This document shows positions 1 through 64,000 of a stretch of 64,000 nucleotides of DNA, piece by piece. Positions within the stretch are counted from its first letter, which is position 1; each line of letters begins with the position of its first letter. This DNA is from Acidobacteriota bacterium (GTDB lineage: Bacteria > Acidobacteriota > Vicinamibacteria > Vicinamibacterales > UBA8438): positions 1 to 64,000 of the forward strand of contig VXME01000042.1 in the NCBI GenBank assembly GCA_009861545.1, read 5' to 3'. The notes beneath the pieces are model-generated. The model saw nothing but the letters and a program-made list of their open reading frames with translations, was not told the origin of the DNA and searched no databases. The position numbers and the translations under genes are program-made.

Positions 1-672
1 TATTTTAAACTGGGGGCGGTGCGGGGGGGCGTGGCGCGGGTCTACCGCCGCCGGCGGTGGCGGCCGGGGGGGGGGCGGGGGCGCGGCGCGGCGCGGGGGG
101 GGGGGGGGGATGCCGGCGGCGCCGGCGACGACCGCGATCTCGATCGTGTCCGGCAGCGTCACCTCCAGTTCGTCCCCGCCATCCAGACGGATGAACGGCC
201 GCTGGTTGTCGGCGTAGCCCTGCGCGGTGCCGGTGCCGCGGTTCAGGCGGCGCACGCCGGCGTCGATCTCCCAGACCGGCCAGAGGTGGCCGTACGCGTA
301 GTCGGTGCGGCCGTTGTGGGTCACGCTCCAGACCAGATCCTGCTCCCGGCCCCAGTCGGCCGGCACGCGGACCGTGAAGACGAACTGCTGCCGGCGGTTG
401 TAGAAGTGGGTCGGCTGGCCGCGGTCGGCCGGCCCCGGCTCGAAGAAGTTGTTCGGCCCGACCGGGATGCTCGGCTGCTCCTGGTAGTTGCGGTTCAGGT
501 AGCCGAAGACCATGGTGAACGACCCGTCGTCGTTCCGCTCCCAGCCCTCGAAGACCGGCTGCACGTTCTGGCCCCGGTTCCAGCGCTCCTGGGCGGACGC
601 CGGCGAACCGATCGCCGCCGCCAGCAGGACGGCCGCGGCCACTGCACGAACGATGCGAATCTGACCCCTCAT
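1..672 (-). CDS. Secreted beta-rich protein of unknown function, C-terminus cut by window edge
   Basis: The start at 672 opens a typical Sec signal peptide (MRGQIRIVRAVAAAVLLAAA, then SPASAQE), so the product is exported. The mature part (QNVQPVFEGW, DDGSFTMVFGYLNRN, FEPGPADRGQPTHFYNRRQ, FVFTVRVPADWG, HNGRTDYAYG) matches the protein at 53586-54515 almost motif by motif, so the two are paralogues. Neither belongs to a family I can name. The gene lies 111 bases downstream of a cytochrome/copper-monooxygenase-like gene on the same strand, the same order as the second pair. The frame stays open to base 1, but the last 40 codons fall in a G/C homopolymer tract (bases 1-120) that gives only Pro/Arg/Gly and does not resemble the paralogue. 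The true end is therefore either off the window or spoiled by poor sequence. Confidence 0.75.
   Translation of the reverse strand, partial: MRGQIRIVRAVAAAVLLAAAIGSPASAQERWNRGQNVQPVFEGWERNDDGSFTMVFGYLNRNYQEQPSIPVGPNNFFEPGPADRGQPTHFYNRRQQFVFTVRVPADWGREQDLVWSVTHNGRTDYAYGHLWPVWEIDAGVRRLNRGTGTAQGYADNQRPFIRLDGGDELEVTLPDTIEIAVVAGAAGIPPPPPRRAAPPPPPRPPPPAAVDPRHAPPHRPQFKI
60..112. repeat. G-homopolymer low-complexity tract at window edge
   Basis: Runs of G (up to about 15) interrupted by GCGC occupy this stretch, inside the apparent 3' part of the truncated secreted-protein gene. The composition is unlike the rest of the window. The paralogue at 53586 has ordinary coding sequence at the corresponding place. 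A contig-end assembly or sequencing artefact is the simplest explanation; a genuine proline-rich tail is the alternative. Confidence 0.6.
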
Positions 673-783
673 GATGCTCTTCCCGCGACCTCTCTCGACC
701 GCCGCAACGGCACGAAGCCTCCGCGATCCACGACCGCGAAGGCTTCGCCCGAATGCGCGCGCAGGGCCGCACAGGCCCTGGTC

Positions 784-2085
784 CTAGTTGTCGTTGTTGG
801 CGGACAGCGCCTCGCGCTCCGCCACTTCACTCTCGAACGCCTCGTCGTCGAGCTCGTACCAACTCACCCACGCGAAGCTCATCTCGTCGCTCGACCGCTG
901 TCCGAAGCCGGCCCAGTTGGTCGGATCGTCGTTCCAGCGGTTCGCCTCGGAGTTGTCGTGCCAGCTCGTCACGTGCAGGATCGTGTCCCGCGGGAGCAGC
1001 GGCGCCACGTGGTCCTCGTAGTTGTAGACGATGTGCCAGCCGAAGTCCCAGTCGGCGCAGCTCAGGATCTCCTTGCTGTTGTCCGGGTAGATGGCCTCGA
1101 GGCACTGCCGCTTGCCGAGGTTGTGCAGGTGCGCCTGGAACGCCGTGATGCGGGAGTTCTCCTTCAGGCGGTAGTAGCCGTCGTGCCGCACGTTCGACGC
1201 CCCGGCCGGGATGTCGAGATCCTCGTCGTCGCCGACGTGGGCCGAGATGAGCTTCCGCTCCGGCACGACCCCCCGCGGGTAGAACTGCAGGCCGACCCGC
1301 GTGCGGTCGGTCGTCTCCACGCCGATGGCGGCGTAGTGCATGTTGAAGCGGATTTTCGAGTTGGCCTTGATCAGCCGGCCGGTGCCGTCCGGGAAGATGT
1401 CGCCGTTCTTGCCGAGGGCGTACTCGTTGAGGAACTCGCCGATGCCGCTGGTGTCCTCGGTGTCCTCGTTCACCATGCCGGTGACCGCGTGATGCACCAC
1501 CGGGAAGCCCTCGATCGACGGCTTGGTCTCGACCGCCTTGATCCAGCGGTCCTCGGTCAGGCCCGACTCGGACTCGAGGTTGCCCCACCAGTTGGGCGCC
1601 TCGGCCGCGACGACGAACGGCTCGGGAATCTCGACCACCCAGTCCGGCTCGCCGATCTTCCACTCGGCGATGTCGCGGAACTCGCGCGGCGGCGGCAGGT
1701 CGGCGGGGTTGCCCCGCGGCGCGCCGGCGTCGACCCAGGCGGCGACCGTGGCGATCTCGTCGTCGCTCAGCGAGTAGTCGTACTTGAAGCCCTGGACGCC
1801 GATGTTGCGGTCGATGTACCACGGCGGCATCGCACGGGTGACGACCTTCTCGCGGATCGAACGCGCCCAGGGCCGCGACTCCTCGTAGGTGAGGAGCGAC
1901 ATCGGGGCGATGGAGCCGGTGCGGTGGCACTCCTGGCAGGAGCGCTGCAGGATCGGCGCGACATCCTTCGTGAACGTGATCCGCGCATCGTCCTGGGCGG
2001 CAACGGTCGACGGCGCGGCGAGGACGCCGAGCGCGAGGACCAGGACCGTGGCAAGACCGAGTCGGCAACCGGTTGTGAGTGACAT
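784..2085 (-). CDS. Secreted cytochrome c / type II copper monooxygenase-like fusion protein (433 aa)
   Basis: A signal peptide (residues 1-31, ending TVAAQ) is followed by a one-haem cytochrome c domain with CQECH at 50-54 and a possible Met ligand in RAMPPW. The rest resembles the copper type II ascorbate-dependent monooxygenase fold, with paired and spaced histidines: VVHHAV, NMHYAAIG, AHLHNLG, SWHDNS. Such fusions occur in several environmental phyla; the substrate is not known. The haem would deliver or take electrons in the periplasm. I chose the ATG at 2085 because GGAGG lies 7-8 bases upstream and the signal peptide begins there; the frame is open further upstream but that extension lacks both. 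The neighbour downstream is the truncated secreted protein. A paralogue of this gene is at 52151-53566. Copper binding is inferred from the His pattern only. Confidence 0.72.
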   Translation of the reverse strand: MSLTTGCRLGLATVLVLALGVLAAPSTVAAQDDARITFTKDVAPILQRSCQECHRTGSIAPMSLLTYEESRPWARSIREKVVTRAMPPWYIDRNIGVQGFKYDYSLSDDEIATVAAWVDAGAPRGNPADLPPPREFRDIAEWKIGEPDWVVEIPEPFVVAAEAPNWWGNLESESGLTEDRWIKAVETKPSIEGFPVVHHAVTGMVNEDTEDTSGIGEFLNEYALGKNGDIFPDGTGRLIKANSKIRFNMHYAAIGVETTDRTRVGLQFYPRGVVPERKLISAHVGDDEDLDIPAGASNVRHDGYYRLKENSRITAFQAHLHNLGKRQCLEAIYPDNSKEILSCADWDFGWHIVYNYEDHVAPLLPRDTILHVTSWHDNSEANRWNDDPTNWAGFGQRSSDEMSFAWVSWYELDDEAFESEVAEREALSANNDN

Positions 2086-2248
2086 CTTGGAGGCCTCCAG
2101 AGCCGAGCGTGCGTCGTTTACTTCCAGAGCATGAACATGATGTCTCGCCGCGAACTCCCGGACAACGCCGTCCGCGTCGGCGGGGTCCATGCGGTGCAGA
2201 CTGCTGGCCGTCTATTGTGGACCAGCCGGCGCCGGAACGCCAAACGTT

Positions 2249-2275
2249 CTTTCGGCGTCGGTGTCTGGTACATTG
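2249..2275 (+). repeat. 27-base direct repeat, copy A (promoter-like box before mntA)
   Basis: This stretch matches 3261-3287 at 25 of 27 positions; the shared core is TGTCTGGTACATTG. It ends exactly 8 bases before the mntA ATG, and copy B ends exactly 8 bases before the ATG at 3296. TACATT (2269-2274) could serve as a -10 hexamer and would put transcription start at or next to the start codon. Neither gene has a convincing Shine-Dalgarno sequence, which fits leaderless transcripts. The alternative reading is a duplicated border flanking the toxin-antitoxin module. Confidence 0.7.
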
Positions 2276-2283
2276 GACACGGG

Positions 2284-2829
2284 ATGACCGATCTCGAAGG
2301 GGTGCGCGACGACGCGATCCGCCGCATCGGCGACGACCTCGCGCGCGGGATGAGCATGGAACCGACCGTCCGGCTCGCCTGGCTGTTCGGGAGCCGGGTC
2401 AGGGGCACGGCGCGTGCGGAAAGCGACATCGACGTCGCGGTTCTCGTCGACGACGCCTGTGCCGCCGGACCGGGGGCGCTCAAGGACTCCTACTTCCGCG
2501 TGATTGGCGTCCTCGGCCGGACCGTCCGTAGCGACCTGATCGACTTGGTGATCCTTAATCACGCACCCCCGCTATTGCGACACCGGGTCGTGCGGGACGG
2601 CGTCCTGCTGTACGCATGCTCCGACGCGGAGCGGGTGCGCTTCGTACGGAGCACGCTCCGCGAGTATCTGGATATGGAACCCTGGTTCCGCGAGCAGACC
2701 CGCCTGCTGATACGCCGGCTCAAGGAGGAACGGGCACGCCATGATGGTCGACACCAGGATCTTCGCGAAGCGGCTCGGCGCCCTGGAAGACTATCTGCAG
2801 CGGCTGCGCAGCCTCGGCGAAGCCAGTGA
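2284..2829 (+). CDS. mntA: MntA-type nucleotidyltransferase antitoxin (181 aa)
   Basis: Minimal nucleotidyltransferase. The segment GSRVRGTARAESDID (residues 36-50) is an exact GSx10DxD motif, with D48 and D50 as metal ligands. In characterised MntA-HepT pairs the antitoxin blocks the HEPN ribonuclease by adding AMP to its tyrosine. The start at 2284 is favoured because the motif-bearing fold begins there and the promoter-like repeat sits just upstream. The frame runs 89 bases into the downstream toxin gene, an unusually long overlap; the last ~30 residues (ERARHDGRHQ onward) are Arg-rich and look non-native. Either the stop is simply late or a small frameshift extended it. Partner: the HEPN protein at 2741. 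Confidence 0.85.
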   Translation: MTDLEGVRDDAIRRIGDDLARGMSMEPTVRLAWLFGSRVRGTARAESDIDVAVLVDDACAAGPGALKDSYFRVIGVLGRTVRSDLIDLVILNHAPPLLRHRVVRDGVLLYACSDAERVRFVRSTLREYLDMEPWFREQTRLLIRRLKEERARHDGRHQDLREAARRPGRLSAAAAQPRRSQ

Positions 2830-3172
2830 GGCCGACTACCTCGCCGACCCGACGATCCACGACCTCGCCGCACGCTACCTGCATCTGGCGATGGAAGCGA
2901 CAATCGACATCGCCAATCACTGGATCTCGGACGCGCGCCTGCGGACGCCGGACACCTATCGCGACTCCTTCACCTCCCTGGAAGAGGCGGGTGAGCTGGA
3001 GCCCGACTTGGCAAGACGCCTCCGAGAGTGGGCCGGATTCCGAAACGTGCTCGTGCACGACTACCTGACCATCGACCACGAAATCGCTTACCGGGCGATC
3101 CGCGACGACCTCGACGTACTCGACGCGTTCCGGCTCTGGGCGCTCGGCAAGCTCGACCCCGACGAGGCCTGA
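2741..3172 (+). CDS. hepT: HepT-type HEPN ribonuclease toxin (143 aa, DUF86 family)
   Basis: Helical HEPN protein with RNVLVHDY at 101-108, an exact RX4HXY motif: R101 and H106 are the expected ribonuclease residues and Y108 the tyrosine that MntA AMPylates in characterised systems. Length and motif position fit HepT. AAGGAGGA at 2722-2729 precedes tandem ATGs at 2741 and 2744; either could start, with 2744 being less well spaced. The gene overlaps mntA and must be co-transcribed with it. Known HepT enzymes cut RNA (tRNA in Shewanella); the target here is unknown. Confidence 0.88.
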   Translation: MMVDTRIFAKRLGALEDYLQRLRSLGEASEADYLADPTIHDLAARYLHLAMEATIDIANHWISDARLRTPDTYRDSFTSLEEAGELEPDLARRLREWAGFRNVLVHDYLTIDHEIAYRAIRDDLDVLDAFRLWALGKLDPDEA

Positions 3173-3260
3173 CCGCCACACCGGCGAACCGCCGGTCACC
3201 CAGCCGCCGAAGACCGTCCCGCCGTCGGCCAGTCGCGCTGATGCCGAACTCGAAGCTGCT

Positions 3261-3287
3261 CTTCCGGCGCCGGTGTCTGGTACATTG
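3261..3287 (+). repeat. 27-base direct repeat, copy B (promoter-like box before TonB receptor)
   Basis: Second copy of the box seen at 2249-2275 (25/27 identical). It ends 8 bases before the ATG at 3296, the same spacing as copy A has to mntA. TACATT at 3281-3286 is the candidate -10. The identical phase relative to two unrelated start codons argues for a shared promoter rather than coincidence. Confidence 0.65.
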
Positions 3288-3295
3288 AAGTTGGA

Positions 3296-6100
3296 ATGTG
3301 TACGCCCGAATATCGAGACCGAAGATGGCTTAGTGCCGGCCCGATGACACGGACTCGGACAGGCCATGCCCAATATGCTCCCTCATCGCGCCCTGCCACG
3401 CGGGCGCCTCGCCCCTCTCGGTGCCGCGTGGCGCTTCATCACGGGCTGCTGGCTCTGGCCATGCTCCTGCCCGTGTGGACCGCACCCGCCTCCGATGCAC
3501 GCGCGGCGACCCGGGAGAGCGACGCGCACGCGCAGACGGCGGAGGAGACAGACGCGCAGATCGAGACGTTGGGCCGCGCTCTCGGGATGGCGCCCGCCGA
3601 AATCGAGGCCCTGGGATTGTCACCCGCCGAGATGCAGACCCTGCTCGCCGGCTTCCGGGAGGAGACGGTCGTGGTCGGCTCCCGCGCCGAGGCCCGGAGC
3701 GTCACCGCGTCGGCGGTCCCGGTGGATGTTCTGACCGCCACCGACCTCCTCAGGCAGGGAACCGGAGACCTGAAGGAGCAGCTCCGCGCCATCGTCCCGT
3801 CGTTCAATACGAATACGCAGCCGATCCAGGGAGCGTCGACGGTGGTCCGCCCCGCCATGCTCCGCAACCTGGCGCCGGACCATGTCCTGGTGCTCGTCAA
3901 CGGCAAGCGCCGGCACCGTTCGTCGGTCCTCGAATGGCACGGCGGCAACGGCGTCGCCTACGGTTCGCAGGGCCCCGACATATCGGTGATCCCCGCCATC
4001 GCGCTGCGGCAGGTCGAGGTGCTGCGGGACGGCGCCGCCGCGCAGTACGGCTCCGACGCCATCGCCGGCGTGATGAACTTCCAGCTCAAGGAGGCCCGCT
4101 CGGGCGGGTCCGTCGAGCTCAACACGGGGATGTACGGCGCCGGCGACGGCGAATCGGCCCGGTTCGCCGGCAATGTCGGCCTGCCGATCGGAGCGGACGG
4201 GTTCGCCAACCTGAGCCTGGAGTACGGCAACGCGAACCCCACCGACCGGGCCGCGACTCGGCGGGACGCGATTGCGCTCGTTGCCGCCGGCAACACGCAC
4301 GTCCGCTCCGAGCATCCGCAGGTCTGGGGCGATCCGGACATCGACGACGACCTGATGCTGTTCGGCAACTTCGGCTACGCGCTGCCCGCCGGCGTGCAGC
4401 TCTACGGCCACACGAACTTCGCCCGCAAGAAGGTGACCCAGGGCTTCTTCTTCCGGAACCCGAACACCCGGCTCGGCGTGTTCAGCAACGACGGCGGGCG
4501 CACGCTGCTGATCGGCGACGTGCTCGCCGCCAACGGCAGGGGCTCGGCCGACTGTCCGACCGTGACCGTCACCGGCCATGTGCCCGACCCGGCGGCGCTG
4601 CAGAGGGTGTTCGACGACCCGAACTGCTTCTCGTTCCAGGAGATGTTCCCGGGCGGCTTCACGCCGCAGATGGGCGGCACGGCGCTCGACGCGTCGCTTG
4701 CGGGCGGCGTGCGGGGCGCCACCACCGGCGGCTTCGACTGGGACGTGAGCGGCTCGGTCGGCCTGCACGGCAGCGACCTGTTCATCCGCGACACCGTCAA
4801 CGGCTCGCTGGGCCCCGCCTCTCCCACCGCGTTCGACGTCGGCGCGAACCGGCAGCGGGAGCTCAATCTCCACTTCGACGCTTCGTACGCCGTCACGGAC
4901 CGGATCAACCTGGCCGCCGGCGCCGAGTGGCGGGACGAGCAGTTCCGGACGCTTGAGGGCGACCGGGAGGGCTGGCTGGTCGGCCCCTACGCGCGGCAGC
5001 GCTTCATGGCCGGCGCCAACGGCTTCTTCGGCTACGGCCCGCTGCACGCGGGCGCCTGGAGCCGCTACAACGTCGCCGCCTACGGCGATCTGGAAGTGAC
5101 CGACCCGGGCGACGCGTGGACGCTGGGCGGCGCGCTCCGCGTCGAGAACTTCGAGGACTTCGGGACCACGACGAACGGCAAGGTCTCGGGCCGGCTCGGC
5201 TTCGTGCGGGGCAGCGTGAGCACCGGATTTCGCGCGCCGACCCCCGGCCAGCAGAACGGGTTCAACATCTCGAGCTGGTTCGACCCGACCGTCGGCGACC
5301 TGGTCAACAACGCCGTCATTCCGTCGATCTCGCCCGCCGCGCGGCTCCGCGGCGGCCTGCCGCTGGGGCCGGAGCAGTCGGTCAACTACACGGCCGGCGT
5401 GGTGTTCGACACCGGCTCGTTCACGCTGACGGCCGACTACTTCCACATCGACGTGTCCGACCGGATCGGGATCACGAGCAACTTCTACCTGACCGACGCG
5501 GAGGTCGCGGACCTGGTGGCCGGGGGGTTCGACGCGGCGGAGAGCGTCAGGAACTTCCGCTTCTTCACCAACGCCTTCGCCACCTCCTCGCGGGGCGTCG
5601 ATGTCGTCACCACCTACACGCCGCTCGCGCTACGCGGGAACACCATCGTCAGCGCCGCCTTCAACCACACCGATACCCGGGTCGCCGACAACGCCAGGGG
5701 ACTGCTCGACGGCCGGCGGCTCGCGGAGTACGCCTACGCGCTGCCCCGCACCCGCGGGAACGTCGGCGTCACGCAACGCCTCGGACCGGCCAGCCTGCTC
5801 GGCCGCGTCAGCTACTACAGCGGCTGGTACGACTACGACAGCGGGTACGGCGAGATCTTCGCGCCCTCGGGCGGCCTTGCCCAGGGCTTCTTCGCCGGCC
5901 GGCCCATCGTCGACCTGGAAGTCGGCTTCCCCCTCGGCGAGGGAGCGACGCTGGCCGTCGGCGGCCGGAACGTCTTCGACGTCTACTCCCAGGTATCGGC
6001 GATCGCGATGTCCGTCGGCGAGCGGTACAGCGAGTACACGCCGTGGGGCTACAGCGGCGCCTACTACTACGTGCGTATCGGCTACGGCTGGGGTGGGTGA
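3296..6100 (+). CDS. TonB-dependent outer-membrane receptor (934 aa)
   Basis: Energy-coupled outer-membrane transporter. A hydrophobic export segment (about residues 45-70, LLALAMLLPVW...ASDARA) precedes a TonB box (EETVVVGSR, 122-130), a plug domain (about 131-250, with VLVNGKRRHRS and VEVLRDGAAAQYGSDAIAGV) and a 22-strand-type barrel to the end (GRNVFDVYSQ, final GYGWGG). The substrate cannot be read from sequence; no siderophore or vitamin gene is adjacent. The start is uncertain: ATG 3296 is backed by the 8-base spacing to the promoter-like repeat, but it leaves a 45-residue N-terminus before the signal core. An in-frame GTG at 3428 would give a standard signal peptide. It ends against a hairpin terminator shared with the convergent quinoprotein gene. 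Confidence 0.9.
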   Translation: MCTPEYRDRRWLSAGPMTRTRTGHAQYAPSSRPATRAPRPSRCRVALHHGLLALAMLLPVWTAPASDARAATRESDAHAQTAEETDAQIETLGRALGMAPAEIEALGLSPAEMQTLLAGFREETVVVGSRAEARSVTASAVPVDVLTATDLLRQGTGDLKEQLRAIVPSFNTNTQPIQGASTVVRPAMLRNLAPDHVLVLVNGKRRHRSSVLEWHGGNGVAYGSQGPDISVIPAIALRQVEVLRDGAAAQYGSDAIAGVMNFQLKEARSGGSVELNTGMYGAGDGESARFAGNVGLPIGADGFANLSLEYGNANPTDRAATRRDAIALVAAGNTHVRSEHPQVWGDPDIDDDLMLFGNFGYALPAGVQLYGHTNFARKKVTQGFFFRNPNTRLGVFSNDGGRTLLIGDVLAANGRGSADCPTVTVTGHVPDPAALQRVFDDPNCFSFQEMFPGGFTPQMGGTALDASLAGGVRGATTGGFDWDVSGSVGLHGSDLFIRDTVNGSLGPASPTAFDVGANRQRELNLHFDASYAVTDRINLAAGAEWRDEQFRTLEGDREGWLVGPYARQRFMAGANGFFGYGPLHAGAWSRYNVAAYGDLEVTDPGDAWTLGGALRVENFEDFGTTTNGKVSGRLGFVRGSVSTGFRAPTPGQQNGFNISSWFDPTVGDLVNNAVIPSISPAARLRGGLPLGPEQSVNYTAGVVFDTGSFTLTADYFHIDVSDRIGITSNFYLTDAEVADLVAGGFDAAESVRNFRFFTNAFATSSRGVDVVTTYTPLALRGNTIVSAAFNHTDTRVADNARGLLDGRRLAEYAYALPRTRGNVGVTQRLGPASLLGRVSYYSGWYDYDSGYGEIFAPSGGLAQGFFAGRPIVDLEVGFPLGEGATLAVGGRNVFDVYSQVSAIAMSVGERYSEYTPWGYSGAYYYVRIGYGWGG

Positions 6101-6158
6101 GTCCGGCGGGCCGCGCGCATGCCGGCCGGCGAGATCCCGGCCGGTGCCTGATTCTCCG

Positions 6159-6195
6159 CCCGGAGTCTGCGTCGCGGGACGGCGCAGACTCCGGG
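6159..6195. terminator. Bidirectional hairpin terminator, perfect 13-bp stem
   Basis: CCCGGAGTCTGCG at 6159-6171 pairs perfectly with CGCAGACTCCGGG at 6183-6195 around an 11-base loop, between two convergent genes. There is no T-tract on either side, so it would act as a GC-only hairpin or as an mRNA 3'-end stabiliser. Confidence 0.7.
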
Positions 6196-6244
6196 ACAGA
6201 TCCGGTTGAGCGGAAACCGGAGTCAAAGGGCGGCGATTGAAGAG

Positions 6245-8362
6245 CTACCGGCCCAACTTGAACACGTACAGCGCGTTTCCGGTGTCCGGGTGCACGATGT
6301 CGGGGCTCAGCAGCGCCGGGACGCGGCGCGGACTGCCCCCGCCCAGCCCGGTCGACACCGCGATGTACTGCGCGCCGTCGACGCCGTAGCTGACCGGGAA
6401 TCCCTGCACGGACGTCCCCAGCCGCGTCTCCCAGAGCACCTCGCCGGTGGCCGCGTCGTGGGCCCGGAAGTAGCGGTCGACGTCGCCGGCGAACGCCAGT
6501 CCGCCGCCGGTGGTCAGCACCGCGGTCATGAACGCGGCGCGCTGCTCGATGCTCCAGCGCTCCTCCAGCGTGTCGACGTCGTAGGCGGCCAGCTTGCCCA
6601 GGTTGCCGTCGGTGCCCGGCATCTCGAACCAGGTCCGGTCCGCCTGCGAACCGCCCGAGCCGATCTCCAGCGCCACCTCGCGGCCGGCGATCTCCAGGCA
6701 GCTCTGGCTCAGCGGGATGATCAGCGAGCGCGTCTGGGGGCTGTAGCCCGACGCGTGCCAGTTGTGGCCCCCGGCGGTGCTCGGGCAGACCGAGACCCAG
6801 TCGCCGATGCCCATGTCGGCGATGTCCTGCCGGTAGGTCACCACGCCGGTCTCCGGGTCGATGCTCTCGAACACGTTCTGGAAGACGGTCTCCACGTGCC
6901 CGAGGTGCTCGCCAGTCTCCCGGTCGAGCTTCCACAGGATGCCGTGCTTGCCGATGGTGAGCAGCGCCTTGCGCCCGTCGCTGTCGACGAGCACCTGCTC
7001 GAACCCCTCGTCGAGGTCGAGCGCCTCGCCCGGCACGTGCTGCCGGTACCAGCGGATCGAGCCGTCGGCAGGCTCCAGGGCCAGGGTCGAGTTCGTGTAG
7101 AGCGCCGGATCGTAGACCGTCAGTCCGCGGCTGACCGGCACCCACGGCTTGGCCTGCGCGACGGGCCAGTAGAACAGGTCCAGCTCGGGATCGTAGCTGC
7201 CGGGAATCCACGAGTCGCCCCCGCCGCGCAGCGCCAGCGGCAGGTCTCCCCACGAATCGCCCCCCGGCTCGCCCGGCGCGGCGATCGTCAGGCGGCGCCA
7301 CAGCTCCTCGCCGGTCTCCGCGTCGTGCGCGGTGATGAAGCAACTGTCGGGCATGAACCGCGAGCAGCCGTTGATGCCGTTGACGACCCGCCCGCCGGCG
7401 ACGATCGGGCCGCTGGAGTTCGAGTAGCCGTCGTTGTAGTCGGCCATCCGGCTCTCCCAGACCAGCTCGCCGGTGCGGGCGTCGAGCGCCACCACGTGGG
7501 CGTCGCGCGTCCCCATGTAGATCTTGTCGTCGTAGATGGCGAGGTTGCGGCTGTTCGCCCCGCGCAGCGCCTCGGGCAGCGGCCGGCGGTACTCCCACAG
7601 CAGCGACCCGGTGGCGGCGTCGAGCGCCTGCACCACGTTCCCGGGGTTGGCCAGGTACATCACGCCGTCGTAGACCAGCGGCGTCGGCTGGTTGCGCCCG
7701 TCGGCCATCGACCAGACCCAGGCGAGCTGCAGACCGCCGACGTTGTCGGGATTGATCTGGTCCAGCGGACTGTGCCCCCAGCCGTCGTAGGTGCGTCGGT
7801 AGATCAGCCAGTCCTCCGGATCCGGGTCCCGCAACATCTCGTCGGTGACCGGAGCGCGATCGGCGATGGGATGCAACGTGTACGTGCCGCCGGGCAGACC
7901 GGCCGCCGCCGCGCGCGCCAGCGGCTGACCGCTGGAAGTCTGCCCCGCCGGGGGCGCCGTCACCACCCCGCCCAGCGCCACGGTCCCGGCCGCGAAGTCG
8001 TTCTCCTGCAGGATGTAGGCGACGATGCTCACATACTCTTCCGGCGCCAGCGAGCCGGCGCTCTCCGGCGGCATCGTCACCGCGATGAGCTCCAGCAGAT
8101 CCTCCACCGGCTGCTCACCCCACCCGGCGCGGAACGTCGGGCCGGCCAGCTCCGGCGCCTCGAACGAGCCCCTCAGGTTCGGCAGGTGGCACGCCGCACA
8201 CTCCCGATCGTAGAGCGCGCGGCCCGCCTCGGCCTCCGCGGCGGTGTACGACGCCGAGGCGAGCTGCGCCGACGCAACCGCCGGCAACGCCAGCAGCGCC
8301 GCCGCGGTCAGCATCCCCCGGACCCCACTCTTCACGTGTCCGCCGAATCGTCGTCGCTGCAT
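6245..8362 (-). CDS. Quinohaemoprotein (PQQ) dehydrogenase with N-terminal cytochrome c domain (705 aa)
   Basis: Periplasmic alcohol/aldose-type dehydrogenase. Signal peptide at 1-33, then a c-type haem domain (CAACH at 55-59, Met in TMPPES), then an eight-bladed quinoprotein propeller with repeated tryptophan-docking segments ([51 protein letters not shown]). Haem and PQQ domains on one chain allow electrons from the oxidised substrate to go straight to the respiratory chain. In classical quinohaemoprotein alcohol dehydrogenases the haem domain is C-terminal; here it is N-terminal. GGGGAGG six bases before ATG 8362 fixes the start; the frame is open for 15 more codons. Substrate unknown. It converges with the TonB receptor. 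Confidence 0.88.
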
Positions 8363-8459
8363 CAAGTGCCTCCCCGTCTGCTCCACGCATCGTAGCCGCT
8401 GAGACATGGTCGCCGCTACTGATCTCGCCTCGCCTCGGGCAGCCGCACGCTGAGACTGC

Positions 8460-11400
8460 TCATGATTCCACCTCGACTTGCCGCGCCGGCGTCAGGTGCG
8501 CAAACCAGCGCCAGGCGATGTACGAGACCGCGGCCGCGCCCAGCACCGCCCCGAACAGGGCGCCGCCGTAGGCCTGGTCCAAACCGCGCTCCAGGATGCC
8601 GGGCACCGTCATGGCGGCCGTCGCGAGCACCGCGACGGCCGGTCGGTCGCGCAACACCAACAGATAGGCGCCCAGCAGCAGCCCACCGCTGAGCAGGCCC
8701 AGGACCGCCCAGGACAAGAGGCCGTCCGGCGACGTCCCCGGCGCCAGCAGGGCCCCGACCAGCACCAGGGCGGCCCCGACGGCCACTTGCCGTCGTGTCC
8801 AGTGCGCGGTCAGCGTGTTCGCCGCGGTGACGATCAGCAGCGTCAGCACGGCCAAGGTGAAATATCGTTGCAGCGGCGCGACCGCGGCGCCCAGCCAGGG
8901 AGCCAGCGCGGAGGCGGGACCGTATGCGGACCACGGCGGCACGCCGCGGTCGAGCATGCTTCCGGCCACGGCGAGCACGCCGAGAGCCCCCAGCCCGAGG
9001 GCCAAACCGGTCAGGGCCGCCGGCTGGCGGTCGCTCGCCGCCGCGCCGCTCGCGGCCGCGGCGGTATGCCCGGCCAGCAATCCGAACAGGGCGGCGCCGA
9101 GGCCACCGCCGATGAGACCGCCCACCAGAGCGATCCCGACCTGCAGCGGCAGCGGTTGGGCCGTGGACAGGCCGCTCATGAGCAGCGGCCAGTTGTTCGC
9201 CATGGTGACGACCGCGGCGGACAACCCGATGCCCGCCACGGCCAGCCCGACTCTGATGTCGAAGGCCCCGCGCGTCCAGCGGACCACGGCCAGCACCGCG
9301 CCCGCCACCAGCAGCACGCCCAGCACGACGGCGGAGGCGACACCGGCGATCGACAGCGTCGTCCGCCGCTGCTCGTCGGCCCGGCGCCACTCCTCGGGCA
9401 GGAAGACGTAGCGCCGCGTGTCGGCCACCTCGTCGCCGGCAATCTCCACCGCCACGCGAGCCTCACCGCCGGCGAGGTCGCCGACGGCCTCGTCACGGAA
9501 GGTGAACGTCCAGTCGACGCGGGCGGGCCGCCGCGACTCCTCCGCCGATACCTCGGACAGATCCGCAACGGCGCCCATTCCGGCGAGCGCCTCCCGCGCC
9601 AACGTGCGCGCCTCGTCTTCCGACAGCGCGGCGCCCGCCGTGTCCTCCGCGAGCCGGTGCTCCCGGCGACCCGGTTCCCCGTCGGGGCCGACCCACACGA
9701 TGTGCTCCTCGGCGCGCGCCGCCACGTCGCCCTCGAAGCGGGCGTAACGCACACGCCAGCCCGGCCTGCCCACGTACTCGTCGAGCAGCGCGCGGTAGCG
9801 TTCCTCTCCCGCCTCGGTCCAGACGAAGCGGTGCTGCAGCCCGAGGCCGCTCGCCACCCGGCTCGACTCGGTCCACGCATCGGGATCGACGCCCCGCGCC
9901 GCGAGCACTTCGCGGGCGGCGGCCACGGCCTCGGCCCGGCCCACCTCCAGCGGCGGCGACTCGCTCGGCGTAGCCGCGGCATAGGCCCAGAGCCCGAGCC
10001 CCACGATACCGATCGCCGCGACCGCCGGCAGGCCCGGCAACCCGGCCGCCTCGCGCACCGGCGGGGCCGCCGGCTCCACGGGCGCCTCCTCCGCGGGCGG
10101 GCTCCACGCCTGGTTTCGCAGCGCCGCGGGCGCCTCGATCCATCCGCCGCCGCGATAGCGGGCGCTGCCGACCACCCACAACGGGATCAGGAAGATCAGC
10201 CCGAAGATCGACTGATCCACCCACGCGCCCGGCGCCGACGAGACGAACAGCGGGATGCCGAACAGCACCGCGTCGAACGCGAAGTGCATGACGATGGCCG
10301 GCAGCAGTCCGAAACGCAGGTACAGCAGCCCGAAGATGGTCGACGGCACGATCAGCTCGATGAGCCGCGCGTAGGACGGCTGCGTCGGGTAGGCCGCGTG
10401 GCCGGCCCCGAAGATGACGATCTGCAGGACGAACGCCCCCGCGATCCAGGCCCGGCGGTTGCCGAACCGGTCACCGATGAGGGCGGCGCCGGCCAGCGGG
10501 ACCGCCCGGAACAGGCACTCCTCCCAGAATCCCGCCTGCAGCGAGATGGCGAGCGGGCTGAGCCACGGCAGCACCGTGGCGAGCGAATCGGGGTTGACCA
10601 GCGCGTCGGACGGCGACCACCAGCCGAGGTAGCCGATGGTGAGCCAGTAGAAGGTGACGAGAAACGCCAGGTCGATGCCGACGATCAGGTAGCCGGCCAC
10701 GGTATGGCCCAGCACCGTCCACGAGCGGGCGCCCTCGCGCGACCAGACGCGCCAGAACTGCAGGTGCTCGGGGAACGCGCGCCGCGACAGGCTCTCGGCG
10801 GCCATGAACGAGAGCGTGAAGACACCGGTGAACGCCAGGAACGCGGCGATCTGCGTGGTCACCTGCTGGATCGCGAAGCTGGTTTCGGATGTCGCCGTGT
10901 CGTAGCCCATCCACAGCAGCGGCCACTGGTTCAACCCCGACAGCAACTGCGCGAAGGCAATCGACGCGCCCCACACGAGCGGCATGCGCCACAGCACCCG
11001 CCGCTGCCGGAGCAGCACGAACAGCCCGACGCCGAGGCCGCCGACGCCGTAGACGAGGAGCATCGCGAAGCTGCCGGCGATGGTGATGCCCTCGTTGGCC
11101 GAGCGCATCCGCTCGAAGCGGCGGTCGAAGGCCTCGGGAACCTGCAGCAGGTGCGTCAGCTCGCTCAGCCGGTCGCCGCTGACGACCAGGCGCAGGCGGA
11201 AGCGGCCCTCCCCGGCCTGTACGTCCGTCCGCTCGTAGACGAACGTGTGGTCGACCCGCCCGCCCGGATGCTCTTCCTGTGATGCCTCCACCGGCGCGTA
11301 GAGATCGAGCGTGACGTTCCACGGGACACCGATCCCATCCTCCGCGATGGCGCGGGCCGCGTCGGGGTCCAGCGCGGGGCCCGGCTCGTCCTCCGACAGC

Positions 11401-11792
11401 CGCTCGCGGAAGCCGTAAGGCGTGCCGTCGGGACGGAAGCGCACCTCCGCCTCGCGCACCTCGCCCCCGCGGAAGTGCCGGACGACCCACTGGTAGGGTT
11501 GGAACGGCCCGTCGGCGAGCAGCCCGGCGAACGCATCGGGTCCACCCCCTTCGAGCTCGACGAAGCTGCGCACCCGGTCGTCCACCCGGAAGCTGGCCGC
11601 CTGCCGGAAGTCCGACGGTCCCCAGTCGAGCTCGCCGGCGAGCCGCCGCGCCTCGGACAAGGCCGTGGCCCGGTCCATCTCCAGGTCGAGCTCGACGATG
11701 GAGAACGCGCGCGGGAAGTTGGTTACCGCGAACGCGGCGCACGCGACGGCGAATGCGGCGAACGCCGCCCAGAAAACCGGTTTCCGGAACAT
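8460..11792 (-). CDS. Giant CPBP-family intramembrane protease-like protein with duplicated ectodomain (1110 aa)
   Basis: Multi-pass membrane protein. An N-terminal anchor is followed by an extracytoplasmic alpha/beta region (about 35-235), then a membrane block holding the CPBP (Abi/CAAX-like) signature: EECLFR at 424-429, GAGH with H465, and HFAFD with H503 and D507. After a Pro/Ala linker (about 560-590) a second extracytoplasmic region (about 610-800) repeats the logic of the first (paired [11 protein letters not shown] / [10 protein letters not shown] segments, [11 protein letters not shown] / [11 protein letters not shown]). It is followed by more helices without CPBP motifs. So the gene looks like an internal duplication in which only the first half keeps the protease site. 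Start 11792 has GGAG six bases upstream. No operon partner is evident. The proteolytic target is unknown. Confidence 0.82.
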
Positions 11793-11948
11793 GGCCTACT
11801 CCATGGGGAAGCGATCGCTGCGCGAGGCAATCGAGTTCGGGGCTGCCGGCGCCCTGCTCGTTCGCCTGCGTCTTCCGGCTCGGCGACCCACCGGGCGGGA
11901 AGCGCCGTTTGAGTTTCCTCGCTATTCCCGTCAGTGTAGAGCACATCC

Positions 11949-12506
11949 ATGCCACAGGACACACAGTGCTTTATCGCGCTGATGCGCGGCCTCAACGTCG
12001 GCGGGCAGAACGTCATCGGCAAGGACGACCTGGTCCGCTGCTTCGCGGATCTCGGGTTCGACAGCGTTCGCACGTACATCCAGAGCGGCAACGTGCTGTT
12101 CCGCTCGGAAGAATCGCGCGTGGCGACGCTGACCGGCGCGATCGAGGCGGCGCTTTCCGAGCGGCTCTCGAACCCGGTGCGGGCCGTCGTCCTCGCCCGC
12201 GCGCGCTACCGGGCCGCGGTGGCGGCCGCCCCGGACGGTTGGGGCAGCGACGACGACCGGAAGCACAACGCGGCGTTCACCCTCCGCGGCGTCACGCCGC
12301 AACGGGTCATCGCGCAACTGCCCCTCCCGAAGGAGGACATCGAAACGGTCACCGCCGGACCGGGCGTGATCTTCTGGTCCATCTCGAAGCGGCACCAGAC
12401 CCGGACGACGTGGATGAAGGTGGCCGCGGCCCCCGTCTACCAGCACGTCACCGTCCGCAACCACCGGACGGTCTTCAGGCTGCGGGAGCTTCTGGAAGCG
12501 CTGTAG
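11949..12506 (+). CDS. DUF1697 family protein (185 aa)
   Basis: Full-length match to the DUF1697 pattern: FIALMRGLNVGGQNVI at the N-terminus, then LVRCFADLGFDSVRTYIQSGNVLF, and a C-terminal half ending RNHRTVFRLRELLEAL. The family is cytoplasmic, widespread and without an agreed function. It stands alone, divergent from the CPBP gene and convergent with the SDR gene. No strong ribosome site is visible before the ATG. Confidence 0.88.
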   Translation: MPQDTQCFIALMRGLNVGGQNVIGKDDLVRCFADLGFDSVRTYIQSGNVLFRSEESRVATLTGAIEAALSERLSNPVRAVVLARARYRAAVAAAPDGWGSDDDRKHNAAFTLRGVTPQRVIAQLPLPKEDIETVTAGPGVIFWSISKRHQTRTTWMKVAAAPVYQHVTVRNHRTVFRLRELLEAL

Positions 12507-12543
12507 GCCGGACCTGCCGGGTCAGCCGCGACAGGTCCCGGCC
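12506..12543. terminator. Hairpin between convergent DUF1697 and SDR genes
   Basis: GGCCGGACCTG (12506-12516) pairs with CAGGTCCCGGCC (12532-12543) with a single bulged base, starting inside the TAG stop codon. A 16-base direct repeat, GTCCCGGCCGCGGCGA, lies at 12535-12550 and again at 12568-12583 in the same short gap. There is no T-tract. Confidence 0.5.
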
Positions 12544-12587
12544 GCGGCGAGTCGCAGCCGCAGCTACGTCCCGGCCGCGGCGAAGGA

Positions 12588-13355
12588 CTACAACCGTGCG
12601 CGCTGCTTGTCGGCGCGTGCCCTCGTCACCAGCAACCAGTCCGGCAGGTGCCGTACGAGGTAGCGCACGAGGACGGACATCCGCCACGGGAACTCGCAGA
12701 CCTGCTTCTTGCGCCGGATGGCCCGGGCCATGAGTGCGGCCGCGCGCTCGGTCTCCATCAGGAACGGCATGCGGAAGCGGTTGCGGTCCGTCATCTCCGA
12801 GCGCACGTAGCCGGGATGGACGAGCGTGGCCCGGATGCCGGCCAGCGCCCAGTCCGGCCGCATGCCCTCGATCAGGCGGGTGAGCGCCGCCTTGGTCGCG
12901 CAGTAACCTGCCGCGCCGGGGAGTCCGCGGTATCCGGCGAGACTCGAGATGGCGACGACGTGGCCGGCCCTGCGCTCCCGCATCGACGGAATGACCGCCT
13001 CGATGGCGTAGAACGCGCCGAAGACGTTCACGCCGAACTCGGCTTCGAGCGCGTCCGCGTCGGGCTCCAGCGCCTCCGTGCCGAGTGCGATGCCCGCGTT
13101 GACCACGAGCAGGTAGATGGGGCCCAGCCGCTCGGCCAGCGTCCGCATCGCCTCGTGGACCTCGTGGCGCTGTGCGGCGTCGGCCGCCACGCATTCGGCG
13201 CGGGCGCCGGTCGCGCGAATCGCGGCGGCCAGGCTCTCCAGCCGATCCAGGCGGCGGGCGGTCAGTCCGAGGTTGTATCCGTCGCGGGCCAGCTCGAGGG
13301 CCAACGCCCGCCCGATCCCGCTCGACGCGCCGGTGACCACCGCAACTCGTCGCAT
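12588..13355 (-). CDS. Short-chain dehydrogenase/reductase (255 aa)
   Basis: Classical SDR: nucleotide-binding TGASSGIG at residues 9-16, NAG (VVNAGIAL), catalytic serine in AISSLAG and YCATK as the Tyr-x-x-x-Lys pair. The arginines after the first strand (TARRLDRL) suggest NADP(H). The Lys/Arg-rich C-terminus (RAIRRKKQVCEFP, LVTRARADKQRARL) suggests membrane association, as in SDRs of the lipid-oxidoreductase type. Substrate not predictable. A TPR gene lies 86 bases upstream on the same strand. Confidence 0.88.
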   Translation of the reverse strand: MRRVAVVTGASSGIGRALALELARDGYNLGLTARRLDRLESLAAAIRATGARAECVAADAAQRHEVHEAMRTLAERLGPIYLLVVNAGIALGTEALEPDADALEAEFGVNVFGAFYAIEAVIPSMRERRAGHVVAISSLAGYRGLPGAAGYCATKAALTRLIEGMRPDWALAGIRATLVHPGYVRSEMTDRNRFRMPFLMETERAAALMARAIRRKKQVCEFPWRMSVLVRYLVRHLPDWLLVTRARADKQRARL

Positions 13356-13441
13356 GCTTCTCTCACTAGTAGAGCCGATCGCTGCTGCATTCTACGCGCT
13401 GGCACGCAAGGCTCGGCACACGACTCGATGGACCCGTTTCG

Positions 13442-14023
13442 TCAGTCCAGCCGGGCCAGACGGTCCGCGCATTCGGCCACGCCGGCCTCGACCCCGACGG
13501 CGCTGTACAGGTCTCGAGCCCGCTCCCACAGTATCCGGGCCTCCTCGACCTGCCCCAGCTCCTCCTTGAGGATCGCCATCGGCCGCAACGCATTGGCGTG
13601 ATCCAGCTTCGCGGCGCCCGTCACGTGACTGCCATAGAGGGACAGTGCTTCCTCGTAGCACGCCTCGGCCTCGGTCAAGCGCCGGGCGTGCCGATGCACG
13701 TCTCCGAGATGCCGCACGGCATGGGCCAGCCGGAGCGGATCGGCGACGGCCCGCGCCACCGTGACCGCTTCCTCGAAGCAGGCACGTGCGGCGTCGTGGC
13801 GCCCGGCGTCCTGCTCGACGTGGCCGAGCTTTCCGAGCGCCACGACCAGCTCCCGGTCGGCGCCGGCCGCGCGGCAGATGGCGATCGCCTCGACCAGATA
13901 CCCACGCACTTTCCCCGCGACGGCTCGGGCATCGGCCTCCGCGGCGGGCGGTGCGGCCAGCTTGTCACGACGGAGAGCCCAGGCTTGCCGGATGAGCGTC
14001 AACGCGTCAGCGGCTGAAGGCAT
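13442..14023 (-). CDS. Tetratricopeptide repeat protein (193 aa)
   Basis: Cytoplasmic all-helical protein with no signal. At least three TPR units are visible: VALGKLGHVEQDAGRHDAAR, LAHAVRHLGDVHRHARRLTE, then HANALRPMAILKEELGQVEE. It resembles short TPR proteins of Acidobacteria that follow kinases or sigma factors, but no such partner is here. It probably acts as a protein-protein adaptor. It is the first gene of a possible two-gene unit with the SDR. Confidence 0.75.
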   Translation of the reverse strand: MPSAADALTLIRQAWALRRDKLAAPPAAEADARAVAGKVRGYLVEAIAICRAAGADRELVVALGKLGHVEQDAGRHDAARACFEEAVTVARAVADPLRLAHAVRHLGDVHRHARRLTEAEACYEEALSLYGSHVTGAAKLDHANALRPMAILKEELGQVEEARILWERARDLYSAVGVEAGVAECADRLARLD

Positions 14024-14253
14024 CCGGGAAGTCTAGTGGCAGGCTCGATTGCGACCTCCGACCGTAGTCATTCGTCCACGGTAGGCAGGGGAAACAGGGC
14101 ACGTGAACGGGGATGCGACGGAATCGCCGCCGGAAGGAACGAACCCGCCTCCGCGCGGGCGGGAACGGATCCGTCCCCGGTGCTAAACTACGCGGTTTCC
14201 GCGGCGCCTCGCTGGCCTCTTCCTGCGCTCGTTGCCGATTTCACCGTGGTCCC

Positions 14254-15138
14254 ATGACCCATCCCTCGCGCGTTTCGCTCGTGGCCGCCTTCGCGGCCGT
14301 TTACATCATCTGGGGGTCGACCTACCTGGCCATCAGCTGGGCGGTGGCGGAGATCCCGCCCTTCCTGACGGCAGGCGGGCGCTTCCTCGGCGCCGGACTC
14401 GTCTTCGTGGCGCTGGGCGTACGCGCGGGCGCGGCGCGGCCGACCGCCCGCGACTGGCTGACCACGGCGCTCATCGGCCTGCTGATGGCGGTCGGCGGCA
14501 ACGGGTTGGTGAGCTGGGCGCTGCAACGCGTGCCGTCCGGCATCGGCGCGCTGCTGGTCGCGATGGTGCCGTTCTGGGTGGCGCTGATCGACTGGTTGCG
14601 GCCCCGCGGCGGGCGGCCGCCGGGACAAGTGATCCTCGGGCTCGCGCTCGGTTTCGCCGGCGTCGCGCTGCTCGTCAACCCGACCGACATCGCCGGCGCG
14701 CGCACCCTCGACCTGGTCGGCGCGGGAACCATCGTCGTGGCCAGCCTGCTGTGGGCGACCGGCTCGGTCTACTCCCGCCACGCGTCGCAGCCGGCGTCGC
14801 ACTGGCTGTCGGCCGGCATGCAGATGCTCGGCGGCGGCGCCGTCCTGATGGCGCTGTCGGCGACCACGGGCGAGTTCTCCACGGTCGACTGGACCACCGT
14901 CTCCCCCACCGCCTTCGGGGCCTGGGTCTACGTCGCGGCGTTCGGGTCGGTGGCCTACGGCTGCTACCTGTGGCTGCTGAAGGCGTCCACCCCGGCCAAG
15001 GCGGCCACCTACGCCTACGTGAACCCGGTCATCGCCCTCTTCCTCGGCTACCTGCTCGCCGACGAGACGCTGACGCTCTGGTCGATGGGCTGCTCGGCCG
15101 TGGTCGTGGCCGGCGTGCTGCTGGTCGTGTCGCGCTGA
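14254..15138 (+). CDS. EamA/DMT superfamily metabolite exporter (294 aa)
   Basis: Inner-membrane transporter with ten predicted helices arranged as two EamA repeats; AVYIIWGSTYLAISWAV opens the first and GSVAYGCYLWLLKAS marks the second. YedA/RhaT-like members export amino acids or other small metabolites. I used ATG 14254, where the hydrophobic fold starts; the frame is open for 47 Arg-rich codons upstream that have no membrane character. It converges on the SMR gene with a 4-base gap, so both must share 3' processing. Confidence 0.88.
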   Translation: MTHPSRVSLVAAFAAVYIIWGSTYLAISWAVAEIPPFLTAGGRFLGAGLVFVALGVRAGAARPTARDWLTTALIGLLMAVGGNGLVSWALQRVPSGIGALLVAMVPFWVALIDWLRPRGGRPPGQVILGLALGFAGVALLVNPTDIAGARTLDLVGAGTIVVASLLWATGSVYSRHASQPASHWLSAGMQMLGGGAVLMALSATTGEFSTVDWTTVSPTAFGAWVYVAAFGSVAYGCYLWLLKASTPAKAATYAYVNPVIALFLGYLLADETLTLWSMGCSAVVVAGVLLVVSR

Positions 15139-15142
15139 CGGC

Positions 15143-15472
15143 TCAATGCAGTTGCGACCCCGACCACAGATTGATGACGGCGACGCCCGCGATGATGAGC
15201 CCCATCCCGACGACCGCGGGCGGATCCAGCCGCTGGCCGTGCACGACCAGGCCGAGCAGCGCGATCAGGACGATCCCGACGCCGGCCCAGATCGCGTAGG
15301 CGATGCCGACCGCCAGCCGCTCGAGGCATAGCGACAGGAAGTAGAAGGCGGCGCCGTAGCCCACCACCACCACCGCGCTCGGCAGCAGGCGCGTGAATCC
15401 CTCGGTCGACTTCAGCGCGGTGGTGGCGGCCACCTCCGACGCGATGGCCAGCGCCAGGTAGAGGTAGTGCAT
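15143..15472 (-). CDS. Small multidrug resistance (EmrE-type) efflux protein (109 aa)
   Basis: Four helices, with the membrane-embedded glutamate in IASEVAATTALKSTEGFTRL and the EmrE-like stretch AYAIWAGVGIVLIALLG, which separates EmrE-type exporters from guanidinium (Gdx) types. It works as an antiparallel dimer exchanging protons for quaternary or aromatic cations. Length is standard for the family when started at ATG 15472. Confidence 0.9.
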   Translation of the reverse strand: MHYLYLALAIASEVAATTALKSTEGFTRLLPSAVVVVGYGAAFYFLSLCLERLAVGIAYAIWAGVGIVLIALLGLVVHGQRLDPPAVVGMGLIIAGVAVINLWSGSQLH

Positions 15473-15527
15473 TTGCTCGATTCCCTTGCGTAGCGGAAGG
15501 GACCGGAAGGTAGCCGGATCCTCCCGG

Positions 15528-16724
15528 CTATTCACCCTGTTGGTTGCGCGAAGGATCGAGCCGAAACGTCACCCTGACGTACCGGTTGCGATCGTCCTGT
15601 GCAATCTCCGGCTCACTCCCGTTGAACTCACGCATGTCTCGACGCATCATCGGCCAACCTCTTCCCCGCTGCTCCATGAATCCCATGGCAAGCATGTAGT
15701 TCGCCAGAGACTCGTTGCGCGAACGGGGATGGGCACCGGCGCGAACGCTCTCCACGCTCATGTGGTTGGGTAGCGTGCCCGGGCTCGTGACGTCGACATG
15801 CCGGCCAAAGACCTCGAACAGCACTTTGGATCCCGTAATGGAGTAGTCACGGTGTACGACCGCGTTGACCAGTGCTTCCCGAATCGCCGGCCGTGGCAGC
15901 AGCGGGCGATCCTCGCGGATCAGCCCCCGATACGTCTCGAATCGCCCAAGGCCGGCGAACCAGCCGACCGCTCTTTCGACCTGCTCGTCCAGACGTCCGC
16001 CGGCATCCGCTACTTGCAGCGAATCAGAAGCCCTGTCCTCCCCGGCGTAGGCGACACACTCCACGCGGAAGCTCCGTGTCTGTGGATAACGCTGCGGGTC
16101 CCTGCCGAATGCCAGCACGCCGTAGAGCGTGGCCCGCAACGCGTCCCCGCTCTTCGTCAGGACGCCGCGATTGCGTAAATCGTCTTCCTCGGCCGGCTGC
16201 GGCTCCTCCTCGGTGTCGAGACCGAGTGCGCGCAGATAGGCGCCGAATCTCGCCAGGTCGATGTGACTCGACGTTGCAGCCAGTATCGAGCGCTCTTCGG
16301 TCAGTATGTACCCGAAGTCGTTGTAGAGATCCTGCAGCTCGCTCGGCGACGGCTCGACGCTGCTGCGTGCACGCCGCACCCACACGCGACCGTCGTAGCG
16401 CAACGGCTCGAGGCCGCGCTGCCTGGGAACCTCGATCCAGTGCACCCATCCCGACGGATCGTGATGTCTTCCACACAGCGCCGATACCGGTGCGCTGCAG
16501 CCGGTCTGAAGAAAGCTCGTCAGGCGTTCCTGAACGCTCTCCGTATCCTCTCGGACGCCCACGATTGTCTGCGAGTCGTCGACGCCCAGGATGATCACGC
16601 CGCCCTCGGTGTTCGCGAACGCGCACATCGCCCTCCCGATCCCCGGCAAATCGAGCCCGCGCTTGAACTCTGTCGAGGCGCCCTCGCCGGCCGCGATGCG
16701 TTCGAGTACGCCAAGCCACTCCAT
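15528..16724 (-). CDS. Schlafen-type AlbA_2 / HATPase protein, second gene of putative defence cassette (398 aa)
   Basis: The N-terminal AlbA_2 (Schlafen-fold) domain covers about residues 15-130: STEFKRGLDLPGIGRAMCAF, then ANTEGGVIILGVDD. The C-terminal HATPase_c_4 domain (about 270-360) carries REALVNAVVHRDYS and VTSPGTLP. Such proteins are usually called ATP-binding or divergent-AAA proteins and are common in islands; some Schlafen-fold proteins act on tRNA in antiviral responses. It starts 9 bases after the stop of the PHP-SMC gene, so the two form one transcription unit. The pair, not either gene alone, is the notable feature. Function is inferred from context. Confidence 0.85.
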   Translation of the reverse strand: MEWLGVLERIAAGEGASTEFKRGLDLPGIGRAMCAFANTEGGVIILGVDDSQTIVGVREDTESVQERLTSFLQTGCSAPVSALCGRHHDPSGWVHWIEVPRQRGLEPLRYDGRVWVRRARSSVEPSPSELQDLYNDFGYILTEERSILAATSSHIDLARFGAYLRALGLDTEEEPQPAEEDDLRNRGVLTKSGDALRATLYGVLAFGRDPQRYPQTRSFRVECVAYAGEDRASDSLQVADAGGRLDEQVERAVGWFAGLGRFETYRGLIREDRPLLPRPAIREALVNAVVHRDYSITGSKVLFEVFGRHVDVTSPGTLPNHMSVESVRAGAHPRSRNESLANYMLAMGFMEQRGRGWPMMRRDMREFNGSEPEIAQDDRNRYVRVTFRLDPSRNQQGE

Positions 16725-16733
16725 CCTGAGATC

Positions 16734-19505
16734 TCAGAATCCGTATTTCAGACGCCGGAGGCGAAACGCCTCGTCGCCGCCGTCGACGGTCTGCACGATG
16801 GCGTCTCGAACGGCCGGCTCTTCGATGGCGCCAGCGCGGGCCACATGGCCACGGCTTGCGGTAGCTTCCAGGTGAATGACCTGATCCGCATCGCCGTTCA
16901 CGACGATGTTGGCGTTGTGCGTTGCGACAACGATCTGCCGGCGTCCCTTGAGCCGCTTGAGGGCGGGGAGCACCGTTCCAAAGAGGAACCTGTTGTCCAG
17001 CTCATCCTCGGGCTGATCGATCACCAAAGGACGATCGTCATTCGTCTCCAGCACCAGAGACAGCAACACGCTCACCCGCTGACCGCCGGAGAGGTCGTCC
17101 AGCCGCCGGTAGCTGCCGTCGTCCATCCTGAGCTGGATCAGATAGCGGTCCCGGCATCGAAGGGCCGCCAGTTCTCGTCTCTTCGCGGCGGAGAGACACT
17201 CCTCGAAAGTCGCCTCGACAGCGGGACTCATGTCAACCTTCCACAACTGCCCGGCCGTGAGCCCTTCGAGCAGTTCCTCCGGTGAGGGTCGCTGTGCGTC
17301 TTTCAGCTCGTTCCACCACCGCGTGATGCCCTTTTGCCTGAATGCCTTCAGGAACTTCTCCAGCGGATCGCGACGACCGGCGTCGACCCGCCGCACGGAT
17401 ATCCGACCACCGAACTCCGTCCGAATCACTTGGATGACTCGGTCGAACGCTTGCCGTTGCTCATTCACGAGGCCCTGCCGGTCGGCAAGCAGCGTGGCGA
17501 ACGAGCGCTTGGCGGCGATGCACTTGCTGTGCACCTCCTCCAAGTTCGCCTGATAGCTCGGCACAAGAGACGCCTGACGGTTCAGCGCCTGAAACTCCCT
17601 GATTCTTGCCCCGTCCAACCCGCGAGCCGCCAGCTTTTGGTCGACCTGCTCTCGTACGGCTCGCTCGTGGGCGCTCAACGCTTTCGCGAACGAAGCAGAT
17701 GCCGCTTTCGCGCCGGCCAGGTCATCGTTCACGGAGCGAAGCAAGCCGCGAATGCGCTCCCAGCGCGTCTGAAGGTCGTCTTTCGGCTCGCTCAGATTCG
17801 CATCCCGCAACACATCCGCTACGTGGTCATCGATCTCCGGCAGTTCGAACCCGTCCACGGCGCCCTGCACGCGTCCTGCCTCTGTCGTCAGCTCCTCCGT
17901 GAGTTTCTCGACCTCTCGCCAGCGGCGAACGTCGCGCGAGGCGCGGTGCAGCTCGTCTATTCCAGCATCCGAGAACGCGTCGAGCTCCTCGGCCGCCTTA
18001 CGAGTCCGCTCGAGCGCCTGCTCCGCGTCGGCAAGCTCCTCGTCGAGCTTCGCGAGGTACCTGGCCGCACGAGCCAGTTCCTCGTCCAGTGCATTCAAGC
18101 GCCCGTCACGCACCTGAATGTCCTCCCGCTCCGAGACCACTAGGCGCGCCAGAACGTCCTCCACGGCCTCGGGTTCCTGAGCCAGCCGCTGCAATTCGCT
18201 CTGCGTATGGAACACGGCGGGCCACCGCAGGCGCGGCGACTCGGTCGGATCCTGGCCGGGACAGTCCAGCGTGACCTCCGGCGATCCGCCGAGAAAGCCG
18301 TCGCGACCCCGCTTTTCGACCTGCTTCCTGAGACCGTCGTCTTGAGGCAGGCTTGCTTCCACGTGCACGCGCAGACCATCGAGCAACGTGCTCTTGCCCG
18401 TCATGCTGCCGCCGATGATGCACGTCAGGTCCGGGCTGAGCTCGAAACGACTCTCTGAACGGCTCCCACCGCCGCCACGAAAGAACGACGCTCCCCCCGT
18501 TACCGTGACGGACTTGAGCCACGGTCGCGCGTTCAGGGTCACGTCGGGGAGATTGGAAATCTCGGTCAGTTCGCCGTCCGCGCCCCGTTGGTACGCGATC
18601 CTCATCCGAGAGTCGCTTGCAATGAAAGCCTGCCGTAGCGCCTCGATCCGTGGATTGGCGAGCTTGAACCACGTGTGTCTATGCCCGACGTCGCTGATCG
18701 AATAGGCGTCGCTCCCGTGGAAGAACGCCTGGCGGTATCGGGTCATGCCATCCGCCAGCCACGAGCGATCCTTCAAGGTGTCTTCGGTCAGCTTGTTGTC
18801 ACCGAGCTCGAGACCCGCCAGCTCGACATGTGGAAAGTCCCGCAACACCTGGGCCTTTTGTGCGCCCAGCAGACCCTTGTCGGTCTCGATATGGGGTGCG
18901 AGCGTGAGGTAGTTCCACTGCCTCCCGCCGTCTCGCTCCCTGGGCGACTCCTTGCCGTGAAAGGCCCGCAGCTCGTTGAACGCGTCGCCGGCATCCTTGT
19001 TGGACACCTGAAGCTCGTTGCCGAGCCACGGAGTCACGCCGCCCATGGCCAGGTTGAAGGCCCTGAAGTAGCGGTCACGCCCGACTTCCGGATCGAACAG
19101 GAACAACAGATGCAGCCCTCGACTCCCCTGCCTGAACGACGGTTCGAAGCCCGGGAACACCGCGTACACCTTGTCCCGGAACGGCGTCCCGTCGTCGTCG
19201 TCGCCGCTGCTCCACTCTTCCACGATCCGCCACACCGCGCTGGCGGCGGCGGCACTCCCCATGCGAGGCGAGTGCGGCGTGATGCCGAGCACTCGTACCC
19301 CTCGCTCCGCCGCACACTGCAAGAACCGTCGAGCGTAGGAGGTGAGCGTCTCTTCCGATTCTGGAGACCCGCTGACGCCGGGCGGCAGCTTCGCCCGCCC
19401 GCCGGGACGATCGTCGATCGTGTGGATGTGGAGGTCCGCCTTGAACCAACGCGCCCCGGGGACCTCCCGCCGCCACCGGTCGGTGTCTCGTCGCACGAAC
19501 GACAT
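16734..19505 (-). CDS. PHP-domain/SMC-like ATPase, first gene of putative defence cassette (923 aa)
   Basis: An N-terminal PHP phosphoesterase-like domain has DLHIHT at 24-29, TPHSPRM near 76, FPGFE near 118 and HGSDAYS at 263-269, the metal-binding His/Asp pattern. Then follows a split SMC/Rad50-like ATPase: Walker A GGSMTGKST (365-373), a long Glu/Arg/Ala coiled coil (about 430-720), signature LSGGQR near 805, Walker B LVIDQPEDELDN near 827 and the switch histidine in VATHNAN. It resembles proteins annotated as TrlF-family AAA-like ATPases. ATG 19505 is chosen because the PHP domain begins just after it. Expected role: DNA- or RNA-bound ATP-driven sensor with an attached nuclease or phosphatase, acting with the AlbA_2 partner. 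Confidence 0.85.
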   Translation of the reverse strand: MSFVRRDTDRWRREVPGARWFKADLHIHTIDDRPGGRAKLPPGVSGSPESEETLTSYARRFLQCAAERGVRVLGITPHSPRMGSAAAASAVWRIVEEWSSGDDDDGTPFRDKVYAVFPGFEPSFRQGSRGLHLLFLFDPEVGRDRYFRAFNLAMGGVTPWLGNELQVSNKDAGDAFNELRAFHGKESPRERDGGRQWNYLTLAPHIETDKGLLGAQKAQVLRDFPHVELAGLELGDNKLTEDTLKDRSWLADGMTRYRQAFFHGSDAYSISDVGHRHTWFKLANPRIEALRQAFIASDSRMRIAYQRGADGELTEISNLPDVTLNARPWLKSVTVTGGASFFRGGGGSRSESRFELSPDLTCIIGGSMTGKSTLLDGLRVHVEASLPQDDGLRKQVEKRGRDGFLGGSPEVTLDCPGQDPTESPRLRWPAVFHTQSELQRLAQEPEAVEDVLARLVVSEREDIQVRDGRLNALDEELARAARYLAKLDEELADAEQALERTRKAAEELDAFSDAGIDELHRASRDVRRWREVEKLTEELTTEAGRVQGAVDGFELPEIDDHVADVLRDANLSEPKDDLQTRWERIRGLLRSVNDDLAGAKAASASFAKALSAHERAVREQVDQKLAARGLDGARIREFQALNRQASLVPSYQANLEEVHSKCIAAKRSFATLLADRQGLVNEQRQAFDRVIQVIRTEFGGRISVRRVDAGRRDPLEKFLKAFRQKGITRWWNELKDAQRPSPEELLEGLTAGQLWKVDMSPAVEATFEECLSAAKRRELAALRCRDRYLIQLRMDDGSYRRLDDLSGGQRVSVLLSLVLETNDDRPLVIDQPEDELDNRFLFGTVLPALKRLKGRRQIVVATHNANIVVNGDADQVIHLEATASRGHVARAGAIEEPAVRDAIVQTVDGGDEAFRLRRLKYGF

Positions 19506-19545
19506 CACGGCCTCCGTTGTCGCGACGAACACACCACGATCGACG

Positions 19546-21339
19546 TCATTGGCGCTCGGACTCGAGCTGCGCGAGGTAGAGCTGCTCCAGCCGCTCCACC
19601 GCTTCGCGGAAGCCCTCCGGGTCGACGAACGTGTCGGGGCTGTACTCCTGCCCCGGCTCGTACTTGTCGTGCAGGCCGTACTGCCCGCCGTGGGCGGCAA
19701 CCCAGACGTCGACGTCCAGCGCCTTCTGCTTGCGGAACGTCTCGGCGAAGTCGTCGGCCACGCCGGGGTAGGTGGGATCGACGACGAGCTGCTTGCCGGG
19801 GTTGATGGTGGCCATGTTGGCGATGGCCACGTTGTAGTCGCGTCCGCCCTCGCTGACCGTCATCAGGTAGCTGGAGCTGCCGGCGGTGTGTCCCGGACTC
19901 AGCATCACGGTCAGGCGCGCGTCGCCGAGCTGCAGCACCTCGCCGTCCTCGATGACGCGGTCGACCGACACGGGCCGGAACGACTGCCGGCCGCCGAAGT
20001 GCGGATCGCTGAAGCCCCCGTCCTCCAGCACCGGCGCGTCCTCGGCCGTCGCCCACATCTCGGCCCCGACCGCCTCCTTGATCTGGGCCAGCGCGGCGGT
20101 GTGGTCCCAGTGCGCCTGCATCTGCAGCAGCACCCTGACGTCCTCGAGCCGGAACCCGAGCGATTCGATGTTGTCGCGGATCAGCGGAATCGAATCCTCG
20201 AGCCCGGTGTTGATCAGGAAGTGCCCCTCGTCGGAGGTGACGAGGAACACGGCCAGATCGTAGGTGCCGACGGCGTAGAGGTTGCCGATGACCCGGTGCC
20301 CGGGGAACGGGCGCGCCCAGCCGTCCGGCTGCGCGGCGGCGGTCGCGGCGGCCTCCGCTTCGTCCACGCGAGCGCCGCCCAGGATCCCCGGCATGCTGTA
20401 GTTCCCCTCGTGACAGGCGTACTCGTACAGCGGCTGGTCGGTCCGCTGCATCGGGATGGACGCCGTCCACGGACGCGTCCAGGTCTGCGGATCGGTGACG
20501 GTGTAGGTGTACTCCAGCGTGTCCGCGTCGACGCGGGTGAGGCGTTCGACCAGGGTCATGTCCGGGGTCGTGCCCCGCCATCGGCGCTGGTCGTAGAAGT
20601 TCCCGGTCTCGATGACCAGGGTGTCGCCTTCCCAGCGGCCGCGCGAGTCGCCGGACCACTGCCGCATGTGCTCCGGCAGCGGCGGGCGGCCGTCGAGCGG
20701 GACCACGCGCACGGTATGGACCATCTCGGTCACCAGCACCACCTCGTCCGGGGTCTGGAAGACCTGCAGGTTCTGGTTGTAGCCGCCGGGGGTGATCGGC
20801 GGGCCGGCGTTGAAGCCGAGGATGCAGCGATCGTAGGCGCTGCGGTCCAGCCACGAGTCGGCCGGGTGGTCACGCCGGTAGGCGCGACTGGCCTCCGTGC
20901 GCTCCCGGCCCTCCGGCGACATCTCCGGGAGCCGGCCGTTGGGCGGATCGACGATGAGCGACGTGCGCCGCGTGCCGACGGTGCGCGTGCCGCGGTCGAG
21001 CCAGAAGTTGTTGTAGAAGCCGGGGGCACCGTCCTCCCCGCGGTCCACGCTCTCGGTGGCCGTGGTGCGCCGGGCGGCCCGGTTGGCGAGCTCCGTATTG
21101 CGGTCGACCACCTCCTGCTCCAGGTTGGCGGCCTCTTCCGCGGTCAGAAAAGCCTGATCGCCCAGCTCCTCCGGGCGTTCCAGCGGCGTGATGGTGCGAA
21201 AGTCCCAGATGCCCTGCAGATCCGGATCCCCCCACCCCGTCCGCAGGTCGGTCTGGGCGGTGGACGGAGCCGCCGGCAGCAGCACGAGTGCGGCCAGCAC
21301 GGCCGCGGCGCTCACGGACGCGAATACCCTATGGCGCAT
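19546..21339 (-). CDS. Secreted WGDPDLQG/EYACHEGN-family protein fused to a B3-type metallo-beta-lactamase domain (597 aa)
   Basis: Signal peptide 1-28, then the full family domain (about 30-330): GWGDPDLQGIWDFRTITPLERP, C172 in DRC, and YEYACHEGNYSM with C309. From about 340 a complete metallo-hydrolase of the subclass B3 pattern follows: GNLYAVGTYDLAVFLVTSD, INTGLED, QAHWDH at 408-413, SPGHTAGSSSY with H484 and WVAAHGG with H550. The first zinc ligand (His116 in standard numbering) is Gln408, as in GOB-type enzymes; the other ligands are present. It could hydrolyse beta-lactams, lactones or another ester or amide in the periplasm. GGGGGGA lies just upstream of ATG 21339. It is divergent from the next paralogue. 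Confidence 0.88.
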   Translation of the reverse strand: MRHRVFASVSAAAVLAALVLLPAAPSTAQTDLRTGWGDPDLQGIWDFRTITPLERPEELGDQAFLTAEEAANLEQEVVDRNTELANRAARRTTATESVDRGEDGAPGFYNNFWLDRGTRTVGTRRTSLIVDPPNGRLPEMSPEGRERTEASRAYRRDHPADSWLDRSAYDRCILGFNAGPPITPGGYNQNLQVFQTPDEVVLVTEMVHTVRVVPLDGRPPLPEHMRQWSGDSRGRWEGDTLVIETGNFYDQRRWRGTTPDMTLVERLTRVDADTLEYTYTVTDPQTWTRPWTASIPMQRTDQPLYEYACHEGNYSMPGILGGARVDEAEAAATAAAQPDGWARPFPGHRVIGNLYAVGTYDLAVFLVTSDEGHFLINTGLEDSIPLIRDNIESLGFRLEDVRVLLQMQAHWDHTAALAQIKEAVGAEMWATAEDAPVLEDGGFSDPHFGGRQSFRPVSVDRVIEDGEVLQLGDARLTVMLSPGHTAGSSSYLMTVSEGGRDYNVAIANMATINPGKQLVVDPTYPGVADDFAETFRKQKALDVDVWVAAHGGQYGLHDKYEPGQEYSPDTFVDPEGFREAVERLEQLYLAQLESERQ

Positions 21340-21473
21340 CGGAATCCCCCCTGTGTCTTGTCGAGTCTGCCCAATATACCCTCTCGCCCGGCCGCATCAG
21401 CGTCTCGTCGGGCAACCGGTGACGGCGTTACACTGCTGATACACGGGACGGAACAACCGACCAGGAGGATCAC

Positions 21474-22445
21474 ATGCGCTGCCGATTCCTCGTCGCCGGG
21501 TTCGTGCTCCTCATGATGCTGACCACTGCGCTGGCCGTGCCCGCGACCGGCCAGACGCGGGACGGCGCACCGGAGGGTTGGACGGCGCCCCGAACCCCGT
21601 GGGGTGACCCCGATCTGCAGGGGCAATGGAACAGCCAGACGTCGACCCCGCTGGAGCGCCCCCTCGAAGGACGCCTGGCCGAGACCGACAACCTGTCGCC
21701 GGGAGAAGCGCAGGCCATCGAGGACGCCAACCGCGCCGCCTTCGACCTGCCGCCGCGGGAGGGCAGCGTCGGCAACTACAACGCGTTCTGGCGGGACGTC
21801 GGCACGGCACTCACCCGCACGTCCCTGATCGTGGATCCGCCGGACGGCCGCATTCCGCCGCTCTCGGCCGGGGGTGAGGCACGCATCGCCGCCGAACGTG
21901 CCGAGCGGAGTCAGCGCGGCCCCGCCACGTCTCCGGACACCTACAGCGACCTGAGCCAGTGGACCCGCTGCATCTCGCGCGGCTGGAACGGCATCGGGAG
22001 CTGGTACAGCAGCAATTACCAAATCTTCCAGGTGCCGGGCTACGTCGTCGTCTACCAGGAGCTGATCCACGAGCCGCGGATCATCCCGCTCGACGGCCGC
22101 CCGCATGTCGCGGAATCGATCCGCCAGTGGCTCGGCGATTCGCGCGGCCACTGGGAGGGTGACACGCTGGTCGTCGAAACCACGAACTTCACCCCGAAGA
22201 CCAACTTCCGCGGGTCGCGCGACACCCTGCACTTGACCGAGCGCTACACGCGCGTCAACGACGACACCATCGACTACCGGTTCACCATCGACGACCCGCA
22301 CACGTTCCAGCGGCCGTGGACCGTCGTGCGGCCGATGAATCGGATCACCGACCGCGTGTCGATCTTCGAGTACGCGTGCCACGAGGGGAACTACTCGATG
22401 GAGGGCATCCTGGCCGGCGCGCGGGCCGAGGAACGGGAGCGTTGA
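21474..22445 (+). CDS. Secreted WGDPDLQG/EYACHEGN-family protein (323 aa)
   Basis: Single-domain member of the family, exported (signal to about residue 27, PATGQ). Conserved blocks in order: TPWGDPDLQGQWN, STPLERP, RTSLIVDPPDGRIP, TRC, NYQIFQVPGYVV, HEPRIIPLDGRPH, QWLGDSRGHWEGDTLVVETTNF, ERYTRVNDDTIDY, FEYACHEGNYSMEGILAGAR. No function is established. The two family cysteines are present and would be oxidised in the periplasm. AGGAGG precedes ATG 21474. The phosphotriesterase homologue follows 46 bases later on the same strand. Confidence 0.85.
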   Translation: MRCRFLVAGFVLLMMLTTALAVPATGQTRDGAPEGWTAPRTPWGDPDLQGQWNSQTSTPLERPLEGRLAETDNLSPGEAQAIEDANRAAFDLPPREGSVGNYNAFWRDVGTALTRTSLIVDPPDGRIPPLSAGGEARIAAERAERSQRGPATSPDTYSDLSQWTRCISRGWNGIGSWYSSNYQIFQVPGYVVVYQELIHEPRIIPLDGRPHVAESIRQWLGDSRGHWEGDTLVVETTNFTPKTNFRGSRDTLHLTERYTRVNDDTIDYRFTIDDPHTFQRPWTVVRPMNRITDRVSIFEYACHEGNYSMEGILAGARAEERER

Positions 22446-22491
22446 CGCTCTACGCGGACGATTTCACCAATGTCGTTCAGGGTCGAGAAGC

Positions 22492-23658
22492 ATGACCAGA
22501 AAAGGCGGGACCGGAAACGATGCGCGGGCGGTCAGGATTGGCCGCCGAGAGGCCGTGCGCCTGCTGGGAGCCGGAGCAGGAATCGGCGTGGCCACCGCCT
22601 GGGCACGGGGTGCGAGCCCGCGGGCGTCCGGTAGACAGGCAGCGGGCCAGGGGGCGTCCTCCATCACGTTCCCGGACGGAGCCGTCGTCAGGACAGTGCT
22701 CGCCGACGTCGATCCGGTGGAGATCGGCTCGGGGGCCACGCTGTTCCACGAGCACCTCTCGTTCGACTACGCCAGCCCGCCGGCCGAGCCGCGGCGGCCC
22801 GGCACCCCGGCTCCCCCGGCCCCGACGAACGAAGAGATGGTCGACCTGCTGGTCGAGGAGCTGCGCATGGCCGCCTTCGACGGCGTGAGCTGCATCGTCG
22901 ACTCGTCCATCGGGCCGCGCACGAATCAGCAGCTCGAGAACCTCACCGCCATGGCGACGCGCTCCGGCGTCCACGTCGTGGCCGGCGGCAGCTACTTCCT
23001 GCAGCCGCGCTATCCGGAGGAGATAGCCGGGCTGGACGAGGACGCGCTCGCGGCGCACCTGATCGAGCAGGCGGCGGGCGAGCGGTGGGGAGCGCTCGGT
23101 GAGGTGGGCAGCTCGTTCCCCGCCATGCACGATGAGGAACGCCGGATGATCCGCGCCGTCAGCAAGGCCCACCGCCGGACGGGGCTGCCGATCTTCACCC
23201 ACGTCCCGCACGAGAGCTGCCCTTCGTGCGCCATCGAGCAGATCGACCTCTACGAGTCGGCGGGCGTCGACATGGGGCACCTGTGCATCGGTCACCTGTC
23301 GACCATCCAGCGGTCGGACGACCCGGGCTGGGAGACCCACAAGGAGATCGCCGGCCGCGGCGCGTTCATCGGCTTCGATACGGTCGGCCACCGCATGAGC
23401 GCGTCGTTCATCCCCGAGCGGGAAAAGGTGGACATGGTGCTCAACGCCCTGGAGGCAGGCTACGAGGACCACATCCTGCTGTCGTCGGACTTCGCCAACA
23501 CGGCGCAGATCAAGGCGAACTGGGGCAACGGCTTCTCCACCGTCCTGGTGCAGTTCGTCCCGAAGCTGCGGTACTACGGGGTGCCGGACGAGACGATTCG
23601 CAAGATCCTGGTCGACAATCCGCGGCGCTGGCTGGCGCACGTGCCGGGCGCGGCGTAG
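22492..23658 (+). CDS. Phosphotriesterase-family amidohydrolase, Tat-exported (388 aa)
   Basis: Binuclear-metal hydrolase of the amidohydrolase superfamily. A twin-arginine-like leader (IGRREAVRLLGAGAG) suggests folded export. Metal ligands visible: HEH at 86-88, the histidines in FTHVPHE and IGHLS, and Asp in LLSSDFAN. The bridging lysine of bacterial phosphotriesterase is replaced by Glu (GALGEVGSS), as in the phosphotriesterase-homology proteins and some lactonases, so lactone or carboxyl-ester hydrolysis is as likely as phosphotriester cleavage. The stop codon abuts the stop of the convergent ABC ATPase gene with no gap. It probably shares a promoter with the preceding family gene. Confidence 0.85.
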   Translation: MTRKGGTGNDARAVRIGRREAVRLLGAGAGIGVATAWARGASPRASGRQAAGQGASSITFPDGAVVRTVLADVDPVEIGSGATLFHEHLSFDYASPPAEPRRPGTPAPPAPTNEEMVDLLVEELRMAAFDGVSCIVDSSIGPRTNQQLENLTAMATRSGVHVVAGGSYFLQPRYPEEIAGLDEDALAAHLIEQAAGERWGALGEVGSSFPAMHDEERRMIRAVSKAHRRTGLPIFTHVPHESCPSCAIEQIDLYESAGVDMGHLCIGHLSTIQRSDDPGWETHKEIAGRGAFIGFDTVGHRMSASFIPEREKVDMVLNALEAGYEDHILLSSDFANTAQIKANWGNGFSTVLVQFVPKLRYYGVPDETIRKILVDNPRRWLAHVPGAA

Positions 23659-24366
23659 CTACCCCCGGGCGTCGTCGCTCTCGATGCGGCCGTCGACGAG
23701 GCGGACGAGGCGGCGGGCGCGCGCCATGACCCGCGGATCGTGCGTCGAGAACAGGAAGGTGACCTGCTGCTCGCGGTTGAGGGTCTCCATCATCTCGAGC
23801 AGCGCCTCGGCGGTGGCGGAATCGACGTTGGCGGTCGGCTCGTCGGCGAGGACGATGGCGGGACGGGCCGCGATCGCCCGCGCGATGGCCACGCGCTGCT
23901 GCTGGCCGCCGGACAGCTCCGACGGCCGCCGGTGCTCCATGCCCTCCAGCCCCACCTGGGCCAGCAGCGCCATGACCCGCTCCCGGCGCTCCGCTTCGGC
24001 GACTCCCTGCACCGCCATCACGATCTCGGCATTCTCGTAGGCGCTGAGGACCGGCAGCAGGTTGTAGGCCTGGAACACGAAGCCGATCCGTTCGCGGCGC
24101 AGGCGGCTGAGCTCCTTGCGGGTGAGGGCCCCGAGGTCCGCGCCCTCCAGCCGCACGGTGCCCGACGTCGGGGTGTCGAGGGCGCCGATCAGGTTGAGCG
24201 CGGTGGTCTTGCCAGAGCCCGACGGGCCGCTGATGGCCGTGAACTCGCCGGCTTTCACTGTCATCGTGAGGCCGCGCAGCGCCTCGACGTGCTGATCACC
24301 TTGCCGGTAGATCTTCCTGACGTCGTCGAGCGCGACCACGGGAGTCTCACCGCCGCCACCGTTCAT
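23659..24366 (-). CDS. ABC transporter ATP-binding protein, LolD/MacB type (235 aa)
   Basis: Complete nucleotide-binding subunit: Walker A GPSGSGKTT, Q-loop in VFQAYNLLPVL, signature LSGGQQQR, Walker B IVLADEPTANVD, and the switch His in FSTHDPR. It pairs with the two FtsX-type permeases encoded just upstream, 66 and about 1430 bases away. This class moves lipoproteins or hydrophobic compounds from the inner membrane or periplasm rather than importing solutes. GGAGG lies nine bases before ATG 24366. Confidence 0.92.
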   Translation of the reverse strand: MNGGGGETPVVALDDVRKIYRQGDQHVEALRGLTMTVKAGEFTAISGPSGSGKTTALNLIGALDTPTSGTVRLEGADLGALTRKELSRLRRERIGFVFQAYNLLPVLSAYENAEIVMAVQGVAEAERRERVMALLAQVGLEGMEHRRPSELSGGQQQRVAIARAIAARPAIVLADEPTANVDSATAEALLEMMETLNREQQVTFLFSTHDPRVMARARRLVRLVDGRIESDDARG

Positions 24367-24432
24367 GACGCACTGCCTCCGCAAGTGTCGCGCCGGATCT
24401 TCTGGATGCCTGGTCGCGATCTGGACCTGGAC

Positions 24433-25680
24433 CTAAACCAGCCGAATCGTCTCCACCGGATCGGCCTGTCCCGCCCGCCAGGCGGGATAGACCCCCGACA
24501 GCAGGATGGCGACGAGCGCCGAGATGCCGATGAGCGCAACGTTCTCGCCGTAGATGCCGACCCGCATGACCGTCGACATGCCGACGCCGGCGACCTCCAT
24601 CTGGTCCGCCGGGATCAATCCCGATATGTCGATGCCAGTCGACGCGAGATAGAGATACGGTCCGATGGTGACCGCGGCGGCGGCGGTCAGGCCGATCACC
24701 GCCAGCCAGGCGCTCTCGATCATGATCAACCGGAAGAGCTGCCCCGGACTGAAGCCGACGGCGAGCATGATGCCGAACTCGCGCAGGCGCTCCATCACGC
24801 TGACGAAGAGCGTGTTGAAGATCCCGGCCGCCACGAGCACGGCGAGCACCAGCATCATGACCTTGGCGCCGCCCACCTTCATGGCGATGAAGACCGCCAG
24901 GTCCGGCTGCAGCTCGTGCCACGCCAGCACGGCGACGTCCGCCGGGGCCGCCGCGCCGAGGGCGGCGACCGCGGCGTCGCTGGCGCGCTGGTCGTCCACG
25001 AAAGCCGCGATCTGGATCGCCTCGTCGGGCGCGAAGCCGACCACCTCCCGCACCGCGTCGATGGGCAGCAGGCAGATGCCCGCGTCGACGCTCGGCGAGC
25101 CGGTGCGCACGATGCCGGAGACGCGCGCGAGGGCGCTTACGATCTCGCCCTCCTTGTCGGTCAGCGTGTAGACCAGCTTCGACCCGAGCTCGACGTCCAG
25201 GTTCGAGGCGAGCTTCTCGCCCAGGATGATGCCGCCGTCGGTCGACGAGCCGAAGAACTCGCCGTCGACTATGGCCTCGATGAGCGACAGCGTCTCGTCG
25301 TCCTCCTGCTCCGGGGAGACCGCGATGAAGCCGGCGCCGACGTTCTCGCGCGCGGTCGCGAGCATGGTGAACCCGGTGATGCGCTCGACGACCCCGATGA
25401 CGTGGGGGTCGTCCGCGGCCAGGCGCTTCAGAGTATCGGTCCCCTGCACGGTGCGCGTCAGCGTGGGGGTATCGAGATACTCCGGATGCTGGATCGTCAC
25501 GTGCCCGGCGCCGAGCCGGGCCGCCAGTCGGATCATGTCGGCCCAGTTGCGGTCCTGCATCGCCATCATGATGACGGCGAGGAAGACGCCGAAGACGATC
25601 GCCGACAGCGTGATGTACGTGCGGCGGCGATTGCGCCACAGGTTGCGCCACGCCATCGTCGCGAGACTGCTGCCCTTCAT
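24433..25680 (-). CDS. FtsX/MacB-type ABC permease (415 aa)
   Basis: N-terminal helix after MAWRNLWRNRRRTYI, a periplasmic MacB_PCD-like domain (about 45-270), then three C-terminal helices (VMMLVLAVLVAAGIFNTLFVSV, LAVIGLTAAAAV, ISALVAILLSGVYPAWRAG) ending in the family's ADPVETIRLV. It is the second of two permeases; 29% or so of residues recur in the upstream one by eye, including the MAWRN-x2-RNRRRT leader, so they form a heteromeric LolCDE-like exporter. Confidence 0.88.
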   Translation of the reverse strand: MKGSSLATMAWRNLWRNRRRTYITLSAIVFGVFLAVIMMAMQDRNWADMIRLAARLGAGHVTIQHPEYLDTPTLTRTVQGTDTLKRLAADDPHVIGVVERITGFTMLATARENVGAGFIAVSPEQEDDETLSLIEAIVDGEFFGSSTDGGIILGEKLASNLDVELGSKLVYTLTDKEGEIVSALARVSGIVRTGSPSVDAGICLLPIDAVREVVGFAPDEAIQIAAFVDDQRASDAAVAALGAAAPADVAVLAWHELQPDLAVFIAMKVGGAKVMMLVLAVLVAAGIFNTLFVSVMERLREFGIMLAVGFSPGQLFRLIMIESAWLAVIGLTAAAAVTIGPYLYLASTGIDISGLIPADQMEVAGVGMSTVMRVGIYGENVALIGISALVAILLSGVYPAWRAGQADPVETIRLV

Positions 25681-25798
25681 CGCGCTGCCCTCATCATTCT
25701 CTCCACCGCATCCCTGCTTGCTTCTCTTCTACATTCGCCGGGGGCGCAGCCGGCCGCGACGAGTCGCTTCGCGGCCCCGTGGCCGTTCCGGCCGCGCA

Positions 25799-27013
25799 TC
25801 ACTGATGCCGCATCGCCTCCACCGGGCTGATACGGGCCGCCTTCAGCGCGGGATAGATCACCGCCAGAAGCACCAGAATGACCAGGTTCGCGGTCGGGGC
25901 CGCGAACGTGGCCGGTGTCACCGCCGCCCGCCAGACCGTCGCGATCGTCGCGCTCAACACTTGCACGCCGCCGAGCGCGCCGGTGTCGATGCCGAACTCC
26001 ACCAGGTACCACAGCGTCGGGACGGCGAGCGCCACGCCGACCGCCAGGGCGAGGCCGGTCTGCAGCCCGCTCTCCACGAAGATGAGCCACACCACCTGCC
26101 GCGGCTCGACGCCCAGCGCCTTGAGGACGCCGAACTCGCGGATGCGCTCGAACACCGCCATCAGCATCGCGTTCAGGATGAGAATCGCGACGACGATGTA
26201 GATCACCGCCGAGACGATCTGCATCGAGGCGTTGGCGGAGTCCAGATAGGTGGCCAGCGTCGGCAGCAGCGTCCGCCAGGACCGCGTATCGAGGCCTGGG
26301 GCCAGCCCCTGCACCGCCTCGACGGCCGCCGGCAGCTCGACGTCGTCCGGCTTGCGCACGACAATCCGGTGCGCGCCCGACGGCAGCACGAACAGCTCGC
26401 GGAACGCCGCCTCGTTGAGAAAGACCGTGGAGCGGTCCACGCCGTCGCTCACGCTCTGCAGGATCCCGCGCACCGCGTAGAGATCGTTCGCGATGCTCCC
26501 GTCGGCCGCCTGGCTGAGAACGATGAGCTCCCCGCCGATCTCCAGGTCGAGCGAGCGCGCGAGCCGGCGTCCGACGACGACGCCGTACGGATCTTCGGCG
26601 TCGAGCCAGGCGCCCTCGGCAAGGCGCGTCGAGATGGCGCTGACGCCGGCGTCGGCCCGCACGTTCAACCCTTGCAGCGACACGCCGGCCGCCGACACCC
26701 CGGCCGCGGCGAGCCCGCCGCCCACGAGCCGCGCACTGGCCCGGAACCCCGCCGCCTCCAGCGCCGGAATCAGCGTGTCGACGTCATCGATGCGCGTGTA
26801 CAGCGACGGATCGTCGAGGTAGGTCGGCGCGTGGACCTGCAGGTCGCCGATCTCGACGTCGATCACCGTCCGCTCCATGTCGGCCAGCAGGCCCTGGAGC
26901 ATAGCGAACCAGACGACCATGGCGAAGAAGCCGAACGCCATCGCGGCCACCGTGACGACGGTGCGCCGCCGGTTGCGGCCGATGTTCCGCCACGCCATCT
27001 TCAGGATGCGCAT
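25799..27013 (-). CDS. FtsX/MacB-type ABC permease (404 aa)
   Basis: Same architecture as the downstream permease: MAWRNIGRNRRRTVV leader helix, large periplasmic domain, three C-terminal helices around VIYIVVAILILNAMLMAVFERI, ending YPALKAARISPVEAMRHQ. It is the first gene of the transporter unit; the order is permease, permease, ATPase. Cargo unknown; the position among secreted-protein genes suggests envelope maintenance or export. Confidence 0.88.
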   Translation of the reverse strand: MRILKMAWRNIGRNRRRTVVTVAAMAFGFFAMVVWFAMLQGLLADMERTVIDVEIGDLQVHAPTYLDDPSLYTRIDDVDTLIPALEAAGFRASARLVGGGLAAAGVSAAGVSLQGLNVRADAGVSAISTRLAEGAWLDAEDPYGVVVGRRLARSLDLEIGGELIVLSQAADGSIANDLYAVRGILQSVSDGVDRSTVFLNEAAFRELFVLPSGAHRIVVRKPDDVELPAAVEAVQGLAPGLDTRSWRTLLPTLATYLDSANASMQIVSAVIYIVVAILILNAMLMAVFERIREFGVLKALGVEPRQVVWLIFVESGLQTGLALAVGVALAVPTLWYLVEFGIDTGALGGVQVLSATIATVWRAAVTPATFAAPTANLVILVLLAVIYPALKAARISPVEAMRHQ

Positions 27014-27094
27014 CGAGGAGGCCTCGCTGCTCTCGTTGCCGCGCGGCGTTTCACAGCGGGCTCCCAGGGAATCCTGGTCGACGCACGGGAACCG

Positions 27095-28144
27095 TCAGCG
27101 CGCCGCCTCCTCGTCGCCGGCGGCCTCCCGCTCCTCGGTCCGGGCGCCGCTCAGCACGTTGACGATGCTGTAGTTGCCTTCGTGGCAGGCATACTCGAAG
27201 AGGGACTCGTCGGTCCGCCGCAGCGGCAGCTCGCCGGACCACGGGCTGGTCCAGCGGGTCGGGTCCTCAACGGTGAACTCGTAGCGGAGCGTGTCGGCGT
27301 CGACCCGGGTGAACCGCTCGATGATGCGCAGGCTCTGGGTGCGCCCCCCGTTGGCGGCGCGGATGCGGACCACGTCGTTGCCGAACGACGAGCCCTCCTC
27401 GCTGCGGGCGATGTTGCGGGTCTCGACGACGAGCGTGTCGCCCTCCCAGCGGCCGCGCATCTCGCCCAGCCACTGCGGGATCGGTCGGCCGAGGCGCGGG
27501 CGGCCGTCGAGCGGAATGATGCGGGTGTCGTGGATCATCTCGACCTGGATCGCTACGTACTCGGGCGTTTGCAGGATCAGGTAGTTGTTGTTGTAGCCGG
27601 TCGGCAGCATGGGCGGCCCCACCGACCACAGCATGCAGCGGTCGTTCAGATCCATGTCGGTCCAGGTGTCGGCCGGACCGCGGGCGCTGCGCGCGGCCAG
27701 GCGCGCGTCCTCGTCCTGCTGTGCTTCCGGCGTCAGCGGCGGCAGGCGCCCGTCGGGCGGATCGACGACGATCGAGGTCCGGCCGGTAGAGGTGACGCCC
27801 CGATCCAGCCAAAAGTTGTTGTAGAAGCCGGGCGCGCCGTCCGCGCCGACGTCCACGCTCTCGGTGACCTCCGTCCGGCGGGCCGGCCGCGCCAGCAGCT
27901 CCGCGTTGCGGTCGACGACCTCCTGCTCCAGGTTCGCCACCTCCTCGGCGGTCAGCAGCTCTTGCCCGGCGAGCTCCGCCGGGCGCTCGAGGGGCGTGAT
28001 GGTCTTGCTGGTGTAGGTGCCCTGCAGGTCGGGATGGCCCCACGGCGTGCGCGGCGCGGCCTCCTGGCCGGTCGCCGACAGCGGCGCGAGGGCGACGGCG
28101 GCGAGCACCACGGGGACTGCGGTGACGAGAGAGCGGACCTTCAT
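27095..28144 (-). CDS. Secreted WGDPDLQG/EYACHEGN-family protein (349 aa)
   Basis: Signal peptide to about residue 27 (SATGQ), then family blocks: TPWGHPDLQGTYTSKTITPLERP, GAPGFYNNFWLDRG, TSIVVDPPDGRLPP, DRCMLWSVGPP, NNYLILQTPEYVA, DTRIIPLDGRPRL, RGRWEGDTLVVETRN, ERFTRVDADTLRYEFTV, FEYACHEGNYSI. It is closest to the N-terminal domain of the metallo-hydrolase fusion at 19546 (shared EEVANLEQEVVDRN and GAPGFYNNFWLDRG), so these two are sister copies. AGGAGG lies six bases before ATG 28144. It is divergent from the LVIVD gene. Confidence 0.85.
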   Translation of the reverse strand: MKVRSLVTAVPVVLAAVALAPLSATGQEAAPRTPWGHPDLQGTYTSKTITPLERPAELAGQELLTAEEVANLEQEVVDRNAELLARPARRTEVTESVDVGADGAPGFYNNFWLDRGVTSTGRTSIVVDPPDGRLPPLTPEAQQDEDARLAARSARGPADTWTDMDLNDRCMLWSVGPPMLPTGYNNNYLILQTPEYVAIQVEMIHDTRIIPLDGRPRLGRPIPQWLGEMRGRWEGDTLVVETRNIARSEEGSSFGNDVVRIRAANGGRTQSLRIIERFTRVDADTLRYEFTVEDPTRWTSPWSGELPLRRTDESLFEYACHEGNYSIVNVLSGARTEEREAAGDEEAAR

Positions 28145-28265
28145 CTTTCGCCTCCTGGAGCTGCGTGACACTGCGCCCATGCTACGCCCTCGGGAAGTGG
28201 GCCGCAACCGCGGGCAGCGCCTTCGGGTAACCTGACCGCACGACCCACTGAACCGGAGGCCGACG

Positions 28266-29729
28266 ATGAACCGCTGGATTCCCCTGTCGTTCGCCGCCCT
28301 GCTCGCCGTTGTCGCCGCTGCCGGTAGCGCCCGCGCGCAAACTGCCGGCACGGGCCACGGCGAGGAGGCCTTCAACACCCGGCTCGTCGGCATGCACGAC
28401 CTGCAGGCGCGCTCCGCCTACCAGCCCCTGCCGGTCCGGCAGGGGGAACGCCGCATCGCCTACGTCGGCCACCACGCGGGGGAGCGCCTGAACCCGCTGA
28501 CCGGCGCCGTCGAACCCAACGGCACGTCGGTCGTCGACGTCACGGATCCGGCGGGCCCCGTCTACCTGGCCCACATCCCGGCCACCGGCGGCGCGAGCGG
28601 CGCGCAAATGGTTCAGGTGTGCGCAGGCAACCGGCTACCGGGAGGAGTTGCCGGCCGCTTCTACCTGCTGCGGTCGAACGGCAACCGGAGCCACGAGGTC
28701 TGGGACGTCACCGACCCGGCCGGCCCCGCCTTCGTGCGGACGGTGGCCGAGATGGGCCGCACGCCCACGGGCGAGCAGCACACCCACAAGAACTGGTGGG
28801 AGTGCGACACCGGCATCGCCTACCTGGCCGGAACCGTGGACGGCTGGCGCGCACCCCGCATCCTGCAGATCTTCGACCTCGCCGACCCGGCCGCGCCGCG
28901 GCGGATCCGCGACTTCAGCCTGCCCGGCGTCCAACCGGACGCGAGCGGCCCCATCCCGGGCGGCTCCGGCGTGCACGAGGCGGTCCGGTTGGGGAACCGC
29001 GTCTACCTGGCGTACGGCACCTCCAACAACGGCGCGGTGCAGATCCTCGACCGCGAGAGACTGCTGAACGGCGATCCGGACGCCGCGGCGCCGCTGGCGG
29101 CGAGCCCGGCCGGGCTCGCCTACCCGCAGATCGGCCGCATCGACCTGCCGTCGTTCTGGGGCGGGCACACCGCCATGCCGCTGCTCGGCGTGGAGATTGC
29201 CGACTACGCCGGCAACCGCGACCACGCCACCCGCGACTTCCTGTTCGTCGTCTCCGAATCGGTCGCCAACGCCTGCCAGGAGACACGCCACGTCACGCTC
29301 ATGCTCGACATCACGGACGAGGCCCATCCCCTCCCGATCGGGACCTTTCAGGTGCCGGAATCGAGCGGCGGCTTCTGCGGCCGGGGCGGCCGTTTCGGCC
29401 CCCATGCCCCCCAGTGGTCCATGGAGCCGCCGTTCTACGGGAAGCTGATGGTGGTCTCGTGGTTCAACGCCGGGGCCCGGGTCATCGACGTGCGCGACCC
29501 GTTCGACATGCGGGAGGTGGCGTACTACATTCCCGCCACCACCGACCGGACGGATCAGCGCTGCGCCGTCATCGACGGCGTCGAAGACTGCCGCGTGGCG
29601 ATTCAGACGAACAACGTGGAGGTCGACGACCGCGGGCTCATCTACCTGGCGGACCGCGCCGACACCGGCCTGCACATCGTGGAGCTGACGGGGCCGGCGG
29701 GAGCGATCGTCGAGAACGCTCGGGACTGA
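28266..29729 (+). CDS. Secreted LVIVD-repeat beta-propeller protein (487 aa)
   Basis: Signal peptide (to about 24, SARAQ) then repeats with the LVIVD pattern: TSVVDVTDPAGPVYLAHIP, HEVWDVTDPAGPAFVRTV, LQIFDLADPAAPRRIRDF, TLMLDITDEAHPLPIGTF, ARVIDVRDPFDMREVAYYIP, and a final LHIVEL. Such propellers are surface or periplasmic and mostly unassigned. Several Cys (VCAGNR, WECDTG, CQETRH, FCGRGG, RCAVIDGVEDCR) suggest disulfides. GGAGG sits eight bases before the ATG. It ends at a hairpin shared with the convergent family gene. Confidence 0.85.
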   Translation: MNRWIPLSFAALLAVVAAAGSARAQTAGTGHGEEAFNTRLVGMHDLQARSAYQPLPVRQGERRIAYVGHHAGERLNPLTGAVEPNGTSVVDVTDPAGPVYLAHIPATGGASGAQMVQVCAGNRLPGGVAGRFYLLRSNGNRSHEVWDVTDPAGPAFVRTVAEMGRTPTGEQHTHKNWWECDTGIAYLAGTVDGWRAPRILQIFDLADPAAPRRIRDFSLPGVQPDASGPIPGGSGVHEAVRLGNRVYLAYGTSNNGAVQILDRERLLNGDPDAAAPLAASPAGLAYPQIGRIDLPSFWGGHTAMPLLGVEIADYAGNRDHATRDFLFVVSESVANACQETRHVTLMLDITDEAHPLPIGTFQVPESSGGFCGRGGRFGPHAPQWSMEPPFYGKLMVVSWFNAGARVIDVRDPFDMREVAYYIPATTDRTDQRCAVIDGVEDCRVAIQTNNVEVDDRGLIYLADRADTGLHIVELTGPAGAIVENARD

Positions 29730-29731
29730 CT

Positions 29732-29764
29732 CCGGGAGGGCGCCCCGCCACAGGCGCCCCCCGG
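29732..29764. terminator. Bidirectional hairpin terminator
   Basis: CCGGGAGGGCGCC (29732-29744) pairs with GGCGCCCCCCGG (29753-29764) with one bulged A and an 8-base loop, in the 42-base gap between convergent genes. No T-tract. Confidence 0.6.
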
Positions 29765-29771
29765 GCGGAAC

Positions 29772-30776
29772 TCACTTCGCCGCGGCGGCCGCCTCCTCCG
29801 CGCGCGATCCGGCCAGGATGTTCGTCAGCCCGTAGTTGCCCTCGTGGCAGGCGTACTCGTAGAGCGGCTCCGAGTTGCGCCACATGGGCAGCGACCCCTT
29901 CCACGACTGGGTCCAGACGTTCGGATCGTCGACCGTGAACTCGTAGTCGAGGATATCGTCCGAGACGCGCGTGAACCGTTCCTCCACCACCAGGTCGGGC
30001 GTCAGGTCCGCGTCGAAGTTGCGGATGAACGCATGGTCGTTGAAGTTGCGCGTCTCGACGACGAGCGTGTCGCCCTCCCAGCGGCCGCGGGAGCTGCCCG
30101 CGAACTGCCGGAGGGATTCCGGCAGGTGGGGCCGCCCGTCGAGGGGGATGTACCGGACGTCGTGGATGTGCTCTTGCAGGATCAGCACGTAGTCCGGGTT
30201 CTGCACGATCAGATAGTTGTTGTTGTAGCCGGTCGGGAAGGACGGGACGCCGCGGTACCAGAGGCAGCGGTCGCCCCCGTCGAGCGTCTCGTAGGTGTCG
30301 ACCGGCAGATCGCCGCGCCGCATCGCCGTCCGGCGGGCCGCCTCGTCCGAGTTGAGCCAGCGTTCCACCTCCGGCGTCACCGCCGGCAGCCGCCCGTTCG
30401 GCGGATCGGTGATGACGGATGTCCGCCGGTCCGGCACCACGCTCGTCCCCCGCTCCATCCAGAAATTGTTGTAGGCCCCGACGTTGCCGCCCGCCTCGGT
30501 CGCGCGCGCGGGCGCCTCCCACAGCGCGGCGTTGCGGTCGGCGGCCCCCTGCTCGAGACTGGCCGCCTCCTCTTCCGTGAAGAACTCCTGGTCGCCCATC
30601 GACTCGGACCGCTGGAACGGCGTCAGGGTGGCGTTGTTCCAGACCCCCTGGAGGTCCGGATCGCCCCACCCGGTGCGCGGACCCGATTCGCTCTGGGCCT
30701 GAACGGCCGGCGGCGACAACGCCAGCGCCGCCACCGCGATCACCGCGTACACGACAGCGAAACCTCGAAGGCTCAT
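29772..30776 (-). CDS. Secreted WGDPDLQG/EYACHEGN-family protein (334 aa)
   Basis: Signal peptide ending AVQAQ, then RTGWGDPDLQGVWNNATLTPFQRS, YNNFWMERG, TSVITDPPNGRLPA, DRCLWYRG, GYNNNYLIVQNPDYVL, DVRYIPLDGRPHLP, RGRWEGDTLVVETRNF, ERFTRVSDDILDYEFTVDDP, YEYACHEGNYGL. Both family cysteines are kept. GGAGG precedes ATG 30776. Next paralogue upstream is at 30905-31924 on the same strand, 128 bases away: a tandem pair. Confidence 0.85.
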   Translation of the reverse strand: MSLRGFAVVYAVIAVAALALSPPAVQAQSESGPRTGWGDPDLQGVWNNATLTPFQRSESMGDQEFFTEEEAASLEQGAADRNAALWEAPARATEAGGNVGAYNNFWMERGTSVVPDRRTSVITDPPNGRLPAVTPEVERWLNSDEAARRTAMRRGDLPVDTYETLDGGDRCLWYRGVPSFPTGYNNNYLIVQNPDYVLILQEHIHDVRYIPLDGRPHLPESLRQFAGSSRGRWEGDTLVVETRNFNDHAFIRNFDADLTPDLVVEERFTRVSDDILDYEFTVDDPNVWTQSWKGSLPMWRNSEPLYEYACHEGNYGLTNILAGSRAEEAAAAAK

Positions 30777-30904
30777 CGCATCCTCCTCGCCACGCGTTCC
30801 GACGTTTCCGATTCCCGGATCCATGCCCATGATGCACCCGGCGGCGGTCCCGTGCAACCAGTCGGGAGCAACGGCGGTTGCCGCCACTACCTGCGCCGTC
30901 GTCA

Positions 30905-31924
30905 TCACCTGCCGGCCGCGGCCTCGGCCTCCTCGGCGCGGGCGCCGCCCAGGATGTTGATCATCGCGTGGTTGCCCTCATGGCAGGCGTACTCCCATAT
31001 CTCGCCCGCGGTCACCCCGCGCGCGGCCTGATCGGTGGTCATCGGCGCCGCCGCGGTCCAGGGCCGCGTGAACGACAGCGGGTCCTCGAGGGTGAACGTG
31101 TAGTCGATGGTCTCGGGTCCGACACGGGTGAACCGCTCGACGAGGCGCAGGCCGGGGCGGGCCGCCCGCCACGGGGCGCTCCAGTAGGTCTCCGGCTTGT
31201 CGACGAAGTTGATCGTCTCCACCACCAGCGTCTCGCCCTCCCAGCGGCCGCGGGCCTCTCCCGTCCACTGCGCGATGCCGGTCAGGGGCCGGTCGTCGAG
31301 GGGTATGACCCGCAGCTCGTGGTACATCTCGTGCAGCATCACCACCTGCCCCGGCGTCTGGAAGATGCGCATGTTCATGTTGTAGGGCTGCAGCGGCACC
31401 ATGTTGGGGAGGCCGTCGGTGATGCAGCGCTCCCCGGTGTCGAGGTCCGTGTAGGAGTAGAACGGGCCGACGCCGTAGCGCGCCCGCTCGCGGTCGCTCT
31501 CGACCTCCCTGTCCGGAATCCAGGGAATGACCCCCTCCGGCGGATCGACGATCAGCGCCGTGCGCCGGTCGCCGACGATGCGCGTTCCCGCATCCAGCCA
31601 GACCTGGTTGTAGCCGCCGACGCTGCCGGGGGCGGACTTGCCGTCCGAGGCCGCCCGCCGCGCGGCGGATTCCTGCTCGATGGCCGCCGCCTCCTCGTCG
31701 GTCAGCAGCGCCCGCTCCGTCTGGTCCGCCGGACGCTCCAGCGGCGTGAGCGTCGCCGACGTCCAGAGCCCCTGCAGATCGGGGTCGCCCCAGGCGGTCC
31801 GCGCCGCCGTCGCGCCATCGTCGCCGCCGGACTGGGCCGCAGCCGCCGCCGGCGGCAGCAGCACGGCAAGCGCCAGTGCTCCCGCGACCGCCGATCCCTT
31901 CGAGCCGATCCATCCGCTGCTCAT
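30905..31924 (-). CDS. Secreted WGDPDLQG/EYACHEGN-family protein (339 aa)
   Basis: Signal peptide (AVAGALALAVLLPPAAAAAQ), then ARTAWGDPDLQGLWTSATLTPLERP, VGGYNQVWLDAG, TALIVDPPEGVIP, ERCITDGLPNM, NMNMRIFQTPGQVV, ELRVIPLDDRPL, RGRWEGETLVVETINF, ERFTRVGPETIDYTFTLEDP, WEYACHEGNHAMINILGGARAEE. The loop near TTDQAARGVTAGE before the CHEGN block is longer than in the other copies. First of a tandem pair with the gene at 29772. Confidence 0.85.
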   Translation of the reverse strand: MSSGWIGSKGSAVAGALALAVLLPPAAAAAQSGGDDGATAARTAWGDPDLQGLWTSATLTPLERPADQTERALLTDEEAAAIEQESAARRAASDGKSAPGSVGGYNQVWLDAGTRIVGDRRTALIVDPPEGVIPWIPDREVESDRERARYGVGPFYSYTDLDTGERCITDGLPNMVPLQPYNMNMRIFQTPGQVVMLHEMYHELRVIPLDDRPLTGIAQWTGEARGRWEGETLVVETINFVDKPETYWSAPWRAARPGLRLVERFTRVGPETIDYTFTLEDPLSFTRPWTAAAPMTTDQAARGVTAGEIWEYACHEGNHAMINILGGARAEEAEAAAGR

Positions 31925-32078
31925 CGCAACCTCTCTTCCGCTCCGGGAAGCTCCCGCCCGCTTCCGATCCGCGCCGTCTCATCCGTCGGAAGAACCGCGC
32001 GCCGCCGACCGCGCGGGGCGCGGACTGCACGGACGAACCCGCCGTCCAAGTCGACCGCCGGCAGGTTCGTCTCGCCGG

Positions 32079-32522
32079 TCAGCGGCGTTCGTAGGGAGCG
32101 CCGATGCCGGACGAGCCGACGAAGAACTGCGATCCGTCCGGGAACGTGATGTCCCGCGCGTTGGCGGTGTTCGAGCCGTTCTTGGCGCCGAAGCCGTCGA
32201 TGACGAGCTCGGTCCCGACGGGAACGGAGTTCTTGTTCAGCCCGCGGCGCATCAGGGCGTTGGGGGCGCCGCACTCGATGGCCCAGGTGACGACCTCGCC
32301 GTCCTCGCCCTCGACGTCGACATGGATCCAGGAATGCGGGTTGATCCACTCGGTCCTCGAAACGGTGCCCACGAGCCGCAGGGGGCGATCCGCATCGAAC
32401 TCGGCGGAGAAGGCGTGATGCCCCGCCGCCGGTGCCGCTCCCGCGAGCAACCCCAGCAGGAGGACGCCGCCCAGCCCCGGTCCCGTTGCAACCGTCATCG
32501 CCGTAGCGCGCTTCATTCGCAT
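32079..32522 (-). CDS. DUF6152 family secreted protein (147 aa)
   Basis: Signal peptide, then HHAFSAEFDADRPLRLVGTVSRTEWINPHSWIHVDV and TWAIECGAPNALMRRGL, the pattern of DUF6152 proteins, which are small periplasmic OB/beta-barrel-like proteins of unknown role. It starts 26 bases after the stop of a WGDPDLQG-family gene and forms the third gene of a unit 34638 to 32079. The HH at the mature N-terminus is a possible metal site. Confidence 0.82.
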   Translation of the reverse strand: MRMKRATAMTVATGPGLGGVLLLGLLAGAAPAAGHHAFSAEFDADRPLRLVGTVSRTEWINPHSWIHVDVEGEDGEVVTWAIECGAPNALMRRGLNKNSVPVGTELVIDGFGAKNGSNTANARDITFPDGSQFFVGSSGIGAPYERR

Positions 32523-32548
32523 CGTGACTCCCTCGACCCGGAGGCGGA

Positions 32549-33529
32549 CTACCTGATCCGCACCCGCGCCGCGCCGACGTCGACGCCGGTCATCAGCTCG
32601 AGATTGCGTCCGTTGCCCTCGTGGCAGGCGTACTCGAAGAGCATGTGGCCCTCGGGGGCCCGTCTCAGGGCGTTGAACTCGATGGTCCACGGCTGCGTGA
32701 ACACGTTCGGATCCTCGATGGTGGCGGTGTACCGAATCGTGTCCGCGTCGACGAACGTGAAGCGCTCGACGACATGCAGGTCGCCGCTGTGGAAGACGCC
32801 GTGCCCGCTTGTCAGCGCGCTGGCCGGCGCTCCCTCCGGCGGCGCCCCGTGCCCGACCGGCCAGGTGTTGGCGGTGAAGTTGGTGACGTCCACCACGAGC
32901 GTGTCGCCCTCCCAGTGCCCGCGCGAATCGCCCATGCCCAGGCGGATGTCGGGCGGCAGGTGCGGCCGGCCGTCGAGCGGGATGTACCGGTAGAGGTGGT
33001 TCCACTCGTAGAGCATGATCACGTAGCCGGGAATCTGCAGGATCTGGTACGTGTTGTAACCGACCGGCAGATGCGCCCGCGGCAGCGCCGACGGCAGGCA
33101 CTTGACGCGCGGGTCCAGGTGGGCCAGCTCTTCCTGCCGCGCCATGATCTCGCCGCGCTGCTCGGCCGCCCACGGCTGCAGCGGCACCCTGCCGTCCGGC
33201 GGGTCGATGATCATCGGGCGCGTAATGCGCCCGGGGCGCGGCGGCGCATCCGGATCGGGCTCGAAAAAGCGCGAGAACGCGGCGCCCTGGCCGCGATTGA
33301 CGCCCTCCGCCTGCCGCCATTCGTCGCTCGCCCGCGTCTCGAGCGGCTGCGACGCGCCCGGCAGGAAATAGCCGCGGAAGTCCGGATCCCCCCACGGAGT
33401 CCGGGGCGGCTCGAAGTCCACCGGCTCGCCCCCCTGGGCATGGACCGAAGCGGGCAGCGCGGCCGGGCCGAGCAGGGCGAGCGCCGCAATGGCGCCAACG
33501 GCGACGAAACCTCTTCCACACTGGATCAC
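32549..33529 (-). CDS. Secreted WGDPDLQG/EYACHEGN-family protein, GTG start (326 aa)
   Basis: GTG at 33529 is the start: GGGAGG lies six bases upstream, a signal peptide follows (GFVAVGAIAALALLGPAALP) and GTGA overlaps the stop of the upstream cytochrome-fused paralogue by four bases, so translation is coupled. Blocks: TPWGDPDFRGYFLPGASQPLETR, MIIDPPDGRVPLQPWA, VKCLPSALPRAHLPVGYNTYQ, YRYIPLDGRPHLP, RGHWEGDTLVVDVTNF, ERFTFVDADTIRYTATIEDP, FEYACHEGNGRNLELMTG. It is more divergent at the N-terminus than the others. Confidence 0.85.
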   Translation of the reverse strand: MIQCGRGFVAVGAIAALALLGPAALPASVHAQGGEPVDFEPPRTPWGDPDFRGYFLPGASQPLETRASDEWRQAEGVNRGQGAAFSRFFEPDPDAPPRPGRITRPMIIDPPDGRVPLQPWAAEQRGEIMARQEELAHLDPRVKCLPSALPRAHLPVGYNTYQILQIPGYVIMLYEWNHLYRYIPLDGRPHLPPDIRLGMGDSRGHWEGDTLVVDVTNFTANTWPVGHGAPPEGAPASALTSGHGVFHSGDLHVVERFTFVDADTIRYTATIEDPNVFTQPWTIEFNALRRAPEGHMLFEYACHEGNGRNLELMTGVDVGAARVRIR

Positions 33530-34638
33530 CGCGCACCTCCCTCCGGCGTCTCCAACGCCTGCAGGATGAAATCGACGCAGTCGTAGTCGAGAAGCTGCAG
33601 CCCGGCCTCCATGCGGCGATACAGCGGCATGCGCATCGTCCACGGGCGGGTGAAGACCTCCGGGTCCTCGATCGTCACCTCGTAATCGAGGTGATACGGC
33701 GTCACCGGCGTGTAGCGCTCGACCACGTGCAACCCGTCGCTGTGAAAGTTGCCGGCCGCGTCGAACCAGGCCCGGCCGTTGAAGTGGGTCGTGTCGACCA
33801 CCAGGGTGTCGCCGTCCCAGTGACCGCGCGAGTCGCCCATCCAGAAGTCGTTCGGCAGCGGATGCGGACTGCCGTCGGTGTAGATGATCCGTACTACGTG
33901 CGCGAACTCGTAGGTGATGACGACGTGATCCGGCGTCTGCAGGATGCGGAACGGGAACGGCAGATAGGTGACGCGCGGCACCCCCGGCAGGAAGCACTGC
34001 CGCAACGGGTCCGCGGTGAGCCGGTTCGCGTAGTTCTCACGCTGCTGCGCCGCCGCCCACGGCTGGTACGGAATCTCGCCGCCCTCGACCACGCCGAGAC
34101 CGGCCGGGACGCCGTCCTGCGCGTTGTGCGCCCGGACGTCCCAGGATGCCGCGTTGAGGGCCTGCCAGATCCCGTTCAGGTCGGGCTGCCCCTCGGGCGT
34201 GCGCGGGCCGTCGTATTCGCTGGTCTCGACCGCCTCGACTGCTTCTGCCGCTTCTGCCGCTTCTGCCGCTTCTGCCGCGCTCTCCTCCGCTTCGGCCTCG
34301 ACCTCCTCCGAAGGAGGCGCCGGCGGGGCCTGCGGCGAGGTCAGGACCTCCAGGTAGGCGGCCACCTGCCGCACCGCATCGTCGTCGAGCTCGCGGCGCG
34401 AGATGGGCGGCATCTGGCCGTACCCTTCACGGACCACGGCGAGGACGTACTCGGCGTCGAAGCCGAAGGGGACCAGGGCGGGAGCGATGTCCCCGCCGCC
34501 CGCCGCGCCATGGCAGAACTCGCATACCTGCCGGTAGGGCTGGGCGCCGGGTGGATCCTGCGCCGCCGCGGCGGACAGCGGAACCACCATGGCCAGGGTG
34601 ACGGCCAGCACCGCGCCCGGTGCGTATCGAGAGACCAT
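33526..34638 (-). CDS. c-type cytochrome fused to a divergent WGDPDLQG-family domain (370 aa)
   Basis: Signal peptide (to about 26), a one-haem cytochrome c domain (CEFCH at about 39-43; YGQMPPI supplies the Met), a Glu/Ala linker (about 110-145) built from 9-base repeats, then the family domain starting GPRTPEGQPDLNGIWQAL. Blocks kept: RQCFLPGVPR, FRILQTPDHVV, RGHWDGDTLVVDTTHF, ERYTPVTPYHLDYEVTIEDP. The final motif has decayed to LDYDCVDFIL: the cysteine stays, His-Glu-Gly-Asn are gone. This links the family to periplasmic electron transfer. It is the first gene of a three-gene unit with 32549 and 32079. Confidence 0.87.
   Translation of the reverse strand: MVSRYAPGAVLAVTLAMVVPLSAAAAQDPPGAQPYRQVCEFCHGAAGGGDIAPALVPFGFDAEYVLAVVREGYGQMPPISRRELDDDAVRQVAAYLEVLTSPQAPPAPPSEEVEAEAEESAAEAAEAAEAAEAVEAVETSEYDGPRTPEGQPDLNGIWQALNAASWDVRAHNAQDGVPAGLGVVEGGEIPYQPWAAAQQRENYANRLTADPLRQCFLPGVPRVTYLPFPFRILQTPDHVVITYEFAHVVRIIYTDGSPHPLPNDFWMGDSRGHWDGDTLVVDTTHFNGRAWFDAAGNFHSDGLHVVERYTPVTPYHLDYEVTIEDPEVFTRPWTMRMPLYRRMEAGLQLLDYDCVDFILQALETPEGGAR
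34241..34276. repeat. 9-base tandem repeat, four perfect copies
   Basis: GCTTCTGCC repeated four times without interruption, encoding Ala-Glu-Ala units of the linker between the haem and family domains of the 33526-34638 protein. A three-codon period means copy changes alter linker length without breaking the frame. Confidence 0.9.
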
Positions 34639-34771
34639 GGCCGTATTGTAGCGCGCGGGCCCGGTCGCACCTCCGAGTCCGCCGGCGGGCCAGTGACGGC
34701 GCCGGCTTCACGGAACGGATACCCGCGTGACTACAACCGACAGTGACCGCCGACGGGGAGCCCGTCCCGCG

Positions 34772-35086
34772 TCACGGTCGGCCGTCGGCGTTGATGTCTG
34801 CGGTGATGTCTGCGGTGATGACCGCCTGCAGCGCGTCCACCCTGCCGGTCAAGCGGTCGACCCTGCCGGTCAGGTGCTCGACCCTGCCGGTCAAGCGGTC
34901 GACCCTGCCGGTCAGGTGGTCGACCCTGCCGGTCAGGTGGTCGACCCTGCCGATCAAGCCATCGACCTTGCCGTTGACCAGCAGCACGCCGATCGCGTTC
35001 ACCAGCGAGATGAGCAGGGTAAGGGTCGCCAGGACGAGACTCACGGCTTCGCGCGTTCCCGTGTTCACGATGCAGCCTCCGTTCAC
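34772..35086 (-). CDS. Small membrane-anchored coiled-coil protein built from tandem repeats (104 aa)
   Basis: One hydrophobic helix (about 14-38, SLVLATLTLLISLVNAIGVLLV) is followed by seven heptads of the form LTGRVD(H/R), a textbook coiled-coil spacing, and a short ITADITADINAD tail. The heptads are encoded by a 21-base DNA repeat and the tail by a 12-base repeat. N-terminus: MNGGCIVNTGTREAVS. It resembles short hypothetical membrane proteins with a trailing coiled coil, but I recognise no named family. Probably oligomeric at the inner membrane. No operon partner. Confidence 0.65.
   Translation of the reverse strand: MNGGCIVNTGTREAVSLVLATLTLLISLVNAIGVLLVNGKVDGLIGRVDHLTGRVDHLTGRVDRLTGRVEHLTGRVDRLTGRVDALQAVITADITADINADGRP
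34840..34965. repeat. 21-base tandem repeat, six copies, inside small coiled-coil gene
   Basis: Six head-to-tail units beginning CCCTGCCGGTCA (34840, 34861, 34882, 34903, 34924, 34945), differing at a few positions. Each unit encodes one heptad, so unit length and coiled-coil period coincide. A 12-base repeat (TGATGTCTGCGG) adjoins it near 34794-34820. Confidence 0.92.
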
Positions 35087-35230
35087 CAGGAAAGGCTCGA
35101 TGGGGGCAACATCATCCTACCACGTGACTACACTTGGCGGCAACGGAGCTTCGCCCTCGTACGACTCGCTCACGGCGCCGCGTTCTCGTACCACTTGAGA
35201 TCGCGGTGCGGACCGCCGATGCAGATCAGG

Positions 35231-35302
35231 CGAACCCACCGGTCAGACGGCGCGCGAACCCACCGGTCAGACGGCGCGCGAACGCACCGGTCAGCCGGTG
35301 CG
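35231..35302. repeat. 24-base tandem repeat, three copies, overlapping a stop codon
   Basis: Units at 35231-35254, 35255-35278 (identical) and 35279-35302 (three mismatches). The third contains the final codons and stop of the amidohydrolase gene; the other two are downstream copies of that gene's end, each with its own in-phase TGA. This looks like recent slippage amplification of the gene terminus. Confidence 0.88.
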
Positions 35303-36478
35303 CGGGAGCCACTCGCCGCCGAGCACGGTACCGCGCGGGAACAGGCGCTGGCCGCCGGTGCGCAGGTTTTCGTAGTTGTCGACGAAGTCGAAGAGGCCGT
35401 GGCGCAACTCCAGCAGAGCCAGGTCGGCCCGCGCCCCGACGTGCAGCGTCCCGCGGTCGTTCAGGTGCGGGAAGACCCGCGAGGCGTTGGTGGTGACGCA
35501 CGCGACCACCTGCGTCAGGCTCATCCCCGCGTCGAGGAACTTCGACATCACGTTGGGCAGGTCCACCACCCCCGGCACGCTGCGGCTCGTGGTGTTGCCG
35601 TCGGTGGAGATGGTGTCGGGCAGGAATCCGGTCTGCATGACCTGGTCGAACGTGTCCCAGCGGATGTGCCCCCGGCGGCCGTTGGCCACGTCGAAGCGGA
35701 TGCCCCGGCGCCGCGCCTCGAGCACCGCCGGCCGGATGCGGCCGTCGTCGCCGACGATGGCGTTGGGAGGCGGCGCGTACATGTGGGTGACCACGTCGCC
35801 GGGCTTGAGCAGGCCGAACAGCGTGGACAGCGGCGAGACCGTCTGCCCCATGTGGATCATCACCGGCAGGTCGAAGGCCGACGCCGCCGCCTGGGTCCGG
35901 CGCAGCACTTCCACGTCGTCGGCCGCCACGTTGCGCGACAGCCGCGCCTTGACCCCGACCACGTAGTCCCGGTGGCGCGCGATCGCCTCCCGCGCCGCCC
36001 CGACGTCGGCCAGGTCGAGATCCATCGTGTCGCCGCCGGGCAGGATGCCCTGCCGCCCGATGTTGACGAGCAGGCGCCCCTGCTGCGGCGCCGCGCGCGC
36101 CACGGCCACCTGATCGTCGATGGCGTCGGCTCCGGCCGAGCCCGCGTCGACCCACGCGGTCACCCCGTCCTCCAGACAGATCCGCGGCCCCTGGGCCTCG
36201 CGGGCGTAGTGCGTATGGACGTCGATGAGGCCGGGCACGACGATCCGGCCGCTCGCGTTCACCACCTGCGCCTCACCGGCGTCGAGGCCCGGCTCCACCG
36301 CGGCGATGCGGCCGCCGGCAATCGCCACGTCGCGGACGGCGTCGATACCCAGCGACGGATCGATGACCCGCCCGCCCTGGACGACGAGGTCCCAGGACGC
36401 CGCGTGCGGGCGCGCCACGCCGGCGCCGAGCGCCGCCGCAGCCGTGGCGGAGACGAACTGGCGGCGGGTGATCAGCAT
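35291..36478 (-). CDS. Tat-exported amidohydrolase, dihydroorotase-like (395 aa)
   Basis: Metal-dependent hydrolase of cyclic amides or esters. ATG 36478 (GGGAGG upstream) starts a twin-arginine leader, LITRRQFVSATAAAALGAG. The fold opens with the dihydroorotase/hydantoinase pattern LVVQGGRVIDPSLGIDAVRDVAI, then PGLIDVHTHYA (HxH metal pair), VGVKARLS (carboxylated Lys candidate), VMIHMGQT, VVTHMYAP and the C-terminal beta-sandwich GARADLALLEL. The usual catalytic Asp is probably in STDGNTT. The substrate is unknown. The gene end is decorated by the 24-base tandem repeat. Confidence 0.85.
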   Translation of the reverse strand: MLITRRQFVSATAAAALGAGVARPHAASWDLVVQGGRVIDPSLGIDAVRDVAIAGGRIAAVEPGLDAGEAQVVNASGRIVVPGLIDVHTHYAREAQGPRICLEDGVTAWVDAGSAGADAIDDQVAVARAAPQQGRLLVNIGRQGILPGGDTMDLDLADVGAAREAIARHRDYVVGVKARLSRNVAADDVEVLRRTQAAASAFDLPVMIHMGQTVSPLSTLFGLLKPGDVVTHMYAPPPNAIVGDDGRIRPAVLEARRRGIRFDVANGRRGHIRWDTFDQVMQTGFLPDTISTDGNTTSRSVPGVVDLPNVMSKFLDAGMSLTQVVACVTTNASRVFPHLNDRGTLHVGARADLALLELRHGLFDFVDNYENLRTGGQRLFPRGTVLGGEWLPRTG

Positions 36479-36542
36479 GTCGGTCCTCCCTCTCGGTGAG
36501 AACACATGGTCTGCGCCTTAACGCGGCGTGTCAACCGCGCCG

Positions 36543-38129
36543 TCACGGCGCCAGCGGCGGCGTGTGCACCGGCAGGCGGCGGGCGCGGGTGGCCTGCTCG
36601 AAGGCGTAGCCGAGCGCCAGCAGGCGCGGCTCGTCGAACGCGCGTCCCAGGAACGAGAGCCCGACCGGCAGGCCCTCGCCCGTGAACCCGGCCGGCACGA
36701 TGAGGTCGGGGAAACCGGTCAGATTGGCATAGCGGGTGGCCGAGCGCCCGCCCCCGCCGGACGGCGCCGGCGCGATGTCGGCCCGGCCCGGCCGCCGGGG
36801 CGAGGTGGGATAGACGATGGCGGCGAGGTCCTCCGCGTCCATGAGCCCGGCGATGGCCGTGCGCACGAGGGGCAGGCCGTGCTCGCGTATGGCGCGGTAC
36901 TCGGAATCCGAGAGCTCGCCGCTTCCCTCCTCCTCGCGCATCAGGCGCCAGCGGCCGGGATTGGGCGCCGCGCCCCCGTCCTCCCGCCCGTTGACACGCA
37001 CCGCGTCCTCGATCAGCCCGGCCAGCGTGGTCGGAAAGCCGGGCTTCAGGGTCGCGAGATAGTCGGCGATCTGCGCCCGGAACTCGCGGTAGCGGATCGG
37101 GGCGTAGAAGTTGCCGGGAGCATCCAGCAGCCAGTCCGGGAAGCGCAGGTCGACGATCGTCGCCCCGGCGGACCGCAGCACGTCGAGCGAGGCCTCGACG
37201 ATCCAGTCCACCTCGGCGTCCTGGCCGAGAAAGTCGCGGGCGACGCCGATGCGCGCGCCCCGCAGCGCGTCCGAGTCCAGGTACTGCGTGTAGTCGGTCT
37301 CGAAGCGTCCTTCGCTCGCCGCGGTGGCGCCGTCGGCGGGGTCGACCCCGGTCATCACGCCGAGCGCGGCGGCCACGTCGTAGACGTGGCGGGCCATCGG
37401 CCCCGCGGTGTCGAACGAGAGGGCGAGCGGGACGATGCCGTCGCGGCTGAGCAGTCCGTAGGTAGGCTTGAGCCCCGCGATGCCGTTGGCCGTCGACGGT
37501 CCGCGCACCGACCCGCCGGTGTCGGTCCCCAGCCCCACCTGCGCATACGCCGCCGCGATCGCCGCCCCGGTCCCGCCGGACGAGCCGGATGGGCTGCGGG
37601 TCGGATCGTGCGGGTTCCGAGTACGTCCCCCGAGCGAGCTCATCGCGCCGCCGGAGGCGAACTCGCTCATGTTGACCTTGGCCAGGACGATGGCGCCGGC
37701 GTCGCGGAGCTTGCGCACCAGGAAGGCGTCGTCGGGCGGCAGCGAGCCGGCCAGCAGGACCGAGCCGGCGGTGGTCGGCAGGTCCGCCGTGTCGAGGTTG
37801 TCCTTGAGGACGACGGGGATCCCGTGCAGCGGCGATCGCGGTCCGTCCGCGGCCCGTTCGGCATCGAGCGCACGCGCCCTGACCACCGCCTCCGGGTTCA
37901 GTTCGATAACCGCGTTGAGTTGCGGACCGGCGTCGTCGTAGGCCGCTATGCGGGCCAGGTAGCGCTCGACGAGCTGCTCCGAGGACAGCGTGCCCGCGTC
38001 GAACGCCCGGTTCAGGTCCTCTATCGTGGACGACGTCACGTCGACGCCCTGCGCGCCGGCCATCGGGGCGACGGCGACGGCGAACAGCAGAAGCAGACAG
38101 CAGGGCCGGACGTGGTGGATTCGAGTCAT
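36543..38129 (-). CDS. Secreted amidase, amidase-signature family (528 aa)
   Basis: A signal peptide (residues 1-24) precedes an amidase-signature enzyme with the Ser-cisSer-Lys triad: Lys in GIPVVLKDNLDT and the serines in GSSGGTGAAIAA and GTDTGGSVRGPS. It hydrolyses carboxylic amides; peptide or aryl amide substrates are possible in the periplasm. ATG 38129 overlaps the TGA of bpt by four bases (ATGA), so it is translationally coupled to it although the products work in different compartments. Confidence 0.9.
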   Translation of the reverse strand: MTRIHHVRPCCLLLLFAVAVAPMAGAQGVDVTSSTIEDLNRAFDAGTLSSEQLVERYLARIAAYDDAGPQLNAVIELNPEAVVRARALDAERAADGPRSPLHGIPVVLKDNLDTADLPTTAGSVLLAGSLPPDDAFLVRKLRDAGAIVLAKVNMSEFASGGAMSSLGGRTRNPHDPTRSPSGSSGGTGAAIAAAYAQVGLGTDTGGSVRGPSTANGIAGLKPTYGLLSRDGIVPLALSFDTAGPMARHVYDVAAALGVMTGVDPADGATAASEGRFETDYTQYLDSDALRGARIGVARDFLGQDAEVDWIVEASLDVLRSAGATIVDLRFPDWLLDAPGNFYAPIRYREFRAQIADYLATLKPGFPTTLAGLIEDAVRVNGREDGGAAPNPGRWRLMREEEGSGELSDSEYRAIREHGLPLVRTAIAGLMDAEDLAAIVYPTSPRRPGRADIAPAPSGGGGRSATRYANLTGFPDLIVPAGFTGEGLPVGLSFLGRAFDEPRLLALGYAFEQATRARRLPVHTPPLAP

Positions 38130-38893
38130 TGGGAAACCGTCCTCCCGTTCGGGTCCGCGACGCCGCGCGCCGGTGCGACCGGCCGCATCTGCTGCCAGCG
38201 GCCGTCGACCAGAAGCTGCAGCGGCTGATAGTCGATCTTGTACTTCATCTTGGCCGACTCGGCGATCCAGAAGCCGAGATAGAGGTACGGCAGGCCGCGG
38301 CGGCGGCACTCCTCCACCTGCTTGAGGATCGCGAACACGCCGAGGCTGCGGTCCGCCAGATCGGGATCGAAGAACGTGTAGATGGCCGACAGACCGTGAT
38401 CGTGGGTGTCCGTGACGGCGGTGGCCACCAGCCGATCGCCGAGCCGCGCGTTCAGGAAGAACGTCCCGGCCCAGTCCGACCGGGCGATGTGGTCCAACTG
38501 TCGCCGCGATGGCGGGTACATCTCTCCGTCCAGGTGGCGGCCGCGGATGTAGCGCGCGTACAGGTCGAAGCCGGCGTCGTCTATCGCGGCCGGTCGCGCG
38601 TCCACCGAGAGGTCCGCGTTCTTCTTCAGCACGCGACGGAACCGGCGCCCCCACCGGAAGCGATCCACGGCGACGCGGGTAGCTATGCAGGCCTGGCAGG
38701 CGTCACAGCGGGGGCGATAGAGGTCGGGGCCCGACCGGCGGAATCCGGCGCGCGCCAGGGTCGCGTAGTCTTCTGCCGAGCGCGGCTCGTACGGATGGAG
38801 CAACTGCGTCCGCGCATCCCGATCGGCGAAGTAGAGACACCGGTGGGAAGCGAGGAGAAAGCGCCGGCTCTTGGCGGTCGCCGATACCGACAT
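38126..38893 (-). CDS. bpt: Aspartate/glutamate leucyltransferase, Bpt (255 aa)
   Basis: Leucyl-tRNA-protein transferase that attaches Leu to N-terminal Asp or Glu and feeds the ClpS/ClpAP N-end rule pathway. Family hallmarks: RPRCDACQACIATRV, the cluster YIRGRHLDGEMYPPS, the GNAT-like SLGVFAILKQVEECRRRGLPYLYLGFWI and terminal KMKYKIDYQPLQLLVDGRW. Length fits. Its ATG shares one base with the vapC stop (TGATG) and its own stop overlaps the amidase start, placing it in a four-gene chain. Confidence 0.92.
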   Translation of the reverse strand: MSVSATAKSRRFLLASHRCLYFADRDARTQLLHPYEPRSAEDYATLARAGFRRSGPDLYRPRCDACQACIATRVAVDRFRWGRRFRRVLKKNADLSVDARPAAIDDAGFDLYARYIRGRHLDGEMYPPSRRQLDHIARSDWAGTFFLNARLGDRLVATAVTDTHDHGLSAIYTFFDPDLADRSLGVFAILKQVEECRRRGLPYLYLGFWIAESAKMKYKIDYQPLQLLVDGRWQQMRPVAPARGVADPNGRTVSQ

Positions 38894-39324
38894 CAGTCGT
38901 CCAGCAGGTTGCGGTACATGAGACCCGGATACATCGAGAAACCGTGGTCGAGCGTGACCCATTCGCATCCGTGCTCGATCGCGAGCGCCGCGTGATACGC
39001 GTCCGGAATCCGGTTGCCGGTCAGGCGGCGCACCGCGAACAGGTTGCGGAAGATACGCCAATGGCCGTCGCCGGGCCGCAGTGTGACGGCCGCGGGCTGC
39101 GCGAGCAACGCCTCCACGAAGGCGCCGGCCGCCTCGGTGGGGGTCGGCGGATGAAAGACCTTCGGATGTGTCAGGACGCGCAACACGCCGCTCAACACCA
39201 GCTCCGAAAGACCCACAGGCGGTCGACCGGAGAAGGCGTCGTCCAGCCATTCCCGACAGCGATCGTGATGCATCGCGTCCACGCGAAACGCGTTCACCAG
39301 GACGTTGACGTCAGGACTCTGCAT
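38893..39324 (-). CDS. vapC: VapC-type PIN-domain ribonuclease toxin (143 aa)
   Basis: PIN domain with the acidic set: Asp in SPDVNVLVNAF, Glu in LSELVLSG, Asp in IPDAYHAALAI and Asp in TLDHGF. These bind Mg for RNA cleavage. The TA-system assignment rests on the overlapping upstream antitoxin gene. RNA target unknown. The stop overlaps the start of bpt, unusual for a toxin gene, which normally ends its operon. Confidence 0.9.
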   Translation of the reverse strand: MQSPDVNVLVNAFRVDAMHHDRCREWLDDAFSGRPPVGLSELVLSGVLRVLTHPKVFHPPTPTEAAGAFVEALLAQPAAVTLRPGDGHWRIFRNLFAVRRLTGNRIPDAYHAALAIEHGCEWVTLDHGFSMYPGLMYRNLLDD

Positions 39325-39550
39325 TCATCCGGTCTTCAAGCGCCGCGTTGTCGGTCAGGTCCACGCCGGGCTGGACCCCCTGCCCGCGAAAGACCGGAAT
39401 CGGCGGGCCGTCCGTAGCGACACGCGCCGGTCCCGCCAGGAGCTCCCGCAGCGCTTGCTCGACCACCGCCTTCAGCGGCCGGCGGTCGCGGGCCGCGTGG
39501 GACTTCGCGGCGCGCAGGAGCTCGTCGTTGATGTCTATCGTGGTGCGCAT
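39311..39550 (-). CDS. vapB: VapB-type antitoxin (79 aa)
   Basis: Small ribbon-helix-helix type antitoxin: MRTTIDINDELLRAAKSHAA then a helical RRPLKAVVEQALRELLAG and an extended acidic tail (VDLTDNAALEDRMNAES) that would wrap the PIN toxin. It overlaps vapC by 14 bases. I used ATG 39550 (MRTT); an in-frame ATG four codons earlier lacks any ribosome site. Confidence 0.88.
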   Translation of the reverse strand: MRTTIDINDELLRAAKSHAARDRRPLKAVVEQALRELLAGPARVATDGPPIPVFRGQGVQPGVDLTDNAALEDRMNAES

Positions 39551-39590
39551 ACACAAAAGCATATCAATGAGTATGTCTTTACGCCACCGC
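39551..39590 (-). promoter_or_regulatory. AT-rich vapBC promoter/operator
   Basis: A local AT-rich island in GC-rich surroundings directly abuts the vapB ATG. On the minus strand TATGCT lies 7 bases before the ATG, suitable as a -10 element for a near-leaderless mRNA. The near-palindrome CATATCAATGAGTATG (39560-39575) is a plausible operator for VapBC autorepression. Inference from position and composition. Confidence 0.5.
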
Positions 39591-39637
39591 GAGTCGTCGG
39601 GATGGACGTCGGACGCGCGTACGGCGAATACCTGTGC

Positions 39638-40693
39638 TCAACCGCGCGCCGCGGAGGCGATCTCGCCGATTGCGCCGAGCGCCCTCTCGATGCCCTGTCG
39701 CGAGACGTCGAGATGGGTCACCGCCCGGATCTGCCCGCCGGCGGCGCCCATTCGCACGCCGGCCGCGGCCAGGCGGTCGACGAACTCCCGGTTGCTCACC
39801 CCCAGATCGCTGACGTCGAAGAAGACCATGTTGGTCTCCGGCGCGGTGTTGCGCACCGCGATGCCCTCGATGGCGGCCAGGCCGCGGGCCAGCAGGCGGG
39901 CGTGCTCGTGATCCGCCGCCAGCCTGTCGACGTGGTGGTCGAGGGCGTACAGACAGCCCGCCGCGGCGACGCCGGCCTGCCGCATGGCCCCGCCGAAGAG
40001 CTGCTTGTAGCGCCGTGCGGCCGTGATGAAGTCCCGCGACCCCGCGAGCACCGCGCCGATGGGCGCACCGAGCCCCTTGGTGAAGTCGATCCACAAGGTG
40101 TCCACCTCGGCCGCGAACGCCGCCGCCGGGACACCGCTCGCCACGCGGGCGTTCATCAGCCGCGCGCCGTCCATGTGCAGCGGCACCCCGCGCGACCGCG
40201 CACACGCCGCGACCGCGGCGAGCTCCTCCCGCGTCCAGACGGCGCCGCCGCCGAAGTTGTGGGTCTGCTCCACGCACACCAGCCCGACCGGCTGGCCGTA
40301 AGGAACAGGCACCGCCACCACGCGGTCCATCGCCGCCTCGAGCTCGACCGGCGTGAAGATGCCCCGCTCGGTATGGATTCCCTGCACCATGACGCCGGAG
40401 GCGAGCGCCGCCCCGCCAGACTCCGCCCGGATGACGTGCGCCATCGCCTCGGCCACCAGCGCGTCCCCGGGCCGGGTGTGCGTCTTGACCGCGACGAGGT
40501 TGCACATCGTCCCGGTCGGCAGCCACAGCGCCGCCTCCTTGCCGAGCAGCCCGGCAACCCGTTCCTGCAGGCGGGTGACGGTCGGATCCTGACCCTTCTG
40601 CTCGTCACCCACCTCCGCGGCGGCCATCGCCGCGCGCATGCCGGCGGTCGGGCGGGTCTCGGTGTCGCTGGAAAGGAAGACGACGGCGCCCAA
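39638..40693 (-). CDS. Low-specificity L-threonine aldolase, TTG start (351 aa)
   Basis: PLP enzyme splitting threonine or allo-threonine to glycine and acetaldehyde. Hallmarks: SSDTETRPTAGMRAAMAAAEVGDE, HxD-like VPLHMDGARLMNA and the PLP lysine in WIDFTKGLGAPIGAVLAG. Start is TTG 40693: GGAGG lies seven bases upstream, inside the end of the quinoprotein gene, and the N-terminus then matches the family. The two genes are 2 bases apart and surely co-transcribed. Confidence 0.9.
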   Translation of the reverse strand: MGAVVFLSSDTETRPTAGMRAAMAAAEVGDEQKGQDPTVTRLQERVAGLLGKEAALWLPTGTMCNLVAVKTHTRPGDALVAEAMAHVIRAESGGAALASGVMVQGIHTERGIFTPVELEAAMDRVVAVPVPYGQPVGLVCVEQTHNFGGGAVWTREELAAVAACARSRGVPLHMDGARLMNARVASGVPAAAFAAEVDTLWIDFTKGLGAPIGAVLAGSRDFITAARRYKQLFGGAMRQAGVAAAGCLYALDHHVDRLAADHEHARLLARGLAAIEGIAVRNTAPETNMVFFDVSDLGVSNREFVDRLAAAGVRMGAAGGQIRAVTHLDVSRQGIERALGAIGEIASAARG

Positions 40694-40695
40694 CC

Positions 40696-42693
40696 CTATT
40701 CCTCCGGCAGGGCGAACGCCACGAGCCGCGCGTCGGGACCGGCGCCGGTGGCGATCAGGATGAACTGCCGGCCCGCGCGCGAGCGGTAGGTCATCGGGTT
40801 GCCGCTGGTGCGGAACTCGGTGGGCACGCGGCTCACCTCGCGGCCGGTCGCCGCGTCGAACGCGTAGAGATACGGGTCGCCGCCGCCGAGCAGGACGAGC
40901 CCGCCACCGGTGACCAACGGTCCGGGAGCGCCCGGCGTGCCGAGCCGCGCGGGCAGCTCGACGCCCCGCAGCAGCGGATGCGCGCGCATCACCCGGCTCC
41001 CCTCGCCGAACGGCACGCTCCAGGCGATGTCGCCCGCGTCCAGGTCGATGGAGACGAGCCGCGCGTAGGGCGGCTTGACGAGCGGTATCGGCCCCAGCCG
41101 GCTGCGCTCCGCCGGAACGTATCCGCCCAGCCCCCGGAAGATGCCGGCCGAGCCGCCGCGCGGGCAGTTGTTCGTGTAGGCGACGTCGACGTCCGGGAGA
41201 TTGGGATCGGTCTCGCACACCTGGTTGGCCGAAACCCCCTCCGAGGTCCGCACGTAGAGCCGGTTGGTGGTCGGGTCGAAGGCGGCCCCGCCCCAGTTGG
41301 CGCCGCCGTCGACGCGCGGCCGCTGCAGCGTCCCCCGCAAGCTGGGGGGCGTGAAGAGCGGTCCGAGCCGGTAGGTCTGCAGCTCCTCGACGGCGAGGCG
41401 ATGGATCTCCGGCGTCAGGTCGTTCGCATCATCGAGCGACACCCCCTGCGCGGCGAACGGCGGCGGCTTCGTCGGGAACGGCTGGGTCGGATACGGCACC
41501 TCGCCCGGCACGTCGGTCTCGATGTCGACCGGGCGCTCCTCGATGGGCCAGACCGGCTCGCCCGTCACCCGGTCGAACACGTAGGTGAAGCCCTGCTTCG
41601 AGACCTCCGCCACCGCGTCGATGGTCCGGCCGTCCACCTCCAGGGTCATCAGGTTCGGCGCCGACGTGAAATCGTAGTCCCACAATCCGTGGTGCACCGC
41701 CTGGAAGTGCCATTCGCGCTCGCCGGTCCGCGCGTCGAGGCAGACGAGCGACTCGGCGAACAGGTTGGCGCCGAGCCGCCGGCCGCCCCAGTAGTCGCTG
41801 CTCGGCGTGCTGGTCGGGACGTACAACAGCCCCCGCTCGGCGTCGAGGGACATCAATCCCCAGACGTTGGCGTGCCCGGTGAAGCGCCAGGAGCCGCCCT
41901 CCCAGGTGTCGGCCCCGAAGGCGTCGTTCGACTGCGGCACGGTGTAGAAGACCCAGCGCCGCTCGCCGGTGTGGACATCGAACGCCTGCACCGACCCGGG
42001 GGTATCGAAGCGTTGCTGGATGCGGTCCGGCACCCGGCTGCCGACGATGACCAGGTCCTCGAAGACGACGGGCGGCGACGTCTGGTCGAACATCTCGTGG
42101 GTCACCGGATTCGGGAAGTTCTCGGTCAGCAGCACGCGGCCGTCGTCGCCGAACGAGCGGATGAGCGACCCGTCGGCCGCGTTCAGCGCATACAGGCTGT
42201 CGCGGCTGTTGATGAAGACCCGCATCTGGTCGCCGGCCCCTGCCGTCCGGTTGGCGGTAGCCGGCCAGACCGCGACGCCGCGGTGCTTGAACCCGCCGGG
42301 AGGGCCGCCGTCCGGGCCGGTGCGCCATGCCTCGGGATCGAACGCCCAGAGCTGCTCGCCGGTCTCGGCGTCCAGGGCGACGACCCGCGTGTACATCGTC
42401 GACACGTAGACGACGTTGTCGATCATCAGCGGCATCACCTCGAAGCTGCCCGGCCGCGTCCGGAACTCCTGGTTCGGCAGCTCGTTCGGCTCCCACGTCC
42501 AGGCGACCTCCAGCCGGTCGACGTTGGCGGCGTCGATGTCGGCCAGCGGCGAGTACTTCGACGCCGCCTGGTCGGCGCCCACGTAGGGCCACTCGACCAT
42601 CTCGCCGGGCTCCTGCGCCGCGGCGGGTGCCCCGGCCATCAGCGCCGTCGCGAGCACGGCCGCCGCCATCATGATTCGTGTCGCCCTGTGCAT
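40696..42693 (-). CDS. PQQ-dependent glucose/alcohol dehydrogenase-like quinoprotein (665 aa)
   Basis: Signal peptide (1-26), no membrane helices and no haem motif, then a quinoprotein propeller. Recognisable parts are WPYVGADQAASKYSPLADIDAANVDRL, ALDAETGEQLWAFDPE, HHGLWDYDFTSAPNLM (active-site block of the membrane glucose dehydrogenase type), YVFDRVTGEPVWPIEERP and GGANWGGAAFDP. It lacks the five-helix membrane anchor of E. coli Gcd, so it is a soluble periplasmic form that must use an external electron acceptor. Co-transcribed with threonine aldolase. Confidence 0.88.
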   Translation of the reverse strand: MHRATRIMMAAAVLATALMAGAPAAAQEPGEMVEWPYVGADQAASKYSPLADIDAANVDRLEVAWTWEPNELPNQEFRTRPGSFEVMPLMIDNVVYVSTMYTRVVALDAETGEQLWAFDPEAWRTGPDGGPPGGFKHRGVAVWPATANRTAGAGDQMRVFINSRDSLYALNAADGSLIRSFGDDGRVLLTENFPNPVTHEMFDQTSPPVVFEDLVIVGSRVPDRIQQRFDTPGSVQAFDVHTGERRWVFYTVPQSNDAFGADTWEGGSWRFTGHANVWGLMSLDAERGLLYVPTSTPSSDYWGGRRLGANLFAESLVCLDARTGEREWHFQAVHHGLWDYDFTSAPNLMTLEVDGRTIDAVAEVSKQGFTYVFDRVTGEPVWPIEERPVDIETDVPGEVPYPTQPFPTKPPPFAAQGVSLDDANDLTPEIHRLAVEELQTYRLGPLFTPPSLRGTLQRPRVDGGANWGGAAFDPTTNRLYVRTSEGVSANQVCETDPNLPDVDVAYTNNCPRGGSAGIFRGLGGYVPAERSRLGPIPLVKPPYARLVSIDLDAGDIAWSVPFGEGSRVMRAHPLLRGVELPARLGTPGAPGPLVTGGGLVLLGGGDPYLYAFDAATGREVSRVPTEFRTSGNPMTYRSRAGRQFILIATGAGPDARLVAFALPEE

Positions 42694-42811
42694 CTTCCGA
42701 GACTCCTCTCGCTCGTCAGTCGGCCCCTGTGCGGGCTTCCTGCACGCGAACCGCCCGCGCGTCGTCGCGTGGCGGCGGGTTCCGGCTCTCGTCGACCCGG
42801 CGCGTCGCCTC

Positions 42812-43903
42812 TCAGCGGTCGCGCGTGCGCGTCCGCCGGCCGACACGCCGCTGCTGGTCCAGCCGGGCCAGCAGATCCGCCTCGTCGCGGCAGGCCAGCG
42901 CGGCGGCGGCGAGCACGGCAGGGTTCTCACCCGCGACCCGGGCGGCCAGCCGCTCGGAGACGTCCAGGCCGCGGTTGCGGAGGATCGCGTGAACGATCTC
43001 CGCACACCCCTCGGCACGACCGGCGGCCACCCCTTCCGCACGGCCCGCCGCACGGCCCGCCGCATGCGCTTCCCGGCGCTGCGCCCCGAGCCAGAGATCG
43101 TCGTCCGGACCGGTTCCCCGGGCCTCGCCCAGCGCGCGACCGACCCGCTCCAGCACGGCACATGTCGCCTCCGACAGCTCGGCCTCGTTGAAGGCCGCAT
43201 GGATCTCCGCCGCCGTCCAGCCCGGCAGCGCAACGCTTGCCGGCACGGACCGATAGCCTTCCGTCGACCGCCGGTGAATGGTCAGGCTCGGGCGTCGACG
43301 CGGCGAGCCGCCCTCCGGCACCTCGACCCACACCTCCGGGAAACCCCACGCCTCGTACAGCCCCAGCTTGCCCCGCCGCACGTCCGTGGCGTAGTCCACC
43401 TCCAGCACCACGTCCGGCAGGTGGTCCGAACCCACCTCGACGGCGGCGCCGCGGGGCCGCGTCTCCACCGGATCCAGAAAGACCACCTGGTCCGCCTCCA
43501 GGATGCGCTGCCGCTCGCCCCGCGCGTTGCGGAGCAACAGGTCCGCCGCGCCCAGGGTAAGGATCGGCGCCCCGCGGATGGCCGCGATGCGCGTCAGCAG
43601 CCCGCTGAGAACCTGGCTCGGACTCTCGTGGTAGACCGTGTTCGGCTCGCACGCCACCCAGGCCGTCTCCGTCGCCGCGTCCCAGTACTCGATGCGGCTC
43701 TCGTGGTCGGCGATGGCCTCGCGCGTGATGCGGATGGGGCGGCAGCCCGGGAACTCCGGGACGGGTTCCGGGACCTCGGCTCGCGCGTACCCCGAGGTTG
43801 GCGTCGCGGCGGAGCCGGCCGCTGTCGGGACGGACCCGAGCAGTGCGGAGACAGCCGGCGCCGACACGGGGGCAGCCGGCGTAGACCCACGACGGGAAGT
43901 CAC
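42812..43903 (-). CDS. Uma2-family PD-(D/E)XK nuclease-like protein (363 aa)
   Basis: Central Uma2 (DUF820) domain: PDVVLEVDYATDVRRGKLGLYEAWGFPEVWVEVPE supplies the Asp and Glu-x-Asp of the PD-(D/E)XK fold. The C-terminal third carries AGRA/EG repeats (AHAAGRAAGRAEGVAAGRAEG) followed by a helical tail ending in a degenerate RNRGLDVSERLAARVAG, similar to tails of other repeat-rich Uma2 proteins. The family is abundant in cyanobacteria and Acidobacteria; function unsettled. The N-terminal 45 residues (Ala/Pro/Thr-rich) look disordered and the start may lie downstream. Confidence 0.8.
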   Translation of the reverse strand: MTSRRGSTPAAPVSAPAVSALLGSVPTAAGSAATPTSGYARAEVPEPVPEFPGCRPIRITREAIADHESRIEYWDAATETAWVACEPNTVYHESPSQVLSGLLTRIAAIRGAPILTLGAADLLLRNARGERQRILEADQVVFLDPVETRPRGAAVEVGSDHLPDVVLEVDYATDVRRGKLGLYEAWGFPEVWVEVPEGGSPRRRPSLTIHRRSTEGYRSVPASVALPGWTAAEIHAAFNEAELSEATCAVLERVGRALGEARGTGPDDDLWLGAQRREAHAAGRAAGRAEGVAAGRAEGCAEIVHAILRNRGLDVSERLAARVAGENPAVLAAAALACRDEADLLARLDQQRRVGRRTRTRDR

Positions 43904-44294
43904 CGAGTCATCCTACCACCCGGCCGAGACGGGGGCCTTCCCCTTCGGTTGCGCCTCAGCCCGCGCGTGCTCCCTCTCGGAGCCGCCGCGAAGAAATCGC
44001 CGGGAAGAGACTTGACAACCTCTTCGGGAGGGAACGGTTCGAGATCCGGCAGCGATGCCGTAGCGGGACTCAGGCGTGCGACACCTATTGATATGCAGTG
44101 AATTGTCACTCCCGGTTCCGCGCCTACCCTTCCCGTTGCATCCCCGTCCAGGACGGGATTGCGCCTCGCGTTCACTGCGGGCGCGTCATGGTGGCTGCCA
44201 ACCCTGGAATGGCGTCGGTCGTGGTATTCTCAAACTTGGGGAGGCATCATAGCGGCGGCTGGTCACGGAGGCTTTCGGCGACCCGGCACGTGAA
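43904..44294. other. Intergenic gap, 391 bases, with promoter-like elements
   Basis: Divergent spacer between the Uma2 gene and the DUF6036 pair. A consensus-like TTGACA at 44012-44017 has no good -10 partner; TATTCT at 44225-44230 could serve the rightward unit. No RNA gene or convincing ORF was seen. Confidence 0.6.
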
Positions 44295-44774
44295 TTGCGC
44301 CAGCTCCCCCGGCCACCGGAAGTGACTGACCTGCAACAGGGTGATCCCCCCCCCTCCCCCCTGTGGTTGGACGGCTACCTCGTCGGAATCGAGGAGGACT
44401 GGCCGGAAGCGGATATCTATCGGCTGATTGTGTGCGGCCTTCCGCGCAACTTCCACGTTCTGCCCGCGGCGGAGCAACGCGCGGCGCTCGCGGGCCGGCC
44501 CCGGCTGACGGGAACGAAGTGGGACGCGCTCCTTGCGGCGACGGTGGAACACGTGGCCCGGCAGCATGGGCATGATGCGCCGGCCTGGGTGGACGAGCCG
44601 GAACGGTTCCTCGACAGCACGTGGGTTGTGTTCTCGTCGCCGTTGATACGGGCGAATGCGTTGATGTACTCTCCGGCCGCGTTCCTGCGGCACGGCGCGA
44701 TACCGGATCCCCGGGATCTCGACGGCCGCGGGGGGGAACGCCATCAGTGGACCCCCTGGCCGAGCCTGTTCTGA
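44295..44774 (+). CDS. Hypothetical protein, first gene of DUF6036 pair (about 159 aa)
   Basis: Not recognised as a named family. Mixed alpha/beta cytoplasmic protein with segments WLDGYLVGIEEDWPEADIYRLIVCGLPRNF, LPAAEQRAALAGRPRLTGTKWDALLAATVEHVARQHG and WVVFSSPLIRANALMYSPAAFLRHG; the last part resembles N-terminal partners of DUF6036 genes. The start is unclear: no ATG or GTG is well placed; TTG 44295 is the only near-cognate codon, and similar residues continue upstream (TEAFGDPARELRQL) with a GGAGG at 44266. It ends 4 bases before the DUF6036 gene, so the pair forms one unit and is probably a toxin-antitoxin or defence module. Confidence 0.65.
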   Translation: MRQLPRPPEVTDLQQGDPPPSPLWLDGYLVGIEEDWPEADIYRLIVCGLPRNFHVLPAAEQRAALAGRPRLTGTKWDALLAATVEHVARQHGHDAPAWVDEPERFLDSTWVVFSSPLIRANALMYSPAAFLRHGAIPDPRDLDGRGGERHQWTPWPSLF

Positions 44775-44778
44775 CGGC

Positions 44779-45324
44779 ATGGCTGACGAGCTGCTTGACC
44801 GCAAGCGCATCGTTGAGCTGTTCGATGAGCTGTCGAGGGAGCTGAGGTTCCAGGGCGCCCGGGCGCAGATCTACATCATCGGCGGCGCGGCGATGAGCTT
44901 GGCGTTCGACCGTGAGCGGGCGACGCGGGACGTGGACGCACGGATCGACGCGGGGCACTACCGGCTGACGCAGGCGGTACAGACGGTCGGCCGAAGGCAC
45001 GGGCTAGCGGATTCGTGGCTCAACGACCAGGCGACGACGGCGATCCCGCGCACGCCGGACGGCCGTGCGCAGACGGTGTACGAGTCGGCGTACCTGACGG
45101 TCACCGGCGCGTCGGCCCGGCATCTGCTGGCGATGAAGCTGGCGGCGGGCCGTGGCAAGGACCAGGGGGATATCGGGGTGCTGTGCAAGCACCTCGGGCT
45201 CAAGGGTCCAGACGAGGCGATCCGGGTGTATCGGGAGTTGTTCCCCGGCGAGCTGGTGAAGGCGTCGGTGCGTAGCGCGGCGGAGGCCGCGTTCCCGGAG
45301 CGGAGCGTCGAACGCGGGCGATAG
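44779..45324 (+). CDS. DUF6036-family nucleotidyltransferase-like protein (181 aa)
   Basis: Nucleotidyltransferase fold of the AbiEii-like kind: YIIGGAAMSLAFDRERATRDVDARI supplies the GG and the metal-binding Asp-x-Asp, followed by KLAAGRGKDQGDIGVLCKHLGL, the second conserved block. AbiE-type enzymes act as bacteriostatic toxins paired with an AbiEi regulator; here the upstream partner is not AbiEi-like, so a related but separate two-gene system is possible. Many close family members are from Actinobacteria, so lateral transfer is an option. Confidence 0.82.
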   Translation: MADELLDRKRIVELFDELSRELRFQGARAQIYIIGGAAMSLAFDRERATRDVDARIDAGHYRLTQAVQTVGRRHGLADSWLNDQATTAIPRTPDGRAQTVYESAYLTVTGASARHLLAMKLAAGRGKDQGDIGVLCKHLGLKGPDEAIRVYRELFPGELVKASVRSAAEAAFPERSVERGR

Positions 45325-45391
45325 CTCCGCCGCGGCCCCGATCGTGGCGATTGGGGTAGCACCTGGTGCTTGGGCGACACCCTCGGCCTGC

Positions 45392-45660
45392 TCACCGTGG
45401 TCGATCAGCGTTCGCACAATGTCGACTGCCAGTCGGCGGTACCGCTCGCGTTCGGCCATGTCTCGCCCCTCGTGCCGCCAGCAGGAACGCCAGCAACACG
45501 AGTCCCACCGCCGGCAGCGCCGGCACCGGCGCCACGTCTACAACCGTGATCGTCACCGTAGCATGTGCAGTATCCCCGCGGTCGTCGAACACCCTCACGC
45601 GCACGTAGTACTTGCCGTCCCGCTCCGGCGCCGTCCATACCGTCTCCGCGTTCGTGTATC
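45392..45660 (-). pseudogene. Orphan C-terminal fragment of a secreted repeat protein with sorting-type tail
   Basis: In-frame text ETVWTAPERDGKYYVRVRVF, DDRGDTAHATVTITVVDVAP, then VPALPAVGLVLLAFLLAARGARHGR. The first part is the end of a cadherin/PKD-like beta domain; the tail has Pro, a hydrophobic helix and an Arg cluster, like IPTL/PEP-type C-terminal sorting signals. Upstream in the same frame is a stop and no start or domain, so only the last ~80 codons of a larger gene survive. It sits beside the DUF6036 pair, perhaps a scar of that insertion. Confidence 0.6.
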
Positions 45661-45725
45661 ATCACAGTATCGTGTTAAAATGAACTCCATTTATGTTGTT
45701 TTCATAATATTTCCGAACTACAGTG
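45655..45725 (+). promoter_or_regulatory. AT-rich putative promoter of the hybrid kinase gene
   Basis: About 70 bases that are markedly AT-rich in a ~68% GC window. CATAAT at 45703-45708 matches five of six -10 positions; no good -35 is seen at 16-18 bases. The start codon lies about 100 bases downstream. Confidence 0.4.
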
Positions 45726-45807
45726 CCCCAAAAGCGCCCCCGGAGCGGGCGGCAGCGCTTCCGGCGCCGCGGCGCATTGCGGTTCAAGCCGACTGGAGGG
45801 AGAAGCC

Positions 45808-48150
45808 TTGACGGATTCGAGCGACGCGAAGCGGGAGAACGAAGCGCTGCGCGAGCGCATCGCCACCCTGAGCGCGGCCATCCTGCGCATCAGCGCCACG
45901 CTCGACCTCGACACCGTGCTCGCCGAGGTCGTCGAGAGCGCCCGCAGGCTCACCGGCGCCCGCTACGGCGTCATCGCCACGGTCGACGAGGCGGGCGCGC
46001 CCACCCGGCAGCCCATCTTCTCCGGCTTCACGCCGGAGGAAGAGCAGGAGCTCTTCACCTGGCCCGACAGCGGCCGCCTGTTCGAGCACCTCCGTCACCT
46101 GCCGGGGCCGGTGCGGCTCGCCGACCTCTCCGGCTACGTCCGCGCGCTCGGCATCGCGCCGGCGCGGATGTTCTCGCGGACCTTCCAGGGCACGCCGATG
46201 CGCCACCGCGGCGCGGAGGTCGGCCACTTCTTCCTCGCCGACAAGGCCGACGGCAACGAGTTCACCAACGACGACGAGGAAGTGCTGATGCTGTTCGCCT
46301 CGCAGGCCGCGGCCGCGATCGCCAACGCCCGCACGCACCGCGGCGAGCAGCGCGCGCGGGCGGACCTGGAAGCCCTGGTCGAAACCTCACCGGTCGGCGT
46401 CGTGGTCCTCGATGCGCAGAGCGGGCAGCCGGTGTCGCTCAACCGCGAGGCGCGGCGCATCGTCGAGAGCCTGCGGACGCCCGCCCGTCCTCCCGAGCAG
46501 CTCCAGGAGGTGATCTCGGTCCGCCGCGCCGACGGGCGGGAGGTGTCGCTGGCCGAGATTCCGCTGGCGCAGACGCTCGGCGCCGGCGAGACGGTGCGCG
46601 CCGAGGAGGTCGTGCTCTCGGTCCCCGACGGACGCAGCGTCAAAACGCTGATCAACGCCACGCCGATCCGTGCCGAGGGGGACGCCATCACCTCGGTGGT
46701 GGTGACCATGCAGGACCTGGCCCCGCTCGACGAGATCGACCGGATGCGGACCGAGTTCCTGAGCCTGGTGAGCCACGAGCTGCGCGCCCCGCTGATCGCC
46801 ATCAAGGGCTCGGCCGACGCGCTGCTCGAGGAGGCGGCCGAGCTCGACCGGGCCGAGATGCGCGAGTTCCACCGCATCATCGCCGAGCAGGCCGGCCACA
46901 TGCGCGGCCTCATCCGCGACCTGCTCGATGCGGGGCGCATCGACTCGGGCACGCTGTCGGTCGCGCCCGAGCCCTCGGAGGTGGCCGCGCTAGTCGAGCG
47001 GGCGCGCAGCACGTTCCTCAGCGGCGGCGGCCGGCACGCCGTCCTCGTCGACCTGCCGGCACAACTGCCCGCGGTGATGGCCGATCGCCGGCGCATCGTG
47101 CAGGTGCTCAACAACCTCCTGTCGAACGCCGCGCGGCATGCGCCCGAGTCGACCCCCATCCGGGTGGCGGCGGTGCGCGAGGACGCGCACGTCGCCGTCT
47201 CGGTCTCGGACGAGGGGAGCGGGGTGGCGCCCGAGCTGTTGCCGCACCTGTTCAGCAAACACGGCGGCGGCGGGCAGGGCGCGAGGGCGGGCTACGGCCT
47301 CGGGCTCGCCATCTGCAAGGGGCTCGTCGAGGCGCACGGCGGCCGCATCCGGGCCCACAGCCCCGGCGCCGGCCGCGGCGCCACGTTCACCTTCACGATT
47401 CCGGCGGCCGGCGAGGCCGGTGCGGCGGCGGCCCGTAGCCAGACCCCGCCGCCGGCCCCGGAATCGGCCGAGCCGCCGCGCATCCTGGTGGTCGACGACG
47501 ACCCGCGGGCGCTGCGCTTCGTCCGCGACGCGCTCGCCGAGGCCGGCTTCGCCCCGCTCGTGACCGGCGCGCCGCGGGAGATGCCGCGCATCATCCGGAC
47601 CGAGAGGCCGCGCCTGGTGCTGCTGGATCTGATGCTGCCCGACACCGACGGCATCGAGCTGATGGGCCAGGTCCCCGAGCTCGCCGACCTGCCCGTCATC
47701 TTCATTTCCGGCTACGGCCGCGACGAGACCGTCGCCAAGGCGCTGGAGTCGGGCGCGGCCGACTACCTCGTCAAGCCCTTCTCGCCGACCGAGCTGGTCG
47801 CCCGCGTCCGGGCGGCGCTGCGGCGCCGCGAAGAGCCCGCGCCCTTCGCGGTCGGAGAGCTCGCCATCGACTACCCGCAGCGCCGCGTGACGCTCGGCGG
47901 CGAGGAGATCGAGCTCACCGCCAAGGAATACGAGCTGCTGCGCGTGCTCTCGCTCGACGCGGGTCGGGTCGTGACGTTCGAAACGCTGCTGCGGCGGGTC
48001 TGGGCCAAGTCGGAGAAAGCCGATGCGAACCTGGTGCGCAACTTCGTCAGGAACCTCCGCCGCAAGCTCGGCGACAGCGTATCCAGCCCCGCCTACCTGT
48101 TCAACGCGCGCGGCGTCGGCTACCGCATGGCGAAGCCGCCGGACCGCTGA
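45808..48150 (+). CDS. One-protein two-component system: GAF-PAS-histidine kinase-receiver-winged helix (780 aa)
   Basis: Soluble: no membrane helices. Order: coiled lead (1-25), GAF (about 27-170), PAS (about 190-305), HisKA with LVSHELRAPL (H323), HATPase with NNLLSNAARHA, DEGSGVAPEL and GYGLGLAICKG, a Pro/Ala linker, receiver (about 555-670; LLDLMLPDTDG with D607 and YLVKPF), and OmpR-type winged helix (about 685-778; ELTAKEYELLRVL, VRNFVRNLRRKLGD). Sensor and DNA-binding output are on one chain, so phosphate can pass in cis from His to Asp to promoter. Start is TTG 45808 with GGAGG eight bases upstream. Signal and regulon unknown; no partner regulator adjacent. Confidence 0.92.
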   Translation: MTDSSDAKRENEALRERIATLSAAILRISATLDLDTVLAEVVESARRLTGARYGVIATVDEAGAPTRQPIFSGFTPEEEQELFTWPDSGRLFEHLRHLPGPVRLADLSGYVRALGIAPARMFSRTFQGTPMRHRGAEVGHFFLADKADGNEFTNDDEEVLMLFASQAAAAIANARTHRGEQRARADLEALVETSPVGVVVLDAQSGQPVSLNREARRIVESLRTPARPPEQLQEVISVRRADGREVSLAEIPLAQTLGAGETVRAEEVVLSVPDGRSVKTLINATPIRAEGDAITSVVVTMQDLAPLDEIDRMRTEFLSLVSHELRAPLIAIKGSADALLEEAAELDRAEMREFHRIIAEQAGHMRGLIRDLLDAGRIDSGTLSVAPEPSEVAALVERARSTFLSGGGRHAVLVDLPAQLPAVMADRRRIVQVLNNLLSNAARHAPESTPIRVAAVREDAHVAVSVSDEGSGVAPELLPHLFSKHGGGGQGARAGYGLGLAICKGLVEAHGGRIRAHSPGAGRGATFTFTIPAAGEAGAAAARSQTPPPAPESAEPPRILVVDDDPRALRFVRDALAEAGFAPLVTGAPREMPRIIRTERPRLVLLDLMLPDTDGIELMGQVPELADLPVIFISGYGRDETVAKALESGAADYLVKPFSPTELVARVRAALRRREEPAPFAVGELAIDYPQRRVTLGGEEIELTAKEYELLRVLSLDAGRVVTFETLLRRVWAKSEKADANLVRNFVRNLRRKLGDSVSSPAYLFNARGVGYRMAKPPDR

Positions 48151-48240
48151 GGGCCAGGCGCCATCGAACCGCAGGCCCGAGCCGAGGCCGACGGGAGTCG
48201 TCGCCGGTTGGTGACGACGGGACGAGCGTCTCGCCGCCAC

Positions 48241-49296
48241 CTAACGCGAGTCGAACCGCACCAGCTCGCGGTCGATCATCGCGATGGTCGGGCGCCCTGA
48301 AGCCGCCATGTTGCGGGCCAGCTCGGTCTGGAGAATCTCTACGACGGTCTGGACGCCCTCGGCCCCGTAGGCGGCGAGGCCCCACATGGGCGGGCGGGCC
48401 ACCATGACGGCGGCGGCGCCGAGCGCGAGGCCCTTGAGGACGTCGGTGCCGCGGCGGAAGCTGCCGTCCACCAGCACCGGGACGCGGCCGGCCACCGCGT
48501 CGGCCACGGCCGGCAGCACGTCGATGGCCAGCGTGCCGGTGCCGCGGTCGACGAGGCCGCCGTGGTTCGACACCACCAGCCCCTCTGCGCCGGCCGCCAG
48601 CGCGGTCTCCGCGGCGTCGACGCTCATGACGCCCTTGACGACGACCGGCACGTCGACCGCCTCGGCGAGCGCGACGACTGCGTCCCAATCCGTCGAGGTC
48701 GGCCGATGATCGGAGGACGACACGCCCACCGTGACACAGATCGCCCGGCAGCCGGCCTCGACGGCACGCGCCGCGTCGTCCCCCAGCGAGCCGCTGTCGG
48801 CATAGAGCTGGTACCAGACCGGTTCGGCGCTCGCCGCCACGATCTCCTCGATAGGGTGGCTCGACTGTCGCGTCGCCACCATGACCGCCTTGCCGGCCGA
48901 TGCGCCGCGCGCGGTGGCCAGCTCGCCTTCGGGATGGATGTCGCCCTGGTTGCCGACCGGGCCGACGATGATCGGGGCGAACATGTCGTACCCGTACAGG
49001 CTGGTGGTCAGGTCGAGGTCCATGGCGTAGACCATCAACCGCTGCCGGAACGTCATCCTGTCGAACGACGTGCGGTGACCGCCGCCGATCGCCTCGAACC
49101 GCGCGGGCGCCAGCACCAGGCGCGCCTGCTCCTCGAACTCGGGGACGTTGACCAGCTCCAGCACCGGAGCCTGCCGGTCCGAGGGAGGCGCCCCGCCGCC
49201 GGGCTCCCCCTGCGCACGAGGTTCGCCCTGCGCCAAGGGCGACCCGGCCACGAACGCACCGAACTTCCGCAAGGATTCCCGCCTGTCGACCTTCAT
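48241..49296 (-). CDS. FMN-dependent alpha-hydroxy-acid oxidase-like protein, substrate-Arg lacking (351 aa)
   Basis: TIM-barrel flavoprotein: YAMDLDLTTSLYGYDMFAPIIVGPVGNQGDIHPEGE, WYQLYAD (substrate Tyr), VVVKGVMS (FMN Lys), VSNHGG (catalytic His), LVDGSFRRGTDVLKGLALGA (FMN phosphate). The Arg that follows NHGG in glycolate and lactate oxidases and holds the carboxylate is Leu here (NHGGL), so the substrate may not be a simple 2-hydroxy acid. The N-terminus has a leader-like stretch with a short AQGEP repeat. It is the last gene of a GntP-oxidase-oxidase unit. Confidence 0.85.
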   Translation of the reverse strand: MKVDRRESLRKFGAFVAGSPLAQGEPRAQGEPGGGAPPSDRQAPVLELVNVPEFEEQARLVLAPARFEAIGGGHRTSFDRMTFRQRLMVYAMDLDLTTSLYGYDMFAPIIVGPVGNQGDIHPEGELATARGASAGKAVMVATRQSSHPIEEIVAASAEPVWYQLYADSGSLGDDAARAVEAGCRAICVTVGVSSSDHRPTSTDWDAVVALAEAVDVPVVVKGVMSVDAAETALAAGAEGLVVSNHGGLVDRGTGTLAIDVLPAVADAVAGRVPVLVDGSFRRGTDVLKGLALGAAAVMVARPPMWGLAAYGAEGVQTVVEILQTELARNMAASGRPTIAMIDRELVRFDSR

Positions 49297-49410
49297 CGTC
49301 GTGACCTCTGCTGCGCGTGCTGCGTGAACCGCCCCGCCGGCGCCGCTGCGCGGCGACCTGTCCGGAAGCGGGCAATCGTTTCGGCGTTCCCGACTCCCGG
49401 GCGGAGCTCG

Positions 49411-50607
49411 CTACGGGAAGTTCGTCTTCACGATGCTGCGGTCGATCTTGGCGATCGAGCTCACGCCCGCCGCTGCCATCGCCTGCCGCAGCTCGGCGTT
49501 GAGGATCTCCATCACCTTCTGGGCGCCCTCCTCGCCGAAGGCCCCGAGGCCCCAGCGGGACGCGCGCCCGAAGCAGACCCCGTCGGCGCCGAGGGCCAGC
49601 GCCTTCAGCGCGTCGCTGCCGCGCCGGAAGCCGCTGTCGATCAGCACCGGCACCCGGCCGCCCACCGCCTGGACCACCTCTTCGAGCACTTCCAGGCTGG
49701 AGGGGCCGTAGTCGATGGCGCGCCCCCCGTGGTTCGAGACGATGATGCCGTCGCAGCCGTGCTCCAGGCACTTCTTCGCGCCCTCGCCGGTCAAGATGCC
49801 CTTGGCCAGCATCGGCACCTCGCACATCGGCCGCAGGTCGTCGAAGAGCTTCCACTCGTACCACAACCGGCCGGCGCCGACCCGGTAGGGGTTCGGAGGA
49901 TTCGGCGGCGTGCGCCGCGTCACGCGGCGGGGGGTGCCGTCCAGGTGCCGGTCGTGCAGATCGCGCTCGTAGTAGGAGGCCTGCTGGTCGATGGTCACGA
50001 CGATGGTCTGCGACCCCACCTCCTGCGCGTCGCCGAGCGCGACCCGGTTCGGCTCCATTTCGCGCGTGGCGTAGCGCTGGAACCAGAGCGGCCCCTCGGC
50101 CCCCGCCCGCGCGATTCTCGTGAACGGGAAGCTCGACGCGTTGCTGACGATCATCGTCGTGCCGGTCGTGGTCGCCGCCCGGTGCATCCCCAGCTCGCCA
50201 TCCGGGTGCAGGGTGCGCTGGCGTGCGGTCGGCGCGAGCATGATGGGGCTCGGCATGCGGTGCCCGAAGAGCTCCGTCGACGTGTCCACGTCCTTCGCGT
50301 CGACGCCGCCCCGGTCGATGAGATCCACCCACCCGAAGGCGTCGCGGTTGCGGTAGAGCGTGAACTCCGACTCGGTCCCGTGCGCCGTGTAGTCGTAGAC
50401 CGACAGCGGCACGTTGGCGCGGAAGATCGGCTCGAAGTCGAACACGTCGCGCATCTCGTCGAAGCCGAGGAAGCGGCGGTGCGGCCCGAGCGGCCACGGG
50501 TCGCGCTGCGCGTGCAGCAACGGCGACGCGGCCAGGAACGACGCGAGCCCGGCCAGCGCCTCCCGGCGCGACATGCCCGTACGCCAACGCTTCTCGATCT
50601 TGCCCAC
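49411..50607 (-). CDS. FMN-dependent alpha-hydroxy-acid oxidase/dehydrogenase, GTG start (398 aa)
   Basis: L-lactate/glycolate oxidase family with the full active site: VYDYTAHGTES, MPSPIMLAPTARQRTLHPDGE, WFQRYA, LAKGIL (Lys), IVSNHGGRAIDYGPSSLEVL (catalytic His and carboxylate Arg) and DSGFRRGSDALKALALGADG. GTG 50607 is favoured (AGGAGG five bases upstream); the leader KRWRTGMSRREALAGLASFLAAS suggests Tat-type export. It oxidises a 2-hydroxy acid to the keto acid. Sits between GntP and a second, altered oxidase. Confidence 0.88.
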   Translation of the reverse strand: MGKIEKRWRTGMSRREALAGLASFLAASPLLHAQRDPWPLGPHRRFLGFDEMRDVFDFEPIFRANVPLSVYDYTAHGTESEFTLYRNRDAFGWVDLIDRGGVDAKDVDTSTELFGHRMPSPIMLAPTARQRTLHPDGELGMHRAATTTGTTMIVSNASSFPFTRIARAGAEGPLWFQRYATREMEPNRVALGDAQEVGSQTIVVTIDQQASYYERDLHDRHLDGTPRRVTRRTPPNPPNPYRVGAGRLWYEWKLFDDLRPMCEVPMLAKGILTGEGAKKCLEHGCDGIIVSNHGGRAIDYGPSSLEVLEEVVQAVGGRVPVLIDSGFRRGSDALKALALGADGVCFGRASRWGLGAFGEEGAQKVMEILNAELRQAMAAAGVSSIAKIDRSIVKTNFP

Positions 50608-50684
50608 GATGGCCTCCTGGTGCAGAGCGGAAAACGTCCAGGCCGCGCGAACCGGAAAGCGCGGCCTCTGGAGTGTATCAGCGG

Positions 50685-52031
50685 TCAGATCAACCCGACG
50701 ACCCAGAGCGCGTACACGACGGCCATCGCCGTCACCCCGTTCACCAGCGTGACCCCGCCGTAGGAGAGCAGCGCCGACTTCAGGGGCATCCGCGACAGCG
50801 ACGTGCAGACCCAGAAGTAGCTGGAGTTGACGTACTTGATGATGATCGAGCCGGCGGCCCCGGCCAGCATCGTCGCCTCCGGGCTCAGGCCGAGGGTGTC
50901 CATCATCGGCGCGGCCACCGACGCGGCGGTGATCACGCCGACCGTCGTCGAGCCGGTGATCAGGTTGCCGGCGATGCCGAGCACGAACGGCAGGAAGATG
51001 GGCGGCAGCCCGGTCGCGGCCACCGCTTCGGCGATGGCGTCCACGGCGGGCGTGGCGCGCAGGATCTGGCTGAGAGAGCCGCCGAGCCCGGTGACCATGA
51101 TGATCATGGCGGAGCCGCGCAGCGCCTCCTCGATCCACTTGCTCGTGCGGGCCTCCGCCTGGTCGGGCCGCGTGTTGCTGTAGGCGATGAGAATGCCGAT
51201 GCCGAGCGCGACGACCGGCCAGCCCAGGTACAGCATCGCGCGGTTGATCAGGTGCTCGGCGGGCAGGGCGAACGCGGTCACGCTCTGGCCCGCGATGAGC
51301 GCCAGGGGGATGAGAATGGGCGCATAGGCGCGCCAGGTCGCCGGCAGCTCCGCCTCGCGCCCCTGCTCGATGAACGACTGGCCGACGAACTCGCTCGACG
51401 GCGGCGACTCGATGTACGGCCCGGCAGCTCGCGCGTAGGCCCAGCCGGCGAGCGAGGCGATCAGGGTGGCGATGCCGCCGTACAGGATCACGCTGCCGAT
51501 GTCCGCCCCCACCAGCGCCACCGCGGCCAGCGGACCGGGCGTCGGCGGCACCATGGCGTGGGTGAGCTGCATCGCGCCGACCAGCCCCGTCGCCATCACG
51601 CTCATGTTCAGGCCGCTGCTGATGGCGGCGGAATGCACGAGCGGGTTGAGGATGACGTAGCCGACGTCGGAGAAGATCGCGAGGCCGATGACGAAGCCGC
51701 TCAGGGTCAGCGCCAGCGGCATCCGCGACTGACCGACCCAACGGATCATCGACGCCGTGATGCGCTCGATGCCGCCGGTGTGCTTCAGCGCCTCGGCCAG
51801 CACCGAGCCGAGGACGATCACCACCGCGATGCTCTGGATCGTGCGGCCGAAGCCCTGCTCGAAGGCGTCGATGAACGTCTGCCGGTCGATGCCCGGAATC
51901 AGCGCGAACAGCACGATGGGCACGAGCAGCGACAGAAAGACGTGCCACTTGAAGCGCGTGATCAACAGGAAGAGGAGGGCGACGATGGCCACCAGGCCGG
52001 CCAGGGCGACGAGCGTGCTCTCGGTGATCAT
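50685..52031 (-). CDS. GntP-family organic-acid:H+ symporter (448 aa)
   Basis: Twelve-or-more-helix permease of the gluconate family: FKWHVFLSLLVPIVLFALIPG, AVVIVLGSVLAEALKHTGG, SGFVIGLAIFSDVGYVILNPL, THAMVPPTPGPLAAVALVGADIG and the C-terminal LAGAAGSIIIKYVNSSYFWV. Members import gluconate, D-serine, glycerate or related hydroxy acids. First gene of a unit with two hydroxy-acid oxidases, which points to uptake and oxidation of one hydroxy-acid pool. Confidence 0.9.
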   Translation of the reverse strand: MITESTLVALAGLVAIVALLFLLITRFKWHVFLSLLVPIVLFALIPGIDRQTFIDAFEQGFGRTIQSIAVVIVLGSVLAEALKHTGGIERITASMIRWVGQSRMPLALTLSGFVIGLAIFSDVGYVILNPLVHSAAISSGLNMSVMATGLVGAMQLTHAMVPPTPGPLAAVALVGADIGSVILYGGIATLIASLAGWAYARAAGPYIESPPSSEFVGQSFIEQGREAELPATWRAYAPILIPLALIAGQSVTAFALPAEHLINRAMLYLGWPVVALGIGILIAYSNTRPDQAEARTSKWIEEALRGSAMIIMVTGLGGSLSQILRATPAVDAIAEAVAATGLPPIFLPFVLGIAGNLITGSTTVGVITAASVAAPMMDTLGLSPEATMLAGAAGSIIIKYVNSSYFWVCTSLSRMPLKSALLSYGGVTLVNGVTAMAVVYALWVVGLI

Positions 52032-52150
52032 TGCGGTGCCTTCCTCCCCTCTGCCGACGACGCTGCGTGCTCAACATACCATCGGTTGCGGGCGAACCCG
52101 CGACGAAGTACTGTAGGGGGTCCGGCCGGATCTCAGGAGGAATGTCAGCG

Positions 52151-53566
52151 ATGAAGGCTCAGCACGTTCTCGGTTTCGCGCTTGCCGGTCTCGTCGGCTT
52201 CATGGCGCCCGTCGCGGCGAGCGCCCAGTCGGGTGACGGGGCGGACGCGGGGGTGACCTACGCGAAAGACATCGCGCCGATCCTCCAGCGGAGCTGCCAG
52301 CAGTGCCACCGGCCGGCGTCGGTCGCGCCGATGTCGCTGCTCACCTACGAGGAGGTCCGGCCCTGGGCGCGCGCCATCAAGATGCGCACCGGCCTGCGGA
52401 GCCAGCGCGGCGCCATGCCGCCGTGGTTCGTCGAGCGCGATCTGGGCATCCAGCACTTCAAGGACGATCCGTCGCTGAGCGAGGAGGAGATCGAGAAGAT
52501 CGCGATCTGGGCAGACAACGGCGCCCCGCTCGGCAACCGCGCCGACCTGCCGCCGCCCATCGACTTCGGCGACGCGAACGAGTGGGCGATCGGCGAGCCC
52601 GACCTGATCCTCGAATCGCCTATGGTGACCGTGCCCGCCGCCGCGCCGGACAAGTGGACGTCGCTGGGCACGATTCCGACCGGGCTTACCGAGGACCGTT
52701 ACGTCGCCGCGGTCGAGGTGAAGGAGTTCAACGACATCCCGCCCGACGCCACCGGCGACACCGTCGGCGGCCGCTACGTGTTTCACCACATGACCTACGG
52801 CGCCGTCATGCCCGAGGGCGCGGACGTCGAGTCGGCGACGCGCTTCCCCGTCCACGAGGTCGGACGCAACGCGGACATCTTTCCGGAAGTGGCCGGCCGG
52901 CTCCTCCCGGCGGGATCCCACCTGGAGCTGGAAACGGCGCACCTGCACTCGAACGGCCGCGAGACGCAGGCGCACCTGAAGTTCGCCTTCAAGCTGCACC
53001 CGAAGGGCTACGCGCCGGAGATCTCGCACTCGCGGACGTTCGTCGGCAACGGCGTCGACATCGACATCAAGCCGAACCAGGCGGACCAGGAGCTGCACGC
53101 GTATCGGGTGCTCGACACGCACACGAAGATCCTGTCGTTCGAGCCGCACCAGCACGCCCCCGGCATGCGCATGTGCGTGGAGGCGATCTGGGGCCACAAC
53201 ATCGAGACGCTGAACTGCGTCGGCTACGACCACAACTGGGTCAAGCAGTACATCTACCAGGACGACTACGCGCCGCTGCTGCCGAAGGGCACCATCCTGC
53301 ACATCATCGGCTGGCTCGACACCACCGCCGCCAACCGCAACGTGGCCGATCCGCGGAACTGGTCGGGAGGCGGACGCCGCTCGGTCGCCAACATGTTCAT
53401 CGACCTCGGCGAGGCGCTGGAGCTGACCGACGAGCAATTCGAGGCGGAGATGGCCGCACGCCGCGAGCGGCTCGCCCTGACCCCGAACGACCACGTCATC
53501 GGCTGCCCGCTGTGCCTGGTGGAGTTCCCGTCGCAGGTGCGGGCGGCGGACGACAACGACCAGTAG
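52151..53566 (+). CDS. Secreted cytochrome c / type II copper monooxygenase-like fusion protein (471 aa)
   Basis: Paralogue of the protein at 784-2085. Signal peptide ends VAASAQ; haem motif CQQCH at 49-53; Met candidate in GAMPPW. Then VFHHMTYG, AHLHSNGRETQ, PHQHAPGMRMC and LHIIGWLDTTAANRN repeat the His-rich copper-site pattern. ATG 52151 is preferred because AGGAGG lies about 10 bases upstream; ATG 52142 is only two bases from it. The beta-rich partner starts 19 bases after the stop, so the two are an operon. Confidence 0.75.
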   Translation: MKAQHVLGFALAGLVGFMAPVAASAQSGDGADAGVTYAKDIAPILQRSCQQCHRPASVAPMSLLTYEEVRPWARAIKMRTGLRSQRGAMPPWFVERDLGIQHFKDDPSLSEEEIEKIAIWADNGAPLGNRADLPPPIDFGDANEWAIGEPDLILESPMVTVPAAAPDKWTSLGTIPTGLTEDRYVAAVEVKEFNDIPPDATGDTVGGRYVFHHMTYGAVMPEGADVESATRFPVHEVGRNADIFPEVAGRLLPAGSHLELETAHLHSNGRETQAHLKFAFKLHPKGYAPEISHSRTFVGNGVDIDIKPNQADQELHAYRVLDTHTKILSFEPHQHAPGMRMCVEAIWGHNIETLNCVGYDHNWVKQYIYQDDYAPLLPKGTILHIIGWLDTTAANRNVADPRNWSGGGRRSVANMFIDLGEALELTDEQFEAEMAARRERLALTPNDHVIGCPLCLVEFPSQVRAADDNDQ

Positions 53567-53585
53567 TCGGGCGGAGGTCGGAGCG

Positions 53586-54515
53586 ATGCTGACGCAGTGG
53601 CCACGCCCGGGGGCGGCGGCCCTCGCCCTCCTTCTCGTGCTGGCGCAGGCGCAGGCCGGCGCCCAGACGCGCTTCACCTACTCGCGGGGCCAGAGCGTGT
53701 CCCCCGCCTACGAGGGGTGGTGGCAGAACGACGACGGCTCCTACACGATGTTCTTCGGCTACATGAACTCGAACTGGGAAGAAGAGATCGATGTGCCGAT
53801 CGGGCCCGACAACCGCATCGAGCCCGGCGGCCCGGACCGGGGGCAGCCGACGCACTTCTACCCGCGGCGCAACCTGTTCCTGTTCACGGTGGAGGTGCCC
53901 CCCGATTTCGGCGACGACGAGGTGATCTGGACGCTCACCACCAACGGCCGGACCGAGCGCGCCTACGGCACGCTGCGCACCGACTACCTGCTCGACCGGC
54001 AGACCATCGCCACCGAGATGGGCGCCAACTTCGGCCGCGTGCGCGACGAGTGGCGGGACAACGAGTTCCCGAACCTGAGCCTCGCCGTCGACCAGCCGCG
54101 CCGCGTGCGCGTCGGGGAGCCGCTGCGGCTGGTGGCGTTCGTCAACGACGACGGGCTGCCGTCCGGCAACTACGCGCCGCCGCGGGTGGAAGCCGGAAGG
54201 CCGCACCCCGCCTACACGCCGCCCCGGCAGATCGTGCCCGGCAACCCGCCCGGCCTGCGGTTCGCGTGGATGGTCTACCGCGGGGACGCCTCGAAGGTCG
54301 CGTTCGGACCGCACCAGTTGAAGACGTGGCAGGACACGCGGGTCTACTCGAACTCGCCTTGGTCGCCGCCCTACATCCTGCCGCCCGTCCCGCCGGACGG
54401 ACGCTGGGAGGTGGACGCCACCTTCGACGAGCCGGGAACGTACGTGCTGCGCGCCGTCGCCGGAGACGGCGCGTTGCAGACCGGCGAGAACCTCACGGTC
54501 ACCGTGACCCGCTGA
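53586..54515 (+). CDS. Secreted beta-rich partner of the cytochrome/copper protein (309 aa)
   Basis: Signal peptide (ALALLLVLAQAQAGAQ) and a mature part with two beta domains: an N-terminal one shared with the truncated 1-672 protein (SPAYEGWWQNDDGSYTMFFGYMN, RNLFLFTVEVPPDFG, TNGRTERAYG) and a C-terminal Ig/PKD-like one (GRWEVDATFDEPGTYVLRAVAGD). No named family. Complete here, so it shows what the left-edge copy lacks. CGGAGG precedes the ATG. Confidence 0.8.
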   Translation: MLTQWPRPGAAALALLLVLAQAQAGAQTRFTYSRGQSVSPAYEGWWQNDDGSYTMFFGYMNSNWEEEIDVPIGPDNRIEPGGPDRGQPTHFYPRRNLFLFTVEVPPDFGDDEVIWTLTTNGRTERAYGTLRTDYLLDRQTIATEMGANFGRVRDEWRDNEFPNLSLAVDQPRRVRVGEPLRLVAFVNDDGLPSGNYAPPRVEAGRPHPAYTPPRQIVPGNPPGLRFAWMVYRGDASKVAFGPHQLKTWQDTRVYSNSPWSPPYILPPVPPDGRWEVDATFDEPGTYVLRAVAGDGALQTGENLTVTVTR

Positions 54516-54617
54516 GGCGGAGCGGCGGCAGCGGGCTTCGTGCGCCGAGTCCCCGGCCCTGCCGCAGGGAGAGCGAGGGGTCGGTCGTTGCAGTGACGTA
54601 CAGGCAGGGAGAGACCG

Positions 54618-56270
54618 ATGGACGTGCACTACCGCCGACGGGTCGCCGCACGGTTCGTAGCCCTGCTGCTTGCGTCCGCCGTTGCGGGCGCCGCGCCCGA
54701 AGCCGCCGGCGCGCCCGGTCGGCATCAGGATCTCGTCGCCGCCGCGGCGGCGCAGGACCGGGCGGCCGTACGCACCCTGCTCGACGCGGGCGTCGACCCC
54801 GACACGCCGCGGGCGGACGGCGCCACGGCGCTTCTCTGGGCCGCCCACCGCGACGACCTCGACCTGGTCGACCTACTGCTGCAGGCCGGCGCCGACGTCG
54901 ATGCCGCGGACGACAATGGCGTGACGCCGCTGCAGCGGGCCGCGGAGAACGCGAGCCCGGCCATGGTCGATCGGCTCCTGGCCGCGGGCGCGGACGTGGA
55001 CGCGGCCCAGACCAGCGGCCTCACCGCCCTGATGATCGCCGCCCGGACCGGCAGCGCGAAGGTCGTGAACCAGCTCGTGAATCATGGCGCGGACATCGAC
55101 GCCGGCACGGCGGAGACCCGCAGCACGGCGCTGATGTGGGCGGTCGCCGAGTCGCACGCGGACAGCGTGCGTGCGCTGCTCGACGCCGGCGCCGACCCGC
55201 GGGCCTCGACCGCCTCCGGCTTTACGCCTCTGCTGTTCGCCGCGCGCAACGGCGACATCCCGATGGCCCGCCTCCTGCTCGACGCGGGGGTCGGCGTGAA
55301 CCACACCGGCGTCGACGGCACCCACGCGCTGCCCTACGCGATCGTCCGCGGCCACGACGACTTCGCGCGGTTCCTGCTCGATCGGGGCGCGGATCCGGAC
55401 GGCGCCATGGGCGGCGTGACGGCCCTGCACGCCGCGGTCGGCCGCGTCGACACCTGGCTGGCCGACTGGAACCGGCGGCACGGCGGCGGCGCGCGCTACA
55501 GCACGCGGGGCAGCTCGGCGTTCGATCCGGTGCGGGCGCTGCCGCTGGTGAAGGCGCTGCTGGCCGGCGGCGCGGACCCGAACGCGCGCGTCGCGACGTC
55601 GGCCATGTTCATGAGCTACATCGGCTACCCGAAGAAGGGCGCGTTCGAGCCGTTCGCCGTCGGCACCGGCGATCTGCTGGGCGCAACCCCCTTGTGGATC
55701 GCCGCCTACAGCGCGAACGCGCGGGTCAAGGACATCCGCTTCGGACGGCCCGAGGGCACGGGAGCGGTCGAAGGGGCCGCGAGCCGCGCCAGCGGCGAGA
55801 TCCTCCGCCTGCTCCTGGCCGCGGGGGCCGACCCGCACATGACCACGTACGACGGCACCACACCGCTGATGGTGGCGGCGGGACTCGGCCGTTCGACGTA
55901 CACGCCGCGCGAGCCGCGCGGAGCCCGGTCCCCGGGCGCGGAGCATGCGATCGAGATCCTGATCGAGGCGGGAGCGGACGTGAACGCGGTCAACGAGGCG
56001 GGGTTCACGGCCCTGCACGGGGCCGCGTTCCGCGGGTTGAACGAGGTGATCGAGTACCTGGTGGCGCAGGGGGCCGCCATCGACGCGCGGGACTTCCGCG
56101 GCCGTACCGCCTACCGGATGGCGGAGGGGTCCAAGCAGTCCTTCCAGTTCCAGAGCTGGCCGCAGACCGCGGCGCTGATCGAGCGTCTCGGCGCCAACGC
56201 CCGGCTGGGAATACCGGGAACCGTGCAGGAGCGCCTGCGCGACGTATCGGCGCCGGCGGCCGACCAGTAG
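54618..56270 (+). CDS. Secreted ankyrin-repeat protein (550 aa)
   Basis: An export signal (residues 8-30) is followed by about ten ankyrin units, each around 33 residues with the G-x-TPL / LLDAGADP pattern: DGATALLWAAHRDDLDLVDLLL, NGVTPLQRAAENASPAMVDRLL, SGLTALMIAARTGSAKVVNQLV, continuing to GFTALHGAAFRGLNEVIEYLV. A break of about 90 residues (about 290-390) holds non-ankyrin inserts. Periplasmic ankyrin proteins often protect or scaffold partners; here none is adjacent except the copper/cytochrome pair upstream. AGGGAGAG precedes the ATG. Confidence 0.85.
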   Translation: MDVHYRRRVAARFVALLLASAVAGAAPEAAGAPGRHQDLVAAAAAQDRAAVRTLLDAGVDPDTPRADGATALLWAAHRDDLDLVDLLLQAGADVDAADDNGVTPLQRAAENASPAMVDRLLAAGADVDAAQTSGLTALMIAARTGSAKVVNQLVNHGADIDAGTAETRSTALMWAVAESHADSVRALLDAGADPRASTASGFTPLLFAARNGDIPMARLLLDAGVGVNHTGVDGTHALPYAIVRGHDDFARFLLDRGADPDGAMGGVTALHAAVGRVDTWLADWNRRHGGGARYSTRGSSAFDPVRALPLVKALLAGGADPNARVATSAMFMSYIGYPKKGAFEPFAVGTGDLLGATPLWIAAYSANARVKDIRFGRPEGTGAVEGAASRASGEILRLLLAAGADPHMTTYDGTTPLMVAAGLGRSTYTPREPRGARSPGAEHAIEILIEAGADVNAVNEAGFTALHGAAFRGLNEVIEYLVAQGAAIDARDFRGRTAYRMAEGSKQSFQFQSWPQTAALIERLGANARLGIPGTVQERLRDVSAPAADQ

Positions 56271-56393
56271 CTGCCACCAGCGGCGGCCGTCGCCGATTCG
56301 CACCCGGCGCCGACGGACTGCAGCCTTTCGGGGAGAAGAGACAGCCGAGAGGAGGAATCCCCGCAGGCGTCTTGCGCCTCCAGGGAACGGAAG

Positions 56394-56429
56394 CGCCCCC
56401 CGGAGGCCAGGACGGCTCTCCGGGGGGCG
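56394..56429. terminator. Bidirectional hairpin terminator, perfect 12-bp stem
   Basis: CGCCCCCCGGAG (56394-56405) pairs perfectly with CTCCGGGGGGCG (56418-56429) around a 12-base loop in the gap between the convergent ankyrin and dienelactone-hydrolase genes. No T-tract. Confidence 0.7.
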
Positions 56430-56439
56430 GAATCGAGTA

Positions 56440-57333
56440 CTACCCGGCGAGGTGCCGCCGGAAGAAGCCCACCGTGCGGTTCCACGCCAAGTTCGCGGCC
56501 GCCTCGTTGTAGCGCGGCGTCGAGTTGTTGTGGAACCCGTGCAGCGTCCCCGGGAACATGTGCATCTCGTGGTCGACGTTGTTGGCCTGCAGCGCCGCCT
56601 CGTACTCGGGCCACATGGCGTTGATGCGCGGATCCGACTCCGCGTAGATGACCATCAGCGACGCCTCGATCTTCGGCACGTCCGCCGTGGCCGCCGTGGC
56701 GCCGTAGAACGGCACGCCGGCCTGCAAATCGCTGCCGAGCTCGGTCGCGAGCCGGTTGGTCATGCCGCCCCCCCAACAGAAACCGGTGGCGCCCAGTCGG
56801 CCGTTGGAGAGCGCGTGCCCCTTCAGGAAACGCGCGCTGTTGATCATGTCCTGATCCAGCGTCGCCGGATCGATGCTGCGCTGCAGCGTGCGACCGTCGT
56901 CGTCGTTGCCGGGATACCCGCCGACCGGCGACAGCCCGTCCGGCGCCAGCGCCAGGAACCCGGCGACGGCCGCGCGCCGCGCCACGTCCTCGATGTGCGG
57001 ATTCAGGCCGCGGTTCTCGTGGATGACCAGCACCGCCGGGAACGGCCCGTCGCCGGCCGGCTGCACGAGGTACCCGCGCATCTCGCCGGACGTGCCGCCC
57101 GGCGAGGGGTAATCGACGTAGGTCCCCTTCATGCGCGGGTCGGTGAAGGAGATGGTCTGCGCCTCGGCGTACCGCGGCATCAGCGCCTGCGCCATCCAGA
57201 GCGCGGAGACGCCGCCGACGGTGAGGGCCGCGGCCCGGCTCAGAAACTCTCGCCGGTCGATGTAGCCGTGGCAGTACTCGTCGTAGAGGTCGAAGACGCG
57301 CCGGTCGATCTGCTGCTTTTCTTCTGCCATCAT
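56440..57333 (-). CDS. Dienelactone hydrolase-family protein, Tat-exported (297 aa)
   Basis: Alpha/beta hydrolase with a Cys nucleophile: Glu in VIHENRGLN, Cys in GFCWGGG, Asp in ESDPRIN and His in GTLHGFH complete the dienelactone-hydrolase triad and its helper Glu. The leader DRREFLSRAAALTVGG is a twin-arginine signal, so the folded enzyme acts in the periplasm, unlike the cytoplasmic catabolic enzymes. ATG 57333 follows AGGAGCG. Likely substrate: lactones or activated esters. Confidence 0.88.
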   Translation of the reverse strand: MMAEEKQQIDRRVFDLYDEYCHGYIDRREFLSRAAALTVGGVSALWMAQALMPRYAEAQTISFTDPRMKGTYVDYPSPGGTSGEMRGYLVQPAGDGPFPAVLVIHENRGLNPHIEDVARRAAVAGFLALAPDGLSPVGGYPGNDDDGRTLQRSIDPATLDQDMINSARFLKGHALSNGRLGATGFCWGGGMTNRLATELGSDLQAGVPFYGATAATADVPKIEASLMVIYAESDPRINAMWPEYEAALQANNVDHEMHMFPGTLHGFHNNSTPRYNEAAANLAWNRTVGFFRRHLAG

Positions 57334-57462
57334 CGCGCTCCTGGATGATGCCGCGCACACCGTGCACCACGGCGCGGGCGGCCGGACGGGGTTACCGCGG
57401 GAACGCGGGGACGAAGCGGCGCGCCGCCGGCCGTCCCCGCGTGAAACTGCGACCGTACGGGA

Positions 57463-58137
57463 CTACGAGCGAACCTTGATGACGACGCGCCGGTTCTGCG
57501 CGCGGCCCTCGCGCGAGTCGTTCGGCACCGCCGGCTGGTCCTCGCCGAAGCTGATCGTGTTCATCTTGTGCAGCGGGACGTTGTGCTGCCGGTAGAGGTA
57601 GTCCTTCACCGCTTCGGCGCGCCGCAGGCCGAGGCGCATGTTGTAGGCCGCGTCGCCGGTGTTGTCGGTGTGGCCTTCGATCTCGATGAACCCGCCGTCC
57701 CCCGCCGCGTGAATCTGGGCCACCAGTTGGTCGAGGCGCGACTGCGCGGCCGGCGGCAGATCCGCCCGGCCACTGTCGAAGTTGCCCTGCGCCTCGTTGA
57801 GGGTGACCTCCATGATCAGCCGCCCGATCCGGTTCTCGACCTGATCGACGCGCCCGTCGGCGTCGTCGGCCGCCATCTGCGCCGCGTCGGCCGCCGCCTG
57901 CGACGTCTGGGCCGCCATGTTGGCCGACTGCGCCCGCTGATCGACCTGGTCGATCCGCTCCGCGTTCTGGACCGTCCGCTCCTGGGTCTCCTCCACGGTG
58001 CCCGCCAGCGTGTCCACCTTGGCGTCCACCACGGCGTCCTCGGTGCGTACGAAGCCCCGCGTTGCGCAGGCCGATGCGACCAGAACGATCACCGCCGCCA
58101 GCGCCATCATCTTCACCGTCGTCCGCATCTTCCGCAT
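57463..58137 (-). CDS. OmpA-family peptidoglycan-binding lipoprotein (224 aa)
   Basis: Lipobox-like VASACAT (Cys near 24) follows a signal helix; then a coiled coil (about 35-100, VDAKVDTLAGTVEETQERTV) and an OmpA C-terminal domain (about 115-224): NFDSGRADL, EIEGHTDNTGDAAYNMRLGLRRAEAVKDYL, GEDQPAVPNDSREGRAQNRRVVI. It anchors the outer membrane to the cell wall. GGAGG precedes the ATG. A VWA gene starts close upstream on the same strand. Confidence 0.9.
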   Translation of the reverse strand: MRKMRTTVKMMALAAVIVLVASACATRGFVRTEDAVVDAKVDTLAGTVEETQERTVQNAERIDQVDQRAQSANMAAQTSQAAADAAQMAADDADGRVDQVENRIGRLIMEVTLNEAQGNFDSGRADLPPAAQSRLDQLVAQIHAAGDGGFIEIEGHTDNTGDAAYNMRLGLRRAEAVKDYLYRQHNVPLHKMNTISFGEDQPAVPNDSREGRAQNRRVVIKVRS

Positions 58138-58165
58138 GATTCCTCCTGAAACGATTCTTGTGACC

Positions 58166-59125
58166 CTACCACTTCAGCCGGGCCCGCCCCGCCACGTAAC
58201 CGCCGCGGGCGTGAACCACCAGATTATCATCAGCCGTCCGTATCTCGATGGGATGCCATCCGCGGCGGAAGCCGGGCTGGAACGTCAGGACGTACTGGTA
58301 GCGCAAGCCGGTCAGCAACTCGGCCAGCGCCGCAAGCAGATCGTCGCGGGTTCCGGTGGCGCGCACGCTGCCGCCGGTCCAGCGGGCGAGGTCCGCCAGC
58401 GAGGCCGCCACGATCTCGCCGTCGGCGCCCGCCGCGCCGCCGATGCCGTCGCGCCGGTCCAGGGGTCCACCCACCGTCATCACGTGAACCGGCACGGCGA
58501 TGGCGCTTGCGACGCTCGACACCTCCCCCGCCGTGCGGAGGCTGCCGTTGTCCACGCCGTCGGTCACCACGAGCAACGCACGGTGGCGGTTGCCGCGCCG
58601 GCCCACGAGCGTGGCCGCGTCGGCGACCGCGTCGTAGAGCGATGTCTGGCCGAAGGGCGACTCCGTCAGGGTCGGGACACCGATCCGCGCCAGGTCGCTC
58701 GTGAAAGGCGCGATCTCCCGCAGCACGGTGTCGAAGGTGAAGAGCGCCAGCTCGTCGCGCCCGGACTGCAGCGAGTCGACCAACGCCTCGACCGCGCGCC
58801 GGGCCCTGTCGATGTTGCGGTCAATCGCCATGCTGCCGCTGATGTCGACGAGCACGGCGACGCTGAGCGCCGCGTCGCTGGCGAAGACGCTCTCGATGGG
58901 GCGGCCGAAGCCGCTGTCGATCAGCCGGAAGTCGTCACGGGAGAGATCGCGAACGATGCGTCCGTTCCGATCCCGCACGGAGACGCGCACCGTCACCATC
59001 TCGACGCCCGACCTGAACGTCGGCGCCGGGTCGCGCTCGACCGGGACGGGCCGGCCCTGCGCCGCCGCTCCGGAAGCGGCAAGCGCGGCGAGGCCGAGAA
59101 TTGCGAATAGGGTGCGAACGCGCAT
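58166..59125 (-). CDS. Secreted VWA-domain protein, acidobacterial type (319 aa)
   Basis: Signal peptide (1-22), a short beta lead (VRVSVRDRNGRIVRDLSRDDFRLID), then a VWA domain whose metal-adhesion site DISGSM is intact and completed by the Thr/Asp in VVTDGVDNG. The lead plus VWA layout is that of the VWFA-related domain frequent in Acidobacteria, and supports the taxonomic guess. Role: extracellular protein-protein adhesion or scaffolding. It precedes the OmpA gene by 28 bases, so they may be one unit. Confidence 0.87.
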   Translation of the reverse strand: MRVRTLFAILGLAALAASGAAAQGRPVPVERDPAPTFRSGVEMVTVRVSVRDRNGRIVRDLSRDDFRLIDSGFGRPIESVFASDAALSVAVLVDISGSMAIDRNIDRARRAVEALVDSLQSGRDELALFTFDTVLREIAPFTSDLARIGVPTLTESPFGQTSLYDAVADAATLVGRRGNRHRALLVVTDGVDNGSLRTAGEVSSVASAIAVPVHVMTVGGPLDRRDGIGGAAGADGEIVAASLADLARWTGGSVRATGTRDDLLAALAELLTGLRYQYVLTFQPGFRRGWHPIEIRTADDNLVVHARGGYVAGRARLKW

Positions 59126-59186
59126 CGTGTCGAATCGAGGCGGCCCCGCGCCGAAGGCTCCCGCAGTGATTCTACGGGTTTTCGCG

Positions 59187-61715
59187 CTAGAAGCGGAACA
59201 GCCGGTTCATCTTCACCACGAAACCGCGATTGCGAAGTGCGGAGAAACGGTCGAAGCGGTCCGGCCGCAACGGGTCGCTGTCGCGATCCTCCGTGTAGAC
59301 GACGAAGAGCTCGCTGCCGGGGCTGTACTCCCAGCGCAGGCGGAGGTTGGTGCTCACGCTGTTGGCGGCGGAGTTGTACTGGATGAGCCCGCCGAAGAAC
59401 ATGCGGGGCGAGAACGTGTAGGTGACGCGGGAGACGATCAGGCGGGTGTGGAACGAGCCCGCCGGCGTGTCGATCCAGTTCTCCGATACGGTCGGCTCGA
59501 TGGACAGCTCCGGGGTCACCGCCAGGCGACCCTGGCTGAAGCCGATGGAGCGGATGTTCCCGTTGAAGTACTCGCCGCCCCGCACCGTGACGATGCCGGT
59601 CAGCCGGCGCTGCGCCCCGACCTGGTACGTCGCCTCGATGTCGCGGAACCCGTAGCCGCCCACCGGCAGCACGACGCCCGGTCCCGGCTCGAACGGCCGC
59701 ACCAGGAACTCGTAGTTGTCCGCGAGCGTCATTCCCAACCGGTCGCTGGTCTCGAACTCGGTGCTGAAGCCCACCTGCGCCTGCTTCGTCTCCAGAATGC
59801 CGGTATCGGCGGTCAGTATGTGGTCGTAGCTCGCCTCGAGCCGGAACTGCCGCACCGCCTCCAGCGACGCCGGGCGCGGACTGAAGCGTCCCGCGAGGTA
59901 CGATCGCCGGAAGTTGTCGCGCCGCAGGAAGCCCACCTCGGGAATGAAGTTGTCTTCGACGACGAGGTGCTCGGCGGTGACGCCGTAGCGGTCCCCGGCG
60001 TACATGAACTGGCCCTGGTAGCTCGTGTCGCGCCCTTCGAAGCCGGGCGTCTGCGTCCTGGCGGCATACCCGACCACGCTCACGTTCTCGTAGAACGCCA
60101 TCGTGGCGTCGGCGCCGAACACCCGGTTGGCGCCGGCCCCGTTGCCGACGACCGAGACGGAGCGGTTCGTGAACAGGGCGCCGACGGCGCTGCGGCGCAG
60201 CACGTCGCGCTTCAGCCGCACGACCGTGAAGTTCGTCGACTCGACGCCGGCCGCGCCCCGGGTCCCCGGTGACAGCTCGCCGGTCTGGATGTTCAGTAGT
60301 CCCACATCGAAGTCGCCTGCTTTCCCCGTGACCCGGCCACCGCCGACAATCGGCACCACCGCGCCGTCCTGGAGCCCGATCCGCCGCGAGTAGAAGAGCG
60401 TCGGCGCGTTGCCGCTGCCGCGCGAGCTGCGGCCGCCGCCGCCGATCTGGCGCAGGGCGCTCGACCGCGAGCTCGGGCCGCCGCCGCGGGCGAACTCGAA
60501 GATGCCCCGGCCTTCGAGAAAGAACTCGCGCTTCTCGGGAAAGAACAGGCTGAAGCGGGTCAGGTTCACCTGCTGCTCGTCCACCTCTACCTGCGCGAAG
60601 TCCGTGTTGTACGTGAAGTCGGCCGTCAGGTTCTGGGTGATGCCGTACTTGAGGTCCACGCCGCCGTCGCCGTCCCAGGCCGTCGCGGGGCTGGCGGTGA
60701 CGTCGGTGGTGGACCCGCCGATGCCGTACGGCTTGACTTCGAGAACGTTGCCCTCGTCCGGCACTTCCAGACCGACCAGCATCGCCGCGTCGGACAGACG
60801 GAAGATGCCGCGTCGTCCGGCCGAGATGGGCACGGGCGTGAGGTAGGAGCGTTCGTTCTTGCGGCGCACCATGCGGCGGAACTGGATCCCCCAGACCGGC
60901 GCCGGTCCCGGCCGGTAACGCACCGACTTGAAGGGAATCTCCATCTCGACCGTCCAGCCGCCCGCGAAGCGCCCCGTGCGCACGTCCCACACCGGATTCC
61001 AGTCGCCGTTCGGATTGCCCTCGTTGGTGATCTGGAAGTCCCCGAGCGCGCCGAGCGGGTTCGTGTAGAACGCGATGCCGTTGCGCCGGTCGTTGAACGT
61101 ATCGAAGGCCACCCAGAAGGTGTCGTTCTCGCGGAGCTGGGGCGTGTCCCGCTGCATCTCGTTGGCCACCCACGCGCCCGGGGGCGCCGAGTCCCACAGG
61201 CGGGCGGCGACGTAGAGGCTCGCCGCGTCGAAGAAGACCCAGGCTTCGGTTCTCTCGCTGGCCGGCGCGCCCTCGTTCGGCTCCTGCTGGATGAAATCGT
61301 CCATGGCGGGGACGATCTCGTACGCCGGCTCGTCGAGGACGCCGTCCAGACGCAGCCCGGCGGCCAGCTTGACGGCGCGGACGGTGGCGCGCCGCAGCGC
61401 ATCGCGCGCGATCACCGCGGGCGGCGACGGCGGGGGCGGGCGATCGACTGCCCCGGTCACTGTGAATCCGGCGCCGGCGGCGGCCACCGGGCTCGCCGTT
61501 TCGAGCAGATCCGGCGTGCCCGGAACGGGATCGGACTGCGCGTGGGCGACATCGGCGCTGCCGGCCGCAGCGAGCAAGGCCAGGAGCGCGCCGACACCGG
61601 CCACGATTCGGCAGCGCCCGCGGGGGCGATGCGTGTGACCGGACGAGCCGCGGTCGACCGCGCCGGAAATCATGGGAGCAGGAACGCTTGGTTGGTCGCG
61701 TTTCCGGCAACGCAT
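59187..61715 (-). CDS. DUF5916 outer-membrane protein with carbohydrate-binding-like N-domain (842 aa)
   Basis: A signal segment (about 38-60) is followed by a family-9-type carbohydrate-binding-like domain (about 115-290; LDGVLDEPAYE, VFFDAASLYVAARLWDS) and then a DUF5916 beta-barrel (YGITQNLTADFTYNTDFAQVEVDEQQVNLTRFSLFFPEKREFFLEG) to a terminal FRF, the C-terminal aromatic signature of outer-membrane barrels. Function unknown, possibly binding or passage of saccharides or peptides. The start is weak: ATG 61715 and ATG 61673 both lack a clear ribosome site. Confidence 0.85.
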   Translation of the reverse strand: MRCRKRDQPSVPAPMISGAVDRGSSGHTHRPRGRCRIVAGVGALLALLAAAGSADVAHAQSDPVPGTPDLLETASPVAAAGAGFTVTGAVDRPPPPSPPAVIARDALRRATVRAVKLAAGLRLDGVLDEPAYEIVPAMDDFIQQEPNEGAPASERTEAWVFFDAASLYVAARLWDSAPPGAWVANEMQRDTPQLRENDTFWVAFDTFNDRRNGIAFYTNPLGALGDFQITNEGNPNGDWNPVWDVRTGRFAGGWTVEMEIPFKSVRYRPGPAPVWGIQFRRMVRRKNERSYLTPVPISAGRRGIFRLSDAAMLVGLEVPDEGNVLEVKPYGIGGSTTDVTASPATAWDGDGGVDLKYGITQNLTADFTYNTDFAQVEVDEQQVNLTRFSLFFPEKREFFLEGRGIFEFARGGGPSSRSSALRQIGGGGRSSRGSGNAPTLFYSRRIGLQDGAVVPIVGGGRVTGKAGDFDVGLLNIQTGELSPGTRGAAGVESTNFTVVRLKRDVLRRSAVGALFTNRSVSVVGNGAGANRVFGADATMAFYENVSVVGYAARTQTPGFEGRDTSYQGQFMYAGDRYGVTAEHLVVEDNFIPEVGFLRRDNFRRSYLAGRFSPRPASLEAVRQFRLEASYDHILTADTGILETKQAQVGFSTEFETSDRLGMTLADNYEFLVRPFEPGPGVVLPVGGYGFRDIEATYQVGAQRRLTGIVTVRGGEYFNGNIRSIGFSQGRLAVTPELSIEPTVSENWIDTPAGSFHTRLIVSRVTYTFSPRMFFGGLIQYNSAANSVSTNLRLRWEYSPGSELFVVYTEDRDSDPLRPDRFDRFSALRNRGFVVKMNRLFRF

Positions 61716-61743
61716 CGCTGCTCGAACCTGCCGGCGCCGCCTC

Positions 61744-62802
61744 TCACCGGCCGCCGGCGGCCTCGGCGGCCTCCCGCTCCTCGGCGCGATGGCCGGCGAG
61801 GATCCCCTCCATGCCGATGTTGCCCTCGTGGCAGGCGTACTCGAAGAGCGCCTCGTCCTTGCGCGACAACGGAATCATGGCCGTCCATTCGGCAGCGTAG
61901 GTGCCCGGATCGTCGACCGTGAACTCGTGCTGCAGCGTGTCGGGTCCGACGCGCGTGAATCGCTCGACCAGGCGCAACCGCTCCGCAGAGCCGCGTTGCC
62001 GCTGGTAGAGGGCGGCCGGGGATTCGCTGCCGGCGGAGAAGTTGGTGGTCTCGACGACCAGCGTGTCCCCGTCCCAGTAACCCCGCGCGTCGCCGTGCCA
62101 CTGGCGGATGGCGTCGTCGGCGTGGGGCGAGCCGTCCAGCGGAATGATGCGCGCGTCGTGGATCATCTCGTGCAGGAACACGACGTGGTCGGGCGTCTGG
62201 ACGATCTGGTAGTAGGTGTTGTAGCCGGCGAACAGGTTCGGCATCCCGAAGGTGATGCAGCGCTCCTGGAGCCGCCGGTCGGTCCACGAGGACGCCGGGT
62301 TGTCGGCGATATGGGCGACCCGGGCGTCGATCCACCGTTGCGCCTCCGCGGTGAAGGCCGGCAGCCGCCCGTTCGGGGGATCGATCACCAGCGAGGTCCG
62401 GTTGTCGAACTCGCGGTCGACCAGCCAGAACTGGTTGTAGTTGCCGGTCGCCGCGTCACGGGAGGAGAACTCGTCCTGCTCGCCGAGCGCGGCCACGAAT
62501 ACGCTGTCGGCGAATGCCGCATCGCTCTCGCCGCTCGCGAAGAGCTCTGCATAGCGCGCCTCCAGGCGGGCCAGCTCCTCGTCGGTCAGCGTCGCCTTGT
62601 CGCCGAGGACCTCCGGGCGCTCGAGCGGCGTGGCGGTGTTGTTGGCCCACACGCCCTGCAGGTCGGGCCGCCCGTCCGGGGTCCGCGGCATGGTCCACTG
62701 CGCGTCCTGCGACGACTGCGCCCCGCTCGCCGCCGGCACGACCAGCATCGCTGCCGTGACAACGCCGCCGATCACGCGGCGCACGGCTCGTGACTGACTC
62801 AT
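61744..62802 (-). CDS. Secreted WGDPDLQG/EYACHEGN-family protein (352 aa)
   Basis: Eighth family copy, about 27 kb from the cluster. Signal peptide to about residue 28, then TPDGRPDLQGVWANNTATPLERP, YNQFWLVDREF, TSLVIDPPNGRLPA, ERCITFGMPNL, YNTYYQIVQTPDHVV, DARIIPLDGSPHAD, RGYWDGDTLVVETTNF, ERFTRVGPDTLQHEFTVDDP, FEYACHEGNIGMEGILAGHR. Both cysteines are kept. It lies 28 bases upstream of the DUF5916 gene, so the two may be one unit. Confidence 0.85.
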   Translation of the reverse strand: MSQSRAVRRVIGGVVTAAMLVVPAASGAQSSQDAQWTMPRTPDGRPDLQGVWANNTATPLERPEVLGDKATLTDEELARLEARYAELFASGESDAAFADSVFVAALGEQDEFSSRDAATGNYNQFWLVDREFDNRTSLVIDPPNGRLPAFTAEAQRWIDARVAHIADNPASSWTDRRLQERCITFGMPNLFAGYNTYYQIVQTPDHVVFLHEMIHDARIIPLDGSPHADDAIRQWHGDARGYWDGDTLVVETTNFSAGSESPAALYQRQRGSAERLRLVERFTRVGPDTLQHEFTVDDPGTYAAEWTAMIPLSRKDEALFEYACHEGNIGMEGILAGHRAEEREAAEAAGGR

Positions 62803-62933
62803 CCTCTGCCTCCCGGTTCGGACTTCCGCTTTCCGAAATTATATGGCGCGAGCCGCACGCGCACCCATGGGTCGACCGCGGCCGGGCCACACTGCCCGCA
62901 GCAGCGCGTTCGCTCGTCGCGCCGCGGCTCTGC

Positions 62934-64000
62934 TCACCGTGGAACCACCGCGTCGAGCGCCCGATCGAGGTCGGCGATGAGGTCGCCGGCATCCTCGATC
63001 CCGATGGACAGGCGGACCAGATCGTCGGGCACCGGCGAGCCGGGTCCCTCGACCAGGCCCCGGGCCTCCGCGAGACTCTCGACCCCGCCGAGCGACGTCG
63101 CGTTGTGGAACAGTCGCAGCTCGCGCACCACCCGGCGCGCGGCTTCGGCGCCGCCCTTCATCCGCAGCGAAACGACCGCCCCGAAGCCGCCGTCCATCTG
63201 CCGCGCCGCCACGTCGTGGCCGGGGTGTCCCGGCAGCCCCGGATAGAGAACGGCGGATACCGCGGGATGCCCGTCGAGCGCCTCGGCGATCCGCTGCGCG
63301 TTCCGCGCGGACGCGGCGACCCGCAGGCAGACGGTGCGCATGCCGCGCAGCAGCAGCCAGCTCTCGAAGGGGCCGATGACGGCGCCGCGGTACGCGCGCT
63401 CGCGGCGGCAGCGCTTCCACAGGTCGTCCTCGCGCGCCGTGACCAGCGCGCCGGCCAGAACATCCGAGTGCCCGTTGAGCTGCTTGGTGGCCGAGTGCAT
63501 GACCAGGTCGGCGCCATGCTCGAGCGGCCGGCTGAGCACCGGCGTCGGCAGGGTGTTGTCGACGACGAAGCGGGCTCCCGCTTCATGCGCGGCGGCGGCG
63601 GCGGCAGCGAGATCGGTGACCGCTCCGTTCGGGTTGGCCGGCGTCTCGGCCCAGACGATCTTCGTGGCTCCGGGCCGCAGCGCCCGCCGCAGCGCGGCCA
63701 TGTCCCCGTTCGGCACGAGATCGAGAGTGATCCTGCCCCGCCCCGCCTCGCCCTGCAGCCAGCGGCGCAGCATCCAGTACATCTGCTCCGGCGCCACGAC
63801 GTGATCCCCGACGTCCAACGTCTCGAACACCGTGGTGGCCGCCGCCATGCCCGCGCTGAACAGCATCGCCGCCCGCCCGCCTTCCAGCGACGCGAGCAGC
63901 GCCTCGGACTGGTCGTAGGTCGGATTCTGGTCGCGCGTGTAGACCCGCCCGCCGGTCGGCGCGCCCTCGGCCGTCCGCTCGTACTGCACGGCCGGGTAGA
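62934..64000 (-). CDS. Cys/Met-metabolism PLP enzyme, N-terminus off window
   Basis: Cystathionine gamma-synthase/lyase-type transsulfuration enzyme. The frame is still open at the right edge (upstream codons read YPAVQYERTAEG), so the start lies outside. Visible: YTRDQNPTYDQSEALLASLEGG, MLFSAGMAAATTVFE, VVAPEQMYWML, VVDNTLPTP, and the PLP lysine in VMHSATKQLNGHSDVLAGAL, then VRLSIGIEDAGDLIADL near the end. Whether it is a synthase or lyase cannot be decided from the sequence. Confidence 0.9.
   Translation of the reverse strand, partial: YPAVQYERTAEGAPTGGRVYTRDQNPTYDQSEALLASLEGGRAAMLFSAGMAAATTVFETLDVGDHVVAPEQMYWMLRRWLQGEAGRGRITLDLVPNGDMAALRRALRPGATKIVWAETPANPNGAVTDLAAAAAAAHEAGARFVVDNTLPTPVLSRPLEHGADLVMHSATKQLNGHSDVLAGALVTAREDDLWKRCRRERAYRGAVIGPFESWLLLRGMRTVCLRVAASARNAQRIAEALDGHPAVSAVLYPGLPGHPGHDVAARQMDGGFGAVVSLRMKGGAEAARRVVRELRLFHNATSLGGVESLAEARGLVEGPGSPVPDDLVRLSIGIEDAGDLIADLDRALDAVVPR

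Follow-up and report, generated by a model that had tools for sequence, protein, structure and literature searches.

A predicted secreted chain joining an expanded family domain to a subclass B3-Q metallo-beta-lactamase in part of one Vicinamibacterales genus

The window, a stretch of 64,000 nucleotides from contig VXME01000042.1 of an Acidobacteriota bacterium, contains a gene in which a domain of the "EYACHEGN" family appears to run into a metallo-beta-lactamase. This locus raises the question of whether two exported proteins have genuinely become one chain, how the joining happened, and what such a chain could do. As listed in Table 1, the gene reads without a break from ATG to TGA, and the same fusion recurs in a second genome of the same genus. 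Hence the one-chain fusion of a family domain with a complete B3 enzyme, as claimed in an earlier note made from the bare letters, holds. The sole signal peptide of the fused chain is supplied by the family half, and its predicted Sec type, read by eye, agrees with the export assumed in that note. In the following, G000 denotes the genome of the window, G183 and G185 are two genomes of the same genus, and g5 and g10 are other genera.

Table 1. Features of the fused gene and of its divergently transcribed neighbour (window coordinates; aa numbering of the 597-aa chain)
Feature	Position	Strand	Basis
Fused gene, 597 aa	19546..21339	-	Single open frame; G185 has an equally long gene of like architecture
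Predicted Sec signal peptide, aa 1-28 (..STA/QT)	21256..21339	-	By eye; model helix 2-19
"EYACHEGN" family domain, aa 29-330	20350..21255	-	Alignment A1 (40 members); predicted calycin-like barrel plus N-terminal helical part
Predicted barrel strands, aa 190-300	20440..20772	-	DSSP on model
Fusion joint EAEAAATAA/AQPDG, GCC-rich	20335..20361	-	Compared with G183, G185 and g5 relatives
Subclass B3 metallo-beta-lactamase domain, aa 336-597	19549..20334	-	NF033105; LRA-12; Foldseek 5aeb
QAHWDH: Gln116 (aa 408), His118 (410), Asp120 (412), His121 (413)	20101..20118	-	Alignment A2; ligands assigned as in LRA-12 (PMC5531557)
His196 (aa 484) of SPGH	19888..19890	-	Invariant in A2
Asn220-Met221 (aa 508-509)	19813..19818	-	Same pair in LRA-12 and GOB-18
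His263 (aa 550) of AAHGG	19690..19692	-	Invariant in A2
Second family gene, stand-alone, divergently transcribed, adjoining the fused gene	21474..22445	+	Syntenic in G183 and G185

The enzyme half has close references among solved structures. Residues 341-595 matched the subclass B3 model NF033105 with 291.3 bits (cut-off 240) over model positions 2-257 of 257, and the nearest solved chains were LRA-12 (E 4.4e-72), a Chitinophaga enzyme, GOB-18 and FEZ-1, with 6n36 among the best solved relatives. The predicted model of the whole chain gave fold Z values of 34.9 to FEZ-1, 34.5 to LRA-12, 34.2 to GOB-18 and about 31 to L1, its overall range being 29-35 to B3 structures versus about 19 to B1 enzymes. 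A Foldseek comparison of the predicted model with 5aeb gave E 6e-30 and TMt 0.88. The full B3 fold that had been read from the letters is thus reproduced by the model, which superposes on FEZ-1, LRA-12, GOB-18 and L1. By alignment, the zinc ligands are Q-H-H (116, 118, 196) and D-H-H (120, 121, 263), in agreement with the earlier reading of a GOB-type Gln as the first ligand and the others intact. Position 221 is Met509 and is preceded by Asn508, as in GOB-18 and LRA-12. A predicted fold without zinc geometry would have been at odds with the earlier reading; the predicted fold is that of B3 enzymes, and the set of ligand residues is complete in the alignment.

Judged from these aligned residues, the enzyme half is of the B3-Q (QHH/DHH) type, which is an already-known kind. 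B3-Q enzymes carry Gln at position 116 while the remaining five ligands are canonical; they have been known since GOB, and at least six separate origins have been reported (PMC10318434, PMC7381538). The score against the blaGOB family model NF012101 was 228 bits, below its cut-off of 560. In the tree, the enzyme half belongs to a B3-Q clade of 77 rows (SH-aLRT 98), apart from the LRA-12/GOB-18 pair, which groups with the H116 Chitinophaga enzyme. The hosts of the clade are Vicinamibacteria, Bryobacterales-type Acidobacteriota and many Gammaproteobacteria. Judged from record titles and sample names, its members are mostly marine or sponge-type MAGs. When G000 was searched with the enzyme half at E 1e-30, the fused gene alone was recovered; hence the fused form probably must carry that activity alone.

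For the family half, no sequence relative was found in Pfam, NCBIfam or the PDB (the profile of alignment A1 included for the PDB), and our literature search found no description of the family. The domain was modelled with AlphaFold2 on alignment A1 (40 members), giving a pLDDT of 82 and a pTM of 0.77. The model consists of a helical N-terminal part followed by an antiparallel barrel of about eight strands. Among solved structures it comes nearest to proteins of the FABP/CRBP type that bind fatty acids, retinol and related ligands (VIA Z about 10, rmsd about 3, about 115 residues), and one superposition of the predicted barrel gave a VIA Z of 10.3 with an rmsd of 3.6 over 120 aligned residues. 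Foldseek with the barrel gave a best E of 1.9e-3 (prob 1.00), the other matches having higher values. On this model, a calycin-like (FABP/lipocalin) barrel is the likely, though uncertain, fold of the family domain; because of the modest E-values (0.002 and up), only the label "calycin-like, predicted" is used here. Arg171-Cys172 and Cys309 are invariant, and the cysteines would fit a disulphide in an exported protein. As stand-alone members stop just past the EYACHEGN helix, the fused copy represents a complete domain.

The family is large. About 94 copies are present in G000, and 20 other genomes, from Acidobacteriota and also from Gammaproteobacteria, hold from 12 to at least 107 copies each. 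It should be further pointed out that family members at five loci of G000 (L084, L070, L076, L099 and L103) lack the EYACHEGN motif and have ends such as FRCVEFVEDL, and that this sub-group still has one Cys near the same place. A second fusion type within the family was also observed: the reverse-strand gene at 33526-34638 joins an N-terminal cytochrome c domain (PF13442) to a divergent member without the EYACHEGN end.

The route to the fusion becomes visible when relatives of the enzyme half are compared. A search of 193 genomes of the class recovered orthologues of 64-97% identity across family f1 and a few others, and nearly all of those with flanks read are stand-alone genes bearing their own signal peptide. 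The fusion occurs in two genomes, G000 and G185 (CATQHX010000009.1, a Vicinamibacterales MAG). The G185 chain is likewise 597 aa long, and at the protein level its halves share 91% and 95% identity with those of G000. Unfused neighbours in the same order and on the same strand are found in G183 (enzyme half 97% identical, spacer 276 bp), in three g5 genomes (spacers 112-441 bp) and in G182 of g10 (spacer 16 bp). In the unfused layout, the stop of the family gene is followed by the spacer and then by the lactamase, whose separate signal peptide finishes in A-x-A, ahead of the Q at which the mature enzyme starts. The fused genes lead from the Ala-rich family tail (GAAGCGGAGGCCGCC...) directly into the mature enzyme start (CAGCCGGACGGC...), and the native mature N-terminus of the enzyme is kept.

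Both the Ala-rich family tail and the AAA/Q cleavage site of the enzyme are GCC-rich, so that a deletion between short repeats explains the lost stop, spacer and second signal peptide. At the level of these gene comparisons, a deletion with loss of the lactamase's own signal peptide is shown. The spacer of G183 contains a second copy of the 3' end of the family gene, which is a sign of an unstable stretch. A missed stop or a frameshift, named in the earlier note as what could undo its reading, is ruled out by the same chain in G185 together with the unfused pairs, in which the stop is present. Assembly error and chance were rejected as well, as the same 597-aa fusion stands in G185.

Apart from these two genomes, no fusion was found among the 193 genomes of the class, in which flanks were read at the 30 best loci and the rest were judged by open-frame length. 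A draw of 396 genomes of the phylum, with few candidates scored per genome, contained no fusion except that of G000, and when about 85,000 species were scanned, the 80 best loci contained none except that of G185. The survey of homologues proposed earlier thus returned G000 and G185 and no further case in the loci examined, and the fusion is confined to part of one genus. No other C-terminal partner was found among the approximately 94 family members of G000. We found no literature on a B3 fusion, and none of the papers retrieved describes this domain arrangement.

Both halves of the fused chain are kept by purifying selection, as their low dN/dS shows. Between G000 and G185, dN/dS was 0.11 (dS 0.23) for the enzyme half and 0.12 (dS 0.39) for the family half, values close to those of unfused relatives. 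No consistent branching of G000, G183 and G185 emerges from the enzyme region; in the family region G000 pairs with G183 (support 97), and the flanking genes lean likewise. From these sequences, one fusion followed by sorting or exchange and two parallel deletions are both possible.

The link between enzyme and family is not limited to the fused gene. Counting family genes up to 900 bp from the enzyme in 80 loci gave 13, every one on the enzyme's strand and none opposite, where about one would be expected from the copy numbers. Farther out in the same loci there are 10 family genes, six on the same strand and four on the opposite one. By position within loci, the same-strand excess near the enzyme has a p of about 7e-5, which serves only as a guide as the loci are related. 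The family-neighbour state changes at least eight times on the tree, and from lineage to lineage the family gene next to the enzyme is a different paralogue (about 26-47% identical). Such a neighbourhood, recurring across lineages and paralogues, indicates an association older and wider than the fusion. Most stand-alone members of the clade have no family neighbour. No conserved operon was found round the stand-alone enzymes, whose neighbours are mixed (MFS, radical SAM, MacB/FtsX and TonB receptors), and no other neighbour gene family stands out in the 80 loci.

Some further gene arrangements were observed around family members. On contig C88 of G000 (23455-25461; L006, L029), another metallo-beta-lactamase-fold gene adjoins a same-strand family gene. 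The region 22492-28393 of the window carries a phosphotriesterase-like hydrolase, an ABC ATPase and two MacB/FtsX permeases amid family genes, an order shared with G183 and G185. The reverse-strand stretch 15528-19535, which follows the fusion directly on its downstream side, carries a SLFN_AlbA_2 protein and an AAA/SMC-type ATPase that is TrlF-like by eye. This pair is present in G000 and G183 and missing at the syntenic place in G185 (L188 6761/6769), and it resembles a defence-type cassette that has been either inserted or lost.

What, then, could the fused chain do? We consider it reasonably probable that it is a deletion-made secreted chain in which a barrel that binds a ligand or an envelope part is tethered to a di-zinc hydrolase. 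The starting point would have been a same-strand pair with the family gene first and an exported B3-Q metallo-beta-lactamase second. A deletion between the GCC-rich repeats would then have removed the first stop codon, the spacer and the second signal peptide, and the product would be one secreted chain of an intact calycin-like barrel, a flexible Ala-rich joint and an intact di-zinc hydrolase. This chain would act outside the inner membrane. There, the C-domain would open a lactam ring, most likely that of a beta-lactam, or a related cyclic amide or ester by the B3-Q mechanism, with the water held between two zinc ions performing the ring opening, while the barrel would hold a hydrophobic ligand or a cell-envelope part, keeping the enzyme near. 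The full-chain model (pTM 0.50) gives no defined relative placement of the domains, and the stretches 311-319 and 331-341 around the joint have pLDDT below 50. The earlier proposal was that the family domain binds or modifies the substrate. Binding is suggested, though only suggested, by the predicted ligand-binding-type barrel and the recurrent neighbourhood; modification is not borne out, the closest solved folds being binding proteins.

The main rival is a passenger role of the barrel, in which an ordinary B3-Q beta-lactamase had its signal peptide swapped by a chance deletion and the family domain serves export only. Even with fixation in two species, the fusion may be such a neutral deletion: GC-rich repeat ends ease deletions, the G183 spacer is unstable, and the fusion is limited to part of one genus. 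We nevertheless hold this explanation to be somewhat doubtful, since the family half is intact, its full C-terminus included, and its dN/dS is as low as that given above, and since unrelated lineages repeatedly show the enzyme beside family genes.

Another explanation concerns the substrate. The clade is mostly of marine or sponge-type MAGs as judged from record titles, and the neighbouring genes share no common pathway, so the enzyme half might cleave another cyclic amide or ester, for example a natural product of marine or sponge origin that the barrel would carry as substrate. Open-ocean GOB-like homologues are widespread without antibiotic pressure, which makes another role possible, and other roles have been suggested for them (PMC5895761). 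However, among the substrates proposed in the earlier note (beta-lactams, lactones or an unknown ester), any of which the sequence would allow, beta-lactams are by analogy the default for a B3-Q member, because tested B3-Q enzymes degrade them (PMC7381538). Resistance to beta-lactams is conferred by the B3-Q enzymes that have been assayed elsewhere (PMC7381538; for LRA-12, PMC5531557), and all LRA-12/GOB-18 active-site residues that were checked are present here; we thus regard a role other than that of a beta-lactamase as unlikely. Low probability is likewise given to the speculation that the family has expanded as exported carrier barrels, of which many would be paired with a secreted enzyme. 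The fusion would then unite carrier and hydrolase in one chain, and the substrate of the clade would be a marine lactam or lactone brought by the carrier, not clinical-type beta-lactams.

It is quite improbable that the N-terminal domain acts as a block or gate at the active site, which would make the fusion a regulated, mostly inactive form. In CSR-1 and other B3-RQK enzymes, an N-terminal stretch does cover the active site and truncation activates the enzyme (PMC7381538), but here the joint is predicted to be flexible with no defined contact, and the mature enzyme begins at its native N-terminus. An assembly or sequencing artefact that skipped the stop and spacer, for which the draft state of the MAG and the GCC repeats at the joint could speak, is extremely improbable and already refuted by the chain in G185, which differs by many synonymous changes.

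The preferred reading, a secreted barrel tethered to a di-zinc hydrolase, can be compared with known systems. LRA-12 (PDB 5aeb, a soil-metagenome B3-Q enzyme) shares QHH/DHH, Asn220 and Met221 at 42-43% identity over the domain, but its solved chain has no fused domain, and it branches apart from the fused-enzyme clade with GOB-18 and the Chitinophaga enzyme. GOB-18 (PDB 5k0w, Elizabethkingia) shares Q116 and Met221 at 39-40% identity, but is a single domain on a separate branch. Because of these separate branches, Gln116 probably arose independently, as reported for B3-Q enzymes (PMC7381538). Marine GOB-like homologues are B3 enzymes with 38-44% identity to GOB-1 and, reportedly, the GOB residue at position 116; they come from metagenomic reads and are likened here by description, and the available text of that report mentions no fusion (PMC5895761). 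The calycin barrels of FABP, CRBP and SAHS proteins (4azq, 5xn9, 5z4g) are the nearest solved folds to the predicted barrel, at about 10-18% identity and with no sequence relation. Unlike them, the family domain has an extra N-terminal helical part, a C-terminal EYACHEGN helix and two invariant cysteines, and is exported and bacterial. CSR-1 and SPR-1 (B3-RQK) likewise carry an N-terminal extension, which may play a part in activity (PMC7381538), but this extension is a short loop rather than a domain, and the metal ligands differ (HRH/DQK).

The enzyme chemistry of the fused chain is thus ordinary, and what is new is the domain arrangement. Standing beside its unfused neighbours, the fusion ties a very large uncharacterised exported family to well-understood enzyme chemistry, and it makes binding and hydrolysis testable together in one molecule. 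It also bears on why GOB-like enzymes abound in the sea without clinical antibiotics.
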